Below, piece by piece: positions 1 to 64,000 of a DNA stretch of 64,000 nt. Within the stretch, counting starts at the first letter, position 1, and each line of letters opens with the position of its first letter. A program made the position numbers and the translations under genes. Source of the stretch: Balneolales bacterium ANBcel1 (lineage in GTDB: Bacteria > Bacteroidota > Rhodothermia > Balneolales > Natronogracilivirgulaceae); the NCBI GenBank assembly GCA_029688905.1, contig JARULB010000003.1, positions 310,001 to 374,000 of the forward strand, read 5' to 3'. The notes beneath the pieces are model-generated. The model was not told where the DNA came from and made no database searches. It worked only from the letters and a program-made list of their open reading frames with translations.

Positions 1-329
1 AGTGTCGGGCCAAATGAGTAGGGATCCACGATTTTGTAAGAGGCACCCTCGAAGGGGAAAATCTCATACGAATACGAGGGCGGCTCTTTGGCCCCTTCTA
101 AAAAAATCTCAAATACCCCGCCGTCGCTTATCCGCTGCATCTCCTGATTGGATGTGCTCTCCTCAAGCCATATATTCACTTTTTCTGCGTTAGGCTGGAG
201 AGTGCGAACTATAAAGCCCTTCTTTTTTCCCTTGCTCGCAGCATGGGGACCAAGGACAGAAAACGGATCGGAATGATCGGCCCCTTCAAGGGCATTGATT
301 TGATCGTGATCTAAAAACTTGTGTTTCAC
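1..329 (-). CDS. glgB: 1,4-alpha-glucan branching enzyme, N-terminal part (cut by window edge)
   Basis: Reading the minus strand from a GTG at 329 gives an open frame that runs off the left edge, about 109 residues. It contains the motif DPFSVLGPH near residue 22, VRTLQPNAEKV, GVFEIFL and finally DPYSFGP, the order seen in the N-terminal CBM48 domain of GlgB. Branching enzymes transfer alpha-1,4 glucan segments to form alpha-1,6 branches in glycogen. The GTG start is supported by AGAGGA just upstream and by an in-frame stop a few codons further up. The catalytic GH13 domain lies outside the window. A glycogen phosphorylase gene sits 8.5 kb away. The family assignment is firm; that the gene is intact is unknown. 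Confidence 0.85.
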   Translation of the reverse strand, partial: MKHKFLDHDQINALEGADHSDPFSVLGPHAASKGKKKGFIVRTLQPNAEKVNIWLEESTSNQEMQRISDGGVFEIFLEGAKEPPSYSYEIFPFEGASYKIVDPYSFGPT

Positions 330-465
330 AGATCCTCTTATTCAGAGACGTTAGTATTGTCGCGTAAAATACAAAGTTTTATACTAAAATTAACCCGATT
401 CACACGCTTCCGTAATATTTAGCACGAAAATAACTTAAGATCAAAAATAATTCCGCACAACATCG

Positions 466-1698
466 TTGAAAGCAAACCGCCTCATAGCAAGAAGATACCT
501 TTTCTCACGAAAAAGAGTCTCCCTGATCACCACCCTGACCATGATCAGCATTGCCGGGGTTACCGTCGGCACCGCCCTCCTCATCGTCGTGCTTTCCGTA
601 TTCAACGGCTTTTTCGATGTGATAAAGACCATGCTTCTGGCCAACGATCCGGACGTGCGTATCGAGGCGGCCGAGGGTCGTTCCTTTGAAACAAGTCCCG
701 AACTGACCCGATTGCTTGACGATATTCCGGAAATCGCCATCCAGTCTCCCTTTATTCAGGGCAAGGTCCTGGTAGCTCATCGGGGAAACCGGGATCAGGT
801 GGTGGTGGTCAAGGGGGTTGATCCGGATCTTTTTGCCAGGTTTGCCGACCTGGAGACCTTGATGAGTGTCGGCGGACTGGATTTGGCTGTACGTGACAAT
901 CGGCCCGGAATCCTTTTATCCGAGCCACTCAGCCGCTCTGTACGACTTGATATTGGTGACGAGGTGTCTCTGTTGAGCGCTGCGGGCATGCAACGGGCAC
1001 TCACACAGTTCACCGGCCCGCGCGTCAGCCGCTTTGAAGTACGTGGCATCTACAGCCTTCAGCAGGTGGTGGATGATCCGGTGATCTATATTGATATCCA
1101 CGCTGCCGAACGGCTCTTCGACCACAGAAACCGATTGTCCGGTATTGATATCAGCCTTCATGAACACGAGAAGGCTGATGAGGTCAAGCACCGTCTCCAG
1201 GAGGCTCTTGGCGACGATTTTTTGGTGCAAACCTGGTACGACCTGCAGCGGCCGCTTTACGATGTCATGAACCTGGAAAAATGGGGAGCCTATTTCATCC
1301 TGATGATCATTGTACTGGTTGCAGTACTCAATATCGTGGGCTCACTCACCATGATCGTCATACAGAAACAGAGGGATATCGGCCTGTTGCGATCGATCGG
1401 GTTTCGCAAGAAAGATATCATGGCTGTTTTCTTCCGCCAGGGATGGTATATCGGACTGACCGGCTGCGCCATCGGTGGAAGCCTGGGGCTGTTCCTGGCC
1501 TATATTCAGGACCGGTTTGAACTTGTGAAACTGGCCGGAGCCGAGTCGTTCATCATATCCGCCTACCCCGTTGAGGTACTGTGGCAGGATGCCGCCTTTG
1601 TCCTTGGCGGAAGCCTGTTTCTTTGCCTGGCAGCAAGCTGGTATCCGGCGTTCCGGGCTGCTTCAATCGACCCGGCCGATGCCGTAAGAAACGAGTAG
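466..1698 (+). CDS. LolC/LolE-type lipoprotein-releasing ABC permease
   Basis: A 410-residue inner-membrane permease of the LolC/E (FtsX-like) family. This family works with the LolD ATPase to hand outer-membrane lipoproteins to LolA. One membrane helix lies near residues 20-47, then a long periplasmic domain to about 270, then three helices near 275-297, 325-348 and 368-390, which is the family topology. The motif QRDIGLLRSIG after the second helix is typical of FtsX permeases. The start is a TTG; it is preferred because the following residues match the family's usual N-terminus (FIARRYL-like). It is divergent from glgB with a 136-bp gap. No lolD is adjacent; a lolA gene is present at 17.8 kb. 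LolC and LolE cannot be told apart here. Confidence 0.88.
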   Translation: MKANRLIARRYLFSRKRVSLITTLTMISIAGVTVGTALLIVVLSVFNGFFDVIKTMLLANDPDVRIEAAEGRSFETSPELTRLLDDIPEIAIQSPFIQGKVLVAHRGNRDQVVVVKGVDPDLFARFADLETLMSVGGLDLAVRDNRPGILLSEPLSRSVRLDIGDEVSLLSAAGMQRALTQFTGPRVSRFEVRGIYSLQQVVDDPVIYIDIHAAERLFDHRNRLSGIDISLHEHEKADEVKHRLQEALGDDFLVQTWYDLQRPLYDVMNLEKWGAYFILMIIVLVAVLNIVGSLTMIVIQKQRDIGLLRSIGFRKKDIMAVFFRQGWYIGLTGCAIGGSLGLFLAYIQDRFELVKLAGAESFIISAYPVEVLWQDAAFVLGGSLFLCLAASWYPAFRAASIDPADAVRNE

Positions 1699-1710
1699 TC
1701 CGCATCTGCC

Positions 1711-3471
1711 TTACTCGGCGTAGCTGTCGGGGAGGTCGTTCTCGTACAGAACCACATCTTTTTCCCGGAGCTCCCGCTTCAACAGGTCGTTTGCTTCAAA
1801 AAGACTGTTCACCACCGATATTTTAGCTTCATCAAAACCCTCTTCCCGCAAACCCTCATAGACAGGCCGGGTCTGCTCGGGACCAACCAGATACACATGA
1901 TCCAGATTGTGTGCGGCCATCCACCGCCCAAACCGGCAGTTTTCATGATCCTGTTTCTCTCCAAGCTCAATCATTCCCGGAGTCACAACAAACTTTCGAC
2001 CAGTGCGAAATGCCGCCAGAACAGAGATGGCATTTTTTGCCCCGACCGGATTGGAGTTGAAGGCATCATCAATAATTACAATTCCATTCCTTTTTTTCAG
2101 CTCGAGCCGGTGCTCGACCGGGCGTACTTTTCGCAAAGCGATTGAGATGGTGGGAGAACGCAAGCCCATCGCCGCGCCCACACCGGAAGCCAGCAGTGCA
2201 TTCAGCACGTTGTGCTCTCCAAGCAGGGGCATGGTAATGTGCTCCACGCGAACCGGTTTGCCGGTCAGCGGCTCATGCTGCGGTCCTGGCAGGTCGAACG
2301 AACCGGCCGCACCGGAGTCACTATCAGCTGACAAACGGCTTTCCGAACTCCCCCGGAGAATTCCGTCGATATCTGAAAGATGGAGTTCAAAGGAACAGCC
2401 CTGCTCGTCATATCCGATATTTTTGGCGATTATGTGATTCACATCACCGGACAAACCGGCAAATATCGTGGCAATATCATCGCGGCCTGCCATTTTTCTT
2501 ACCTCGGCATCGTCTCCGTTCAGAACAGCCACGCCGCCAGGTTTCAGGTGGCGAACAAGGGCCGCTTTCGTACGGGCAATGGCCTCCTGCGAACCGAACG
2601 TCTCCATGTGAGCCACCCCGACATTGGTTACAACGGCGATATCCGGACGTGCAATGCGGCACAATTCATCAATATTGCCCACATAACGTGCCCCCATTTC
2701 CAGAATCAGCACCTGATCCGACGGCTTCAGATCCCGGTTGATCACCTTGCATATCCCCATGGGCGTGTTATAGCTGCCGGGGGTAGTGCAAACCCGGAAC
2801 CGCTCTTTCAGCACCGTATCGATCAAAAACTTGGTGCTTGTTTTTCCATAGCTCCCTGTTATGCCGATGACCGTCAGATTCGGCATGCTTTCAATTTTAG
2901 CCCGGGCCATGGATTTAAAACGGTAATGAAACCATTTTTCCAGGGGGTAAACAAGCATGGCGGCCAGCAGCAGCAAGGCGGGCAGAAGAAAATCTGCCAG
3001 CACCCATACCGTGACCAGAATGTAAATATTCGGAAACAGCGTGCCCTGGTAAAAGGCAAACCAGGTACCCAGGATCGGAAACCACAGAGAAATACCACCA
3101 TAAAGAATCGCCAGACGTTGCATGCGTGAGGTAAAGACAAGCGGCTTTTTGATCCGGGCGGAGTCGTATTGCGCAACATTGCCAAACCAGAACAGTGCGA
3201 AAATGATCACGGCCACAGTGATGGCCGTCGGTGTAAGGGATCCCTCAAGAAACGACTCGGCGGCAAGAGTGACTAATAGCATGGCCAGGTGGGGTACGGG
3301 AACCAGCACCCTGTTCCAGTGTCTTAGCAACCACCTTGAAAACTCATTAATTTTGTAGCCGTTTTGCTGAAAAATGTGGAGCAGGTACTTCCCCCGGTAT
3401 AAGCCGTGGCGCAGCATAACGAAGGTGAATACCCAGCAAAAAATTTCAATGGCAAGATAATACCAACTCAA
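1711..3471 (-). CDS. Membrane-anchored Mur-ligase family protein (MurF-like)
   Basis: A 586-residue protein. Residues 1-190 carry about five hydrophobic helices (near 5-20, 58-76, 84-100, 119-140 and 148-175). From about 200 it is a Mur ligase: the ATP loop TGSYGKTS at 205-212, EMGA at 258-261, TNVGVAHMETFGS near 282-294, the conserved TKAAL lysine near 302, and a C-terminal domain containing HRLELK and IDDAFNSNP. MurF adds D-Ala-D-Ala to UDP-MurNAc-tripeptide in the cytoplasm. Here the usual soluble MurF N-terminal domain that binds the UDP-sugar is not visible and the membrane region takes its place, so the substrate is uncertain. It may act on a lipid-linked or non-peptidoglycan substrate. 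It converges on the Lol permease gene 12 bp away. Confidence 0.8.
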   Translation of the reverse strand: MSWYYLAIEIFCWVFTFVMLRHGLYRGKYLLHIFQQNGYKINEFSRWLLRHWNRVLVPVPHLAMLLVTLAAESFLEGSLTPTAITVAVIIFALFWFGNVAQYDSARIKKPLVFTSRMQRLAILYGGISLWFPILGTWFAFYQGTLFPNIYILVTVWVLADFLLPALLLLAAMLVYPLEKWFHYRFKSMARAKIESMPNLTVIGITGSYGKTSTKFLIDTVLKERFRVCTTPGSYNTPMGICKVINRDLKPSDQVLILEMGARYVGNIDELCRIARPDIAVVTNVGVAHMETFGSQEAIARTKAALVRHLKPGGVAVLNGDDAEVRKMAGRDDIATIFAGLSGDVNHIIAKNIGYDEQGCSFELHLSDIDGILRGSSESRLSADSDSGAAGSFDLPGPQHEPLTGKPVRVEHITMPLLGEHNVLNALLASGVGAAMGLRSPTISIALRKVRPVEHRLELKKRNGIVIIDDAFNSNPVGAKNAISVLAAFRTGRKFVVTPGMIELGEKQDHENCRFGRWMAAHNLDHVYLVGPEQTRPVYEGLREEGFDEAKISVVNSLFEANDLLKRELREKDVVLYENDLPDSYAE

Positions 3472-3684
3472 ATTAAACCTGCTTTGGATGACCGTTCAGC
3501 CTCGGTGAATTTCTTGCGCGTAATATACCAAGATCTGTTATCTTGTCAGCCGAATCTTTTCTGATGAATTTTTCATTACCTGTCGTTTTTTCCTTAGAGA
3601 GAGCCTATTCAGACAATTCATCTGAATGCAACAACGCGGCAGAGTCCATGTGAACCTCAAATCGCTCAAGAAATACTTCGCCCG

Positions 3685-4686
3685 ATGAAACTGATCATTC
3701 CTATGGCAGGCAAGGGAACCCGCCTCCGTCCCCACACCCTCACCACTCCCAAACCGCTTTTACCCGTGGCCGGAACCATGCTAATTGAGCGTATCATCGG
3801 CTCATTTGCAGCTTCCCTCGATCGCGAAATTTCGGAAATCGCATTTGTTCTGGGAGATTTCGGCAAGGACGTCGAGCAGCAGCTTTCACAAATGACGCAG
3901 CGCTTTGGAGCGAAAGCATCATTCTATTATCAGCTGGAGGCTCTCGGCACCGCTCATGCTGTTAATTGTGCCGCTGAGTCTCTGACTGGGGAAGTGATTG
4001 TAGCCTTTGCGGACACCCTGTTCGAGGTTGATGGCGCCATTGACCTGGAAGGTGCCGACAGTGTCATCTGGCTGAAGAAAGTGGAGGACCCGTCCCGGTA
4101 CGGCGTTGCCCTGCTGGAAGAGGGGCAAATCACCGGATTTGTGGAAAAGCCATCGGAGCCTGTTTCGGACATGGCAATTATCGGCGTGTACTACTTCCGC
4201 GACGGTGAACGACTGCAGAAGGAGCTACAATATCTGATGGACAATGACATCCGTGGACACAAAAGTGAGTTCGACCTCACGGACGCAATAGACCGCCTTT
4301 TGAAACAAAACGCGGTTTTTCGTCCAGCTGATGTCTCTCAATGGCTTGATTTCGGGACGATCCCGGCCTGGATCTCATCTACTGCCGAAGTGCTGGAACG
4401 CATGGAATCCCGGCCGGATCTCGCCTCCAGGTACCCCGGCTCCACAATCATCCAACCCTGCCACATCGGAGACGGAGTAACGATCAAAAATTCTGTCATT
4501 GGTCCCTGTGCCAGTATCGGCGACGGTTGTAGCATTGAAGATTCAGAGGTAAGCCACAGCATTATTCTGGATCGGGCAGTGATCCGGAACTCGCAGCTGG
4601 AGCGCTCCACAGTTGGTTCCGCGGCCGAGATAGAAGGCTGCCGGCAGGAGATTCACCTGGGTGACTACTCCACCATTCGGGGGTAG
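3685..4686 (+). CDS. Nucleotide-sugar pyrophosphorylase (NTP transferase)
   Basis: A 333-residue sugar-phosphate nucleotidyltransferase that would make an NDP-sugar from a sugar 1-phosphate and an NTP in the cytoplasm. The start carries the pyrophosphorylase signature GKGTRLRPHT followed by TTPKPLLPVAG with its conserved lysine (residues 9-28). LEALGTAHAV near residue 86 and FVEKPSEP near 150 are further family motifs. The last 80 residues contain hexapeptide-like turns (IGDGVTIKNSVIG, IGDGCSIEDSEV) indicating a left-handed beta-helix tail. RmlA, GlmU-type and GlgC-type enzymes share this plan, so the sugar is not assigned. It stands alone, divergent from the Mur-ligase gene. Confidence 0.85.
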   Translation: MKLIIPMAGKGTRLRPHTLTTPKPLLPVAGTMLIERIIGSFAASLDREISEIAFVLGDFGKDVEQQLSQMTQRFGAKASFYYQLEALGTAHAVNCAAESLTGEVIVAFADTLFEVDGAIDLEGADSVIWLKKVEDPSRYGVALLEEGQITGFVEKPSEPVSDMAIIGVYYFRDGERLQKELQYLMDNDIRGHKSEFDLTDAIDRLLKQNAVFRPADVSQWLDFGTIPAWISSTAEVLERMESRPDLASRYPGSTIIQPCHIGDGVTIKNSVIGPCASIGDGCSIEDSEVSHSIILDRAVIRNSQLERSTVGSAAEIEGCRQEIHLGDYSTIRG

Positions 4687-4730
4687 GATAGCAGAATCGG
4701 GATGCAAATATCGTGGGTCAAACCGTCCGG

Positions 4731-5159
4731 CTACTTGACGATGGTAACCATGCCGCTCAGGTTGTGCAGCATGTAGTTTGTGATTCCACCGGATGTGATA
4801 TCCACCGCCGAGGAGCTGAAGTCGGCCCCGCCCATGAACAGGTGATCCACATCCAGACGCTTCAACAATTCCACGAGCTTTTTTCGGGGGTCTCCCACTT
4901 CCACGACAATCCTGATGTTTTTATCGTCCGTCCCCTTCTCTGAAAACCTGAGCGCCTCTTTCCTGAGCAGTTTTTCCGACTGTTCAACTTCTTTGGGCAA
5001 TCCCTCCCGGCCAACTCCCATGGGGTCCGATACAACATTGACGATATACACGACCGGCTTTTCCGGCAGGGAGTTGTATAGCCCGGCCGCATACTGCAAA
5101 GATTGATTTGCAAATGGCGAACCGTCCGTAGCTATCATCCATGTTTTGGGAAGTTCCAC
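4731..5159 (-). CDS. Universal stress protein (UspA family)
   Basis: A 142-residue single-domain protein with the UspA fold. The N-terminus TWMIATDGSPFANQSL matches the first strand and ATP-facing loop, and the C-terminus ends in the typical LSGMVTIVK strand. The usual nucleotide motif G-x2-G-x9-G-S/T is only loosely kept around residues 109-130 (MGGADFSSS...SGGIT), so ATP binding is not certain. Usp proteins are small cytoplasmic proteins linked to stress survival. It converges on the nucleotidyltransferase gene and has its own 140-bp upstream gap. Confidence 0.85.
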   Translation of the reverse strand: MELPKTWMIATDGSPFANQSLQYAAGLYNSLPEKPVVYIVNVVSDPMGVGREGLPKEVEQSEKLLRKEALRFSEKGTDDKNIRIVVEVGDPRKKLVELLKRLDVDHLFMGGADFSSSAVDITSGGITNYMLHNLSGMVTIVK

Positions 5160-5299
5160 AGCAATAATAATATGTGTTTGTCTGAACCGGCTAATTCATC
5201 AGCAATCGACGGGAGTTGTTCAGAAATACAAAAAGCGCCTGACATCCTCGTAGGCAAGAAGCTACAAAATCTCACCTAATTATTCTATGGCTTTCAATA

Positions 5300-6238
5300 T
5301 TATTTGTCACGCAGCGTTTCGTGATGCCGCGCATGTTCCCCTTCCGGCTCAAGATGAGCGGTTACGATAACATGGCCGCCCAGCTGATCCATTATTTTTT
5401 TCTCGAGAATTGTGGCTTCCCTGTGGGCCTTTTCCAGATCCACTCCGGGCTTGAAAAGCAAATGAAATTCGATCCACAGTGTACTCCCGGTACTCCGGTG
5501 CCTCAAGTCGTGCCAGCCCGAAATGTAATCACCTGCTTGCCCGTCAAGAATGCCTCTTATCTTGGCATCCGTTTCCGGATCGGTTTGATCCATCAATCCG
5601 GTAGTCGCATAACGGACCAGGCGATACCCCTCCAGAGATATGTAAAGGGCGATTCCCATGGCTACAAGGGCATCCAGAAACAGAAGACCGGTTCTTGATA
5701 TCAGAATCAGAGTTACCAGTACTCCCCCGCTGGTATAGACATCGGTAAGGGTATGCTTTCCGTTGCCTATCAGGATCATGCTGTTTTCCTGTTTGCCGGT
5801 ACGAACCAGGTACAGGCCAAGTACCAGGTTGATGAACGCGGAAATAAAAATGATGGCGGCACCGGCTTCGAGATTGAATACCTGGATCCCCCTGAAGAGG
5901 CTCATCACCGATTGGTAGCATATTGTCAGGGCCGCGACAAGAATGAGCATGCCTTCGGCTCCGACTGCAAAAAAGCCAATGCGTTCGTGCCCATAGGGAT
6001 GGTCCAGGTCTGGCGGTTTTTGACTCAGATAGATACCGAAAGTGGAAAACCCGACAGCGAATACATGTATAAAACTTTCCGCAGCATCGGAAAGCACACT
6101 GTTGGCACCGGTATAGAGATAGGCCGAAAGTTTGATCAAAAACACAATAATTGATACCACCAGACTGACGGTTATCGCTCTCTGGGTCCGGTTGTGGGCA
6201 GGCTCTGTACTGGTCGGTGCAGTCTTTTTTTTACTCAT
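5300..6238 (-). CDS. Cation diffusion facilitator (CDF) metal transporter
   Basis: A 312-residue inner-membrane exporter of the CDF family, which expels divalent metals such as zinc or iron in exchange for protons. Six hydrophobic helices fill residues 20-220, followed by a cytoplasmic ferredoxin-like domain (residues 225-300). In the second helix the motif reads LSDAAESFIHV, and in the fifth KHTLTDVYTS gives H162-x3-D166. By alignment from memory to FieF, E54 and H58 take the place of the usual Asp/Asp or Glu/Asn ligands, so the metal preference is unclear. The C-terminal ends in a His-rich stretch (HARHHE). It is divergent from the CCA-enzyme gene. Confidence 0.9.
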   Translation of the reverse strand: MSKKKTAPTSTEPAHNRTQRAITVSLVVSIIVFLIKLSAYLYTGANSVLSDAAESFIHVFAVGFSTFGIYLSQKPPDLDHPYGHERIGFFAVGAEGMLILVAALTICYQSVMSLFRGIQVFNLEAGAAIIFISAFINLVLGLYLVRTGKQENSMILIGNGKHTLTDVYTSGGVLVTLILISRTGLLFLDALVAMGIALYISLEGYRLVRYATTGLMDQTDPETDAKIRGILDGQAGDYISGWHDLRHRSTGSTLWIEFHLLFKPGVDLEKAHREATILEKKIMDQLGGHVIVTAHLEPEGEHARHHETLRDK

Positions 6239-6380
6239 TTCAAAACATATGGCATCCCACTATTTCTATGTCGGCTCAAAATATCCCAAACAAAAGCAGA
6301 ATCAAACCAATCAGAATTAAAATGATCATTATCTTTAACCTCCAGAATCTTTTTATTCTTTCTCAAAAAGTTTTGAGGTT

Positions 6381-7820
6381 TTGCAGGATCTTCCAGAATC
6401 TTACCGGCAGCTTTTTCGAATCATATCTGAGGCCGTCTCTGAATTAGGGCAGAAGACCTATGTCATTGGGGGTCTGGTCAGGGACTACTATCTGCGCCGC
6501 ATCGATCCCGGACACACATACGATATCGATCTGGTAACGGTCGGATCCGGCATCCGAGCGGCAGAAGCGGTAGCGGAAAAGCTTGGAACGGACAAAATTG
6601 CTACGTATCGCCGTTTTGGAACAGCTCGTGTTACGTACCGGCATTTTGTACTCGAGTTTGTCGGAGCCCGCAGGGAAAGTTACCGCTCCGACTCCCGCAA
6701 GCCGATAGTGGAAGACGGGACGCTGACAGATGACCAGTACCGGCGGGATTTTACCATCAATGCGTTGTCATGGTCTTTGAACCCTGAAGATTACGGACAG
6801 CTGAATGATCCCTTCCATGGAATGCGAGATCTTGAAAATGAGACTATTCGCACACCCGTGGATCCGGTCCGCACTTTCAGTGACGACCCCCTGCGCATGA
6901 TGCGGGCCATCCGGTTTGCCTCGCAGCTGCACTTCAGTATTGACCCCGACACGAAAAAGGGGATTACAGAGTCTGCCGAAAGGCTGGACATCGTCTCTCG
7001 GGAACGCATAGCAGACGAACTCAATAAAATTGTGATGAGCGACCTGCCTTCCATCGGGTTTCAACTGATGCTCGACACGGGGCTGCTGAAACGCGTTTTA
7101 CCGGAGTTGTGTGATCTGCAGGGTGTGGAGGAAGTACATGGAATTCGTCACAAAGACAATTTTTGGCACACCCTGAAGGTACTTGACAATGTCGCCATGG
7201 TCTCCGACAATCTCTGGCTCCGTTGGGCGGCGATTTTGCACGATATTGCCAAACCTGCGACAAAACGGTTCCATCCGAAACAGGGCTGGACATTTCACGG
7301 GCATGATGCTGTCGGTGCCAGAATGGTGGGGGCCATTTTTCGTCGCATCGGTCTCCCCCTTGACGAGCGTATGCGCTATGTGAAAAAACTGGTTCGTCTC
7401 CATTTGAGGCCTATCGCGCTTGTTGATGAAATCGTAACAGACAGCGCTGTTCGTCGACTTCTTTTCGACGCCGGCGATGATATAGAAGATCTGATGACTC
7501 TGTGCCGGGCCGATATTACCAGCAAAAATGACCGCAAGGTCAAGCAGTACCTTCAAAACTTCGATCTGGTTGAGAAAAAAATTGCTGAGGTTGAAGAAAA
7601 AGACCGGATACGTAACTGGAAACCGCCGATTGGCGGTGAGGAGATCATGGAGATTTGCGGTATCGGTCCCGGCAGAGAAGTTGGCACGATTAAATCCATG
7701 ATTCAGGAAGCCATTTTGAGTGGAACGATTGCCAACTCACGCGAAGAAGCCATCGCGTACCTTCATTCCATAAAAGACTCCGTTTTGAATAACCGACAAT
7801 CCCGGAACCATAACCAGTAG
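6381..7820 (+). CDS. cca: CCA tRNA nucleotidyltransferase with HD domain
   Basis: A 479-residue class II nucleotidyltransferase that adds or repairs the 3' CCA of tRNAs. The catalytic head shows GGLVRD at 30-35 with the metal-binding D48 and D50 (YDID), RRDFTINAL at 121-129 and DDPLRMMRAIRFA further on. An HD domain follows (HTLKVL, ILHDIAKP, FHGHD), then a helical tail. The tRNA-Asp gene in this window does not encode CCA, so such an enzyme is needed. It is followed 5 bp later by ispE, suggesting co-transcription. A poly(A) polymerase function is possible for this family but less likely. Confidence 0.9.
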   Translation: MQDLPESYRQLFRIISEAVSELGQKTYVIGGLVRDYYLRRIDPGHTYDIDLVTVGSGIRAAEAVAEKLGTDKIATYRRFGTARVTYRHFVLEFVGARRESYRSDSRKPIVEDGTLTDDQYRRDFTINALSWSLNPEDYGQLNDPFHGMRDLENETIRTPVDPVRTFSDDPLRMMRAIRFASQLHFSIDPDTKKGITESAERLDIVSRERIADELNKIVMSDLPSIGFQLMLDTGLLKRVLPELCDLQGVEEVHGIRHKDNFWHTLKVLDNVAMVSDNLWLRWAAILHDIAKPATKRFHPKQGWTFHGHDAVGARMVGAIFRRIGLPLDERMRYVKKLVRLHLRPIALVDEIVTDSAVRRLLFDAGDDIEDLMTLCRADITSKNDRKVKQYLQNFDLVEKKIAEVEEKDRIRNWKPPIGGEEIMEICGIGPGREVGTIKSMIQEAILSGTIANSREEAIAYLHSIKDSVLNNRQSRNHNQ

Positions 7821-7825
7821 CTGTT

Positions 7826-8710
7826 TTGAACGATACCGATGACACTCTTTGGGTGGCGCGCTCCCCTGCAAAAATCAACCTTGGTTTGCAGGTACTGGGA
7901 AAACTCCCAAATGGATATCATGAAATATCCACCGGCTTCTGTTTCATAAACTGGAATGACCGGTTTGAGGTACGACGCGCTTCCTCATTCTCTCTCTCGA
8001 TGTCAGATGACCGGCTGCCTGTCGATCATACCAATCTCATTGTCAAAGCGGTACATTTGCTCAAGCGGTATGTTGCACTGGATGATGCCTACTCCGTGTA
8101 TGTCGACAAGATGATCCCGTTTGGAGCCGGCCTTGGCGGCGGAAGCAGCAATGCTGCCACCGTATTGAGAATCCTGAACAAAATCTCAGGTCTGGACATG
8201 CAGATTACTGAGCTACAATCACTTGTAGGATACCTCGGCGCCGATATCCCCATCTTTTTGCATGGAAAACCCGGCATCGGATCCGGCATCGGCACCGAAA
8301 TATCGTTCCACGACATACAACCGGATGCCTGGATTGTTACGGTATTTCCCGATATCCATGTTTCAACCGCGGAGGCTTACCGGCACTGCCGGTCCAACGA
8401 AACCCCCGATTTTACGGTGGAACACATCCTGATGAACGAACCGCTGGAAGAGTGGCGTTATCTCCTTGAGAACGATCTGGAGCCATGGGTCATCCATCAA
8501 CACCCGATGATCGGCGATATCAAGGATCAGCTCTATGAACTTGGAGCCGATTATGCGGCAATGAGTGGAAGCGGATCGGCTGTGTACGGTCTTTTTCCAC
8601 AAGAGTTTGTGGCTGTTGACGCTCTGAATCAGCTGGCGGAATGGAAATTGCAGGTCAATATCACCCCTCCCGCACATGTTCCCGATATCGGCGTTTATCG
8701 CAGTTCCTGA
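7826..8710 (+). CDS. ispE: 4-diphosphocytidyl-2-C-methyl-D-erythritol kinase
   Basis: A 294-residue GHMP kinase of the non-mevalonate isoprenoid pathway; it phosphorylates CDP-methylerythritol with ATP in the cytoplasm. The N-terminal PAKINLGLQV and NGYHEI are diagnostic of IspE, and residues 100-111 hold the ATP loop GAGLGGGSSNAA. MSGSGSAVYGLF near the C-terminus is the third GHMP motif. The start is a TTG at 7826; an in-frame GTG at 7853, just before the conserved ARSPAKIN, is a real alternative. It begins 5 bp after cca and probably shares its transcript. No other MEP-pathway gene is in the window. Confidence 0.93.
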   Translation: MNDTDDTLWVARSPAKINLGLQVLGKLPNGYHEISTGFCFINWNDRFEVRRASSFSLSMSDDRLPVDHTNLIVKAVHLLKRYVALDDAYSVYVDKMIPFGAGLGGGSSNAATVLRILNKISGLDMQITELQSLVGYLGADIPIFLHGKPGIGSGIGTEISFHDIQPDAWIVTVFPDIHVSTAEAYRHCRSNETPDFTVEHILMNEPLEEWRYLLENDLEPWVIHQHPMIGDIKDQLYELGADYAAMSGSGSAVYGLFPQEFVAVDALNQLAEWKLQVNITPPAHVPDIGVYRSS

Positions 8711-8778
8711 GTTTTTCCGGTTTACTTTCGGTTCGACTTTCCGTAATTGTGAAAATTATTGCAATTGTTGCCCGCGAC

Positions 8779-8807
8779 TTGATTTTGGCGATGTAACCGC
8801 TTACATT
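8779..8807 (+). promoter_or_regulatory. Candidate promoter of glgP
   Basis: TTGATT at 8779-8784 and TACATT at 8802-8807 are separated by 17 bp in the 134-bp gap before glgP, giving a housekeeping-sigma-like promoter. The assignment rests on sequence match alone. Confidence 0.4.
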
Positions 8808-8844
8808 TTATTTCTTCTCTTCACCTTTTAACTCACCTCTTGCC

Positions 8845-11325
8845 ATGATCAAAACGAATGACGACATCACCAAGGCCATGGATTCCGAATCCCTGAAGCT
8901 TGACATTCAAAGGCACCTCCGGTTTACGCTGGCCAAGTCCAGGTACTCGACCACGCAATGGGACAAGTTTCGCAGTGTTGCGTTAACTGCACTGGACCGT
9001 CTCCATGACCGCTGGATCGACACCCAGGAGCATTATTACGATGTGGATGCCAAGCGGGTCTATTATATCTCCATGGAGTTTCTGATAGGCCGTTTGCTCG
9101 ACAACATGCTGGTGAACCTGGATATTCTGGATGAAGTCAAGGAAGCGCTGGATGCTCTTGGAATGGACTACGACCATGTTAAGGAGAACGAGTTTGACGC
9201 CGGCCTTGGCAATGGCGGCCTGGGCCGTCTGGCCGCCTGTTTCCTCGACTCCATGGCTACATTGGGCATACCAGGTTACGGGTATGGTATCCGATACGAT
9301 TTTGGCATTTTCCACCAGCAGATCAAGAACGGGTTTCAGGTTGAGCAGCCGGACATGTGGCTTCAATTCGGCAATCCCTGGGATGTGGTGAGGCCAAAAA
9401 TTCTCTACCCGGTCAATTTCTACGGTGAATCGGTCCCCTATACCGACTCCCAGGGGCAGACCCGGTTCAAGTGGGTAAATACACAGAAGGTTAACGCGCT
9501 TGCGTTTGACACACCGGTTCCCGGCTACAAAAACGATGTAGTGAACAATCTCCGGTTGTGGAAAGCCAGCTCGTCGAAAGCCATTGACCTGCACTCTTTC
9601 AGTCAGGGAGAATACATAGACGCCGTTCGCGATTCCCAGCTGCAGGAGAATATTTCGCGGGTACTCTACCCCAACGACAAGGTATTTGTCGGACAGGAGC
9701 TTCGACTCAAGCAGGAGTATTTCCTGGTTTGCGCGACTCTTCAGGACATTGTACGACGGTTCAAGAAGGTCCACAACGACTGGCGCAAGTTTCCCGACAA
9801 AGTGGCCATCCAGTGTAATGACACCCACCCGAACCTTGCCATCCCCGAACTGATGCGCGTACTGATCGATGAAGAGGGGCTCGACTGGGAAACCTCCTGG
9901 GATATTACGCGGCGTTCCATCAACTATACCAACCATACCGTACTGCCGGAAGCGCTGGAAACATGGCCGGTTCCGCTTATGCGCAACTTGCTGCCCCGCC
10001 ACCTGCAGATCATCTATGAAATCAACAAACGGTTCCTCAATCATGTGAGGGACACCTTCGGCAACGATGTCAATCGCGTCCGCAGAATGTCCATTATCAG
10101 TGAAGGCGAAAAGCCGTCGGTTCAGATGGCAACTCTGGGCATCGTCGGCTCCAAAAAAGTCAATGGAGTGGCAAGGCTGCACACGGAACTCATTAAAAAG
10201 ACCATCTTCAAGGACTTTTTCGAGCTCTATCCTGATAAGTTTGTAAACATGACCAACGGCATCACCCCGCGCCGCTGGCTGAAGCAGTGTAACCCAAGGC
10301 TGTCGGATCTGATTACCGAGCACATTGGAGACGGCTGGATTACCGACCTCAAACAACTGAAAAAGTTTGATGATATCGCTTCGGAAGATGAGGGAATCCG
10401 TGAGAAATTTACAAATATCAAACGGGAAAACAAGATGGACCTCATCGACTTCATCAAGTCGAAGTACGGCGTGGCCCTGAATCCCGATTCGATTTTTGAT
10501 ATTCAGATCAAACGGATTCATGAGTACAAGCGCCAGCTTCTGGTAGCAATGCACACCGCCACACTTTATAACCGGATCAAGGCGAATCCTGATGCCGATT
10601 TCCAGCCACGCACCGTACTGTTCTCAGGAAAAGCGGCACCCGGCTACACCATGGCAAAACTCCAGATCAAGCTGATCAACTCCATTGCGGAGAAGATCAA
10701 CAACGATCCGGACACCAAAGACAAACTTTCGTGCCTCTTCCTTGAGAACTATACCGTTTCGCTGGCGGAGCGCCTGATACCCGCCGCGGACCTGTCCGAG
10801 CAAACCTCTACGGCCGGAATGGAAGCTTCCGGAACCGGAAACATGAAGTTTGCCCTGAACGGAGCGCTCACCATCGGCACCCTTGACGGCGCCAATATCG
10901 AGATCCGGGAGGAAGTCGGTGAGGAGAATATCTTTATTTTCGGAATGACCGATGAGGAGGTCGAGCAAAAGCGGCGGGAAGGGTATCAGCCCAGGGAGTA
11001 TTACGAATCGGTACCCGAGCTTCAGGAAGTGCTGAATCAGATCCGGGACGGCTTTTTCGAGCCGGATGATCCCGAACTGTTCCACCCCATCATCAAATCC
11101 CTTCTGGATGAGGGAGATTACTTCATGGTGCTGGCCGATTTTGAGTCATACCTGCAGCAGCAGAAGGAGGTGGAGAAGCTCTACCGCAATCAAAAGGAGT
11201 GGATCAAAAAAGCGATCCATAACGTTTGCCGCGTTGGCAAGTTCTCCTCCGACCGTACCATCAGTGAGTATTCCGAGCAGATCTGGGAATGCAAGCCGGT
11301 CGATTTTCCAAAAAAGGACAAGTAG
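8845..11325 (+). CDS. glgP: Glycogen/starch/alpha-glucan phosphorylase
   Basis: An 826-residue GT35 phosphorylase that releases glucose 1-phosphate from alpha-1,4 glucans with pyridoxal phosphate as cofactor. YYISMEFLIGRLL and GNGGLGRLAACF near the N-terminus, RIHEYKRQLL in the middle and EASGTGNMKFALNGA near the end are family signatures; the PLP lysine is K668. The length equals that of the usual maltodextrin/glycogen enzyme (about 800-840). It stands as a single gene with its own likely promoter and a hairpin downstream. The branching enzyme at the left edge fits a glycogen storage role. Confidence 0.95.
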   Translation: MIKTNDDITKAMDSESLKLDIQRHLRFTLAKSRYSTTQWDKFRSVALTALDRLHDRWIDTQEHYYDVDAKRVYYISMEFLIGRLLDNMLVNLDILDEVKEALDALGMDYDHVKENEFDAGLGNGGLGRLAACFLDSMATLGIPGYGYGIRYDFGIFHQQIKNGFQVEQPDMWLQFGNPWDVVRPKILYPVNFYGESVPYTDSQGQTRFKWVNTQKVNALAFDTPVPGYKNDVVNNLRLWKASSSKAIDLHSFSQGEYIDAVRDSQLQENISRVLYPNDKVFVGQELRLKQEYFLVCATLQDIVRRFKKVHNDWRKFPDKVAIQCNDTHPNLAIPELMRVLIDEEGLDWETSWDITRRSINYTNHTVLPEALETWPVPLMRNLLPRHLQIIYEINKRFLNHVRDTFGNDVNRVRRMSIISEGEKPSVQMATLGIVGSKKVNGVARLHTELIKKTIFKDFFELYPDKFVNMTNGITPRRWLKQCNPRLSDLITEHIGDGWITDLKQLKKFDDIASEDEGIREKFTNIKRENKMDLIDFIKSKYGVALNPDSIFDIQIKRIHEYKRQLLVAMHTATLYNRIKANPDADFQPRTVLFSGKAAPGYTMAKLQIKLINSIAEKINNDPDTKDKLSCLFLENYTVSLAERLIPAADLSEQTSTAGMEASGTGNMKFALNGALTIGTLDGANIEIREEVGEENIFIFGMTDEEVEQKRREGYQPREYYESVPELQEVLNQIRDGFFEPDDPELFHPIIKSLLDEGDYFMVLADFESYLQQQKEVEKLYRNQKEWIKKAIHNVCRVGKFSSDRTISEYSEQIWECKPVDFPKKDK

Positions 11326-11352
11326 AATAGCGGCTAACCCTGCGGATTAACC

Positions 11353-11392
11353 CGGACGTTTTTTCCTGAATGGCATGATGGAAAAACGTCCG
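11353..11392. terminator. Inverted repeat after glgP, possible terminator
   Basis: CGGACGTTTTT at 11353 pairs with AAAAACGTCCG at 11382-11392 around a short loop. The hairpin lies 28 bp after the glgP stop and is symmetrical enough to act from both sides, ending both glgP and tonB transcripts. There is no separate T-run beyond the stem, so a terminator role is only likely. The rest of the gap to 11597 shows nothing convincing. Confidence 0.45.
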
Positions 11393-11597
11393 TGGTCTTG
11401 TGACTCTCACTGATCGGCGTCCTGGCTGCTCACGCTTTGCGGCGTATGATCAAAACCTTGGCTTTGGCTCATTAACCACCTTGTTACCCCCACAGGCTTG
11501 CGATTAATGACGAGGAGATTCCGGCTGGTACCTTGTCGATTGCCGGATAACTCCTCCAATCGAACGGGGAACCGATCGGCCAGTGAGGCGGCATGTG

Positions 11598-12425
11598 CTA
11601 TTCCAGGATGAACCGGAACGTCACCGTGCCAAACTGGGACTCCTGCGGCACATTGGATGGAAGCCTTGAAAACCGCCATGTCCGCAGGGTACGAAGCACC
11701 TCTCTTTCGAGCTCCGGCTGGGCCTTGATGATGGGTTGCAGCCGGCCGACAGTGCCGTCGGGCCGAACTTCAAAACGGACGGAGATCACCGCCTCTGCCT
11801 CCGTCACATAGTTCGGAAGCGGCTGTACTACGGCTGCACGGCTGAAATCACCTTCCCACTCAAGCTGGAATGGTGCCGATCGGATGGGATCGGATCCCGT
11901 GCCCTGATCGACATCCACCCGCCCCCGGATTCCGCGAATATCCCCGGTTTCCTCCTCGCCGGCCTGTACTTCCTCATCCTGCTGAGCGGGTTGAGGGTCA
12001 GCGGCTTCTTCCTCCTCTTCGACTTCTTCAACCTCTTCAACAACAGCGGTCGGGTCTATCCTGTCGGTGTCGGGCGTCGTAACCACTTCTTCCGAAATCA
12101 CCTCTTCGACCTGATCGGGGAGATCGACATCGCGCGCCGGCTCTTCGGGCTGAGGTTCGGGGCGGGGCTCTTCTGCAGGTTCGGGCTGAGGCTCTTCCGC
12201 AATGGTTTCCACGGGATCCGGACGGGTTTCCGGCTGTTGCTGCTCTTCGCGGGAAAACTCGGCAACCGTACCGTCCTGGAACTCCCCGAGGGTAACCTCG
12301 ATAAATGCCATACGATCCGTCTGCCGGGGCTGTGTCACCATCAACCACGCGATGAGGAGCATGACAACGTGCATCACCAGTGTGATGCCGAGCCCAAATT
12401 TTTCTTCCCGGGTTAGTTTACGCAT
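11598..12425 (-). CDS. tonB: TonB energy transducer
   Basis: A 275-residue periplasm-spanning protein that carries proton-motive energy from ExbB-ExbD to outer-membrane receptors. It has a single N-terminal helix (about residues 13-31), a long Pro/Glu-rich linker (about 55-160, with repeated EPQPEP-like and EEVEEVEEE runs) and a C-terminal TonB domain (about 200-275) with the pattern VRFEVRPDGTV followed by VLRTLRTWRFSRLP. It is the last gene of exbB-exbD-tonB and starts 4 bp after exbD. The very acidic linker is noteworthy but not unheard of. Confidence 0.88.
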   Translation of the reverse strand: MRKLTREEKFGLGITLVMHVVMLLIAWLMVTQPRQTDRMAFIEVTLGEFQDGTVAEFSREEQQQPETRPDPVETIAEEPQPEPAEEPRPEPQPEEPARDVDLPDQVEEVISEEVVTTPDTDRIDPTAVVEEVEEVEEEEEAADPQPAQQDEEVQAGEEETGDIRGIRGRVDVDQGTGSDPIRSAPFQLEWEGDFSRAAVVQPLPNYVTEAEAVISVRFEVRPDGTVGRLQPIIKAQPELEREVLRTLRTWRFSRLPSNVPQESQFGTVTFRFILE

Positions 12426-12429
12426 GGTT

Positions 12430-12840
12430 TCAGCGGCTGGCCCGTTCAGTGGCCATCATCATATTCAGGTTCAACGCTTTCCCAATGTTCATAACGTGAA
12501 CCGCGTCGTCGATTATTGCGTTTTTATCGGCCCGTACCACCAGTGTCGCGTTGGGATGCATCCGGTTCTGTTCGCGAATGGAGGCGGCAACGTTGGCCCG
12601 CGGCACCGGGTCGCCCATCACATAAAAACTACCGTCATTGGTGATGGTCACATTAATGAAGTGCTGATCGGTCACGGCCGCGGTTTCCGCCCTGGGAATA
12701 TCGACTCGTATTCCGAAATTGGTCACGAACGACGATGTCAGCAAAAAGAAAATCAGCAGAAGCAGAACGATGTCGGTCAGTCCGGCTGCCGCAAATATCG
12801 TCATCGGTTTCTTTACTTCGCTAGCGGACCGGAAGTTCAT
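12430..12840 (-). CDS. exbD: ExbD/TolR biopolymer transport protein
   Basis: A 136-residue protein with one N-terminal helix (TIFAAAGLTDIVLLLLIFFLL, about residues 13-33) that carries the conserved membrane aspartate (LTDIVLLLLIFF), followed by a periplasmic domain. ExbD forms the proton channel with ExbB and drives TonB. Its start codon overlaps the exbB stop (4 bp, ATGA type), which indicates translational coupling. TolR is the main alternative, but the next gene is tonB-like and no tolA, tolB or pal is adjacent. Confidence 0.87.
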   Translation of the reverse strand: MNFRSASEVKKPMTIFAAAGLTDIVLLLLIFFLLTSSFVTNFGIRVDIPRAETAAVTDQHFINVTITNDGSFYVMGDPVPRANVAASIREQNRMHPNATLVVRADKNAIIDDAVHVMNIGKALNLNMMMATERASR

Positions 12841-13574
12841 TGTGATACCGTTTGTTGTTGTTTTTTGGCGGCCGGTTTCTGAAGCAGATCGATAAAGCGT
12901 GTCGAGGAGTCCTCCAGGTCAAATATCATACGGTTCATGCGGCCCAGAAGGTAGTTGTAGAAGCCATAGGCGATGATGCCGACCGCGAGTCCGGAGGCGG
13001 TAGTAATCAGGGCCTCCCAGATACCTCCGGCCAGAACGCTCGGGTTGACGTTCCCTTCCAGGGTCTGAATCTGCTGAAACGCCTGGATCATACCGGTAAC
13101 GGTTCCGAGAAAGCCAAGCAACGGCGCCACTCCGGCGATGGTTGCCAGCCAGTCCATTTTCTTCTCGAGAAAATGAACTTCCCGTTTTCCGGCATTTTTA
13201 ATGGCATCGTCGATATCCTGAATCGGCCTTCCAAGACGTTTAATGCCCTGTTTCATAATCCGTGAAAAGGGCTTGTCCATTTCATCGCAGTATTGGAGGG
13301 CTCCCTGCATATCGCCTCTTTTTAAAATATCCTCGAGACTTCTCAGAAATCGCCGGTTGTCCATGGTTGAGTTGGATAAAACCCGCCATCGTTCGGCGAT
13401 GACATAAATAGCCAACAGGGAGAGCAGCGTGATGGGGATCATCACAAAGCCACCCTCTACAAACATCTGGAGCCAGGAAATCTGGTCGGGGGCAGCGGCA
13501 ACCGGCGGTTGCACTGCGTTATCAACGCCATTTTGAAACAGAAGCGTTGCAAGGGGCGAAAGTACCGATATCAT
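12837..13574 (-). CDS. exbB: ExbB/TolQ/MotA-type proton channel protein
   Basis: A 245-residue inner-membrane protein with three hydrophobic helices: near residues 35-58 (MIPITLLSLLAIYVIAE), 143-165 (IAGVAPLLGFLGTVTGMI) and 182-208 (ALITTASGLAVGIIAYGFYNYL). APLLGFLGTVTGMIQAF is the MotA/TolQ/ExbB signature. It pairs with ExbD to convert the proton gradient into movement of TonB. It overlaps exbD by 4 bp and lies 55 bp after the HU-SPOR gene on the same strand. Confidence 0.9.
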   Translation of the reverse strand: MISVLSPLATLLFQNGVDNAVQPPVAAAPDQISWLQMFVEGGFVMIPITLLSLLAIYVIAERWRVLSNSTMDNRRFLRSLEDILKRGDMQGALQYCDEMDKPFSRIMKQGIKRLGRPIQDIDDAIKNAGKREVHFLEKKMDWLATIAGVAPLLGFLGTVTGMIQAFQQIQTLEGNVNPSVLAGGIWEALITTASGLAVGIIAYGFYNYLLGRMNRMIFDLEDSSTRFIDLLQKPAAKKQQQTVSQ

Positions 13575-13629
13575 GTAATGCCGAAAGGTTTAGGTTTTGG
13601 AGTATGGGGGTTATGGCCGCAACGAAGCA

Positions 13630-14757
13630 TTAACGTATGCGAGCAATAAAGTTATTGTCCCGGTATGGGCGTGGAAGTTCGGAAATTGCATCTTCGGCAT
13701 CGGAAACCGTTGCAAACTGGCCCACGCCAACACGCCAGGTGGTTCGTCCGTCTGTGGTCCCGGCCCGATACAATACGGCAAGATAGCCTTGTTCCGCAAA
13801 GCGCTCTTTTTCATAGTTTGCCCTTGTTTCACTGGAAAGTGAATGGAGCACAATCGTATAGGAGCCTGTTTGTATTTCGGTACCGGATCCCATTAATCCG
13901 TAAGGCGAAGGTTCCGGTGACGGTTCAATTACGTGTTCGGGCGGTGCCGTCGCCTCTCGCTCCGTGACCGTTGCGGAGGGATCCTCTGCCGGTGGCTGCT
14001 CGGCGTGATGCTGGCGATCCAGTCTCAGTCCATCAAAATGCAGTACAAACAAAATAGCAACAATGACAGCCGCAGCGATGGGAATTAACCACAGTTTTGA
14101 TTCGGATTCTCTGCGCTTTCGCCGCTTGGGAGCATGTTTCTTTTTCATTCGCCCTGTACCCGCTGCTGCCTCTTTTTTATGAGCCGGTGGCGGATCCGAT
14201 TCTTTTTGCTCCTGTTTTGCGGCATCATCCGTTTTAGAGACATCATCTTTAAGGCCGGCCGAAGGCTCTTCCTCCACCGACTCCGGCGGATCTGTTGTTT
14301 CAGGTTCTTCGGCCTTTTCCTCCTGTTTTGACGTCGCCTCTGCTTCGGTATCGCCGGACAGCAGCTTATCCTCTTTCGCAGGCTCATCCGCAGCGTGATC
14401 GTCCACAGGCTCCAAATCCTTATCGGCGTCAGCGGCTTCCGGCGCAACGGGTTGTTCTTCTGTATCGGGGGATTTTATACCGCTGCTTTTCCGGGCCGGG
14501 GCAGAGAGGATTTCTATCGGTTCCATACCGGCATACTTGTAGTTAATCTCTATAGCCAGTTCGGTCTCCGGTTCAAACACAAGCGCTCCATCCTGCCGTC
14601 GGAATGTTCCAAAACCGGCAGCGCGATAACTACCTTTTTCAGCAACGGCAGCATGAATTTTCTTCACCCAGGAATCCAGTATTTCTTCGGCATCCGGCGT
14701 CTTTACCTGAAGTGACTCTGCCAGCAATGCAATCAGATCGTCATGTGATAGTTTCAT
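13630..14757 (-). CDS. HU-like domain, transmembrane, SPOR domain protein
   Basis: A 375-residue protein with three parts. Residues 1-85 resemble the HU/CCDC81-type domain of Bacteroidota proteins, with GSYRAAGFGTFRRQDGALVF as the core. A charged, Glu-rich stretch (95-200) leads to a very basic patch (KKKHAPKRRKRRE, 205-217) and one membrane helix (222-241). After a Pro-rich linker comes a C-terminal SPOR domain (about 297-375), which in known proteins binds denuded peptidoglycan at the septum. The basic patch before the helix places the HU domain in the cytoplasm and SPOR in the periplasm. It follows the mini HU gene by 7 bp. DNA binding is inferred, not shown. Confidence 0.8.
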   Translation of the reverse strand: MKLSHDDLIALLAESLQVKTPDAEEILDSWVKKIHAAVAEKGSYRAAGFGTFRRQDGALVFEPETELAIEINYKYAGMEPIEILSAPARKSSGIKSPDTEEQPVAPEAADADKDLEPVDDHAADEPAKEDKLLSGDTEAEATSKQEEKAEEPETTDPPESVEEEPSAGLKDDVSKTDDAAKQEQKESDPPPAHKKEAAAGTGRMKKKHAPKRRKRRESESKLWLIPIAAAVIVAILFVLHFDGLRLDRQHHAEQPPAEDPSATVTEREATAPPEHVIEPSPEPSPYGLMGSGTEIQTGSYTIVLHSLSSETRANYEKERFAEQGYLAVLYRAGTTDGRTTWRVGVGQFATVSDAEDAISELPRPYRDNNFIARIR

Positions 14758-14764
14758 CCTCTCC

Positions 14765-14950
14765 TCACTTTTCAGGGGTAAAGGTTACAATATCTGCGGG
14801 CGGATCAAGCAGGATCGTGCCGTCTTTTTGCTGGCGATGATCCTGCTTTCTGTGCCGCACGGCAAACGTACCCAGACCTTTCACGGCAACATCGCGATGT
14901 TTCTTGAGCGCCCCGGTTATAATAGTTTGAATTGCTTTTTCCTGTTCCAT
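14765..14950 (-). CDS. Small HU-like protein (61 residues)
   Basis: A 61-residue protein whose centre, VKGLGTFAVRHRKQD, resembles the strand and hairpin of HU-family DNA-binding proteins, ending in VTFTPEK like the HU C-terminus. It lacks room for the two full HU helices and is two-thirds of a normal HU (about 90 residues). It lies 6 bp after the barrel gene and 7 bp before the HU-SPOR gene on the same strand, which supports a real, co-transcribed gene. It could be a partner of the HU domain next door or a shortened HU remnant. Confidence 0.6.
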   Translation of the reverse strand: MEQEKAIQTIITGALKKHRDVAVKGLGTFAVRHRKQDHRQQKDGTILLDPPADIVTFTPEK

Positions 14951-14956
14951 AATAGA

Positions 14957-16696
14957 TCACCAACGCAAGGTTATGCCTCCATAAATCTGCAACGGGCGTT
15001 CGTTATAATTTTGCCACACCTGGTATTCCTGATCCAGAAGGTTCAGCGCCTTGAAATAAACTCCGAAACTATCAAGGATCCGAAGGTCCGTTCGCAGGCC
15101 AAGCTGCAGATAACCGTCGACCGTTTCATTATTGCGAGCTGTTTTTCGTGTTCCCACGGCATTAAGCCACGTGGACATCTCAAGCCGGTCAACTGGCCTG
15201 GTCATGAAATGCGCCGACACCCTCCATCGGGGAACATACGGAATTTCCCCGGATGGAATCACGTCTTTATCCACGCTGGAATAATTCAGTCCAAACTCGA
15301 CCGTAGTTGTGCTGCGCAGTGCGGATCCGTCGTGAGTCAATCCGCTATACCACTCCACATGGGTCGCGTCTTCTGTGTAATGTTTCTCGTAATAGACCCA
15401 TGGCAGGTTCTCAAAGTTGTTGAAATACCCGAGGTTATAATACTGCCAGTAATCCATTCCGGTATATGCTTTCAGGTTGGACCGGATCATAATCCCGGAA
15501 TGCAGACGGATATGCAGCCCCCTTTCATGCTCGACATCAAGTTCCCTTTGAAACGAGAACCTGTTTTCATCATAAATCTTTGACAGGGACGGGTCATTCA
15601 CAAATCCACGCATCTGCAATGTAGCGGAAAAACGTCCTGCGCCCTGATATTTATATCTGACATCCGGATAAAGGTACAGGTCAAATTCATTAACCGGATC
15701 ATAAAGCTGATAGAATCTGAGCCAGGCTTCTACAAGATGCGCATGGCCAAATACATGGCGATATCTGGCGCCCGCCGTATTAGTAAACCAGGAACCGGTA
15801 TCATCTCCGCCGGTGTCGTAGAAGGCTCCGCTTGACCGAAGCTGGTATCCGAAGATCTGCTCCATCTGGCTTCCTTCCCGGAACCGGTTCAAATCGATGC
15901 TGTACCGTGTTTCGCTTGTACCAAGCTCATTGCCGGCCAACTGCTCCCCTCGATTATCAAAATGTCGGATTTCGGCTGAAGATTGCCATCCTCGCCAGGC
16001 GTTTTCAAGATATTCCCAGCGGCCTTCCATCCCGAAAGAATACTGCGAAAGCCGCAATGCGGAAAGAGAGTCCACGGTGATTCCGTGCGGTGTACCGGTG
16101 ACAGGCGAGGTATATCCAAGCGGGGAGTAGTTGAAGTTGGATTCACCCGATACGCCAAGACCCCAGCGGTGACTTCCGGCCCTGCCGGTCCACTGTACCT
16201 CCCCGTTGAGGTCACGGAAGGAGCTGAAGTCACGATCCCCTTCTGAAGAATGGTGCCTGAAATCCAGGCCCAAACTTTGGTTTTCGCGCACGGGCATCTC
16301 GGAAATCACGGCCAGGTCGGGACTCATGAAAAAACCCGAACCGGCTTGTGCCAGTCCGCGGCGCCGGTCGGAGAACCTCACAAACTGTTTTTCGGGTTTC
16401 AAGGCAGGCTCCAGGTCTGACAAAGGGACTGCCGCGACTATTTCATCGTCCGACTCGATAAATGGCATCCTGTCGGGATCAACGCGAAACACCGGCCTGC
16501 GCGGACTGAACCCGAGTATCGGCTGCCTTGACAGCCCTTGAAACCGCACATCGAATTCCCCCCTGATTTCAATATCCTGAGGATCAATATCCGGAAGCAG
16601 CGTAGCCGGCGCGTCTTCCTGCTGCGCCATCACCGGTATCACCGCAACGGCAAGAAGAATTAAACCGGTAACAGTAATTTTTTGCGTCATTCTCAT
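14957..16696 (-). CDS. Outer-membrane beta-barrel protein (TonB-receptor-like, function unknown)
   Basis: A 579-residue exported protein. A signal peptide (about residues 1-24, ending VMAQQ) is followed by about 110 residues of low-complexity leader, then many alternating strands rich in aromatic residues, and a final strand QIYGGITLRW ending in Trp, as outer-membrane barrels do. The last domain (DSFGVYFKALNLLDQEYQVWQNYNERP) resembles the end of TonB-dependent receptors. I do not see a plug domain. It leads a tight run with mini-HU, HU-SPOR and, 55 bp later, exbB-exbD-tonB, hinting at Ton-powered use. The substrate is unknown. Confidence 0.65.
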   Translation of the reverse strand: MRMTQKITVTGLILLAVAVIPVMAQQEDAPATLLPDIDPQDIEIRGEFDVRFQGLSRQPILGFSPRRPVFRVDPDRMPFIESDDEIVAAVPLSDLEPALKPEKQFVRFSDRRRGLAQAGSGFFMSPDLAVISEMPVRENQSLGLDFRHHSSEGDRDFSSFRDLNGEVQWTGRAGSHRWGLGVSGESNFNYSPLGYTSPVTGTPHGITVDSLSALRLSQYSFGMEGRWEYLENAWRGWQSSAEIRHFDNRGEQLAGNELGTSETRYSIDLNRFREGSQMEQIFGYQLRSSGAFYDTGGDDTGSWFTNTAGARYRHVFGHAHLVEAWLRFYQLYDPVNEFDLYLYPDVRYKYQGAGRFSATLQMRGFVNDPSLSKIYDENRFSFQRELDVEHERGLHIRLHSGIMIRSNLKAYTGMDYWQYYNLGYFNNFENLPWVYYEKHYTEDATHVEWYSGLTHDGSALRSTTTVEFGLNYSSVDKDVIPSGEIPYVPRWRVSAHFMTRPVDRLEMSTWLNAVGTRKTARNNETVDGYLQLGLRTDLRILDSFGVYFKALNLLDQEYQVWQNYNERPLQIYGGITLRW

Positions 16697-16800
16697 TCTT
16701 TATGATATCCTCATGTAATCAAACTTTTTGTAACAGCCGCAACGACTCTGATTGAAACGTTGACCGGCAGTAAATCGGTGTGGTTGACCAGGAAAAAAAA

Positions 16801-17829
16801 TTAGCTTGAAATACCTTGCCGATTGTTCCTGGTTTTGTGGATTGCAAGCAATACAGGCGTAAAAACCAAAATAATAATCATCATTACCAAATGTGTAACA
16901 ATTGCATATGCCACCCCTGTCGCTTCCGGCACGGCAAATAGCAGCAACAGAGAGCGGCTTACAAACCAGTGATAGGTACCGATTCCGCCGGGTGAGGGGA
17001 TGGCGACTCCAAGCGCGGAAATCACGGTAATCACCATTGCCTCCTGCAGCCCGAGATTGAACTCGGTATGCATATTAAATGCTGTAAAAGGGATGTAGGT
17101 CATCAGCACATAGCAGAACCAGATTCCCGCCGTCAGCAGCAAAAAGAGCGGCCAGTTTTTGACATCCTTGATGCTGATCAGCCCCTTTAAAAATTTGATG
17201 GAGGTTTCGGTGAAAATCCGTTTCGCGTTTGCAACTGCGGGGATCCAGCTGCTGAGCAGCCGAAACAGCAAGTACCCCGCCAGCAGCAGTACAACGGCCG
17301 AGAGCAGAAGAATAATAGCATACTGAATCCCCTCCACGCTACCCGCCGCTTTGATCCAGAGAATGGTCTCTTCGCCAAATATCTGGGCAAAAAGAGTGTA
17401 ATCCCGAAATAAATAGACGAATACAAACACGATCAGAACCAGCATAACAGCAAGGTCCAGAGCTCTTTCCAGTACTACGGTACCGATGAGCTTGGTTCTG
17501 CTGATCTGCTCACGGTTACCCACAAACACCGACCGGGAGAGTTCGCCCAGGCGGGGAACCGCATAATTCACCAGATAGCCAAGCATCACCCCGCTGAACA
17601 GCGTTAACCTGCTTGTTTTAACTCCTCCCTGCTCTATCAGCAGCCGCCATCGCTCCGCTCTTAAATAGTGGCTTGCCAGCGAAATAACCAGATAGGGCAA
17701 AAGCCAGTAGTACGTCAGTGTGTTAAGAGTCAGACGCACCTCATAAAACGAGACATCCTTGAGGGCAAGCCACAAAAACAGCAGCGCGACAGCCAGGCTT
17801 AGAATAAGGCGCAGATATTTGTGCATCAT
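16801..17829 (-). CDS. Flippase-like integral membrane protein (UPF0104 / LPG synthase TM family)
   Basis: A 342-residue protein with about eight hydrophobic helices across its whole length. The motif YLRAERWRLLI near residue 60, YAVPRLGELSRSV near 95 and PSPGGIGTYHW near 280 are typical of the UPF0104 family, whose members include the membrane half of lysylphosphatidylglycerol synthase. Proteins of this family have been proposed to flip lipids or glycolipids across the inner membrane. No aminoacyl-transfer domain is attached, so it is not a full MprF. It starts 4 bp after lolA ends and is probably in the same transcript. Confidence 0.8.
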   Translation of the reverse strand: MMHKYLRLILSLAVALLFLWLALKDVSFYEVRLTLNTLTYYWLLPYLVISLASHYLRAERWRLLIEQGGVKTSRLTLFSGVMLGYLVNYAVPRLGELSRSVFVGNREQISRTKLIGTVVLERALDLAVMLVLIVFVFVYLFRDYTLFAQIFGEETILWIKAAGSVEGIQYAIILLLSAVVLLLAGYLLFRLLSSWIPAVANAKRIFTETSIKFLKGLISIKDVKNWPLFLLLTAGIWFCYVLMTYIPFTAFNMHTEFNLGLQEAMVITVISALGVAIPSPGGIGTYHWFVSRSLLLLFAVPEATGVAYAIVTHLVMMIIILVFTPVLLAIHKTRNNRQGISS

Positions 17830-17833
17830 GAAA

Positions 17834-18514
17834 TCATTTTCGAAGATCTATGATTTCAACGTCATCCGGATAGTCAAGTCGGAAGACATCTTCTTCCGGA
17901 TCGATGTAGCGTGCCTCCGAAAACACGGTTCTGATGCGGTTATCCATTTGGTCCAGTGCCTCGATTTCAAGAGGCCTGAGCTCCTCATCCAGTCGAATCT
18001 TCACCTCTGTGAAAATTTCAAACGGATCGTCACTTCGCAACACAAATACCATGCTATCCCCGTCCTGGAAAGACTCCTCCACCAGGTAGATCTCTTCCGA
18101 CTCAGAGAAAAAACGGGAGGGGGCAAAATCGTCTTCCCCGGGGTGATACTCGCTGATCACCAGTTTGTTCTGTACCGAATTGTACACTCTGGATATTTCA
18201 CCATCCACCAGAACGGACTGGTGCTCAACGCTTACCCGGTAGCGGTCTTTCGCAATCCAGATTTTGCCTTCGGTCCAGTCGGTTTCGCCGGTGTAGGAGT
18301 CATAAAACTCGTGGGACATCCGGGCATGCAGAATACGCCCCTCTTCAAAGAGTGAACGCGCCTGTTCCAGCTCATTGGGTTCCCCGGCCGGTGTATTGGC
18401 CGGTGCCACGGTAACCATCCCCCCTGAAAAAAAACATGATATGGCAATCAGGCACAATGCAAAGCTGCGCATCGCCGAACGGTTCCATCCGGTACATTTC
18501 TCACTATTGTTCAT
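17834..18514 (-). CDS. lolA: LolA-type outer-membrane lipoprotein carrier
   Basis: A 226-residue periplasmic protein of the LolA fold. A signal peptide (hydrophobic run near residues 16-35) precedes a domain with the LolA-like pattern of a YDSYTGETDWTEGKIWIAKDRYRV strand, a DGEISRVYNSVQNKLVI strand and PLEIEALDQMDNR near the end. LolA takes lipoproteins from LolCDE to the outer membrane. An internal ATG 14 codons in would give a more standard signal peptide. Its start overlaps the end of ftsK by 11 bp, a pairing common in bacteria. A Lol permease gene lies at 0.5 kb in this window. Confidence 0.8.
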   Translation of the reverse strand: MNNSEKCTGWNRSAMRSFALCLIAISCFFSGGMVTVAPANTPAGEPNELEQARSLFEEGRILHARMSHEFYDSYTGETDWTEGKIWIAKDRYRVSVEHQSVLVDGEISRVYNSVQNKLVISEYHPGEDDFAPSRFFSESEEIYLVEESFQDGDSMVFVLRSDDPFEIFTEVKIRLDEELRPLEIEALDQMDNRIRTVFSEARYIDPEEDVFRLDYPDDVEIIDLRK

Positions 18515-21041
18515 CCAGTTCTCTTAACAGTTGCTCGAGTTCCTCTTCGTCCTCAACCAGCACTTCCCTGGCTGTGCTTCCCTGGTACGGACCGACAATG
18601 CCTGCTGCAAACAGCTGATCTATCAGCCGGCCGGCTCGGTTGTATCCCAGCTTCAGCTTTCTTTGGAGTAACGAAACCGAGCCCTGTTTATGCAACACAA
18701 GTACCCTTGCCGCCTCCTCAAACATCTCATCCCGTTCGCTTTTGTCGAGGGGACCGCCCTGGCTTTCCGGGTCTTCTATTTCCGGAAGATAATAGGGATG
18801 CTGATATCCTGCCTGATTACCGATAAATGCATTGATCCGCTCTACCTCCTCTGTTGAGACAAAGGCGTTCTGCAGGCGAATCATGCTGCCACCGCCCCCG
18901 TTGTAGAGCATATCGCCCCGTCCGACCAGCTGGTCGGCACCCATGGTATCGAGGATGGTTCTGGAGTCGATTTTTGATGCTACCCGGTATGCCACACGTG
19001 AGGGAAAGTTGGCTTTGATCGTTCCGGTAATTACGTTTACCGACGGGCGCTGCGTTGCAACCACCAGGTGAATGCCCACAGCACGTGCCAGTTGCGCCAG
19101 CCGTGCAATCGGTTCCTCGATCTGCTTGCCGGCGGTCATCATCAAGTCGGCCAGTTCGTCGATGATAACTACGATATAGGGCAGATAGCGGTGTCCGAGC
19201 TCCGCATCCAGCTCCTCTCCCTTCCATTTTTTGTTGTAGGTGGAAATGTCGCGCACCATAGCCATTTTGAGCAGCTCGTACCGATTGTCCATCTCCTTGC
19301 ACACGCTGTTCAGAACCTGCAATACCTCCGATGTATCGGTAATAATCGGCTCGGATGCGTTCGGAAGTGTGGCCAGAAAGTGCTGCCGGATATTCCGGAA
19401 CAGGGACAGCTCAATTTTCTTGGGGTCGATCATCACAAACTTCAGGTCGTCGGGATGGCACTTGTACAGCAAGCAGGTGATGATGGTATTGATTCCAACG
19501 GTTTTTCCCGATCCCGTTGCACCGGCCATCAGCAGGTGAGGAAGCCGAGCTAGGTCAACCATAAACACTTCGTTCTCGATGGTCCGGCCGAATGCCACCG
19601 GCAGCGTCATGGTCGTTTCTGCAAACTTGCGGGTATTTATCAGGGAGCGGATGTGCACAACCTCCGGTTTCCGGTTGGGCACTTCAATGCCGACGGCTGA
19701 TTTCCCCGGAATGGGCGCGATAATCCTTAGGCCTTTTGTGGCCATTGCCATCTTCAAATCGTTGGCATAGCTTTCTATTTTGCTGATTTTTACATCCGGG
19801 GCGGGTTCAAGTTCGTAGAGCGTTACGGTGGGACCAACGATCGCCTCGATCGCGCGAATATCAATTCCGTGCCTGTTCAGTTTGTCCAGGATGATCATTT
19901 TGTTTCTGTTGATCTCCTCATAGTCCACTTCGTTACCTTCGTTCGGGGCTTTTTCGAGCAGATCAAGGGTCGGGAATTTGTATTTAATTTCCGGCTTTTC
20001 AACAGCTTTCTTGCGCTCCTTATCCAGTTTTCTCTTTCCGGCTTCTTCTTCGGGAGTGCCTCTATAGACGGTGATATCCAGATCCGATCCGTTTTCACCG
20101 GATGTGCTTTCGCCGGGATCACCTGCCGCGGGCTCCGTTTCTTCTGTTTCAGTCTGTGATGCCGGTTTTTCGAGCGCAGCTCTTGGCGGCATTCCTTCGG
20201 TGGTTCCGGCCTCTTCCTCTCTTCTTCTTGCCTCTTCCTTTTCCCTGGAAGACAGTACGATTTGTTCCCATCGCTTTTTCGGGTCCTCTTCTTCGGATGC
20301 TTTGTTTTTTGAGGCCGAAGACGGATCCGGTGATGCTTCCCGCGAGTGAGCCTGTCGGGTTGACGGCGCATCTTCCGTGTCATCACTCTGGTCGACTGTC
20401 CTGTTATCCCGACTCGTTTTTCTCGTTTCAAAAAAAGCTGCAACCCGGTTTGCGACAGCTTTCACCCCGTCAATTGCAGATTGTATATCGCGGCTGAACA
20501 TCAGGGTTATCGCTATCAGGCTCAGACTTCCCAGGATAATAACGGGGCCATACTGCCCGGTCAAGGCTCTCAGTAAATGCGCCACCGCCAGTCCGGAGGT
20601 TCCGGCCCAGCTCGTTGAAACGGCATCAAATTCATTGTGGATCCACCCCATGATGGAGGCGGCGAGAATCATCACAAAAATCGCATAAAACGCTTTCATG
20701 TGTCCTTGCCGGAGGTCTTTGTGCCGAAAAATCCTCCACCCGTACACAAAGATCACAGTAACAAGGATCAGGGAGAGATAGCCAAAGAGGAAATTCACAA
20801 AAAAGTGGGAGAGGTATGCCCCAAGGGGACCCAGCCCGTTTTGAATACGAAGTGCGGGACCCTGACCGAAATCGAGCAGTGTCCTGAAATCGACGCTTTT
20901 AATAATCGCAAGATCTTCACTGCGGTAGGTGATGATGCTTACAGCAAAAGTAATCGCTATCGCCATGATCACGATTCCGAGCATCTCCATTTTTCTCTCA
21001 TGTGAGAAAAATGGTTCTTTATTCTGCTTCTTTTTCGCCAT
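18504..21041 (-). CDS. ftsK: DNA translocase FtsK
   Basis: An 845-residue FtsK/SpoIIIE motor that pumps chromosome ends through the division septum and helps resolve dimers at dif. Four helices lie near residues 18-185. A Glu/Arg-rich linker (about 215-350) is much shorter than in E. coli. The motor carries the ATP loop GATGSGKT at 507-514 and the Walker B region VVIIDELADLM. The C-terminal gamma domain (RKLKLGYNRAGRLIDQLFAAG) reads polar DNA sequences in known homologues. Downstream, on the same strand, come lolA and the flippase-like gene. Confidence 0.95.
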   Translation of the reverse strand: MAKKKQNKEPFFSHERKMEMLGIVIMAIAITFAVSIITYRSEDLAIIKSVDFRTLLDFGQGPALRIQNGLGPLGAYLSHFFVNFLFGYLSLILVTVIFVYGWRIFRHKDLRQGHMKAFYAIFVMILAASIMGWIHNEFDAVSTSWAGTSGLAVAHLLRALTGQYGPVIILGSLSLIAITLMFSRDIQSAIDGVKAVANRVAAFFETRKTSRDNRTVDQSDDTEDAPSTRQAHSREASPDPSSASKNKASEEEDPKKRWEQIVLSSREKEEARRREEEAGTTEGMPPRAALEKPASQTETEETEPAAGDPGESTSGENGSDLDITVYRGTPEEEAGKRKLDKERKKAVEKPEIKYKFPTLDLLEKAPNEGNEVDYEEINRNKMIILDKLNRHGIDIRAIEAIVGPTVTLYELEPAPDVKISKIESYANDLKMAMATKGLRIIAPIPGKSAVGIEVPNRKPEVVHIRSLINTRKFAETTMTLPVAFGRTIENEVFMVDLARLPHLLMAGATGSGKTVGINTIITCLLYKCHPDDLKFVMIDPKKIELSLFRNIRQHFLATLPNASEPIITDTSEVLQVLNSVCKEMDNRYELLKMAMVRDISTYNKKWKGEELDAELGHRYLPYIVVIIDELADLMMTAGKQIEEPIARLAQLARAVGIHLVVATQRPSVNVITGTIKANFPSRVAYRVASKIDSRTILDTMGADQLVGRGDMLYNGGGGSMIRLQNAFVSTEEVERINAFIGNQAGYQHPYYLPEIEDPESQGGPLDKSERDEMFEEAARVLVLHKQGSVSLLQRKLKLGYNRAGRLIDQLFAAGIVGPYQGSTAREVLVEDEEELEQLLRELDEQ

Positions 21042-21117
21042 TGCAACCTGTTCGAATTCTATTGATTAGTATCCCGCCCCAAACGGTACCGTTTTCCGGT
21101 AACGGTCTGCCTGCAAA

Positions 21118-22215
21118 TCACTTTTTCTTAAAAAACGGCCTTTTTACAATTTCAGCTTCCGCTCCTTTATTTCTGATTTTGACGATCACGCTGTCGCCTG
21201 TTCGGCATTGACCGGCATCGAGGTATGCCATGGCTATCCCCCGGTTGTGCATCATCGACAAGCCTCCGCTGGTTACTTCGCCGAGATGTTCACCCGTTTC
21301 AGACACAACGGAACAACCGGCCCTTGGAATGCGGCCGGGCTCTTTCATCATCAGGGCGGACAGCCTGCGTTTCACTCCGTTTTGCTTCTGAATCAGTAAT
21401 TCGTTTTTGCCCCTGAATTCTTTCTCCCACGATATCAGCCAGCCAAGACCGGCTTCGAGTGGTGTCGTTTCCTCCGAAAGGTCATTGCCATAAAGCGGCA
21501 GTCCGGCCTCCAGTCTCAGGGTATCCCGGGCGCCCAGGCCACAGGGTTGCAGGCCGCGGGACTCTCCGGCCTCCATAATATTTTCCCAGAGATCACATGC
21601 ATTGACATGCCGGATATTGCAGTAGAGTTCAAATCCGGGCTCCCCGGTATAGCCGGTTGCAGAAACCAGAATATTGTCATAGTCCGAGATCTGCATCGAA
21701 CGGAATTCAAAAGAGGGTATGGATTCCGGCTTATCCGGTGTGAGAGAAGTCAGAATTTCTGCCGCCTCCGGTCCCTGAAGTGCAATCAGGGCTATTTCAT
21801 CGGAAATATTGCTGATCTCGGCCCGCCCCTGATTGACTTCAACGATCCAGTTCAGATCTTTTTCGATATTGGAGGCGTTCACTACCAGCATGAGCTCCTC
21901 TTTCGACAAACAATAAACCAGCAGATCGTCCACGATACCACCATGCTCTCTGCACATAACGGAGTATTGCGCTTTACCCGGTACCAGACGGGCGGCATCG
22001 TTCACAGAAAGATCCTGAACAACTTCCAGCGCTTTCTCTCCGTGTATCAAAATTTCACCCATGTGAGAGACATCGAATATGCCGGCTTTTCTTCGGACCG
22101 CAAAGTGCTCTTCTTTGATGCCACTGTACTGCAGCGGCATTTCAAATCCTGAAAAATCCAGCAGTCTGGCTTTTAACTGTCGATGAATCTCAAATAGCGG
22201 TGTTTTTTTCAGCAT
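21118..22215 (-). CDS. gcvT: Aminomethyltransferase (glycine cleavage T protein)
   Basis: A 365-residue tetrahydrofolate-dependent aminomethyltransferase, the T protein of the glycine cleavage system. The N-terminus shows [17 protein letters not shown] and [11 protein letters not shown], the folate-site signatures, and [14 protein letters not shown] lies near residue 230. The length matches GcvT (about 360). The gcvH and gcvP genes are not next to it, so the other parts must be elsewhere. It is divergent from mrp with a 250-bp gap and 76 bp upstream of ftsK. Confidence 0.93.
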
Positions 22216-22466
22216 AATGGCGTGGTTTGATTTTCAATTGCCAAGATACAAAGATCAAAAAGCAATTGGGGTATTTTGATCCGGATATTTCACCGTTTAT
22301 CGGGGTTGAATGTTATCATACTTCCATTTTTCGACCCTTGCACCCGCTCAATTTGTCGTTCACAACGGAGCGGTTATGCGCAAACTTTTTTTGATTCGGG
22401 CACGGTATCGGAAGTATATTCGTTACAACATAAATTTATTCAGTTTAAATCTAATGTAGTTTTTTT

Positions 22467-23564
22467 ATGGCCATTACCAATGAAGATGTTCTGGACGCAC
22501 TGCGAAATGTCATTGATCCTGATTTGGGAAAGGATCTGGTATCACTCAACATGATTGAAGACATTGTCGTCGATGGCAAGAAAGTCACTTTTACCGTCAA
22601 TCTGACCACCCCGGCCTGTCCCATGAAAAGTGAGATAGAGCGGGCCTGTATCAATGCGGTCAAGCACCTGGTGGATGAAGAGGCGGAAGTCATCCCGAAT
22701 ATGAGTTCAAAGGTAACGGGAAGCCGGTCTGAGGGGCAGGGTGACCAGAATCTTCTCAAGGATGTGAAAAATGTGATTGCCGTTGCTTCCGGCAAGGGTG
22801 GCGTGGGTAAATCCACGGTTTCGGTGAACCTCGCAGTCTCTCTGGCCAAAACGGGTGCGAAAGTCGGGTTGGTTGATACGGATATTTACGGTCCGAGTAT
22901 ACCGACCATGTTTGACATTCACGAACGCCCGAATATCAATACCCGGCGCAAACTGGTTCCTCTGGAAAAGTTTGGCGTAAAGCTGCTTTCCATGGGCTTT
23001 CTGGTAAAGCAGGACGAGGCTGTGGTTTGGCGCGGGCCCATGGTTTCCAGTGCGGTGAAACAGTTCCTCAGCGAAACCGACTGGGGTGAACTGGATTACC
23101 TGATCCTGGATCTGCCTCCGGGAACCGGGGATATCCAGCTGACTATCGTTCAATCGGTACCGCTGACCGGCGCCATTATTGTTTCAACTCCGCAAAATGT
23201 AGCGCTGGATGACGCCAGAAAGGGCGTGGCCATGTTCAACAAGGTGAATGTCCCGGTACTGGGAATCGTCGAAAACATGGCGTTTTTCACTCCGCCGGAT
23301 CTGCCCGACCGGAAGTATTATATCTTTGGCCGGGACGGTGCCCGAAACCTTGCGGAGAAAATGGGCGTGGCTTTTCTCGGAGAAATTCCGATTGAACAGC
23401 AGCTCAGAGAGAGCGGCGACAGCGGCAAGCCCATTGTCGAGAAGGATGCTTCCGCCGCCTCATCCATCGCATTCTCCAACATTGCACAGCGCACGGCCCA
23501 GCAAATTGCCATTCGCAATGCTACGGGAGCACCCACGGAAAAGGTGGAAATACTCTATCGGTAA
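22467..23564 (+). CDS. mrp: Mrp/ApbC-type iron-sulfur carrier P-loop ATPase
   Basis: A 365-residue protein that, in known homologues, holds and transfers iron-sulfur clusters to client enzymes. Residues 1-85 are a MIP18/DUF59 domain (DALRNVIDPDLGKDLVSL). The deviant Walker A motif GKGGVGKS sits at about 109-116, and DLPPGTGDIQLT follows near 210. The usual CxxC near the C-terminal half of ApbC is not present in canonical form (IVENMAFFTPPD replaces the common ENMSYF-CxxC region). It is monocistronic, convergent with rplS. Confidence 0.9.
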   Translation: MAITNEDVLDALRNVIDPDLGKDLVSLNMIEDIVVDGKKVTFTVNLTTPACPMKSEIERACINAVKHLVDEEAEVIPNMSSKVTGSRSEGQGDQNLLKDVKNVIAVASGKGGVGKSTVSVNLAVSLAKTGAKVGLVDTDIYGPSIPTMFDIHERPNINTRRKLVPLEKFGVKLLSMGFLVKQDEAVVWRGPMVSSAVKQFLSETDWGELDYLILDLPPGTGDIQLTIVQSVPLTGAIIVSTPQNVALDDARKGVAMFNKVNVPVLGIVENMAFFTPPDLPDRKYYIFGRDGARNLAEKMGVAFLGEIPIEQQLRESGDSGKPIVEKDASAASSIAFSNIAQRTAQQIAIRNATGAPTEKVEILYR

Positions 23565-23588
23565 AACCGGCGAAAGCTAGCGCGTCTC

Positions 23589-23927
23589 CTATTTTTCCCG
23601 GAGACGTGCGGCTTTTCCTCGCAGAGAGCGCAGATAGAAAAGTTTCGCGCGGCGTACTTTGCCTCTTTTCTTCACTTCAATTTTGGCAATGAAGGGAGAG
23701 TACAATGGAAAAACGCGTTCCACCCCAACGTTACTCGAAATTTTGCGGACGGTAAACGTTTGATTGGCGCCCCTGCCCTTGCGTGCAATGACAACGCCCA
23801 GGTACTGCTGAATACGCTCTTTGCCACCCTCGCGTACACGATAATGCACGTTCACCGAGTCACCCGCCTTGAAGTCAGGGAGGTCATCCTTGACTTGTGT
23901 TTGTTCAATTAAAGTAAGCTTTTCCAT
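23589..23927 (-). CDS. rplS: 50S ribosomal protein L19
   Basis: A 112-residue L19 that sits at the 30S-50S interface. The sequence [30 protein letters not shown] and [21 protein letters not shown] matches the family closely, with the basic tail RRAKLFYLR. It is the last gene of ffh-rpsP-rimM-trmD-rplS, the conserved bacterial order, 39 bp after trmD. Confidence 0.97.
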
Positions 23928-23966
23928 TGTTGTATTACCGATTGATTACGTTATAAGATAAAAATT

Positions 23967-24635
23967 TCAAAGGTCCGGGCGTATGTCCCGGGTTCGCTCC
24001 CGCGCCTTTTTTTCCCGCCATTTTCGGATGGCTTCATGGTTTCCCGAAGTCAGAACTTCCGGAATATCCAGTCCGCGAAATCTGGCGGGCCTGGTGTACA
24101 CGGGGGCCGACAGGAATCCGTCCTGAAACGAGTCGTCCAGTGCGCTTTCGGCATCTCCAAGGACACCCGGAAGCAGCCTTACGATACCGTCAACGATCAT
24201 CATGGCCGGCAACTCCCCGCCGGAAAGCACGTAGTCACCGACACTCACCTCCATGGTGACCAACTCGTCCCGCACCCGCTGATCAACGCCCTTATAGTGG
24301 CCGCATAACAGGATCAAATTTCGACACAATGACAGTGTGTTCACCGTGTGTTGTGTGAGTACCGGCGCATCCGGTGTTGGAAACAGCACCTGATCATACG
24401 TTCGTTGCTTCAGCAGCGGCTCAATACAGTCAAAAATGGGCTGCGGACTCATAACCAGGCCGGCGCCGCCTCCAAACGGATAATCATCCACTTTTCGGTG
24501 CTTGTCTGTGGAATACCGGCGGAGATCGTGAATCACGATATCAACCTTGTTCGCTTTTCGGGCTCTGCCCACAATACTGTGGTCCAGCGGACCCGTTAAC
24601 AGCTCCGGAACCGCGGATATGATATCGATCCTCAT
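23967..24635 (-). CDS. trmD: tRNA (guanine-N1)-methyltransferase
   Basis: A SPOUT-class enzyme that methylates G37 of tRNAs and prevents frameshifting; about 222 residues from this start. DYVLSGGELPAMMIVDGIVRLLPGVLG is the knotted SAM-binding region, and YTRPARFRGLDIPEVLTSGNHEAIRKWR is the conserved C-terminal motif. The ATG at 24635 (MRIDIISAVPELL) matches the family start; an ATG four codons upstream at 24647 with GGAAG before it is a close alternative. A longer frame continuing upstream overlaps rimM and is not used. It begins 22 bp after rimM. Confidence 0.95.
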   Translation of the reverse strand: MRIDIISAVPELLTGPLDHSIVGRARKANKVDIVIHDLRRYSTDKHRKVDDYPFGGGAGLVMSPQPIFDCIEPLLKQRTYDQVLFPTPDAPVLTQHTVNTLSLCRNLILLCGHYKGVDQRVRDELVTMEVSVGDYVLSGGELPAMMIVDGIVRLLPGVLGDAESALDDSFQDGFLSAPVYTRPARFRGLDIPEVLTSGNHEAIRKWREKKARERTRDIRPDL

Positions 24636-24657
24636 TGTGTGTTCCATCTGACTTCCG

Positions 24658-25182
24658 CTAATCGAGATCCTCAAGCTCAGCCGTGTTTCTGGTGATGATC
24701 CGCATGGCGGCGTCATCTACTTCCACGACAAACACTTCCAATCGAGGAATCAGTATCGTTTTTTCTTCGGTTCTGACAGCCATCACGGGATAAGCCGGCG
24801 TTTCAATTACATCGGAAACCGTGCCCATGACCGTCTCATCATCACGAAAAACCCGGTAGCCGATGATATTCTGCTGCTGTTGTACCGACTCCGTGCTGTG
24901 CTCGGTCATCACATGAAAACCACGAAGAGATGATGCTTCCGTGCGTGTTTGGATTCCTTCAAGTTGTACAAAGAACAAATTCCGATTCCGGTCATTCTGA
25001 GCCCGGACTTCCTCAATCCGATAGGGCACCCATTGACTTTCCGGATAACGGATGAACACCAAATCATTAACTTCCAGCGGAAACTCACGGTCACCGACAT
25101 CCAGCAGGAACCCTCCGCGGGTTCCGTGCGCTTTGACAATAACCCCCAGCTCATTCAGGCCGGGGCTTGATTTCGCTGACAT
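24658..25182 (-). CDS. rimM: Ribosome maturation factor RimM
   Basis: A 174-residue 16S rRNA processing factor that binds S19 during 30S assembly. The N-terminal VIVKAHGTRGGFLLDVG and the C-terminal PRLEVFVVEVDDAAMRIITR are typical. In this conserved operon it lies between rpsP and trmD with short spacers (33 and 22 bp). Confidence 0.92.
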   Translation of the reverse strand: MSAKSSPGLNELGVIVKAHGTRGGFLLDVGDREFPLEVNDLVFIRYPESQWVPYRIEEVRAQNDRNRNLFFVQLEGIQTRTEASSLRGFHVMTEHSTESVQQQQNIIGYRVFRDDETVMGTVSDVIETPAYPVMAVRTEEKTILIPRLEVFVVEVDDAAMRIITRNTAELEDLD

Positions 25183-25215
25183 AGGCAGTCGTACCTGAGC
25201 CCTGGGCTTCCGTAC

Positions 25216-25962
25216 CTATTTCTTATCCTCTTTGGATTCTTTGTCGGAAGAGGCTTCTTTATCACCGGCAGCAGCGTCTTTTGATTCAGCCGCATCCTGC
25301 TTCGGAGCTTCCTCTTTTTCAGCGGAATCGGCTTCTTTCTTTTCTTCGGTCTTCTCTGCTTCCGGAGCTTTTTCTTCTTTTGACTCTGCCATGGGGGCAT
25401 CCGCCTCTTTCGCGTCCGCTTTCTCCTCAGCCGCTTCAGGGCCTTTCTCTTCGCCAGCTTCAGGGCCGGACTCTTCAGCCGCCGCCTTTTCCTCTTCGGC
25501 TTTTCTTGCCGCTTCAGCCGCCACTTTCACTTTTTCGGCCTCTTCCCTGGCACGTTTTTCCTGCTCTTTCTTGAACGCCTCTTCCTCCGCCTTCAGCTGA
25601 TCTTTCATGCGCTGAGCTTTGGTTTGCGCCGGCTTTTCGCCTTTTTTGCGGTCCTCTTTCCAGGCAGAAATCGTTTCATCAATCTCTTCAGCGGATTTTC
25701 CCCAACGCTCCAGATGGAGTCTGTAAAAAATCCCCTCTTTTTTGAGGATTGAATAAACCGTATCGGTCGGCTGGGCACCATTTTTAATCCAGTGAACAGC
25801 GCGGTCAACATCGAGTCGCAGCAGTGATGGATCCTTTGTCGGGCTGAAGCGCCCAAGGTCTTCTATGATGCGCCCGTCGCGCTTGGTACGAATGTCCGCT
25901 ACTACAATGTGGTAGTAGGGGAATCTTTTTCTTCCGTGTCGTTGTAATCTGATTTTAACCAA
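25216..25962 (-). CDS. rpsP: 30S ribosomal protein S16 with long acidic C-terminal extension
   Basis: A 248-residue S16. Residues 1-82 form the complete S16 domain (VKIRLQRHGRKRFPYYHIVV, DLGRFSPTKDPS, AVHWIKNGAQPTDTV). After it comes an unusual tail of about 165 residues, almost only Ala, Glu, Lys, Asp and Ser, predicted to be helical or disordered. E. coli S16 is about 82 residues, and members of Bacteroidota often carry extensions, but this one is long. It lies 31 bp after ffh and leads into rimM-trmD-rplS. Whether the tail stays on the ribosome is unknown. Confidence 0.95.
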   Translation of the reverse strand: MVKIRLQRHGRKRFPYYHIVVADIRTKRDGRIIEDLGRFSPTKDPSLLRLDVDRAVHWIKNGAQPTDTVYSILKKEGIFYRLHLERWGKSAEEIDETISAWKEDRKKGEKPAQTKAQRMKDQLKAEEEAFKKEQEKRAREEAEKVKVAAEAARKAEEEKAAAEESGPEAGEEKGPEAAEEKADAKEADAPMAESKEEKAPEAEKTEEKKEADSAEKEEAPKQDAAESKDAAAGDKEASSDKESKEDKK

Positions 25963-25993
25963 TGTTTGCTCCTAAACAGGTTTATGGTTGTTC

Positions 25994-27340
25994 CTATTGT
26001 AATTTTTGTTGCCCGGTCAAGTTCTTCAACCCCTCCATGGCCCGACCCATCTTGTTCATCTTGGTCATGGTTTTCATCATTTTTTTCATCTGGTTGAATT
26101 GCTTTAAAAGATCATTGACCTCCTTTACAGAGGTTCCCGAGCCATTTGCTATTCTTTTCCTGCGACTCCCATTAATGAGCTGCGGTTTTCGCCGTTCATC
26201 AATGGTCATGGAGTTGATGATGGCCTCTACCGGCTTGAGAGCATCATCATCGATTTCGGCATCACCCAGCTGCTTGCTCATTCCGGGAATCATGCCCACA
26301 AGATCCTTCATGGACCCCATTTTCTTGACCTGCTGCAATTGCCCGTAGAAATCCTCCAGGTTAAAGGTGTTGGAGGAAATTTTTGATTGCAGCTTTCTGG
26401 CCTGAACTTCATCGTACTGCTGCTGCGCTTTTTCCACCAGCGAAACAACATCTCCCATCCCCAATATGCGCTGGGCCATTCTGTCGGGATAAAACGGGGA
26501 TATCGTATCCATCCCTTCGCCGGTACTCATGAACTTGATCGGCTTGTTGACCACGGTTTTGATGGATATGGCCGCACCACCACGGGTATCCCCGTCAAGC
26601 TTGGTGAGCACCACTCCGTCAAAATCAATCTGCTGATCAAACTCCTTTGCCGTATTCACAGCATCCTGGCCCGTCATGGCGTCCACAACAAACAGCACTT
26701 CATTGGCGCCAACCGTCGACTTGATTTTCGACACTTCAGCCATCATATGCTCATCCACATGCATACGTCCGGCCGTATCAATAATCAAAACATCGCGGGC
26801 CTGCTTTTTGGCTTCCGCCAGCGACTCTCTCGCTGTTCGAATGGCATCCTTCTCATCAATCGAAAAAACGGGGACCTCTATTTGTCCACCGAGTGTTTTC
26901 AGCTGATCTACAGCGGCAGGGCGGTATACATCGGCGGCGGCCAGCATCGGACTCTTTCCCTGCTCTTTGAGCCATTTCGCCAATTTGGCGGAAAATGTGG
27001 TTTTTCCCGAACCCTGTAAACCGGCGATCAAAATCACCGTCGGCGGAGCCTGGCTGAACGTGATCTCCTCACGGGTCTCGCCAAGCACCGACACCAGCTC
27101 ATCATAGACAATTTTTGTAAACTGCTGGCCCGGCGTTACACTGGCAACCACTCCCAGGCCAAGCGCCTTCTCCTTGACAGATGCCGTAATGGAACGGGCC
27201 ACCTCGTAGTTTACATCCGCGTCCAGAAGGGCACGGCGAATTTCGCGGACAGTCTCTGCGACATTTATGTCGCTCAAACGCGCCTGGCCTGTAACAGACT
27301 TAAAGGCGTTTTCTAATTTACTGGAAAGATCTTCAAACAT
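25994..27340 (-). CDS. ffh: Signal recognition particle protein Ffh
   Basis: A 448-residue SRP54 GTPase that binds signal peptides and 4.5S RNA to target membrane proteins. The G domain holds GLQGSGKTT at 107-115, DTAGRMHVDE and TKLDGDTRGGA; the Met-rich M domain fills the last 120 residues (MKKMMKTMTKMNKMGRAMEG). It opens the ffh-rpsP-rimM-trmD-rplS operon. Its receptor gene ftsY is near the right end of the window. I did not find the 4.5S RNA gene here. Confidence 0.97.
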   Translation of the reverse strand: MFEDLSSKLENAFKSVTGQARLSDINVAETVREIRRALLDADVNYEVARSITASVKEKALGLGVVASVTPGQQFTKIVYDELVSVLGETREEITFSQAPPTVILIAGLQGSGKTTFSAKLAKWLKEQGKSPMLAAADVYRPAAVDQLKTLGGQIEVPVFSIDEKDAIRTARESLAEAKKQARDVLIIDTAGRMHVDEHMMAEVSKIKSTVGANEVLFVVDAMTGQDAVNTAKEFDQQIDFDGVVLTKLDGDTRGGAAISIKTVVNKPIKFMSTGEGMDTISPFYPDRMAQRILGMGDVVSLVEKAQQQYDEVQARKLQSKISSNTFNLEDFYGQLQQVKKMGSMKDLVGMIPGMSKQLGDAEIDDDALKPVEAIINSMTIDERRKPQLINGSRRKRIANGSGTSVKEVNDLLKQFNQMKKMMKTMTKMNKMGRAMEGLKNLTGQQKLQ

Positions 27341-27472
27341 TGGGTGCTGCCCTATCCGTATGCAAGGTTCCCGCGAACGGAAATATGTTCACATTGTAAT
27401 GGACTCGAAAAGTCAGGAAAAATATGGAGAATATGCACCCAAATCAACTTTTACTTTTTAATAATATACACT

Positions 27473-27481
27473 TTATCCACA
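27473..27481 (+). promoter_or_regulatory. Single perfect DnaA box
   Basis: TTATCCACA lies in the 226-bp divergent gap between ffh and fabI, next to an AT-rich run. One box alone does not make an origin; it may be a DnaA-regulated promoter or chance. Confidence 0.3.
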
Positions 27482-27566
27482 TTGGTAAAGCATCGTTTGT
27501 TACCTCTTCGGTTTTTAGCTACTTTTAGGCATCTGAAAACCAGCACGGTAACTTTTTTTTTGAAGC

Positions 27567-28403
27567 ATGGATAACATGAAGAAACACAATTTGCTAGACG
27601 GCAAGAACGGATTAATTTTCGGCGCTCTTGATGAGAATAGTATTGCATGGCATGTCGCACGGGCTTGCAAGCGCGAAGGCGCTTCATTCACCCTGACCAA
27701 CGCCCCCATCGCCATGCGGTTCGGTCAGTTGGATAAACTCGCCAAAGAGACGGGCGCTGATGTTATCTCATGCGATGTAACCGATGAAAAAGATGTCATC
27801 AAACTCATACAGCAAACCGTAGAGAAGAGCGGAAAGCTGGATTTTGTTTTGCACGCTGTCGGAATGTCTCCGAATATCCGCAAGGGCATCGATTACCAGA
27901 AGCTGAACTACAAACTGATGCAGCAAACACTGGAAATATCCGCCATATCGCTGCACAAGATTTTGAAAACATGCATGGAACAGGATGCATTGAATGAACG
28001 GGCCAGCGTCATCGCCCTCACCTACATCGGAGCACAGCGTGTTTTTTCGAAATACTCAGATATGAATGATGCAAAAGCGCTCCTGGAAAGCATCGCCAGA
28101 AATTTTGGCAGCCGACTGGGCCATAAAGGAATACGCGTTAATACCGTCTCCCAGGGTCCTACCAAAACTTCTGCTGGAACCGGCATCAGGGGATTCGATG
28201 CCATGTATGATTTTGCCGAACTGCTTGCTCCTTTGGGGAACCCTTCCGCACAGGAGTGCGCCGATTATTGCGTTACCCTCTTTTCCGACCTCACCGCCAA
28301 AGTAACCATGCAGAATTTATTTCATGATGGTGGTTTTTCTACAAATGGCATCAGCGAACAGCTCATTTGGGATCTTGCGGAACTGAAGAAGCAGATGGAG
28401 TAA
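27567..28403 (+). CDS. fabI: Enoyl-ACP reductase [NADH], FabI type
   Basis: A 278-residue short-chain dehydrogenase that carries out the last step of each fatty-acid elongation round. The nucleotide-binding region reads GLIFGALDENSIAW near residues 15-28. The FabI pattern of Y153 (LTYIGAQRV) and Y163-x6-K170 is intact, and GPTKTSAGTGIRGF marks the substrate loop. The family is the target of triclosan in other bacteria. It is transcribed away from ffh, with ruvC-ruvA downstream on the same strand. Confidence 0.94.
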   Translation: MDNMKKHNLLDGKNGLIFGALDENSIAWHVARACKREGASFTLTNAPIAMRFGQLDKLAKETGADVISCDVTDEKDVIKLIQQTVEKSGKLDFVLHAVGMSPNIRKGIDYQKLNYKLMQQTLEISAISLHKILKTCMEQDALNERASVIALTYIGAQRVFSKYSDMNDAKALLESIARNFGSRLGHKGIRVNTVSQGPTKTSAGTGIRGFDAMYDFAELLAPLGNPSAQECADYCVTLFSDLTAKVTMQNLFHDGGFSTNGISEQLIWDLAELKKQME

Positions 28404-28463
28404 CGGTAACATCACCGGCCCTACTGGAATTTCTGTTTTATTGTAACTACAGGAGTTACTGAT

Positions 28464-29045
28464 ATGAAAACACGGATCCTTGGAGTTGATCCAGGCTCAA
28501 GAGTGACCGGCTATGCCATCCTGGATTGTCAGACTAACACGTTTGTTTCTCCCTGCTGTGATACTTTGAGCCTGACGGATATTGCAGATCCTCACGAGCG
28601 GCTCTTGCGCCTTTACTCATTTTTCTCAGAGCTGATCAATTCTTACAAGCCTGACTACTGTTCCATTGAAACACCCGTGTATGGAAAAGATCCGGCGGCG
28701 ATGCTCAAACTCGGACGAGCACAGGCGGCCATAATAATGGCTACACTTCATGCGGATGTTCCTTTGCACGAGTACTATCCAAAAGCGGTGAAAAAAGCCA
28801 TCACCGGCAACGGGAATGCCAATAAGGACCAGGTCGCTTACATGCTTGGAAAAATGATATCCCTGCCCGAAAACCGCCTCACGAACGATGCAACCGACGC
28901 ACTTGCTGTTGCCTGGTGCCACCATCAGAAGATTTCCGACCCGTCATTGACCAATACGCACGAGCAGCCACGCTCAAAGAGCAGAAATCGCAAGAACAGC
29001 TGGGCGTCTTTTGTGGATAATCATCCGGATCGGATTCGAACCTGA
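28464..29045 (+). CDS. ruvC: Holliday junction resolvase RuvC
   Basis: A 193-residue nuclease that cuts Holliday junctions. Acidic catalytic positions are visible: D8 in LGVDPGSR, E in SIETPVYGKDP near residue 70, and the Asp pair in NDATDALAVAWCHH near 145-150. About 40 extra residues, basic and Ser-rich, follow the usual end. It lies 60 bp after fabI and 42 bp before ruvA. The ruvB gene is not in the window. Confidence 0.93.
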   Translation: MKTRILGVDPGSRVTGYAILDCQTNTFVSPCCDTLSLTDIADPHERLLRLYSFFSELINSYKPDYCSIETPVYGKDPAAMLKLGRAQAAIIMATLHADVPLHEYYPKAVKKAITGNGNANKDQVAYMLGKMISLPENRLTNDATDALAVAWCHHQKISDPSLTNTHEQPRSKSRNRKNSWASFVDNHPDRIRT

Positions 29046-29087
29046 TGCTCCTGGCCGGAATTTCTACTGCACCAAAACTTCCAACCC

Positions 29088-29678
29088 ATGATTGCTTTTT
29101 TACACGGAACAATTCACGCAAAAGCCAGTGGTGAAGTGTTGCTGGATGTAAACGGAGTTGGATATCGGGTGCGAATTTCCAATCATACTCTTGACAAGAT
29201 TCCTGCGACCGGCGAATTGTTCAGAATTCACATCCATCATCACATTTCCGAAAACGACCAGCAGCTTTTCGGATTTGCTTCCCGGGAGGAAAAGAATCTC
29301 TTTGAATTACTGATTACGGTCAAGAGTATCGGTCCGAGGCTCGCTCTGGCGCTTTTGTCGGCCATGCCTCCAAACGACATCATTGACGCGATTCTACACC
29401 AGGACCCCGGTTTGATTGCAAAAAGTCCCGGTATTGGCAAAAAGTCTGCAGAACGAATTGTTCTGGAGCTTCGCGATAAACTTGGAGAAATTGCCGCCAG
29501 TCATTCTTCGGGTATAGAAACCGGATCTGTTCTCCATGAAACGGTATCCGCGCTTGAAGCTCTGGGGTATCCCGGGTCACTTGCCCGCAAAGCCGTACAG
29601 CAGGTTCTTAAACAGGATCAGACGCCTGACAATGTTCCAGAATTACTCAAACGATCCTTGAAGTTTCTTCAAACCTGA
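29088..29678 (+). CDS. ruvA: Holliday junction branch migration protein RuvA
   Basis: A 196-residue junction-binding protein that works with RuvB. The N-terminal OB domain (MIAFLHGTIHAKASGEVLLD) is followed by the two helix-hairpin-helix motifs (LLITVKSIGPRLALALLS and LIAKSPGIGKKSAERIVLELRDK), then domain III (ALEALGYPGSLARKAVQQVL). It follows ruvC closely and is likely co-transcribed. Confidence 0.95.
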   Translation: MIAFLHGTIHAKASGEVLLDVNGVGYRVRISNHTLDKIPATGELFRIHIHHHISENDQQLFGFASREEKNLFELLITVKSIGPRLALALLSAMPPNDIIDAILHQDPGLIAKSPGIGKKSAERIVLELRDKLGEIAASHSSGIETGSVLHETVSALEALGYPGSLARKAVQQVLKQDQTPDNVPELLKRSLKFLQT

Positions 29679-29850
29679 ATTCTATCAGAAATTTGGGCCG
29701 GCACGTTCCAAATCGGATATTATCTGACAATCTGTTCAAGATATCTTTTTCTTACCTGCCTCGGTCGTTATGATATAGAAACATACTCCTAACTACTTTT
29801 GATGAAACATTCCATTGCAGATGTAAACAACAACTTATTTGACTGACTTT

Positions 29851-30951
29851 ATGGATTACGTATTAATTATGGCCGGTGGTATCGGATCCCGATTCTGGCC
29901 CAAAAGCCGCCTTAAGAGACCCAAACAATTCTTGTCATTTTTTGATGGTGAACCATCGCTTCTCAAATCGACTGTAGATCGCATTCTGTCTCTAATTCCG
30001 GCAGAACGCATCATCATCTCTACCAATTCCGATTATGTGGGGCTTGTAAAGGAAGAGCTCCCTGAAATTCCCGATGAAAATATTATCGGAGAGCCTGTAG
30101 CCAAAAACACCGCTCCCTGTATCGCGTTTGCAGCTGCTCTTATCCATCATCGGGACCCCGACTCAAACATGGTTGTATTGCCGTCGGATCACTACATTCG
30201 GCAGAATGATATTTTCCTGGATGACATCTCCGTTGCGTTAAACACACTGCAAAGTCAGGAAGATCAACTTATTACGCTTGGTGTCATTCCGAATCGGCCG
30301 GAAACCGGATATGGCTACATTCAATATGATGATCGAAACTCCGTCAAACTGGATGGCCACATTGCTTATCCAGTAAAAACTTTTGCTGAGAAACCGGATA
30401 TGCAGACTGCCATTAAATTTCTGCAATCGGGCGATTTTCTCTGGAACAGCGGCATGTTTATCTGGAAAACACGAAGCATTCTCAAGGAAATAGAAACTCA
30501 CCTGCCCGTACTGTATCATCAGGTTCATACCTTGATGCAGCACCTTGAGCAGAATGATGGCAGTATTGCCGATGATGTTTTAAAAACCGTATATGAATCG
30601 AGTTTTCCTGTTTCGGTTGATTACGGTATCATGGAAAAGTCGGAGAGTGTCATTGTTATTCCATCAAACTTTCACTGGAGCGACCTGGGCAGCTGGATGT
30701 CGGTATATGAAATACACAAAAATCGTGGTGATCAAGACGGGAATATCATCAACGCCGGCGAATCCCTCACGGTTAATTCCCAGAATTGCTTTGTCTCATC
30801 CGACACCAACAAGTTAATTGCTTTGGTTGGGCTGCAGGGTATTGGCGTCATTGAAACGGACGACTCCATGCTTATCTGCAAACTGGATCGTTCGCAGGAA
30901 GTGAAAGAGGTTTATGAAAAGTTGTCCGAATCCCGCAAAAAGTATTTATAG
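29851..30951 (+). CDS. manC: Mannose-1-phosphate guanylyltransferase
   Basis: A 366-residue GT-A enzyme that makes GDP-mannose for polysaccharides. MAGGIGSRFWPKSR at the start and PKQFL, FAEKPD near residue 180 and SDLGSWMSVYEI near 280 are characteristic. The fused phosphomannose isomerase domain found in some ManC proteins is absent. The ATG at 29851 is preferred to a TTG four codons upstream because it leads straight into the conserved first strand. A TACTTTTG element at 29794-29801 could be its promoter. No sugar-pathway partner is adjacent. Confidence 0.9.
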   Translation: MDYVLIMAGGIGSRFWPKSRLKRPKQFLSFFDGEPSLLKSTVDRILSLIPAERIIISTNSDYVGLVKEELPEIPDENIIGEPVAKNTAPCIAFAAALIHHRDPDSNMVVLPSDHYIRQNDIFLDDISVALNTLQSQEDQLITLGVIPNRPETGYGYIQYDDRNSVKLDGHIAYPVKTFAEKPDMQTAIKFLQSGDFLWNSGMFIWKTRSILKEIETHLPVLYHQVHTLMQHLEQNDGSIADDVLKTVYESSFPVSVDYGIMEKSESVIVIPSNFHWSDLGSWMSVYEIHKNRGDQDGNIINAGESLTVNSQNCFVSSDTNKLIALVGLQGIGVIETDDSMLICKLDRSQEVKEVYEKLSESRKKYL

Positions 30952-31015
30952 CAGACTGGCGGCAAGCTTTGATGAGTTATTCAACTGACGATTTTCAGGT
31001 CGTACCGAGTTTCCG

Positions 31016-31774
31016 TCACAGTTCGATTTGAAGCTGGTCATAAGCCAGACGAACATTTCCAGGCAGCTTTCGCGAGATCTCTTCATGAACGACGTACGGT
31101 GACATGTGTATCAGATAAGCTTTTTCCACGTTCAGTTTTTCTGCTGCTTCAATCGCTTCCGGGATTGTGAAATGTGTAGGATGGGGCGGGCTCCATCGCA
31201 GTCCGCTCATGACGACCACTTTTGAACCCATTATTTTTTCTGCCGTTGCTTCCGGTATGGCGCTGACATCTGTTATATAGGAAAAGTCATTTAACCGAAA
31301 CCCGATTATTTCCATTTCACCGTGAAACACCGGAAGAGGTGTGATCCGGATATCTCCGACTTTTTCGGGTTGTTTCAGTATTCGAAAATCCAGATCCACC
31401 GATCCGGGAGTTTTATCCGGAGGAAACATGTAACTGAATCGCTGCATTATTACATCCCGTGTTCTGGCATTGGTATATGCAGGAATTGCCTGATTTTGGG
31501 CATAATTGTAGGCCCGTATGTCGTCGAGTCCGCCAATGTGATCGGTATGTTCATGTGTAAACAAAAAAGCGTCGATATGCTTTATCCCCGCGCGTAACGT
31601 TTGCAAACGGAATTCCGGGCCGGTGTCGATGACGAGCGACATTTCCTCTGTCCTTACCCAAACCGAGCAGCGATACCGCTGATCCCGGGGATCTGCACTT
31701 TGATTTTCCGAACCAAAACCCCCGGCAACCGGCACACCCATCGAGGTTCCGGTCCCCAGAAATGTCACCTTCAT
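31016..31774 (-). CDS. MBL-fold metallohydrolase
   Basis: A 252-residue metallo-beta-lactamase-fold hydrolase. The start FLGTGTSMGVPV, the zinc motif FTHEHTDHIGGLDDIR (residues 93-108), and later YITDVSAIP and MSGLRW give the PhnP/lipoate-related subgroup. The H-x-H-x-D-H ligands are complete. The substrate is not evident; PhnP hydrolyses cyclic phosphates, but no phn genes are nearby. It lies 12 bp downstream of the small hypothetical gene on the same strand. Confidence 0.85.
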   Translation of the reverse strand: MKVTFLGTGTSMGVPVAGGFGSENQSADPRDQRYRCSVWVRTEEMSLVIDTGPEFRLQTLRAGIKHIDAFLFTHEHTDHIGGLDDIRAYNYAQNQAIPAYTNARTRDVIMQRFSYMFPPDKTPGSVDLDFRILKQPEKVGDIRITPLPVFHGEMEIIGFRLNDFSYITDVSAIPEATAEKIMGSKVVVMSGLRWSPPHPTHFTIPEAIEAAEKLNVEKAYLIHMSPYVVHEEISRKLPGNVRLAYDQLQIEL

Positions 31775-31786
31775 AAATTCAAACTG

Positions 31787-32050
31787 TTAGTTGGCAATTT
31801 TATCCTTCCACTTATCCATCTCCTTTCGAACAGCCGGCTTGACATACATGTCCTCGATTTTCTGGCCTGACAAGAATCGCATCATCTGGGCAATATGGAA
31901 TTCCGGCGGATAATTCTTGTTGATCATGACCAGCCGGTCCCCTTCCAGCACGCAGAAATCGCCCCTGAAGTTTCCTTTCTCTTTTCTGATATGATAGCCA
32001 AGCTGTTCAATTATGGACTCTAATTCCGCTTGAAATTTTTCAGCTTTCAT
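31787..32050 (-). CDS. Conserved small hypothetical protein
   Basis: An 87-residue soluble protein without a recognised domain. It contains GYHIRKEKGNFRGDFCVLEGDRLVMINKN, a pattern I associate with small proteins found in many Bacteroidota, though I cannot name it. The ATG at 32050 is preferred to an upstream ATG at 32143, because the extra residues are low in quality and overlap the next gene. It is followed closely by the MBL hydrolase gene. Confidence 0.6.
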   Translation of the reverse strand: MKAEKFQAELESIIEQLGYHIRKEKGNFRGDFCVLEGDRLVMINKNYPPEFHIAQMMRFLSGQKIEDMYVKPAVRKEMDKWKDKIAN

Positions 32051-32139
32051 TGTTTCTAGTGGAAAAAATGTTGTGGGGGGATTATTGGGTCCAATATGTA
32101 CCTTTCTTGAACGGTGGAGGAAGTTCTTGAAGCAATGTA

Positions 32140-32934
32140 TCAAAAGCTGATTCCGAGGGTCACATTATTACTCTGGATGTCGTGATGATTTATATCACTA
32201 CCTCCCGAGTATCGGCGGAAAGAATAATCAAAGCCGGCGACCAGACCGAATCTGCTTATCAGCTGATCCAGATGGAATCGCACGCTGCCATTTACGGCGC
32301 TGAATTGCCCCGAATCACTTCCCAAAGCAGAAAACGAAAAACCTATTTGAGGTATGGCTTCCGCAGACACTCTCATGGAACCGGAAATTTGGTAAAATAG
32401 TCCAATTCCCAGTCCGATTCCCACCGAACTTTGGCGAAAATGGTCGACATCTGGTTGGGATGAGTCCGTAGACCGGACCCTGATATAGTCTGTTGACAAT
32501 TTTAGCGGCAGCGAAACTCCCATCCTGGCACTTCCCAAAAGAGGTGTTGCGGCACGAATATTGGCACCTGCATTGACGAAATTCAGCGTATCTGCACCTT
32601 CTGAACCCAGATTATTGCCATAAGCAACATAGGAGCGAAAACCGGGGACTTCAAACCTGAGGCGGTAAACCATGTCCGACCAGTCGTATCTGACCTGCCC
32701 GTTTTCATTGTTACCGAGTCGATAATCCATATTTATGAAATCCGGACCAGCAATCAGTACCGACTGAGCGGATCGTGTTCTTTGATCCGACTCCTCAACG
32801 GAAAACATTTGTGCAGGTGCTTCAGAAACAGCCGCCAACAAAACGCTGAACAATAACGTTACTGCCAGGCACAGATGAACCCTTCTCATCAACATAGCTT
32901 GGGATTTATATAAATTCATGGATTTGATTTGCAA
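32140..32934 (-). CDS. Small outer-membrane beta-barrel protein (unknown)
   Basis: A 264-residue exported protein. A signal peptide is clear: MRRVHLCLAVTLLF, then a cleavage region ending APAQM near residue 43. The mature part alternates polar and hydrophobic residues in strands (YDWSDMVYRLRFEV, SRFGLVAGFDYSFRRY) and ends in VTLGISF, a typical final barrel strand with terminal Phe. The start at residue 1 or the Met at 6 or 16 cannot be decided. Function unknown. Confidence 0.6.
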   Translation of the reverse strand: MQIKSMNLYKSQAMLMRRVHLCLAVTLLFSVLLAAVSEAPAQMFSVEESDQRTRSAQSVLIAGPDFINMDYRLGNNENGQVRYDWSDMVYRLRFEVPGFRSYVAYGNNLGSEGADTLNFVNAGANIRAATPLLGSARMGVSLPLKLSTDYIRVRSTDSSQPDVDHFRQSSVGIGLGIGLFYQISGSMRVSAEAIPQIGFSFSALGSDSGQFSAVNGSVRFHLDQLISRFGLVAGFDYSFRRYSGGSDINHHDIQSNNVTLGISF

Positions 32935-33169
32935 TGGCCTGCTTCACACACCTGCGCAACATCTCTTGCAATCAAACGGAACAGGAAATCAACACACGGC
33001 GGCATCGTTACATACCATCGGTCACATAACGAACATTACCGGGCGGCAAGTCTGTAAAAAATCATAATATAGATGATACATGTACTAATATCCAAAGAAC
33101 CAGAGATGTACGACAACCTTGATAATCTGGTTACCAGATACAACACGCGCAGAAAATCGACAATTCACC

Positions 33170-33201
33170 TTGACTATTTCCCGAATTAGTGCGTATATTT
33201 G
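33170..33201 (+). promoter_or_regulatory. Promoter of tRNA-Asp
   Basis: TTGACT at 33170-33175 and TATATTTG at 33194-33201, 18 bp apart, end 8 bp before the tRNA. TATATTTG fits the TAnnTTTG -7 element of Bacteroidota, while the same pair also fits a sigma-70 promoter. Confidence 0.6.
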
Positions 33202-33209
33202 TAATCCTT

Positions 33210-33283
33210 GGTCCGGTAGTTCAGTTGGTTAGAACGCCTGCCTGTCACGCAGGAGGTCGTGGGTTCGAGTCCCATCCGGATCG
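33210..33283 (+). tRNA. tRNA-Asp (GTC)
   Basis: A 74-nt cloverleaf. The acceptor arms are GGTCCGG and CCGGATC with discriminator G, and the anticodon stem CCTGC/GCAGG frames the loop CTGTCAC with anticodon GTC for aspartate. GTTCGAGTC gives the T-loop, and AGTTCAGTTGGTTAG the D-arm. No CCA is encoded (the next bases are CT). Confidence 0.96.
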
Positions 33284-33286
33284 CTA

Positions 33287-33327
33287 AAAGCGCAATCAAT
33301 TGATTATCAATTGGTTGCGCTTTTTTT
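33287..33327 (+). terminator. Terminator of tRNA-Asp
   Basis: AAAGCGCAATCAATTG pairs with CAATTGGTTGCGCTTT around a 5-nt loop, with one G-T pair, followed by a T-run to 33327. This is a strong intrinsic terminator directly after the tRNA. Confidence 0.9.
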
Positions 33328-33414
33328 GTTTGTTCTGAATTTTGCATCATTTGCCCGATCACCATAGCGGTGTTTATAAACAATTGATATACAACAAGAT
33401 AACCATTCAACGGC

Positions 33415-35307
33415 ATGAAAGATTCATCCTGGTATCCGGAATATGACGTGATAGTGGTTGGAGGTGGACATGCGGGCTGTGAAGCCGCTGCTGCTTCTGC
33501 TCGCATGGGGTGCCGCACCCTTCTCATCTCGATGAATTTAAATTCAATTGCCCAGATGTCTTGCAATCCGGCGATTGGAGGGGTAGCAAAAGGGCAACTT
33601 GTGAGGGAGATAGACGCTCTTGGAGGGGTCATGGGAAAAGTGGCCGACTCATCAGGTGTTCAGTTTCGAATGTTAAACAAAAGCAAAGGGCCGGCCATGT
33701 GGAGTCCACGGGCCCAAAGCGACCGTTTACTCTACGCACAACATGTACGGGAAGAGTTGGAGACCATTCCAAAACTGCATTTTCGTCAGGATAGCGTCGT
33801 TGATCTTGCCACTGACAGCAACACTCAGGTTAACGGAGTAATAACTTTGAACGGCCTCAGGATTGCGGCCCGCTGCGTCATTTTGACCAATGGTACCTTT
33901 CTGAATGGAATCATTCACATCGGGGAAAAGCAATACGGCGGCGGGCGTTCGGGAGAACGAGCATCCACCGGTCTCACGGCATCACTGGAAAATCTTGGTT
34001 TTGAATCCGGCCGCTTAAAAACCGGTACTCCTCCTCGCCTCGATGGACGAACGATCAATTATCAAAGTCTCGAAATTCAATATGGCGATGATAAACCGGT
34101 TCCATTTTCTTTTTTAACAGATCGTTTGCCTGACCAACAGGAGCAGATGACTTGCTGGATTGCCTACACGTCTCCCATGGTTCACGACCTGCTTAGAACC
34201 GGATTTGACAGAAGCCCAATGTTCAACGGGCGAATTAAATCTACAGGTCCGCGCTATTGCCCTTCAATTGAAGACAAGATTCATCGTTTTGCTGATCGCG
34301 ACCGACACCAGCTGTTCCTTGAACCTGAAGGGCGCACTACCTATGAAATGTATCTGAACGGTTTTTCTACGAGCCTTCCGGAGGATGTTCAGTACAAGGC
34401 CCTCAGGTCCATAAAAGGGTTTGAGGAAGTCATTATGATTCGCCCCGGGTATGCCATTGAGTATGATTTCTTCCCGCCTCATCAAATAAGTCGAAGCCTT
34501 GAAGCAAAAAATATTGACGGGCTCTTTCTTGCAGGACAGATTAATGGCACAACCGGTTATGAGGAAGCGGCCAGCCAGGGACTAATGGCCGGAATCAATG
34601 CCGCTCGAAAAGTTCAACAGGCTGATGAAGTTATTCTTGAGCGGTCACAAGCCTACATCGGGGTCCTTATTGATGATCTGGTTAACAAGGGCACTGATGA
34701 ACCATATCGAATGTTTACCTCGCGTGCAGAACACAGGATCCTCTTGCGTCAGGATAATGCGGATCTCCGCCTGACCCCCCTGGCTATTAAACTGGGCCTT
34801 ACTTCTGAGGAGCGAATTAGACGGCTCTCCGACAAAGAAACACAAACAGAACAGGTTCTAAATATTTTAAACGACCACAGCGCCAAGCCCGATATCTACA
34901 ATCCTCTTCTTGACAAAACTGACCAGGCGCACCTCAAACAGTCGATAAAACTTCCCAAATTATTGGCCAGGCCACATATTTCTCTTACCCAATTGCTGGA
35001 GTATGACCTGGACCTAAAGTGTAAACTTGAGGCTTGTACAAATAACGAACTTGTATTGGAGCAAGCCGAAATTCAGATCAAGTACGAAGGTTACATTGAG
35101 AAAGAGCACAACATGGTTCGACAACTAGCCGAGAAGGAGAACCAGGCAATTCCAAAAAGTATCAAATACGAAAATATTCAAAGCCTGTCCAGCGAAGGGC
35201 GCCAGAAATTAATCAAGGTTCAACCCGAAACCATTGGACAAGCCAGCCGCATTAGCGGGGTTTCCGCAAGCGACATATCCGTTTTGATGGTGTATCTCAA
35301 CATGTGA
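33415..35307 (+). CDS. mnmG: tRNA uridine-5-carboxymethylaminomethyl modification enzyme MnmG (GidA)
   Basis: A 630-residue FAD-dependent enzyme that, with MnmE, modifies the wobble uridine of several tRNAs. The FAD fold starts with VVGGGHAGCEAA at residues 14-25; CNPAIGGVAKGQLVREIDALGG and GTFLNGIIHIGEKQYGGGRSGE are diagnostic GidA signatures. The C-terminal helical domain ends with the stop codon that begins a parS palindrome. It is followed by rsmG, the gidA-gidB pair found near the origin in many bacteria. Confidence 0.97.
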   Translation: MKDSSWYPEYDVIVVGGGHAGCEAAAASARMGCRTLLISMNLNSIAQMSCNPAIGGVAKGQLVREIDALGGVMGKVADSSGVQFRMLNKSKGPAMWSPRAQSDRLLYAQHVREELETIPKLHFRQDSVVDLATDSNTQVNGVITLNGLRIAARCVILTNGTFLNGIIHIGEKQYGGGRSGERASTGLTASLENLGFESGRLKTGTPPRLDGRTINYQSLEIQYGDDKPVPFSFLTDRLPDQQEQMTCWIAYTSPMVHDLLRTGFDRSPMFNGRIKSTGPRYCPSIEDKIHRFADRDRHQLFLEPEGRTTYEMYLNGFSTSLPEDVQYKALRSIKGFEEVIMIRPGYAIEYDFFPPHQISRSLEAKNIDGLFLAGQINGTTGYEEAASQGLMAGINAARKVQQADEVILERSQAYIGVLIDDLVNKGTDEPYRMFTSRAEHRILLRQDNADLRLTPLAIKLGLTSEERIRRLSDKETQTEQVLNILNDHSAKPDIYNPLLDKTDQAHLKQSIKLPKLLARPHISLTQLLEYDLDLKCKLEACTNNELVLEQAEIQIKYEGYIEKEHNMVRQLAEKENQAIPKSIKYENIQSLSSEGRQKLIKVQPETIGQASRISGVSASDISVLMVYLNM

Positions 35308-35340
35308 AATACAATGTTTCACGTGAAACATTGTATTTCA
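35305..35340. other. parS centromere site 1 within a 36-bp perfect palindrome
   Basis: TGTTTCACGTGAAACA at 35315-35330 equals the consensus parS site bound by ParB. It is the core of a perfect 36-bp inverted repeat centred between 35322 and 35323 that starts at the mnmG stop codon. The long symmetry could also form an RNA hairpin at the mnmG end. Confidence 0.92.
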
Positions 35341-35356
35341 AAGTAAAGTGACTATC

Positions 35357-35992
35357 ATGAATCCTGTTCCCGTATCTGATGTTTCACGTGAAACAATTGA
35401 AGCTGTCTACCGTGCTTTTAACAAAAATATACACGTTTTTGCCCGTCTGATAGACTATTGGTTGTCCTGGAATAAAAAAGTAAACTTGTTCAGCCGCGGG
35501 GTATCGGCTGCTGACCTTGAGAACCATATCACTCACAGCTTGTTCTTATGCTTTATTTATAGAAGTGAGCTTTCCTCACCAATAATTGATGCCGGGAGTG
35601 GGGGTGGTCTGCCAGGTATCCCGATGGCCGTGACAAATTCGGACATCCGGTTCTACCTGGTGGAGAAGGTGTTAAAAAAACACCTGGTGCAAAAAGATGT
35701 ATTGCGAAAATTCCATTTAAATAATGTCGTTCCGATATGCAGTGATATCTCGTCCTTCCAGCTCAATGAACCTGTTCGTATCGTTTCCAAGCACGCTTTT
35801 CCGGTAGGCCGTCTGTTGGCAGCTGTATCTCATTTGCCCTGGTGTGAAATTACCATGCTGAAAGGGGACGATTACGAGAGTGAAATATCCGATCAGATGC
35901 ATACGCTCTACTCATTTCATGCTAGTCGGCTGGATATCTCTCACACGTTTTTTCACAACAAATATCTGCTTTCTATTCAAAGGAACTCATAA
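35357..35992 (+). CDS. rsmG: 16S rRNA (guanine-N7)-methyltransferase RsmG (GidB)
   Basis: A 211-residue SAM-dependent methyltransferase that modifies G527 of 16S rRNA; loss gives low-level streptomycin resistance in other bacteria. WLSWNKKVNLFSRG near residue 42 and the SAM loop IIDAGSGGGLPGIPMAV near 80-95 match the family. The ATG at 35357 is preferred to a GTG three codons upstream. Codons for DVSRET contain a second parS site. The WYL-regulator gene starts 3 bp after its stop. Confidence 0.93.
   Translation: MNPVPVSDVSRETIEAVYRAFNKNIHVFARLIDYWLSWNKKVNLFSRGVSAADLENHITHSLFLCFIYRSELSSPIIDAGSGGGLPGIPMAVTNSDIRFYLVEKVLKKHLVQKDVLRKFHLNNVVPICSDISSFQLNEPVRIVSKHAFPVGRLLAAVSHLPWCEITMLKGDDYESEISDQMHTLYSFHASRLDISHTFFHNKYLLSIQRNS
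35380..35395. other. parS centromere site 2 inside rsmG
   Basis: A second perfect TGTTTCACGTGAAACA, 65 bp from the first, lies in the rsmG coding region and is read as VSRET. A parS site at this codon position is known in gidB of several other bacteria. Confidence 0.92.
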
Positions 35993-35995
35993 AAA

Positions 35996-36937
35996 ATGAA
36001 CAGCAATGAGAGGCGTCTTAAAATACTTTATCAGCTCCAATCCGGTAAGAATCTCTCCATAAGGGATCTTACCGAATACTTTGGTATCAGCAGAAGAACG
36101 GTGTTCAGAGACCTTAGAGTTATTCAGGACCTAGGTGTTCCTATTATTCATGATCCCGAAACGGGTTACGGCGTAATGCGTGACGGCATGATTCCACCCA
36201 TTATGTTCCAATTCAGAGAGCTTGCTGTCATTGTTATGGGGCTTTCCTTCGTAAAAGCGCAGGTTGACAGGGAAATGGTAAAAGATGCAGAGAATGTTCT
36301 TTTAAAAATTAAAAACGCAATCCCCCCCTCTCTTCAGAAGCAAATAGACGAACTGGAAAAAAGAACACTGGTATCGCCATATATAAAAAACATTAAGGAC
36401 AGAGAGAAGGGAGGTGACTGGTTTGTGCTATGTTCATCATTTATCGAAAACAGACCCGTGTCATTTGTATACTTGAACGAACAGGGGGTTAAAAAACAGA
36501 GGACCGTTGACCCTCACATTCTTGTCTATTTTTCTGATCACTGGAATGCAATAGGGTACTGCCATGACAGGCAAACACTCAGAAATTTCAGACTCTCAAG
36601 AATGTCCGATATCAAGCTTTTGGAAAGTACCATACAGAAACCTTTCCATGACGTAACCGTCGACGAGCTGCTTTATGGGAGATTTGAATCAAGTACCACG
36701 GTAGTTGTTTCCATAGCAAAGGAAAAAGTATTCCAGTTTTTAACCGAGCTTCCTGGCAAAATAATCGACAAACAACCTGATGGTGACAGGATCCGAATAT
36801 CATTCTCCATCGACAACCTCTCATATATCAATGAATGGTTGCTGAAATTCGGCCGGCATGTCCAGGTAGTAGCCCCAAAAGCTCTTCAAACAATGAGAGC
36901 TTCCTTGCTTGAAGAGCTTTTGGTGTCAAATAAATAA
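35996..36937 (+). CDS. HTH and WYL domain transcriptional regulator
   Basis: A 313-residue regulator. The N-terminal helix-turn-helix (residues 1-60) reads NLSIRDLTEYFGISRRTVFRDLRVIQDLG, a winged HTH of the HTH_11 type. The middle has a WYL-type domain, with FVYLNEQGVKKQRTVDPHILVYFSDHWNAIGYCHDR near 157-192, and a C-terminal WCX-like part near 230-310. WYL domains bind ligands or nucleic acids and control DNA repair or defence genes in several bacteria. Arginine codons are strongly skewed: about 19 of 23 are AGA or AGG, unlike the CGN-rich mnmG and rsmG next to it. It starts 3 bp after rsmG and converges on gyrA. Its target is unknown. Confidence 0.88.
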   Translation: MNSNERRLKILYQLQSGKNLSIRDLTEYFGISRRTVFRDLRVIQDLGVPIIHDPETGYGVMRDGMIPPIMFQFRELAVIVMGLSFVKAQVDREMVKDAENVLLKIKNAIPPSLQKQIDELEKRTLVSPYIKNIKDREKGGDWFVLCSSFIENRPVSFVYLNEQGVKKQRTVDPHILVYFSDHWNAIGYCHDRQTLRNFRLSRMSDIKLLESTIQKPFHDVTVDELLYGRFESSTTVVVSIAKEKVFQFLTELPGKIIDKQPDGDRIRISFSIDNLSYINEWLLKFGRHVQVVAPKALQTMRASLLEELLVSNK

Positions 36938-37067
36938 TTTCTCCCTAGCTCTTTCACCCTTTACCATGCAATGATTGCAAAGAAAGCATTATCGAATACG
37001 TGAACATCAAAATAGTTCCAGATTTTGAGACGTTCTAAGCCTGTCATTCCAATATAAACAAGGCTTC

Positions 37068-39650
37068 CTACTCCAGACTCATCTGACCACCGTTTTCATC
37101 ATCCGGCTTGTCATTATCGTGATCCGAATCAGAATCATTATTATTGCCCGGACTACCTTTAAGATCTACCTCCTCTCCATTCTCTCCGACCTTTTTCACA
37201 CTATTGGTATCATCCTCACTGACAACACGGGTGATTCCAGAGATAGTATCCCCTCCACCCAGTCTCATCATCCGGACACCCTGCGTATTACGGCCCATAG
37301 ATCGGATATCTTTACTGTGCATGCGAATGATCTTGCCCTTTTCGGTAATGATCATCAAATCATCATTGTCGCTAACTTCTTTTAGCGCAATAAGTTTGCC
37401 GGTTTTGGGAGTAATCTTGAGAGTAATGACACCCTTACCTCCCCTTGTTTGTTCGCGGTAGTCTTCAACCAGACTACGTTTGCCATAACCATGTTCTGAA
37501 ACAGCGAGAACCGTGGCATCTCGAGTATTCTTGATAACCACCATATCCACAACCTTGTCATTCTTGTCGGAAAGACTAATTCCGCGAACGCCTCTGGTAT
37601 TTCTTCCCATCAGACGAACATCCGTTTCCTTGAAGCGAATAGCTCGGCCGTTCTTGGCACCAAGAAGGATCGTACTGTTACCGTCTGTTAGACTGGCGCT
37701 CAACAGTTTGTCATCATCATCCACATTGATTGCAAGAATTCCGTTCCTTCTGGGCCGGCTGTAGGCATCCAGACTTGTCTTCTTAACAACCCCTTTCTCT
37801 GTTGCCATAATAATATTATGGCTGTTGGTATAGTCCTGGTCATCAAGGGTTTTAACAGGTACAAATGCCTGAACATGATCATCTTTGTCAATCTCAATGA
37901 GATTGACAATAGCCCTGCCACGGCTCAGCCTGGAACCCTCCGGTATCTCATAAACCTTCAGCCAGTAACAACGGCCGTTCTTTGTAAAGAACAGGATATA
38001 GTTATGATTCGTCGCTACAAACAGATGCTCTACATATTCATCATCTTTTGTAGTTGCACCTCTCATCCCGGATCCACCCCGCTTTTGTCTTCTGTAGCCA
38101 CTAACAGGAGTTCTTTTGATATAGCCCTTATTGGAGATAGTTACAACAACATCTTCATCGGCGATCATATCCTCGATATTAAACTCGTCCGCAGAGTGTA
38201 CAATCTGCGTTCTGCGTTCATCCCCATATCTTTCCTGAAGAGAAACAAGCTCCTCAATAATAATTTCGTTTTGGGCGTCCCTGCTAGTAAGAATTCTGCG
38301 ATACTCCTGAATTTGATCAAGAATGTCTTTGTATTCCAGCTCAATCTTGTCCCTTTCAAGGGCGGTCAGTTTCTGGAGACGCATATCCAGTATTGCTTTA
38401 GCCTGAAGGTCTGTCAGCCCAAACCCTTTTCGAAGCCTGCTGTTTGCTTCCGGGACATTCTTTGAAGAACGGATGGTTTGAATCACTTCGTCAAGATTAT
38501 CGACACCAATCTTGAGACCTTCCAGAATATGAGCACGCGCCTCCGCCTGATCCAGATCATACAGGGTTCTCCGAATGATCACCACAATTCGGTGTTCAAT
38601 AAAATGCTCGATAATCTCTTTGAGATTCATAACCTTCGGACGCCCCCTCACAAGTGCAAGGCTGTTAACTCCAAAGGTGTGTTGCATCTGGGTATACTTG
38701 TACAACTGATTCAACACGACACTGGGCACGGCACCGCGTTTGAGCATGATGACAATGCGCATACCCTCGCGATCCGATTCGTCCCTGACATCCGTGATTT
38801 CAGTAATTTTTTCTGTCTGAACCAGGAATGCGATTTTTTCAATAAGGCTCGCTTTATTTACCTGATACGGGATCTCGGTCACAACAATCTGTTCCCGGTT
38901 GCCGCGTAATTCTTCCACAGAAGCCAATGCACGCAGCACAACTCGGCCACGACCTGTTTCATAGGCCTCTTTTACACCTTCGTATCCGTAAATAATTCCA
39001 CCGGTAGGGAAATCCGGAGCTGTAATATGCTTCATCAGCTCGGAGATTTCTATTTCGGGATTGTTGATAAGCGCCTTGATACCCTCGGTGACTTCCGTCA
39101 GGTTGTGAGGCGGCATATTGGTTGCCATCCCAACCGCAATCCCCGATGCACCGTTAATCAGCAGGTTGGGAACCATAGACGGCATGACCGTGGGCTCGGT
39201 CAGCGTATCATCAAAGTTTGGCTGATAATCGACGGTATTCTTATTGATATCCGCGAGAATTTCCTCCGAAATTCGATCCATTCGGACTTCGGTATATCTC
39301 ATTGCCGCAGCCGAGTCACCATCCACAGAACCAAAGTTACCCTGCCCGTCCACAAGCGTGTATCTCATGGAGAAATCCTGAGCCATTCTGACAATGGTAT
39401 CATATACCGCCGAATCTCCATGCGGGTGGTACTTCCCGAGCACTTCACCAACAATTCTCGCACTTTTTTTGTACGCCCGGTTGTGAAGCATGCCAAGTTC
39501 GCTCATACCAAACAGGACCCTGCGATGAACCGGCTTCAGTCCGTCCCTGACATCAGGCAGTGCCCGTGAAACGATAACCGACATGGAATAGTCGATGTAC
39601 GAAGACTTCATTTCGTCTTCGAGATTGATTTTTATAATCTTATCAGACAT
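37068..39650 (-). CDS. gyrA: DNA gyrase subunit A
   Basis: An 860-residue subunit that breaks and rejoins DNA. The N-terminus has [19 protein letters not shown] and [21 protein letters not shown]; the tyrosine near residue 122 attacks the DNA. Six beta-pinwheel repeats form the C-terminal domain, with a GyrA-box-like REQTRGGKG. The last 40 residues are an acidic Asn/Asp-rich tail, comparable in place to the regulatory acidic tail of E. coli GyrA. It follows gyrB by 16 bp. ParC is less likely because of the GyrA-box and the gyrB neighbour. Confidence 0.95.
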
Positions 39651-39666
39651 TTCTTATAGTTGTGCT

Positions 39667-41613
<1,947 letters not shown>

Positions 41614-41690
41614 TTAATCACAGAGAGGCCGGAAGGACCCCACCATTTTTCTTCCATTTTAATAAGTGAAAATAGCCCTTAATCGCATCT

Positions 41691-41809
41691 TTTCAAAACA
41701 AGTAACCATCGAATTCGGCTTCAGACACAAAATGCCACTGCGCGCCATTATGACCCTGCCCCTGAACTTGTTACTTGTTTTGAAAGAGAAAAAATGTTTG
41801 TTACTTGTT
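41691..41809. repeat. Triple 12-mer repeat in the gyrB-rpmB divergent gap
   Basis: TTGTTACTTGTT occurs at 41768-41779 and again at 41798-41809, exactly 30 bp apart. An inverted copy, AACAAGTAAC, lies at 41697-41706. The inverted copy and the first direct copy extend to a 16-bp inverted repeat. The arrangement on the gyrB upstream side suggests an operator or regulatory structure, not yet a known one. Confidence 0.5.
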
Positions 41810-41869
41810 GATAATTCCTCTATTTTTGCTTTCTGTTTGCAATAATTAACTTGAATGATCTGAACCACC

Positions 41870-42115
41870 ATGTCATTACGAGACGATATATTCGGAAGCA
41901 AGGCCCAAAACGGCTATCGGTCTTCCAAGTCCAATAATAAAACGAAGCATCGTTTTAAATTGAATCTTCAGAAAAGGAGATTTTACATTCCTGAAGAAGA
42001 TCGCTGGATCACATTGCGTGTTACTGCCAAAACCGTTCGGACGATCAACCGAAAAGGTGTAACAGCGGTTTTGCAGGAAGCCAGAAAAAAAGGCACCCTT
42101 AACAAAAACATCTGA
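41870..42115 (+). CDS. rpmB: 50S ribosomal protein L28
   Basis: An 81-residue L28. [27 protein letters not shown] and the later [19 protein letters not shown] match the family, although the N-terminal CxxC of some L28 proteins is missing. It begins the rpmB-rpmG-DUF4295 cluster, 8 bp before rpmG. Confidence 0.92.
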
Positions 42116-42123
42116 ATCCCGTT

Positions 42124-42294
42124 ATGGCCAAGGCTAAAGGTAATCGCGTACAAGTCATTTTGGAATGCACGGAAGCGCCCGGAACATCCCGGTATGTCAC
42201 CACGAAAAATCGCAGAACGACCACTAATCGTCTTGAGTTGAAGAAATTCAACGCGAAACTCAGAAAACACACTCTACACAAAGAGATTAAATAA
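42124..42294 (+). CDS. rpmG: 50S ribosomal protein L33
   Basis: A 56-residue protein reading from ATG at 42124: [25 protein letters not shown] and [17 protein letters not shown] at the end are L33. It has one cysteine, so it is the zinc-free form. It lies between rpmB and the DUF4295 gene. Confidence 0.93.
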
Positions 42295-42305
42295 GGAAAG
42301 GTATT

Positions 42306-42476
42306 ATGGCCAAGAAACAGGTTTTCGGTGAAGAGGTACTTGCTGCAAAGGCAGCCCAGAGGAAAATGGCCAAAGTGATTCTCTCAAAAAAATCGGCCAA
42401 AGGAAAAGTCTCTTTCAGTGAGACAACCATTGACCAGGACAACGTGAAAGATTTTATCTCTCGCAACAAATCCTGA
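42306..42476 (+). CDS. DUF4295 family small protein
   Basis: A 56-residue basic protein (MAKKQVFGEEV..., then KMAKVILSKKSAKGKVSFSETTIDQDNVKDFI). The pattern and place right after rpmG match DUF4295, a small protein typical of Bacteroidota and relatives whose function is not established. A strong SD-like AAGGAAAGG lies before its start. In many relatives ftsY follows; here ftsY is 20 kb away. Confidence 0.8.
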   Translation: MAKKQVFGEEVLAAKAAQRKMAKVILSKKSAKGKVSFSETTIDQDNVKDFISRNKS

Positions 42477-42497
42477 CAGCATCTGTTTATTCGATTT

Positions 42498-42533
42498 AAA
42501 AAGGTTACGCATCTGTTTGTGTAACCTTTTTTT
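42498..42533 (+). terminator. Terminator after the rpmB-rpmG-DUF4295 cluster
   Basis: AAAAAGGTTAC pairs with GTAACCTTTT around a 12-nt loop and is followed by a T-run, 22 bp after the DUF4295 stop. Confidence 0.88.
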
Positions 42534-42624
42534 GTTTAATGAAACTGACTACTTTGCCATATATGCCGGGCCATCATTTTCGGGCATGGTATCCTGTTAC
42601 AAACATGTATATTCCCCTTTCGCT

Positions 42625-43083
42625 ATGAGCAAAACGTACGAAACCATTTTGTCGGATCTAAAAACAGCCATGAAGTCGAAAGATTCCGAACGGCTTCAGG
42701 TACTGCGTTCTCTCAAGTCCAAACTTCTTGAGAAGGAGATCAGTGAGAGAAAGGGCGATGAAGTAAAACTTTCCGAAGAGCAGGTCAGGGAGGTGCTGAT
42801 GAAAGCAGCCAAGCAGCGCAAGGACTCGATTGCTCAATATCGGGACGCCTCCCGCAATGACCTTGCCGAAACGGAGGAAAAGGAGCTGGAAATAATTGAA
42901 TCCTACCTTCCCGAAATGCTCTCGGAAAATGAAATCAGGTCGATCGCCATGGAAACGATCAAGGAGTTCGGTGCTGATTCTACTGCCGAAATGGGAAAGG
43001 TGATGGGAGCTTTGATGCCAAAAGTAAAAGGAAAGGCCGACGGGGCACTGGTTAACCGTGTTGTGCGCGAGTTACTTACTTAA
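42625..43083 (+). CDS. GatB/YqeY domain protein
   Basis: A 152-residue helical protein of the YqeY family, related to the tail of GatB, the tRNA-amidotransferase subunit. SKTYETILSDLKTAMKSKDSERLQVLRSLKS and LEIIESYLPEMLSENEI are typical; the end AEMGKVMGALMPKVKGKADG is the conserved C-terminal motif. ATG 42625 is chosen; the frame continues upstream without family similarity and overlaps the terminator. It lies 3 bp before the CvpA-like gene. Confidence 0.88.
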   Translation: MSKTYETILSDLKTAMKSKDSERLQVLRSLKSKLLEKEISERKGDEVKLSEEQVREVLMKAAKQRKDSIAQYRDASRNDLAETEEKELEIIESYLPEMLSENEIRSIAMETIKEFGADSTAEMGKVMGALMPKVKGKADGALVNRVVRELLT

Positions 43084-43086
43084 GTT

Positions 43087-43614
43087 ATGAATCTACTGGA
43101 CGGCCTCGCACTTTTGTTCATTCTCTACTTTGCCTGGAGGGGATATCGAAACGGGCTGATCAAGGAGGTATTCAGAATCGTTGGCCTCGTTCTTGCGGGA
43201 TTTGTCGCCTTTCAATATGCCGATTTGGCGGGTTCATTAATCAGGCCTGTACTGGATATTGACCCGCAGTTCATCCCTTATATTTCCTTTACGGCTCTGT
43301 TTGTTTTGGCCATGGTTGCCGTTCAGCTGGGCATTGCATTTCTGGACGCCCTTATCCAGCTCCTGTTACTGAGTATTCCAAACCGACTTTTGGGTTCCCT
43401 TTTTGGTGTATTAAAAAGCAGCCTCCTGGTAAGCATTGCCCTGATTGTGCTGTCCGGTTTTGGCATACCCGGCAGTGAAACCCGAAACCAATCCGTTTTA
43501 TATAAATCGCTTGTAAAAGTTGCGCCGGCTTCCTACGACATTGTTGCCAGAGTGCTCCCCGGCGTCAAGCCCTACAAGGAGTCTGTAGAAGAGTATCTAT
43601 CCATCCCTGATTAA
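43087..43614 (+). CDS. CvpA family membrane protein
   Basis: A 175-residue integral membrane protein with four helices (about residues 3-16, 28-46, 62-85 and 100-125). LDGLALLFILYFAWRGYRNGLIKEVFRIVGL is the CvpA/colicin V production pattern. The family is widespread, and its role in envelope stability is only partly known. It lies 3 bp after yqeY and 13 bp before tyrS. Confidence 0.82.
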   Translation: MNLLDGLALLFILYFAWRGYRNGLIKEVFRIVGLVLAGFVAFQYADLAGSLIRPVLDIDPQFIPYISFTALFVLAMVAVQLGIAFLDALIQLLLLSIPNRLLGSLFGVLKSSLLVSIALIVLSGFGIPGSETRNQSVLYKSLVKVAPASYDIVARVLPGVKPYKESVEEYLSIPD

Positions 43615-43627
43615 CCGATTAAAATTC

Positions 43628-44845
43628 ATGTCCGCTTTTTTGCCCGTAGAAGAACAGCTTGAAATCATTGAACGAGGGACTGTCGAAATCGTACCCCGTG
43701 AAGAATTGAAACAAAAACTGGAAAAGTCGCGGGAAAGCGGCAAGCCTCTTCGAATCAAACTCGGATGCGATCCAACACGTCCCGATCTTCATCTTGGACA
43801 TTCGGTAATCTTGCGGAAAATGAGACAGTTTCAGGATCTGGGTCATCATACCATACTGATTATCGGGGATTTTACGGCAATGATCGGCGATCCGTCAGGT
43901 GCAAACAAAACGCGGCCGGCCCTGACCAAAGAAGAGGTACTTCATAACGGAAAATCCTATTTCGATCAAGCTTCGAAAATTCTGGATCCTGATAAAACCG
44001 AAATCGTCTACAACTCGGAGTGGTTGTCACCCATGAGCTTCGGGGATGTCATCCGCCTGGCTTCCCACTACACCGTTGCACGTATGATCGAACGGGATGA
44101 TTTCACCAAAAGGTATCAGAACAATGACACCATCTCCCTCCATGAGTTTCTCTACCCCCTTGCCCAGGGCCAGGATTCGGTACATCTCCGATCCGATGTC
44201 GAACTGGGCGGTATCGACCAGAAATTTAATCTTCTTGTGGGCCGCCACCTGCAGAAGGAGTTTAGCCAGCCTCAGCAAGTTTGCCTGATGATGCCTCTGC
44301 TTGTGGGTACCGACGGCACCATGAAAATGTCGAAGTCGTACGAAAACTACATAGGTATCGATGAAAAACCAGAGGACATGTACGGCAAGACCCTTTCTAT
44401 TCCCGATGACCTTATTTACCCCTACTTCGAGCTGCTGACCGACGTTTCTCTTCACGATTTACCTGAAATCCGTGAAAAGGCTGAAGAGGATCCAAGAAAC
44501 GCGAAGCACGACCTGGCCTGGACCATCACTAAAATGTACCATGGATCAGATTTGGCCGATCAGGCCCGGGCGTTTTTTGAAAAAACGGTGGTCAAAAAGG
44601 ACATTCCGGATGAGATCCCTGAGTTTGCTTTGGATGCCGGCCGGCAGTTGCGACTTCTGGATCTTATGAAGCACGTCGGCTTTGTAGCCAGTAACAGCGA
44701 AGGCCGTAGAATGGTGACTCAGGGAGGTGTTACACTTGACGGAGAAAAGATCACCGATCCGCAATATGAACTGGTTTTGGAAGAGGACAAAGAGCTCATT
44801 TTGAAAGTAGGAAAGCGTAAATACGGCAAACTTGTCACGAAATAA
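43628..44845 (+). CDS. tyrS: Tyrosyl-tRNA synthetase
   Basis: A 405-residue class I synthetase that charges tRNA-Tyr. The HIGH equivalent HLGH is at 55-58, KMSKS at 233-237, and the region GCDPTRPDLHLGHSVI is typical of the TyrZ-like branch. The C-terminal S4 RNA-binding domain runs from about 340 (RLLDLMKHVGFVASNSEGRRMVTQGGVTLDG). It is the last gene of the likely yqeY-cvpA-tyrS unit. Confidence 0.95.
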   Translation: MSAFLPVEEQLEIIERGTVEIVPREELKQKLEKSRESGKPLRIKLGCDPTRPDLHLGHSVILRKMRQFQDLGHHTILIIGDFTAMIGDPSGANKTRPALTKEEVLHNGKSYFDQASKILDPDKTEIVYNSEWLSPMSFGDVIRLASHYTVARMIERDDFTKRYQNNDTISLHEFLYPLAQGQDSVHLRSDVELGGIDQKFNLLVGRHLQKEFSQPQQVCLMMPLLVGTDGTMKMSKSYENYIGIDEKPEDMYGKTLSIPDDLIYPYFELLTDVSLHDLPEIREKAEEDPRNAKHDLAWTITKMYHGSDLADQARAFFEKTVVKKDIPDEIPEFALDAGRQLRLLDLMKHVGFVASNSEGRRMVTQGGVTLDGEKITDPQYELVLEEDKELILKVGKRKYGKLVTK

Positions 44846-44911
44846 CTCTGTGTTCCGCCCTCCGGCAACTAACTGCCCGAGCGCAAAACCCGTCCGGCCC
44901 CATCTCCTTTG

Positions 44912-45472
44912 CTATTTCCCGTTTATTTTGCTCGCGTTGTAGATACACATCGGAGGAATGTTGCGGTATTCCATCTCCGTTTTGACACTGGGAAAAAACT
45001 TTTTCAAATGGGATTCGAGATGTTTTGAGGTTTGATATCCCAAAAACATGCCGTCCTCCGACAACAGCTCCCATGATTTTTGGAGAATGTTGTTCTTCAC
45101 CTCTTGATCCAGAAAAGAGAACGGTATCCCGGATATTATGACATCGATGTTCTGCCAATCCAGCGATTTCGCTATCCGGCCGGCCTCCTCTGCGCTGGCA
45201 TGAAATACGGAAAGCCTTCTGTCGTCGATGCTGACAAGGGAAAGGACAAAATCGTCGTTTGTTTCAATCGCCGCGATACCGGAACCTGCGGTCATCTTCT
45301 GAAGCAAAACCCTGGTAAAGACACCGTCCGCCGGTCCATACTCCATAATCCGCAGATCTTTGGAAAAATCAATATTCCGGCAAACCTTCTCAATGGTAAA
45401 CCGGGATGTTGGCGTAACAGAGGCAACGCCGGGGTCTTTCAAAAAGTTTTTCAGGTAGCTGATAGTACCCAT
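44912..45472 (-). CDS. SAM-dependent methyltransferase, phospholipid N-methyltransferase-like
   Basis: A 186-residue class I methyltransferase. ASVTPTSRFTIEKVC at the start, IMEYGPADGVFTRVLLQKM for the SAM loop near 40-60, and DVIISGIPFSFLD near 118 follow the pattern of bacterial phospholipid N-methyltransferases (PmtA) and rRNA dimethylases. The usual G-x-G-x-G of the SAM loop is replaced by GPADG. The substrate is uncertain. It stands alone between tyrS and uvrB. Confidence 0.72.
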   Translation of the reverse strand: MGTISYLKNFLKDPGVASVTPTSRFTIEKVCRNIDFSKDLRIMEYGPADGVFTRVLLQKMTAGSGIAAIETNDDFVLSLVSIDDRRLSVFHASAEEAGRIAKSLDWQNIDVIISGIPFSFLDQEVKNNILQKSWELLSEDGMFLGYQTSKHLESHLKKFFPSVKTEMEYRNIPPMCIYNASKINGK

Positions 45473-45658
45473 GGAAAAAATGAATTTGTATTCTCATTGG
45501 GAAGAAACTGGACAGCATCAACCTGCCTGCCGGAACTTCTTCAGATAACAGACCGGGCAAAATCCGCAACAAAAGCCGATCATCGAAAGCCAAATGTATC
45601 ACGACTCCTATCATACGAATCGTCACGTTAAATTGAAAGATGCGGCCATATAGCAGTT

Positions 45659-47722
45659 TTATATCTGCTTTTCGACCTGTTCGATCTGATCCCTGATTCT
45701 AGCCGCTTCTTCAAATTCCATATTCTTCGCAGCCGTGCGCATGGCTTCCTTGAGGTAATCCACAAAATCCTTCTTCTTCTCAAATACGATCTCTTTCATA
45801 GCGGGAGAAGCCTGGTAGCGGATACCATCCTCGGCAACTTTTATCCTTTCCAGCGCATCGGTGCCGGCCCCTGATTCCGTCTCAATTTCAAAAGAGCGGG
45901 CTCCGATCAGTTCCGGATCAACCAGTGGCTTAAGTTCTTTGGCAACCGTCGTCGGATTAATTTTGTGCTTTTTGTTGTACGCCATTTGAATCGCCCTGCG
46001 CCTGTCCGTTTCATCGATTACCTTTCGCATGCTGTCGGTGACCTTGTCGGCGTACATGATGACACGACCGGCCACATTTCTGGCGGCCCGGCCGGAAATC
46101 TGAAAGAGGGAGGTTTCCGATCTGAGGAACCCCTCCTTATCCGCGTCCAGGATGGCTACGAGCCCAAGTTCGGGTATATCGATACCCTCGCGAAGCAGGT
46201 TAATACCGACAAGCACATCATAATCTCCCCGACGATAACGATAAAGGACTTCCACGCGCTCAAGCGCATCCAGCTCGCTGTGCATGTAGGCCGCCTTGAG
46301 ACCGAGGTCCTTCAGATACTGCGACAGTTCTTCGCTCATTCGTTTCGTAAGTGTCAGGCAAAGAACGCGCTGACCCGCTTTCACGGCTACCCGGACTTCC
46401 CCGACGATATCGTCAATCTGGTGCTTAAGTGGCCTGACTTCAATTTTCGGCTCCATGAGTCCCGTGGGCCGGATTATCTGCTCAACAAATGCTCCTTCGC
46501 TTTTTTCAAGCTCATAATCAGACGGTGTTGCGCTGACAAAAATGCATTTCTTTATTAGTGACTCCCACTCCTCAAATTTCAGCGGCCTATTGTCAAGAGC
46601 CGAGGGAAGGCGAAATCCGTGCTCAACCAGATTGATTTTTCGCGATCTGTCACCGCCATACATGGCGCCGATTTGCGGAACGGTTTGATGAGACTCATCC
46701 ACCACAAGCAGGAAGTCTTCAGGAAAGTAATCGAACAGACAATAGGGCCGTTCTTCCGGCTTTCGTCCCGCCAGATACCTTGAATAGTTTTCGATACCCG
46801 GGCAAAACCCGATCTCCTGCATCATCTCAATATCAAACATGGTACGCTGCTCCAGACGCTGCGCTTCCAGGAACTTTTCCTCGGATCTAAGTACCTCCAG
46901 CCTGAGATCCAGTTCATCCTGAATCTGCACAATGGCCGTTTTGAGCCGGTCCTTCGTCGTGACATAATGCGATGCCGGATAGATAAAAAACTGATCGACC
47001 TCATCCAGCAATTCCCCGGTAACAGGATCGAAGAGCGTAAGCTTTTCGATTTCATCACCCCAGAACTCAATGCGAAGCGCATGTTCGGAATAGGCTGGAT
47101 ACAGATCCACCACATCGCCCCTTACACGGAACCGCGCCCGCTCAAACTCCTGGTCATTGCGGCTGTAGTGCAGATCCACCAGATCATACAACAGCTTGTT
47201 TCTGGCAATTTCTTCACCGACCTTCAACCGGATAATCAGTTTGGCATATTCGCTGGGGGAGCCGATCCCATAGATGCAGCTGACCGAGGAGACAATGATG
47301 ACATCCCTCCTGCCGGACAGCAGTGAACTGGTGGCGCGCAGCCGCAGCCGCTGGATTTCATCGTTAATCGAGAGATCCTTTTCGATATACTTGTCCTGGG
47401 CAGCGATGTACGCTTCCGGCTGGTAGTAGTCATAATACGATATAAAAAACTCCACACAGTTTTCAGGGAAGAAATCGCTCAGCTCCCGGTACAGCTGGGC
47501 AGCAAGCGTTTTGTTGTGACTCATCACAAGGGTTGGCTTGCCGGTTTGCTCAATCACCGAGGCAATGGTGCGGGTTTTACCAGATCCGGTGATGCCAAGC
47601 AGCGTCTGAAATCGCTCGTCTCCCCTGATGCCGCCAACAAGTTCGGCGATGGCCGCAGGCTGATCGCCGGCGGGAAGATAGGGCGATACCAGTTTGAAAT
47701 CAGACACAGGTTCCTTTTCCAT
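45659..47722 (-). CDS. uvrB: Excinuclease ABC subunit B
   Basis: A 687-residue helicase-like protein of nucleotide excision repair. The ATP loop GITGSGKT is at 43-50, the beta-hairpin region YYDYYQPEAYIA is near 95, and GINLLREGIDIPE near 510 and GRAARN near 545 belong to helicase motifs. The C-terminal UVR domain (NMEFEEAARIRDQIEQVEKQI) contacts UvrC. Length and order are as in other bacteria. uvrA and uvrC are not adjacent. Confidence 0.97.
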   Translation of the reverse strand: MEKEPVSDFKLVSPYLPAGDQPAAIAELVGGIRGDERFQTLLGITGSGKTRTIASVIEQTGKPTLVMSHNKTLAAQLYRELSDFFPENCVEFFISYYDYYQPEAYIAAQDKYIEKDLSINDEIQRLRLRATSSLLSGRRDVIIVSSVSCIYGIGSPSEYAKLIIRLKVGEEIARNKLLYDLVDLHYSRNDQEFERARFRVRGDVVDLYPAYSEHALRIEFWGDEIEKLTLFDPVTGELLDEVDQFFIYPASHYVTTKDRLKTAIVQIQDELDLRLEVLRSEEKFLEAQRLEQRTMFDIEMMQEIGFCPGIENYSRYLAGRKPEERPYCLFDYFPEDFLLVVDESHQTVPQIGAMYGGDRSRKINLVEHGFRLPSALDNRPLKFEEWESLIKKCIFVSATPSDYELEKSEGAFVEQIIRPTGLMEPKIEVRPLKHQIDDIVGEVRVAVKAGQRVLCLTLTKRMSEELSQYLKDLGLKAAYMHSELDALERVEVLYRYRRGDYDVLVGINLLREGIDIPELGLVAILDADKEGFLRSETSLFQISGRAARNVAGRVIMYADKVTDSMRKVIDETDRRRAIQMAYNKKHKINPTTVAKELKPLVDPELIGARSFEIETESGAGTDALERIKVAEDGIRYQASPAMKEIVFEKKKDFVDYLKEAMRTAAKNMEFEEAARIRDQIEQVEKQI

Positions 47723-47862
47723 TAAAGAAATTCTTACTTTTTACAGCTCCCGGGCAAACAATCGGCAACTCCGAAGCCACTATTTCCCATGTTACTATGA
47801 TATGATCCGCTGTTCCCCTGTTCATTACCAGGAAATTGGAGCAGGGTCACAAAAACGAAACA

Positions 47863-48996
47863 ATGAGCGACAAACAACAAAGCCTCAACATCCACCGAAA
47901 GCGTATCGACGATATTGATGATGAGATATTGCGCCTGCTGCAAGAGCGCAACGATACGGTAAAACAGGTGATCGACACAAAAATCAAGAACAAGCTGCCG
48001 ATTTTTGTAGCCAATCGTGAAGAACAAAAAATAACGGAATTTCGTGACAAAGCGAATCGCCTTGGGCTCGATCCTGAGTGGGCCGGTGATTTTCTTCGAA
48101 TGATAATGAGTTCTTCACGCGCGTATCAGTCCGGCAAGACCTTTCCCCAGACCAGTGCCGGGCCAAAAAAAATTCTCATGGTTGGTGGCGGAGGAGGAAT
48201 GGGCTCCCTATATGCCCGAATTGCCAGGGCGTCTGGCCACAGTGTCGACATACTGGAGCGGGACGATTGGGATCGTGTCGGTGAGTTAACCAGCGGCAAA
48301 GACCTGGTGATCATAACCGTACCCATCAAAGTTACGGAAACCACCATCGAGCGTATTGGTCCTCATCTCCAGAAAAACACCATTCTCGCGGATTTCACCA
48401 GCAACAAAACGCATATTCTGGACGCGATGATGCACGCGCATCAGGGGCCTGTCGCCGCGCTCCACCCGATGCACGGCCCGGATGTCACCCATGTTTCCAA
48501 GCAGCTGATGATGGTGTGCCACGGCCGCGACCGTCAAGCCTACGAGTGGATGCTGGAGCAGTTTCAGTTATGGGGACTCCGCATCAAGTCGGTGGATCCC
48601 GAACAGCATGACCGCGCCATGCATTTGATACAGGGCTTGCGTCACTTTGTTGCTCTGCTGCACGGTTCCTTCATGCGGGAATTCGAGCTCAAGCCGGAGG
48701 AGATGGCCGATTTTTCCAGCCCCATTTACCGGGCGGAGCTGATGATGACCGGACGGATCTTCGCCCAGGACGCCGAACTCTACGCCGATATTGTGTTTTC
48801 GAACTTCGAAAGAAGGACCCTGCTAATTGAGTTTCTCGAACATCACCATAAACTGGCCGATCTGGTCAAAAGCAACGATCGCGACGGATTTATCCGCGAA
48901 TTTAACAGTATAACCGAGTTTTTCGGCGATTTTGCAGAGCAGGCGCTCGAAGAGAGCAGCTACATGATCAATCGCCTTGCTGACCGATTCGGCTGA
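47863..48996 (+). CDS. tyrA: Bifunctional chorismate mutase / prephenate dehydrogenase
   Basis: A 377-residue fusion. The N-terminal 85 residues are an AroQ-type chorismate mutase (LNIHRKRIDDIDDEILRLLQERND with the Arg and Lys positions kept). After about 100 follows an NAD-binding prephenate dehydrogenase (ILMVGGGGGMGSLYAR). ALHPMHGPDV and DHDRAMHLIQGLRHF-like motifs (EQHDRAMHLIQGLRHF) near 240-270 match E. coli TyrA. The ATG at 47863 is preferred to a TTG at 47836. It leads to tyrosine synthesis. This E. coli-style fusion is less expected in this group. Confidence 0.9.
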   Translation: MSDKQQSLNIHRKRIDDIDDEILRLLQERNDTVKQVIDTKIKNKLPIFVANREEQKITEFRDKANRLGLDPEWAGDFLRMIMSSSRAYQSGKTFPQTSAGPKKILMVGGGGGMGSLYARIARASGHSVDILERDDWDRVGELTSGKDLVIITVPIKVTETTIERIGPHLQKNTILADFTSNKTHILDAMMHAHQGPVAALHPMHGPDVTHVSKQLMMVCHGRDRQAYEWMLEQFQLWGLRIKSVDPEQHDRAMHLIQGLRHFVALLHGSFMREFELKPEEMADFSSPIYRAELMMTGRIFAQDAELYADIVFSNFERRTLLIEFLEHHHKLADLVKSNDRDGFIREFNSITEFFGDFAEQALEESSYMINRLADRFG

Positions 48997-49020
48997 TCTC
49001 CCCCCAATAACCCCCACTTT

Positions 49021-51138
49021 ATGCTTATGATATCCAAAACGCATGTATTGTTGATCGCCGGTATTATTCTGACCGCCGGCATGGTTACCCTTTCGGCCGC
49101 CCTGCCAGGCTCAATGCCGGGCAGTGAGTATGATAACAAGGACATTCCGTACGCGCAGAACGCGCTGACTCCTGAAAAGCTGTGGCAACTGAACCGAATT
49201 GGTGCACCCGAACCGTCCCCGGATGGAAGTCGGGTGATTTTCCCGGTTACAGAATATGATATCGATTCGAACAGCTCGGAAACCAATCTCTATCTCCACA
49301 GCTTTGAACGCGACGAACCCCGCCGTTTCACCTCTCAGGGATCGGACAGACAGCCGGCATGGAGTCCCGACGGAACCCGGATCGCATTTGTCTCCGGCCG
49401 TGGCGGTTCGCCGGCCCAGATCTATGTTATTCCGGCCGATGGCGGCGAAGCCATACGGATAACCGAAATGCCGGTGTCGGTTTCCGCTCCGAAATGGTTT
49501 CCCGACGGGCGCCATATTGCCTTTTCGGCAAGCGTTCTCCCCGGCTATGGCGGTGATTTTGACAAGCTGGAGGAGATGATACGTGAGCAGAATAATCAAA
49601 AAGTGTCTGCCAAAGTCACCGAACACAGGATTTACCGCCACTGGGACCGCTGGCTGACCGACGGGCGCTATCCCAGATTGTTCAAACTCGATGTGGAGAC
49701 CGGAGAGGTGACCGACCTGATGCCCGGATCGAGAAATTATTTTGCCATGATGGGCGCACCCGAATATGATATCTCACCGGACGGCAGCGAAATTGCCGTT
49801 TCCGCAAACAGCAATCCGCCTCCGTACGAATACCTCAATTACGATATCTTCCTGATACCGACCGATGGCAGCGGAGATCTCATCAATATAACGGAACACA
49901 ATCCGGCAAACGACCTGAGTCCGGCGTACAGTCCGGATGGCAACACCCTGCTCTATGGCAAAAGACGCAGTACCGATTTTTACGCCGATCGTGTCCGCCT
50001 TGTGTTTTATGACCGAAATACCGGTGTCCGAAACGTTGTTGAAGAGGTCGTACATGCCGGCATAGATCTGTCGCCGTCCGGTTTTGTCTGGGCGGATGAC
50101 AGCCGCGAACTCTATTTCTCGGCGCAGGATCGCGGAAATACCTCCCTGTTTTCGTATGATGTTCGCCGCGACCGCACCCGGGAAATCTACCGGGGCGGCA
50201 CAAACACCGGAGCGGCCCTTGCCGGTAACCGCCTGGTTTTTGTTCATCGCTCACTGAAACAGGCTCCGGAACTCTTCCGGATACAGCCCAACGGACGCAA
50301 TCTTTCCAGAGTTACAGAGATGAACCGTGAGATCATGGAGGATACGCGTTTGGGCCGTGTCGAAAATGTGACCTATGAGGGTGCCAAAGGCGTTGATGTC
50401 CAGATGTTTGTGGTTTACCCTCCCGATTTTGATGAAGAGAAAACATGGCCGCTGCTGGTGCAGATCCATGGCGGCCCTCACGGAATCTTCGGTGACGATT
50501 TCCACTTTCGGTGGAATGCGCAGCTCTTTGCGGCGCCGGGCTATGTTGTGGCCATGCCCAACTTCCACGGCTCCACCAGTTTCGGTCAGGATTTCGCCAA
50601 GTCAATACACGGAGCCCACTCGGAGCTGCCCTATCGCGACATCATGAAGGCCACCGATTACATGGAGCAGAAGGCGTATATCGATCCGGAGCGAACGGCT
50701 GCTGCGGGAGGAAGTTACGGTGGATACATGGTGAGCTGGATTGCTGGACACACCGACCGGTACCAGGCACTGATCAACCATGCAGGGGTTTATAATATTA
50801 TGACCCAGTTTGCAGCCGATGTAACCTACCACCGCGAAGCGGCCTACAGTGGCGCGCCATGGGACGGGCTGGAGCAGTTGCAGCAATGGAATCCGGCCGT
50901 TCATGCCGAGAATTTCTCAACGCCCATGCTGATTCTGCATGGGGAGCTGGATTACCGTGTGCCCGTAACGCATGGCCTTGAAGTTTACGGCGTGTACAAA
51001 GGATTGGGACTTGATGCCCGCCTGGTTTACTATCCCGACGAAAACCACTGGATTCTTACCCCGCAAAACTCCATCCACTGGTTTGGGGAATTCCACAGAT
51101 GGTTGTTGCGTTATATTGGTTCAGGTTACGATAATTGA
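49021..51138 (+). CDS. S9 family peptidase (prolyl oligopeptidase-type)
   Basis: A 705-residue exported serine peptidase. A signal peptide or N-terminal anchor (MLMISKTHVLLIAGIILTAG) precedes a beta-propeller with TolB-like repeats (FTSQGSDRQPAWSPDGTRIAFVS, LSPAYSPDGNTLLYG). The alpha/beta-hydrolase domain starts near 450 and holds HGGPHG and the nucleophile S565 in GGSYGGYM, with D644 in HGELDYRV and H676 in DENHW completing the triad. The likely role is periplasmic peptide cleavage. A strong terminator follows. Confidence 0.9.
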   Translation: MLMISKTHVLLIAGIILTAGMVTLSAALPGSMPGSEYDNKDIPYAQNALTPEKLWQLNRIGAPEPSPDGSRVIFPVTEYDIDSNSSETNLYLHSFERDEPRRFTSQGSDRQPAWSPDGTRIAFVSGRGGSPAQIYVIPADGGEAIRITEMPVSVSAPKWFPDGRHIAFSASVLPGYGGDFDKLEEMIREQNNQKVSAKVTEHRIYRHWDRWLTDGRYPRLFKLDVETGEVTDLMPGSRNYFAMMGAPEYDISPDGSEIAVSANSNPPPYEYLNYDIFLIPTDGSGDLINITEHNPANDLSPAYSPDGNTLLYGKRRSTDFYADRVRLVFYDRNTGVRNVVEEVVHAGIDLSPSGFVWADDSRELYFSAQDRGNTSLFSYDVRRDRTREIYRGGTNTGAALAGNRLVFVHRSLKQAPELFRIQPNGRNLSRVTEMNREIMEDTRLGRVENVTYEGAKGVDVQMFVVYPPDFDEEKTWPLLVQIHGGPHGIFGDDFHFRWNAQLFAAPGYVVAMPNFHGSTSFGQDFAKSIHGAHSELPYRDIMKATDYMEQKAYIDPERTAAAGGSYGGYMVSWIAGHTDRYQALINHAGVYNIMTQFAADVTYHREAAYSGAPWDGLEQLQQWNPAVHAENFSTPMLILHGELDYRVPVTHGLEVYGVYKGLGLDARLVYYPDENHWILTPQNSIHWFGEFHRWLLRYIGSGYDN

Positions 51139-51453
51139 TACAATAAATTGTTTGTAAGTCTGTTATAAACCCATACCATACCCTCCCCTCAAAAGCCCGT
51201 CCTTGATCGGACGGGCTTTGCTTTTTTATAAAGGTAGTATCATCGGTTCAGATTGAGCCTCCAAGCGGCTTGCCGAAAAAGCCGGCGCCCGTTGACCAAA
51301 AGTCCCACACTGACTCGTTGCCTGAATTCCCAGCCGGCAAACCAGCCCACCTCCCCATTTATCACCTGTTTTTAAAAAAGCTCCCCAAATCAAAAACCGG
51401 CCTTTTGCAGGATCGTATTCCACGTTTTTCAATTGAATGTCCGGACTTGCGGC
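51139..51453. other. Gap between the S9 peptidase and CotH-like genes
   Basis: This 315-bp stretch holds the S9-gene terminator at 51191-51227. A 68-codon open frame on the minus strand (51226-51432) has no recognised homologue and an odd composition, so it is not called. I see no RNA gene. Confidence 0.5.
51191..51227 (+). terminator. Intrinsic terminator after the S9 peptidase gene
   Basis: AAAAGCCCGTCC pairs with GGACGGGCTTT around TTGATC, followed by a T-run. A GC-rich, textbook hairpin that can also serve the convergent CotH-like gene. Confidence 0.92.
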
Positions 51454-54144
51454 TCATTTGATCAGGGTGACCGGGAAGGATTTTCGGTGGTAGCCCGCTT
51501 CAGCCACAATAATGTACACCCCGCTTGCCCATCCTCCCGCATCAATTCGAAGGGAATGCACGCCCCGCTGCAATCTCCGGTTATGCAACTCTCCGATACG
51601 CCGGCCATCCACCGAGTAGGCAGAAATCCTTACCGTCTTTTCCTCCGGCAATTCAATCTGCAGCACGGTGGAGTGGTTGAATGGATTCGGGCGGGGGGCC
51701 GCCGCTTTGAAGATATGCGGTCCATCATCATACTCTCCCTCACTGCCCGTTGAAGCATTCTTTCGCCGAAATACCGCTTTGAGGGATTCGTTCTCCTCAA
51801 ACGAAAGCAGATCCAGCTGCCGCCCTGGTTCACTGTGCCCTTCCCAACCGGAAAATTCGTAGCCATCAGCGGGGTGGGCGGTCACCGTAACCGGAATTCC
51901 CTGGAAGTAGGTGCCCGACCAGGGCCAGGGATCCTCAGAAACACCCACCTCGCCGCGCTTTAATCTGATGGTATTCACGGACAGGTATCCCCCTTTTGAG
52001 TCATTGACATCCAGCTCAAGCTCCAGCATGCCACGGAGATTAAAAAATCCCAGAATATGCTCTCTTTGAGCAGCAGGCCTGTTTTCAGCAAAGGAGCGCA
52101 TCGCATCCACCTCATTTTCCCACTGAATGAGCGAGGCGGGGCCGCGCCAGCGGCGTATGTGCTCCTCAATATGCGGTTTAAGTGCTTCGTGCATTCTGTC
52201 GATTTCCCGGATCACTCGCTCGGGGGCAAAAGCGGTATTCAGCAGATCGGCAAACCGGTTGATGAACTCATTCTGAAAGTTGTCATTGCGTAATGCGCCT
52301 CGGAGCATTGCAACAGACCACTGCGGGTTTGGCCAGCCGCCGGTTCCCTGCACAGCAAAAGCAAGCGTGTTGTGGTTGGCTCGCTCATTCCTGCCAATCA
52401 CATAGTCAAAATCCAGATTAAACCCGAAATCGGTGTCATAAAGCAGCCACCGCCAGCGTCCGTCGTGGCCCATGGGTGCATCATCACGAGGCCCGTTGGT
52501 CCGCTTCCTCCAGAAATCAATATTGTTGCCGGGCCAGTCGGTGTTCCGGTAGTAGATATTTGCGATGTGGTAATCGCGAAAATTCACGATATCCATACGG
52601 TTCTCTACCTCCTGCCATACATTCGCATCATTCACGGCCCCCTCTTCCAGCAGTGTACGAAGATCCAGATATGCCCGGCGATCTGCCGTCGTTCCCTCCT
52701 TGATTTCAGCATTGCCTTCAAAAAGTACAAGATCATCGCGATTTATCTGGTACATGGATTCAAAATAACGGTGATCGAAGCGTTTGCGGATATTCTGAAT
52801 GCCCCAATACTCACCATTGATGAAAACCACTGCTGGGCGGTAATACTGGGTCTCCACGCCGGTATGCGCGATGAGTTCCTGCATCAGGGCGTCTCTGAAA
52901 AAGGTTCCATCCCAGTCGTTTCCCGAATTTCTCAACAGAAACCTTTTGTAGGTGTCTACAGGTGCATCGGGGATGAGGGGATGCTCGAACCAGGCTTTAC
53001 CGTAAGATCTTCGCGCATAGATGCGCAGCGATTTCAGGGGTCTTCCCCGGGAAGTGCCGCCGTGAATACGGACTCCGGCATCCTGAGCCAGAACGGATTT
53101 GCCGCCCGGCTCATAGAATTCAACATGCACCGGCCTTTCCCACTCCTCTGTTCGATTCCAGAAATTGCCATGGGCATAAATTCCTCTGTCATGTGAAAAA
53201 AGATGCTCTCGGTCGGTTGCAAGAGAAATTACCGGGAAACGATAACGATCTTCCAGATTGCTGCCCACAAAAAACGATCGGCTGGCTACGCCAACAGGTT
53301 CCGAATCTGGGGCTATGGTTACTGCCCTTACCACGGTTCCTTTGAAGACCTGCCCCTCCGGCTCCTTCCAGTTTTCGTTATAGGGGTGGTTCGCGTCATA
53401 ATTGTTCGTGGGTATCATGGAGATATCGTTGGGATACTCCGTCCGGTCCACAATAAGAATAGGTCCCGTGTAGAGCTTGCCGCTATTCGGACCAGGCTCG
53501 CTGCCATCGGTGGTATACCGGATTTCAGCACCTTCGGCATTGTCTGGAAGGGATAGCCGCAATTCGAACGCATCGGCATGGAAGCCACCCTCATGCGAAA
53601 AAACGGGGGGGTCCAGCATCCGCCCAACGCTTTCCGTTTCATTAGGAGCTCCAGGGGTCGGTTTCGAAAAGAACGCCCATTCATCCGTTTCACCAGGGAC
53701 CCGTCCGTAGGAGTAGTCGGTCGGTATGGCAACCGGCGGAACGGTATCAAGCCTGTTTCCATCGATATCACTGAGCCGCAGCGGCTCACCCTGGCGGTCC
53801 AGGCTGAAGTTGGCATGAAGCGGGCTTCCCGGCGAACGTCGGTCTTTTCCCGATGCCCATATCAGCATAAACTCACCGGGATAAATGGTCGTGTCGGGAA
53901 AAACCCAGCGATGATGATCCCCGGCACGGTCGGTCAATCCATACCATTGAAGCGGAACCGGTTCATCGCCAGTATTCCATAGTTCAATCCAGTCTTCGTT
54001 ATCTCCGTCTTCATCCCGTAAACCTTCGTTGTTAGAAGCGAGAATCTCGTTGATTATCACCTGGGGATGCATATTGTCTTGTGCACCAGTTCGTTCCGGA
54101 AGCAGCAGCAGGGGCAGAAGTAATAAAGTGAGAAAGCGATTCAT
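51454..54144 (-). CDS. Secreted CotH-kinase protein with lamin-tail and T9SS sorting domains
   Basis: An 896-residue exported protein. After a signal peptide (1-22) comes a lamin-tail domain (about 28-150, INEILASNNEGLRDEDGDNEDWIELWN). A chitobiase-like C-terminal fold follows (near 190-290, EIRYTTDGSEPGPNSGKLYTGPI). The CotH domain (about 300-700) carries RIHGGTSRGRPLKSLRI and the metal-site DxD, D570 and D572, in YDTDFGF. A repeat of ADGYEFSGWEGHSE type and a C-terminal sorting domain (about 815-896, PRPNPFNHSTVLQIELPE to WASGVYIIVAEAG) end it. The sorting domain suggests T9SS export. CotH in Bacillus phosphorylates spore-coat protein; its target here is unknown. Confidence 0.85.
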   Translation of the reverse strand: MNRFLTLLLLPLLLLPERTGAQDNMHPQVIINEILASNNEGLRDEDGDNEDWIELWNTGDEPVPLQWYGLTDRAGDHHRWVFPDTTIYPGEFMLIWASGKDRRSPGSPLHANFSLDRQGEPLRLSDIDGNRLDTVPPVAIPTDYSYGRVPGETDEWAFFSKPTPGAPNETESVGRMLDPPVFSHEGGFHADAFELRLSLPDNAEGAEIRYTTDGSEPGPNSGKLYTGPILIVDRTEYPNDISMIPTNNYDANHPYNENWKEPEGQVFKGTVVRAVTIAPDSEPVGVASRSFFVGSNLEDRYRFPVISLATDREHLFSHDRGIYAHGNFWNRTEEWERPVHVEFYEPGGKSVLAQDAGVRIHGGTSRGRPLKSLRIYARRSYGKAWFEHPLIPDAPVDTYKRFLLRNSGNDWDGTFFRDALMQELIAHTGVETQYYRPAVVFINGEYWGIQNIRKRFDHRYFESMYQINRDDLVLFEGNAEIKEGTTADRRAYLDLRTLLEEGAVNDANVWQEVENRMDIVNFRDYHIANIYYRNTDWPGNNIDFWRKRTNGPRDDAPMGHDGRWRWLLYDTDFGFNLDFDYVIGRNERANHNTLAFAVQGTGGWPNPQWSVAMLRGALRNDNFQNEFINRFADLLNTAFAPERVIREIDRMHEALKPHIEEHIRRWRGPASLIQWENEVDAMRSFAENRPAAQREHILGFFNLRGMLELELDVNDSKGGYLSVNTIRLKRGEVGVSEDPWPWSGTYFQGIPVTVTAHPADGYEFSGWEGHSEPGRQLDLLSFEENESLKAVFRRKNASTGSEGEYDDGPHIFKAAAPRPNPFNHSTVLQIELPEEKTVRISAYSVDGRRIGELHNRRLQRGVHSLRIDAGGWASGVYIIVAEAGYHRKSFPVTLIK

Positions 54145-54382
54145 CAGACCGTTTAATCATTCAATAATTTCAGAACAGCAGGACAGGTAAATGATAAAGG
54201 AATATCACTACATTCGTTCGGTCACACGCAATGGCAAGGAAAGTGCTGTCCCGCCGGACGCACCTCGGGCAGCCATTGTCCGGGTTCATCAGAAAAACAG
54301 ATATCCAGGGAGACCTCCGTTGACCGTATCTCTGAAACGTGCCGGAGTTGCCTCTTATTTCCGTCACGTTACCTTGCCCGGG

Positions 54383-56173
54383 TTAAATTTCTGATGCGGC
54401 AAGCTTGTTTGACACAAACACCGCAAATCGCTGCGCCTCCTTCCAGCGCTCTCTTTGAGCAGGACGTAATTCCGCCCAAAATGCGCTATCGTCTTTTTTA
54501 CTAACCGCGTTATTGAACGTTATGCCTCTGCCGATATCCAAAAAATAACTGTAATGAGGCAACTCATCGAAACCTCCAGGTTCTGATTCTGCCTCAGCCA
54601 TGCGCAATGCATCGCACCTTGCCTCCTCTACGGTCCTCCTTCTCGGACAGGGCCGGTCAAAAATCGCGGGGGTTGCAAATACGAACCCGGCAAGTTTCCG
54701 CTCTTCTTCATTGATGTCTGTTTGCATGACCGCCTCCCGCCAGGCCACAACGGCACCGGGCAACAACTCAGAATACGCTGCTTCAAGTGAAGAAGTGCGA
54801 TAGGCTTTCTTGAAAAGGTCAATATCATATTCTCTGAGCAGGAACGAGGTAAATGACCCCGAAACCGCATAGGCGACAGCGCCCGGCCGCCGGTAAAAGC
54901 CCGTAAGGGAAAACAGCTCCTTCAGATCTTCCTTCGGAATAAAAGCTTCGTTGGAAGCGACCAGCTGATCCGGCGTAAGGCGGCTTGATGAGCCCGGGGA
55001 CAGCGCCACGGCAAGCCCCTCAACCATCCCTATACTCCAGGAGGCCTTGAGGAACCGGTTGCCAAACTCACGGGCGATTACATGGACCATTTCATGCCGG
55101 AGAGTCCGATCAATGGCGCCCTTCCGAATATGCATTTGTGGAGCCCGCTGCCAGACCGGCACAAAACTTACGCGCCTGGCACCTGTGTACCGGTGCATTT
55201 GCCATTCATGCGCGTAAAGATAACTTTTAATTCGCTCGCCTTCCGGCCAATCCACCCGCAAGGTATCCACCAGCTCACGAAAATGGAACTCATGTAAATG
55301 CCCCAGAAACCCGATCTCATCATCCGTATAATGCCGCTTTGAATAATAAAGTGTAAAATGTTCGGTCTGATGCGTTCCGCCCAGTGACGTTTTGAGATAC
55401 GATGCCGTTGTAACCAGGCCGTTGCGCGGTGCCATGACATACTGGCTCCCCAGAGCGACAACAAGCAACAGGATAAGCAGCCTGAAGCGGACACCGGGTC
55501 GTCTCAAACGGGGAATCAACCAGAAAAAGCCGATCCATGTCAGGGTCAGCAATCTGTACAAAATCATGCGGTTGTCAAAGACCACCTGTTCATCATAAAT
55601 CGAACCCGGCCAGTAACCCAAAACATGATTGAAGGCATAGATTTGAGGAAAAAAGAAAAGCGTGCCGGCAAGGCCCGCTGCCAATATCAAAAAAACAGAG
55701 GCTATCGAAACCATCCGCGCATATCCTGGTGTGAGATGCCATGCGCACCTGCCGATTACGAAACCGAATGCGGCGCTAAATGGAGGAATAAAAAGCCAGA
55801 AAGCTACTCCGTCAATGGAAAAACATCCCGTAACAAGATCACCAACTACCAGTGGAAGAGAGCTGACGAACAAAAAGAAAAGGATCAATAACAGTGTCCG
55901 TGCGCGCGAACTCTCTGCGGAAGCCATCCATGCCGAAGCAAATGATCCGGCAACACCCGCCAGCATTGCCGAGTCCAAATGCAATGATCCGGCCAGCGGA
56001 ACAAACAGCAATAATGATCCAGCTGCAAGTGCGAGAGCAGAAAGAAACAGCAGACCGGAACCCGACGATTTAAAATAGTGCCTGGGAATTATCAAAAGAA
56101 ATCGTGTGTAGTTGTTGATCTGTAACAGTAAATGATGGCTGCCACATGCGAACGACTGTAAGAATGTCCGCAT
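54383..56173 (-). CDS. Polytopic membrane metallopeptidase with HExxH site
   Basis: A 596-residue protein. Seven hydrophobic helices fill roughly residues 41-246. The C-terminal domain (about 270-480) has the gluzincin pattern: H360-E361-M-V-H364 and, 20 residues on, E385 in GMVEGLA. The surrounding HFTLYYSKRH and RTLRHEMVHVIAREFG match the peptidase MA-like group. The tail (500-596) is charged. The catalytic domain's side of the membrane is not certain. It is divergent from the DsbD-like gene. It has no clear relative that I can name. Confidence 0.75.
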   Translation of the reverse strand: MRTFLQSFACGSHHLLLQINNYTRFLLIIPRHYFKSSGSGLLFLSALALAAGSLLLFVPLAGSLHLDSAMLAGVAGSFASAWMASAESSRARTLLLILFFLFVSSLPLVVGDLVTGCFSIDGVAFWLFIPPFSAAFGFVIGRCAWHLTPGYARMVSIASVFLILAAGLAGTLFFFPQIYAFNHVLGYWPGSIYDEQVVFDNRMILYRLLTLTWIGFFWLIPRLRRPGVRFRLLILLLVVALGSQYVMAPRNGLVTTASYLKTSLGGTHQTEHFTLYYSKRHYTDDEIGFLGHLHEFHFRELVDTLRVDWPEGERIKSYLYAHEWQMHRYTGARRVSFVPVWQRAPQMHIRKGAIDRTLRHEMVHVIAREFGNRFLKASWSIGMVEGLAVALSPGSSSRLTPDQLVASNEAFIPKEDLKELFSLTGFYRRPGAVAYAVSGSFTSFLLREYDIDLFKKAYRTSSLEAAYSELLPGAVVAWREAVMQTDINEEERKLAGFVFATPAIFDRPCPRRRTVEEARCDALRMAEAESEPGGFDELPHYSYFLDIGRGITFNNAVSKKDDSAFWAELRPAQRERWKEAQRFAVFVSNKLAASEI

Positions 56174-56383
56174 GCCATATTATGGAATCCCGGGTAATTT
56201 TCTATAGATCTGACATTTTTAACATTTGTCCGCTTGCCGCTTGATGCCATTATGATTATATACTTATCAATAACTTGCGCCGTTAAACCGCCAAGTAGGC
56301 AACGCCAGTTAGTGCCCTTCTGATTCCGGAATTTGCAAATGGACCGGCCTGTCACCAATATAAATTTGAAAAGGAACGTCTGA

Positions 56384-57328
56384 ATGCCTGTTAATCGCAC
56401 ACTTTCAGGACGAATAAATCTTCTCCGGATCCCATTACCGGCGAAGATTCTGACTGCTCTGGTGCTGTTTTTCGCAAGTTCACATACAGTCACACAAACA
56501 AACGTTGCGGCACAACAACTATCATTTGGCGCAGATCCGGATGAAAACCGTGTCGCGGTCCGTTTTATCACAAAAAAAGATCGTATTTCGGAAACGGATT
56601 CGCCGTTCTGGGTGGGACTCCACATGGATATTAAAGAGGGCTGGCATGTTTACTGGAGAAATCCGGGCGACTCCGGTCTGCCTACCCGTATCACCTGGAG
56701 TGATAGCGATGACGTTGAGCCCGGCGAAATCCACTGGCCCCTTCCTTCCAGATTTGATGAAGAGGGAATAACCACGTACGGATATTCCGACGAAGTTACC
56801 CTTCTGATTCCCGTTTCACTTTCACGGATGCCGATTACCGGAGAATCGATCGCGTTGGAAGCCAATGTCCAATGGCTGGTGTGCAAGGACATCTGCATCC
56901 CCGAATCCGCCCGGGTTCCGTTTGAAATCGGCGGACGGGGAGAACTGCAAGGGCTGGTCGATCACGGTGGAGACAGAATTTCCGGGGCTCTGTCGCTGCT
57001 GCCTCAACCCTCCGACGCCTGGTCAGCTGAGGCTTTCGTAGCAGAGCGGGAACTTACCCTGGACATCAGGCCAGAATCAGCGCCGGCAATCATGCCGAAT
57101 CCCGAAAATGTCTACTTCTATCCATACCATCAGGGTGTTATTGAGCACACGGCACCTCAGAAAGTATCTGTATCAGACGAGAAACTGACCCTAACCCTGC
57201 AGGTGTCGCGATACTACAACAGCGGTATTTCGGAGATCCGGGGAGTACTGGTAACCGGAACAAGCTGGATTGAGGGCGAAAGCCACACCGGACTTGAAAT
57301 ATCCGCAGAAATTATCCCCACATATTAA
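56384..57328 (+). CDS. DsbD/ScsB N-terminal-domain protein
   Basis: A 314-residue exported protein. A signal peptide (about 1-44, ending NVAAQQ) precedes a domain with WVGLHMDIKEGWHVYWRNPGDSGLP, RFDEEGITTYGYSDEV and WLVCKDICIPESA, the hallmark of the N-terminal region of DsbD/ScsB proteins, with C167-x3-C171. This domain passes electrons from the membrane part to periplasmic thiol proteins. The membrane and thioredoxin parts of DsbD are absent. It lies 14 bp before a redoxin gene. Confidence 0.82.
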   Translation: MPVNRTLSGRINLLRIPLPAKILTALVLFFASSHTVTQTNVAAQQLSFGADPDENRVAVRFITKKDRISETDSPFWVGLHMDIKEGWHVYWRNPGDSGLPTRITWSDSDDVEPGEIHWPLPSRFDEEGITTYGYSDEVTLLIPVSLSRMPITGESIALEANVQWLVCKDICIPESARVPFEIGGRGELQGLVDHGGDRISGALSLLPQPSDAWSAEAFVAERELTLDIRPESAPAIMPNPENVYFYPYHQGVIEHTAPQKVSVSDEKLTLTLQVSRYYNSGISEIRGVLVTGTSWIEGESHTGLEISAEIIPTY

Positions 57329-57342
57329 AACGGAGAACCATC

Positions 57343-57963
57343 ATGAAACATCCCATCATCAGTATCCTGATCGTCTCATTAACCGTATTTGCATTGCTGG
57401 GAGCGGGCAGCCTGAGCGATGGCGGTCCCACAGTTGGCGAACGCGCCCCTGACTTCACCCTCACCGATGCAGCCGGAGAAACACACTCTCTCTCCGATTA
57501 CGAAGGTCAGTTTGTTGTTTTGGAGTGGCTTAACCATGAATGCCCGTTTGTTGTCAAGCACTATGGGAGCGGAAACATGCAGATGCTGCAGGAACATTAC
57601 CGGGATCAGGGCGTCGTATGGTTTTCCATCATCTCCTCGGCACCCGGCAAACAGGGTTACATGGAACCAGACGAAGCGGTTCAGGTCACCAGCGAAAAAA
57701 ATGCCCGACCCACCGCAGTACTGCTTGACCCCGAGGGCGTCACCGGCCGGGCCTATGACGCACGCGTGACGCCACACATGTACATCATTAATCCGGATGG
57801 TGTTCTGGAGTACATGGGTGCCATTGATGATAACCCCTCCGCCAACCCCGCCGACATTGAAGGGGCTCGCAATTTCGTGAGCGAAGCCCTGGATCTCCTG
57901 CTGGATGGCGGAAGTCCGGAGGTGACAAGCCATCCCCCATACGGTTGCACTGTCAAATATTGA
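57343..57963 (+). CDS. Exported redoxin (peroxiredoxin/thioredoxin-like)
   Basis: A 206-residue protein of the redoxin/AhpC-TSA group. A hydrophobic start (about 1-25) suggests export. PDFTLTDAAGETHSLSDYEGQFVVLEWLNHECPFVVKHY sets the fold, with C67 in CPFV and no second Cys of a CxxC. VTPHMYIINPDGVLEYMGAIDDNP is the conserved back half, and the end PYGCTVKY adds C202. C67 and C202 could form a disulfide. It is co-directional with the DsbD-like gene, its likely electron donor. Confidence 0.82.
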   Translation: MKHPIISILIVSLTVFALLGAGSLSDGGPTVGERAPDFTLTDAAGETHSLSDYEGQFVVLEWLNHECPFVVKHYGSGNMQMLQEHYRDQGVVWFSIISSAPGKQGYMEPDEAVQVTSEKNARPTAVLLDPEGVTGRAYDARVTPHMYIINPDGVLEYMGAIDDNPSANPADIEGARNFVSEALDLLLDGGSPEVTSHPPYGCTVKY

Positions 57964-58000
57964 TAATGTAAGCCTAACCGTTGCGTAATTTTCCGGTAAT

Positions 58001-58033
58001 CGGGTTTTTGTTTCTTTGAAATAAAAAAACCCG
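58001..58033 (+). terminator. Hairpin between the redoxin and metallophosphoesterase genes
   Basis: CGGGTTTTT at 58001-58009 pairs with AAAAACCCG at 58025-58033, with T-rich bases in the loop. It ends 4 bp before the next start codon, so it may end the redox transcript or influence translation of the next gene. Confidence 0.4.
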
Positions 58034-58037
58034 TTGC

Positions 58038-58985
58038 ATGGAAAACCGTAGAAACGTTGATATTGTAGTACTGTCGGATGTGCATCTTGGCTCATTCGGA
58101 TGCCATTCGGCAGAGCTTGTCGCCTATCTTAAAAGTATTAAACCCCGCATAATTGTATTGAACGGGGATCTGCTGGATGTTTGGCAGTTCAAAAAGTATT
58201 ACTGGCCAGACACCCATATGGAGGTGCTGAAATGTATCATGGGAATGCTCGGAGATGGCACCAGAGTGTATTATCTGACCGGCAACCACGATGAGCTTCT
58301 GCGAAAATATTCCCCTTTCCGACTCGGCGGGTTTCACCTTGCCGACAAGGTAGTGCTCAATATAGACGGTAAAAAAGCATGGATCTTTCACGGGGATGTG
58401 TTTGATGTTACCATGCAATACTCCAAATTCATAGCAAAGCTCGGAGGACGAGGGTACAATCTTCTGATTTTGCTAAATAAAATGATCAACTATGTGACCA
58501 TGCGCACCGGAAAAGGGCGGATGTCATTTTCAAAAAGAATTAAGGACAGTGTAAAAACCGCCGTTAAATTCATCAGCCGCTTTGAAATAACGGCAACCGA
58601 CCTCGCGATTGAAAAAGGGTACGACTATGTCATCTGTGGACACATTCACCGTCCCAACATCGAAACGTTTACGAATAAAAAAGGAACGGTTACCTATTTG
58701 AACTCCGGTGACTGGGTGGAAAACCTGACCGCATTGGAGTATCATGAAAAAAAATGGTCCATATACCGATATCCATTGGACGGCAACCTGCTGCAGCAAG
58801 CCGAATACAAGAACCGTAATACATCCGAACAACTGCCAATTTCCGAGTTTGCGCTGTTTGAGGAGTCGATGGAATTCGACTCCATTGACGATCTGGGTAG
58901 TTTGATTAATCACAATATTCTGCTGAACGAGAACGAGTACGTTGTAACCAACGGCCATCAGGTGCCTGCGGACAATACCCGCTGA
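58038..58985 (+). CDS. Metallophosphoesterase (LpxH-like)
   Basis: A 315-residue calcineurin-like phosphoesterase. All family motifs are present: LSDVHLGS at 13-20, NGDLLDVW near 40, GNHDE near 83, HGDVFDV near 116 and CGHIHRP near 198. This set resembles UDP-2,3-diacylglucosamine hydrolase (LpxH) of lipid A synthesis, but size and ending differ, so the substrate is open. Its stop overlaps the glycosyltransferase start by 1 bp (TGATG), indicating coupled translation. Confidence 0.8.
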   Translation: MENRRNVDIVVLSDVHLGSFGCHSAELVAYLKSIKPRIIVLNGDLLDVWQFKKYYWPDTHMEVLKCIMGMLGDGTRVYYLTGNHDELLRKYSPFRLGGFHLADKVVLNIDGKKAWIFHGDVFDVTMQYSKFIAKLGGRGYNLLILLNKMINYVTMRTGKGRMSFSKRIKDSVKTAVKFISRFEITATDLAIEKGYDYVICGHIHRPNIETFTNKKGTVTYLNSGDWVENLTALEYHEKKWSIYRYPLDGNLLQQAEYKNRNTSEQLPISEFALFEESMEFDSIDDLGSLINHNILLNENEYVVTNGHQVPADNTR

Positions 58986-60118
58986 TGAAGATTCTTTATG
59001 CCATTCAGGGAACCGGAAACGGACACATCAGCCGTGCAAGGACATTCATCCCGAGGCTCAAACAGATTGCCGATGTTGATGTTCTTGTCAGTGGTTCCTC
59101 GTCGGAAGTATCTCCGGGGGTGCCGGTAACTTACCGGGTTTCCGGCCTTGGATACCGTTTCGGAACAGACGGCGGGATTGATTATGCCGGTTCAATTCGT
59201 GACTTTCATCCCGTTACATTGGTGCAGGACGTACATCACCTCCCTGTAAATGATTATCACTTTGTTATATCCGATTTCGAACCGGTCTCGGCATATGCGT
59301 GCCGAATTGCCGGCAAAATGTGCTTCGGATTGAGTCACCAGGCCTCTTTTCTTTCACAAAATAGCCCCCGTCCACCCCGCAAAAGCTTGTTGGGGGAAGC
59401 CATCTTTCGGCACTATGCGCCATGTACCCATCCCGTTGGTTTTCATTTTCGCGAATATGACCAGTTCATCTATCCGCCGGTAATTCGGGATGAAGTCAGA
59501 AAACTGGAAACCCCGCCCTGCTTCGAGAAGCAACCGGTGTTAATCGCTGGAAATGGCTCGGCAAGTCGTCCAAACCCGATCGGCCGCCGCTCCCATATCA
59601 CCGTATACCTTCCCGCATACGACGATTTACTGCTTCTTAAGCAGTTCGAGCAGATCACCGATGTGGATTGGCATATTTTTTCGAAAGCATCAACCCGCAG
59701 CTATGAAAAAGGACATATGCATGTTCGGCCGGTTAGCCAGAAGGAGTACCTGGAGAGCCTGAAACATTGTGCAGGAGTAATTTGCGGAACCGGTTTTGAA
59801 GCCCCATCAGAAGCGCTGTTTCTTGGCAAACCACTATTAACCATCCCGATGCGGGGGCAGTATGAACAATGGTGCAATGCCGCCGCTCTGGAGTTGGAAG
59901 GCATATCCGTCTGCCGGAGCATCGACCGATCCTTTCCCGACAAACTGCGCAATTGGCTGAGTCACCCCAACCCAAAAAAAATTCCGTTTCCCGACCGTAC
60001 CGACGATGTAATAGCACACATCCTGGCTGAATACGAAAAAAGCCGAACCCGCGTCGCCACACCCTCATCGAGCAGTCATTGGCAGAAGCACGCTGAGCTT
60101 CAAAGCAACCCTCATTAG
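58985..60118 (+). CDS. Glycosyltransferase, MurG/MJ1255-like
   Basis: A 377-residue GT-B-like protein. It starts with KILYAIQGTGNGHISRARTFIPRL, the glycine-rich acceptor-side signature, and ends with CGTGFEAPSEALFLGKPLLTIPMRGQYEQWCNAAALE, the donor-binding region. This pattern is seen in MurG relatives and in proteins of the MJ1255 family. It is translationally coupled to the metallophosphoesterase gene, which suggests joint action on a sugar-lipid or sugar phosphate. Confidence 0.8.
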   Translation: MKILYAIQGTGNGHISRARTFIPRLKQIADVDVLVSGSSSEVSPGVPVTYRVSGLGYRFGTDGGIDYAGSIRDFHPVTLVQDVHHLPVNDYHFVISDFEPVSAYACRIAGKMCFGLSHQASFLSQNSPRPPRKSLLGEAIFRHYAPCTHPVGFHFREYDQFIYPPVIRDEVRKLETPPCFEKQPVLIAGNGSASRPNPIGRRSHITVYLPAYDDLLLLKQFEQITDVDWHIFSKASTRSYEKGHMHVRPVSQKEYLESLKHCAGVICGTGFEAPSEALFLGKPLLTIPMRGQYEQWCNAAALELEGISVCRSIDRSFPDKLRNWLSHPNPKKIPFPDRTDDVIAHILAEYEKSRTRVATPSSSSHWQKHAELQSNPH

Positions 60119-60438
60119 AGTTCTTAATGAAGTTTACGTGCCGCCCTGCGCCCACCGAACGACCGGTAACAAGACTGAAATCCCTGGCCTGCAAATTGCA
60201 CATCCCTGCCAAAAAGATGTCCTTTTCATACGAAACTATTTGCCGGTTCTGAAATAAATCCGTAATAATAAGATTACCATAGCGTTACCAAACGCACCCG
60301 GTACAAAATTCGCTGTTGGCTCATTTTTGATGATTACTCTATGCAGGCATAAGCTGTTAATGCGTTTAAACAATATTTGTTGCAACATGCATTTATCTTT
60401 CTTATCATGCTACCTTCCGATCATAGACCAGCTGAATA
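60119..60438. other. Intergenic region before the MarR gene
   Basis: A 320-bp region without a gene. Near the MarR gene it holds the 10-bp palindrome TGTTGCAACA at 60378-60387 beside AATATTTG at 60373-60380, which may be a promoter with an operator. Nothing else stands out; no tRNA or terminator found. Confidence 0.4.
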
Positions 60439-60894
60439 ATGTACGAGGCAAATCAAACATCAACCTCTCGATTTCGAAACAACCGCCACAAGGCTGTCGC
60501 GAACATCCTGTACACCTACAACACGGTAACTTCAAGACTGCAGAGAATACTCGGTGAAAAAAACCTGACGCTTCAGCAGTACAATCTCCTCAGAATTCTG
60601 GCGCGATTGCATCCCGAGCCGGCATGCAATTTCGCCATTCGGAATCAAATGTTTGACTCCAGGTCAGATGTAACCCGAATTGTGGACCGTCTGATCAAGG
60701 AGGGGCTGGCCGTCAGGAAACATTGCTGCCAAGATCGTCGCAAGGTAGACATCAACATCACGGAAAAAGGTCTTTCACTTCTTGAAGAAATGGACAGGCT
60801 GAATGACAAAATGGATGGTATTGTCAGTTCATTAACGCATCAGGAGCTGGAGGAACTGAACCGAATCCTGGAAAAGGTCAGATCCAGCACTTAA
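60439..60894 (+). CDS. MarR family transcriptional regulator
   Basis: A 151-residue winged-helix regulator. LTLQQYNLLRILARLHPEPACNFAIRNQMFDSRSDVTRIVDRLIKEGLAVRKHCCQDRRKVDINIT shows the MarR HTH and wing, with the DRR motif. Three cysteines lie in this region, two of them adjacent at the wing (HCCQDRR), as in some redox-sensing MarR proteins. It is upstream of an ECF sigma gene on the same strand with a 51-bp gap. Target genes and inducer are unknown. Confidence 0.87.
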   Translation: MYEANQTSTSRFRNNRHKAVANILYTYNTVTSRLQRILGEKNLTLQQYNLLRILARLHPEPACNFAIRNQMFDSRSDVTRIVDRLIKEGLAVRKHCCQDRRKVDINITEKGLSLLEEMDRLNDKMDGIVSSLTHQELEELNRILEKVRSST

Positions 60895-60945
60895 TCCCTC
60901 TACTTCCATAGTTTTCAGAACAAATTTTAATTATCCGGAGCATAA

Positions 60946-61524
60946 ATGACAGCCAAACTCACCGAAGAAGAGATCAAGAAGCAGGAGGAGTTCAATGCGG
61001 AAATAATCCCGCATCTGGATGCGACCTATAATTACGCGCTTCGCCTGACTACAGATCCGAATGATGCCGAGGACCTGCTACAGGACAGTATCGTCAAGGC
61101 ATTTCGGTTTTTCAGCAGTTTTCAAAAGGGAACCAATGCCCGAGCATGGCTCTATCGGATCGTAAAAAACTCCTATATCAACAATTACAGGAAAGCGTCG
61201 CGACAACCCCCAAAAGTGGATTATGACGAAATTGCCACTTACTACGAGACCATCCGGAGCGAACAAAGCGATACGACGGATCTGCAAACCCGTTTTTACC
61301 GGAGCGAATATGACGACGACTTCAAAAAGGCTCTCGATGAACTTCCGGAAGATTTCCGAACCCCCCTCCTGCTCTGTGATGTCGAGGACTTCACCTATGA
61401 AGAGATATCCAACATGTTGGATGTGCCCATCGGGACTGTCCGTTCTCGGCTTCACCGTGGCCGCAACCTTCTGAAAGAGAAAATCAGTGATGTCGCCAAA
61501 AAGCGAGGGTATCTGAATAATTAG
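60946..61524 (+). CDS. ECF-type RNA polymerase sigma factor (SigR/RpoE-like)
   Basis: A 192-residue sigma-70 family member with only regions 2 and 4. Region 2 holds LRLTTDPNDAEDLLQDSIVKAFRFFSSFQKGTNARAWLYRIVKNSYINNYRK; region 4 has LDELPEDFRTPLLLCDVEDFTYEEISNMLDVPIGTVRSRLHRGRNLLKE. It resembles SigR, the thiol-stress sigma of actinobacteria. No anti-sigma gene follows: the next gene is a NUDIX gene on the other strand. The MarR gene before it could control it. Confidence 0.9.
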   Translation: MTAKLTEEEIKKQEEFNAEIIPHLDATYNYALRLTTDPNDAEDLLQDSIVKAFRFFSSFQKGTNARAWLYRIVKNSYINNYRKASRQPPKVDYDEIATYYETIRSEQSDTTDLQTRFYRSEYDDDFKKALDELPEDFRTPLLLCDVEDFTYEEISNMLDVPIGTVRSRLHRGRNLLKEKISDVAKKRGYLNN

Positions 61525-61551
61525 AGCGTGGCGTCCGCCAATTGACGACCA

Positions 61552-62136
61552 TCATGGAAGATCTACCGGAAAGGGAGCATGCTTTTTCCACCAGTGTGCA
61601 CCCCTGAGAATATTTGTGACGGTTTTGCCATCAGTGAGTTCCCCGTTCAGAGCCATGCTGACAGCCTCTTTGAACGGTAATCGCACGGGCTCCAGAAACT
61701 CGTCTTCATCCACATGGTTTTCAAACGTTTCAAGCTCCCATGCCAGGTAGAGGTGTATGACTTCATTGGTATATCCGATGCACGGATGGAACGGCCCCAG
61801 CGACAGCCACCGATTTCCCCTCACCCCCGCTTCCTCTTTCAGTTCCCTTTTGGCAGTTACCATCGGGTCTTCCCCCGGGTCAATTTTTCCCGCAGGCACT
61901 TCCAGAAAGTGTTCCTGAAGCGGATACCGAAATTGCCGTACCAGCTGCACTTCGCCCGTTTCAAACACCGGAAGTACTGCCGACGCTCCGGGATGGTCTA
62001 TCCACTCCCTGACCGATGATCCACCATCGGGCAAACGTGCCTGATCACGGTAAACATGCAGCAGGGTTCCCGAGAATATTTTTTCGGAGCTGATCCGTTT
62101 CTCCTCAAGTGATCGGGGGGATTCTTTCGCGTTCAT
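61552..62136 (-). CDS. NUDIX hydrolase (ADP-ribose pyrophosphatase-like)
   Basis: A 194-residue NUDIX hydrolase. The box GKIDPGEDPMVTAKRELKEEAGV at 83-105 is complete (G-x5-E-x7-REL-KEEAG). VREWIDHPGASAVLPV and VRQFRYPLQEHFLEVPAG before the box are typical of ADP-ribose/ADP-sugar pyrophosphatases. It converges on the sigma-factor gene and is transcribed away from pgsA. Confidence 0.9.
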   Translation of the reverse strand: MNAKESPRSLEEKRISSEKIFSGTLLHVYRDQARLPDGGSSVREWIDHPGASAVLPVFETGEVQLVRQFRYPLQEHFLEVPAGKIDPGEDPMVTAKRELKEEAGVRGNRWLSLGPFHPCIGYTNEVIHLYLAWELETFENHVDEDEFLEPVRLPFKEAVSMALNGELTDGKTVTNILRGAHWWKKHAPFPVDLP

Positions 62137-62286
62137 CGTTTAAATTTCTATTTTAGGATGCCGGGTGACAAGTTACGGGTGCCAATTTACGATGAAATGC
62201 CCGAAAATATAAGTTACATGTTGTCGAAGAGCCCGGGAAGATCCCTTTTCATAACGTGCTGATGAACGATGTAATTCCGGAGACCT

Positions 62287-62880
62287 GTGAGCGAGAAAGA
62301 GCATATTGATGGCAAAATAATTCCAGTGAAAAATGATGTACTGACGGTAGCCAATGCCATTTCCCTCTCACGGGCGCTCATTGCCGTACCCATTCTGTTT
62401 CTGCATCATCAATCCGGTGAAGAAGCCACCTGGCTGATTGTCGCATTCATTGCCTATGCCTTCATATCCGATTACCTGGATGGCTATTTCGCCCGCAGAA
62501 TGAACCAGGTCACAGAATTCGGCAAAATTGCCGATCCGCTGGCCGATAAAGTCTGCGCGATTATTCTGTTTCTATATGGAGTGCTGATTGATATTATTCC
62601 CGCCTTTTTTGTGGTGATACTGATTGTTCGCGACGGATTTATTCTGGCCGGTTCGCTGCTTATTAAGAAAAAAAGGGGCAAATACGCCATGTCGGTGCTT
62701 TCGGGGAAAGTGGCCGTCAACGCCCTTGCCATCTACTGGATTCTCGCCTTTTTCTTTCCTGAAAGAGAACAAACTATCCATTTTTTTATGGTGTTAAGCA
62801 TTATTTTGCTGCTCTATTCACTGGGATCTTATATTCACCGGTTTTATCTCATTCAAAAGAAGGGAGCCGAATACAACTGA
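62287..62880 (+). CDS. pgsA: CDP-diacylglycerol-glycerol-3-phosphate 3-phosphatidyltransferase-like
   Basis: A 197-residue membrane enzyme of the CDP-alcohol phosphatidyltransferase family. The motif D62-x2-D65-G-x2-A-R-x8-G79-x3-D83-x3-D87 is complete. Helices near 24-40, 48-61, 88-112, 138-155 and 163-182 fit the family. PgsA makes phosphatidylglycerol phosphate; other alcohol acceptors cannot be excluded. The start is GTG at 62287 with GGAG before it. It lies 43 bp before ftsY. Confidence 0.82.
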   Translation: MSEKEHIDGKIIPVKNDVLTVANAISLSRALIAVPILFLHHQSGEEATWLIVAFIAYAFISDYLDGYFARRMNQVTEFGKIADPLADKVCAIILFLYGVLIDIIPAFFVVILIVRDGFILAGSLLIKKKRGKYAMSVLSGKVAVNALAIYWILAFFFPEREQTIHFFMVLSIILLLYSLGSYIHRFYLIQKKGAEYN

Positions 62881-62923
62881 TCCCGAATTGAACCATTGTG
62901 ATCATAATCTTTGAGGAATTCTA

Positions 62924-63892
62924 ATGGGCCTGTTTGACAAACTGGGTTTCGGCAAGAAGCAGGAAAAGCTGCAGCAGGGGCTCGAAAAAACCAGGAGCAG
63001 CTTTTTCGATAAAATGGGAAAGGCTCTGGTCGGAAAAGACAAAATCGACGATGAGGTTCTGGATGACCTCGAGGAGGTGCTGATCACGTCCGATGTCGGT
63101 GTAAATACAACCCTGGAAGTTATTCGGCGTATTGAAGAGCGTGTTGCCAGAGACAAATACGTGAGCAGCAACGAGCTTCAAACCCTGCTTAAAGAGGAGA
63201 TCACCAGCCTTCTGAAGGACAATGAGCCGGAACGGCCCGCCGAGTTTGACGCCGAGCTCACACACAAGCCGCATGTGATTATGGTGGTGGGCGTAAATGG
63301 CGTTGGAAAAACCACTACCATCGGAAAATTATCCAGCATGTACCGGCAGGCCGGAAAAAATGTCATGCTGGGGGCCGGCGACACCTTCCGTGCCGGCGCT
63401 GTGGAACAGCTTAGAATCTGGAGCGAGCGGGCTGGTGTTCCATTGATACAACAGGGTCAGGGAGCAGATCCCGCTGCGGTAGCTTTCGATTCCGTGGCAT
63501 CGGCAAAATCTAAAGGGGCGGATGTTGTTCTGGTGGATACGGCCGGCCGCCTTCACAACCGCAAATCTCTTATGGACGAGCTGGGAAAAATCAAGCGTGT
63601 GATGGGCAAGGTTGTGGATGGAGCTCCGCATGAAGTACTGCTGGTGCTGGACGCTTCAACAGGACAAAACGCACTGCAACAGGCAAAGGCATTTACGGAA
63701 GTGGTCGCCGTAACCGGGCTTGCCCTCACCAAACTGGATGGCACCGCAAAAGGCGGTATCGTGATCGGTATTTCCCACGAAATGTCGGTCCCCGTTAAAT
63801 ACATCGGTGTGGGCGAAAAAATTGAAGACTTGCAGGTTTTTGACAGGGTGCGTTTCGTTGAAGCGCTCTTTGAAAAGGATACATCCGGTTGA
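62924..63892 (+). CDS. ftsY: Signal recognition particle receptor FtsY
   Basis: A 322-residue GTPase that docks SRP at the membrane. The G domain has GVNGVGKTTT at 123-132, GDTFRAGAVEQL, DTAGRLHNRKSLMDEL, TKLDGTAKGG and GVGEKIEDLQVFD. The N domain is short, and the acidic A domain of E. coli is missing. It follows pgsA; the remaining 108 bp to the window end show no gene. Confidence 0.95.
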   Translation: MGLFDKLGFGKKQEKLQQGLEKTRSSFFDKMGKALVGKDKIDDEVLDDLEEVLITSDVGVNTTLEVIRRIEERVARDKYVSSNELQTLLKEEITSLLKDNEPERPAEFDAELTHKPHVIMVVGVNGVGKTTTIGKLSSMYRQAGKNVMLGAGDTFRAGAVEQLRIWSERAGVPLIQQGQGADPAAVAFDSVASAKSKGADVVLVDTAGRLHNRKSLMDELGKIKRVMGKVVDGAPHEVLLVLDASTGQNALQQAKAFTEVVAVTGLALTKLDGTAKGGIVIGISHEMSVPVKYIGVGEKIEDLQVFDRVRFVEALFEKDTSG

Positions 63893-64000
63893 TATTCCCC
63901 GGTTAGCGTGATATCACTCCCTGACGGTTCCAGGGGTTTCTGTCAAATTCCGGTCGTGAAGTATATTCAGCAAGTCTCCAAACATACTCGACAATAAACT

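Follow-up and report, generated by a model that had tools for sequence, protein, structure and literature searches.

A seven-helix membrane protein of Balneolales with a gluzincin-type zinc site, a putative peptidase of the cell envelope

Introduction

Gluzincins are thermolysin-like zinc peptidases of the Peptidase MA clan, in which an HExxH motif and a glutamate some 18-30 residues downstream are set on a zincin fold. The collagenases are secreted and are not integral to the membrane, in contrast to the protein described here. Permeases of the ABC-2 type, on the other side of the comparison made below, possess a coupling helix.

The protein is encoded in a stretch of 64,000 nucleotides from Balneolales bacterium ANBcel1, hereafter the window. 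A sequence-only reading had described a seven-helix membrane domain followed by a complete zinc site, H360-E-x-x-H364 with E385, and re-examination confirmed that the reading frame encodes seven membrane helices and then an intact gluzincin site. With a probability of roughly 0.6, we take the product to be a zinc peptidase of the envelope, located in the inner membrane and carried on an ABC-2-like platform. Below, we give the evidence for this reading together with three alternatives.

Results

Reading frame and database searches

The open reading frame (P0001, 596 aa) was found at exactly the positions noted before, 54383 to 56173 of the window, and lies on the minus strand; the sequence HEMVH at residues 360-364 and the glutamate at residue 385 were read again from the window DNA. 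The true start of the gene is probably the TTG codon at 56095 (residue 27; 56093-56095, minus strand), because homologues begin there and the confidence of the structural model is low ahead of it. In the full-length AlphaFold2 model, which was based on 19 aligned sequences and showed a mean pLDDT of 81.6, residues 1-37 were mostly of low pLDDT.

As a single sequence, the window protein gave no match in Pfam (E up to 1) and none in PDB, and the only match in NCBIfam was flagellinolysin, at E 0.076 and far below its cut-off. Foldseek comparison with PDB yielded no match at E<0.001 for either the full-length or the membrane-only model. A first scan of genome contigs for relatives of the window protein found none, and among the literature, as judged by titles, no description of the peptidase family was found. 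A characterised family of membrane proteases closely matching the protein was found neither in Pfam nor in NCBIfam nor in PDB. The earlier claim that the protein matches no named family stands for the window protein itself, but its peptidase domain has known kin, as relatives weakly touch Peptidase_MA_2 (PF13485).

Membrane domain

The membrane domain (residues 38-246; 55436-56062, minus strand) is composed of seven helices of membrane length, modelled by AlphaFold2 at residues 38-55, 66-84, 91-115, 120-147, 149-174, 201-222 and 228-246. When this part was modelled alone with 69 sequences, pLDDT was 95.1 and pTM 0.91. The charge pattern of the loops fits the positive-inside rule: the mean content of K+R over 19 rows was 2.2-3.5 in the loops 2-3, 4-5 and 6-7, and 0.05-0.8 in the loops 1-2, 3-4 and 5-6. 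Positive-inside charges of this kind suggest that the N-terminus is located inside and the peptidase domain outside the cell membrane. The loop between TM5 and TM6 (residues 176-195, PQIYAFNHVLGYWPGSIYDE; 55589-55648, minus strand) would then be an ectoloop. In the aligned sequences its residues P176, G186, G190 and D194 are nearly invariant, and the motif of the family is FNHxxGYxPGxxYDE.

The fold of the membrane model was compared with known structures by VIA-align, on which all fold assignments in this study rest. Ranks 1-21 were all permeases of the ABC-2, ABCG, TarG and Wzm (type V exporter) group, with Z from 11.1 to 6.1, a range to be read with the caution that the notes of the program give for helical bundles under about Z 13. 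These matches included NosY (Z 11.1), ABCG2 (Z 10.9), TarG (Z 6.7) and Wzm (Z 6.1) as well as ABCG25, ABCG5/G8, Pdr5 and Cdr1; a fold of another kind first appeared at Z 5.5, that of a phosphatidylinositol phosphate synthase matched along 97 residues. The match covers residues 1 to about 194 of the model, corresponding to about 34-227 of the window protein, and ends before TM7, indicating that the six-helix fold has been extended by TM7, the helix leading on to the peptidase. Foldseek gave nothing at E below 1 for the membrane model, and no ABC2_membrane family was present among the best 25 of the 35 Pfam families touched by 69 members (E up to 10). Alignment by hhalign with three groups of ABC-2 permeases taken from related genomes gave probabilities of 0.8-1.8%, and since this profile-profile link failed, we make no claim of homology to the ABC-2 permeases. 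The membrane domain is, on the model, likely to have the ABC-2 permease fold, with homology unproven.

The gene neighbourhood was surveyed at 112 loci, one of which yielded no target, leaving 111 (at least three contigs being present twice, L073/L123, L074/L122 and L085/L125; L002-L020, which partly duplicate L021-L091, were left out). No ABC ATPase-like reading frame was detected within three genes of the target at any of the 111 loci, the flanks of which differ in length, and the reading of the protein as an ABC transporter subunit within an operon was rejected on this ground. The ABC-2-like domain could instead move peptides, lipids or glycolipids with an ATPase encoded elsewhere, the peptidase processing the cargo as it emerges. 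Such a function would agree with the fold match and with the presence, in the same order, of proteins in which an ABC-2 permease is fused to an M1 peptidase (L190 and L191). We consider it unlikely, as the nearest ABC ATPase-like frames lie four to six genes away, at 10 of the 111 loci, where several belong to a full MacAB-like set, and as the TM2-TM3 loop, six residues long in the membrane model, leaves little space for a coupling helix.

Peptidase domain and zinc site

Behind the membrane domain, AlphaFold2 modelled an alpha/beta domain of about residues 257-500, within which the peptidase domain was assigned to residues 262-500 (54674-55390, minus strand) from the model, the fold comparison and the matches of relatives to Peptidase_MA_2. 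It carries the zinc-binding motif H360-E-M-V-H364 (55082-55096), the putative third ligand E385 (55019-55021), as expected from the gluzincin pattern, and Y435 (54869-54871), all on the minus strand. By its position, Y435 is a candidate counterpart of the transition-state tyrosine of M1 peptidases. The zinc site claimed by the sequence-only reading proved complete throughout the family: H360, E361, H364, E385 and G386 were kept in 113/113 aligned sequences reaching them, with three fragments that end before the site counted as gaps, and Y435 in 111/111. The order HExxH and then EG was found in all 88 reading frames covering the region (73 of them distinct, a set from which sequences lacking the pattern, being fragments, were left out), the spacing from the second histidine to the glutamate being 20 residues in 68 of the 88 and 19-27 in the rest. 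Shuffling of the protein letters produced HExxH followed by EG in 29 of 20000 cases, and with the conservation of the site this marks the reading frame as no product of chance. As neither the zinc ligands nor Y435 ever vary, the protein is likely to be an active zinc enzyme.

Among 45 diverse peptidase domains of the family, 19 touched Peptidase_MA_2 at E up to 1 (best 3.5e-7), 16 touched BSP (best 2.7e-5) and three touched Peptidase_M30 (best 0.0011). The peptidase domain of the window protein alone touched PF10460 only, at E 0.26, and not PF13485. A search of PDB with a profile of the 45 domains gave no chain at E up to 10. By VIA-align, the nearest fold was the collagenase 7wss_A (Z 15.5, rmsd 3.4, 225 aligned), followed at lower scores by lugdulysin, an M30 peptidase (Z 11.8), and by M1 aminopeptidases, none above Z 10.1. 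The zincin-fold chains of collagenases, M30 and M1 among the matches listed, with Z of 8.8-15.5, are all gluzincins, a ranking in which the absence of a family does not exclude it. These observations support the assignment of the domain as a gluzincin, with zinc binding and activity predicted. A site-2 protease (M50) was rejected, since the HExxH motif is placed about 110 residues past the last predicted membrane helix (228-246) and not within a membrane helix.

Predicted disulfide bond

Two cysteines, C117 in the TM3-TM4 ectoloop (55823-55825, minus strand) and C509 immediately after the peptidase domain (54647-54649, minus strand), were found to be conserved together, both being Cys in 107 of the 109 sequences in which both positions are readable. 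The exceptions were L072, with both replaced (Thr for C117 and Gly for C509), and one sequence of the phylum of L090, with Ser at position 117 only. In 33 of 73 relatives, the whole ectodomain holds a single Cys, so that an intramolecular partner must lie in the membrane part. Since the two residues are kept together and were once lost together, a disulfide bond between C117 and C509 is predicted.

C-terminal region

Relatives of the window protein have TPR repeats at the C-terminus, TPR_19 being detected in 17 of 25 family members and in 12 of a set of 19. From residue 505 on, 18 relatives have 230-369 aa; the window protein has 92. By alignment and tblastn, its shortened C-terminal part (residues 512-596; 54386-54640, minus strand) retains the beginning of the region and roughly its last 30 residues, and the middle, with the TPR core, is missing; the remnants were weak by tblastn (E 0.016 with L005). 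Within the TPR part of another relative (L002, 1417-3846), a run of short, near-identical repeats (TTQDS/ATQDS) was noted.

In six close relatives, metH is located between the peptidase gene and the CotH gene, and the 3' ends of metH and the peptidase gene overlap by about 42 bases. No metH is present at 54145-54382 of the window, and a full metH was found on another contig (G000 C8:114724-118269). This displacement indicates that the spot, which adjoins the shortened C-terminal end of the peptidase gene, was rearranged; an assembly fault is a possible cause of the altered 3' spot. The next gene, at 51454-54144 on the minus strand, codes for a protein of 896 aa in which LTD, CotH kinase, chitobiase-like and InlB-like repeat domains were recognised; a type IX secretion sorting tail was matched weakly, at E 6.8e-4 and below the cut-off.

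The protein might also be an envelope housekeeping factor with a mainly structural or scaffolding function, exerted by the membrane platform and the TPR region, to which proteolysis is secondary. The TPR domain of the relatives fits this proposal, and so does the conservation of the membrane residues P176, G190, D194 and R207, which equals that of the active site. It appears improbable, however, given the invariance of the zinc ligands and Y435 and the fact that the window copy keeps the peptidase while most of its TPR region is lost.

Distribution and descent

Relatives were detected in 49 of the 59 genomes of the order of the window (E up to 0.001). Of 296 genomes from the phylum of the window, all of them at least 90% complete, 105 gave one match each to a 25-sequence profile at E up to 1e-20. 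In the phylum of L090, which we infer to be Myxococcota, 136 of 146 genomes were matched (profile, E up to 1e-15), and in 134 the match was single; in a third phylum, that of L080 and L081, a single profile match was obtained in each of 16 genomes. As a single-copy family kept in nearly all genomes of these two phylum samples (136/146 and 16/16), the protein is likely to serve a basic task. In a tree of 83 rows, obtained by a short search with SH-aLRT support only, Balneolales formed one side of a branch with a support of 100, and the phylum of L090 nearly did so (two changes). This grouping fits a gene that is mostly inherited vertically.

Gene neighbourhood

The envelope redox genes that the sequence-only reading had noted next to the gene are indeed present: a DsbD_N domain protein is encoded divergently at 56384-57328 (plus strand; E 4.6e-24), and an AhpC/TSA redoxin behind it at 57343-57963 (plus strand; E 1.3e-15). 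They are not a trait of the family, for the divergent DsbD_N neighbour was found at 8 of the 111 loci, all of them close relatives of the window, and the redox neighbours were rejected as a clue to function.

A proline dehydrogenase gene lies upstream on the same strand at 30 of the 111 loci, directly at 15 and one gene further at 15. Apart from PutA adjoining L090, these neighbours are confined to one order, and proline dehydrogenase was rejected as a partner because it is bound to this lineage. A role in nutrition, in which the peptidase would degrade proline-rich or collagen-like peptides and be coupled to the breakdown of proline, has in its favor these neighbours and the collagenases as nearest fold of the peptidase domain, but is very improbable, as the window and most other lineages show no link to proline dehydrogenase, likeness to collagenases is common to gluzincins generally, and the profile of 45 domains searched against PDB detected no sequence similarity to collagenases.

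Directly upstream of the target, murA was found at 16 of the 111 loci (13 without double contigs), with gaps of -155 to 70 bases. At L135 (5688-9181), murA overlaps the peptidase gene by one base, suggesting a shared transcript; 12 further distinct loci have murA upstream. A heptosyltransferase-like gene follows directly downstream at 6 of the 111 loci, and the position of the target beside murA and a heptosyltransferase gene in one lineage is a hint of a role in building the envelope. Near the target in the phylum of L090, DUF192 genes were found, together with neighbours that we presume to be PilZ-like. Across the 111 loci, no neighbour is common to all lineages, and several are envelope genes. 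As the neighbours differ by lineage (proline dehydrogenase, murA, PilZ, DUF192, DsbD_N), no single pathway is indicated.

Discussion

As an inner-membrane peptidase of the cell envelope, the protein may work as follows. TM7 would carry the peptidase to the periplasmic side of the membrane, and the C117-C509 disulfide would tie the ectodomain at its base to the loop between TM3 and TM4, in this way holding the active site above the conserved ectoloop. The membrane domain, operating without an ATPase, would serve as an anchor and offer a surface on which substrates, membrane-bound or from the envelope, could dock, and the TPR region might recruit partners. If each residue of the zinc site plays the role that it has in gluzincins, zinc held by H360, H364 and E385 would polarise a water molecule, E361 would act as the base, and Y435 would stabilise the transition state.

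A more far-reaching version, which we put forward only tentatively, is that of an ancient and largely vertically inherited core protease of the envelope, in which an ABC-2 fold is used as an ATPase-free platform for a disulfide-locked, collagenase-like peptidase with a TPR extension. If true, it would represent a separate class of membrane protease, serving a basic task in the envelope of Myxococcota, Ignavibacteria and relatives.

Among described families, Peptidase_MA_2 is alike in the pattern HExxH...EG(L)A and is touched by 19 of the 45 member domains; it differs in that the window protein itself is unmatched and that the seven-helix ABC-2-like domain is absent from the Pfam model. The M9 collagenases (7wss_A, 7esi_A, 4ar8_B) provide the best fold match of the peptidase domain, with Z of 13.1-15.5 over 222-285 residues in most rows, whereas identity is about 10% and the search of PDB by sequence gave no match at E up to 10. 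The ABC-2 or type V permeases (NosY, ABCG2, TarG, Wzm) resemble residues 34-226, NosY (7o12_E) with Z 11.1 and an rmsd of 3.8 over 182 aligned residues; unlike these, the window family has a seventh helix, a very short TM2-TM3 loop, no detectable sequence similarity to them and no ATPase gene close by.

A parallel in domain plan is found in L190 (461-4132, minus strand) and L191 (231-3887, minus strand), in which ABC-2 permease matches are joined to a C-terminal Peptidase_M1 (PF12679 and PF01433 in one chain). Like the window protein, both combine a permease-type membrane part with a gluzincin peptidase, but they are about 1220 aa long, their ABC-2 matches fall into two separate segments (4-266 and 331-491 across both), and they show no TPR match. 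Comparison by BLASTP of these two proteins with the window protein gave nothing significant, and Peptidase_M1 was matched neither in the window protein nor among the families listed for its relatives. True fusions of ABC-2 permease and M1 peptidase thus exist in the same order, and the plan of the window protein is not a new kind.
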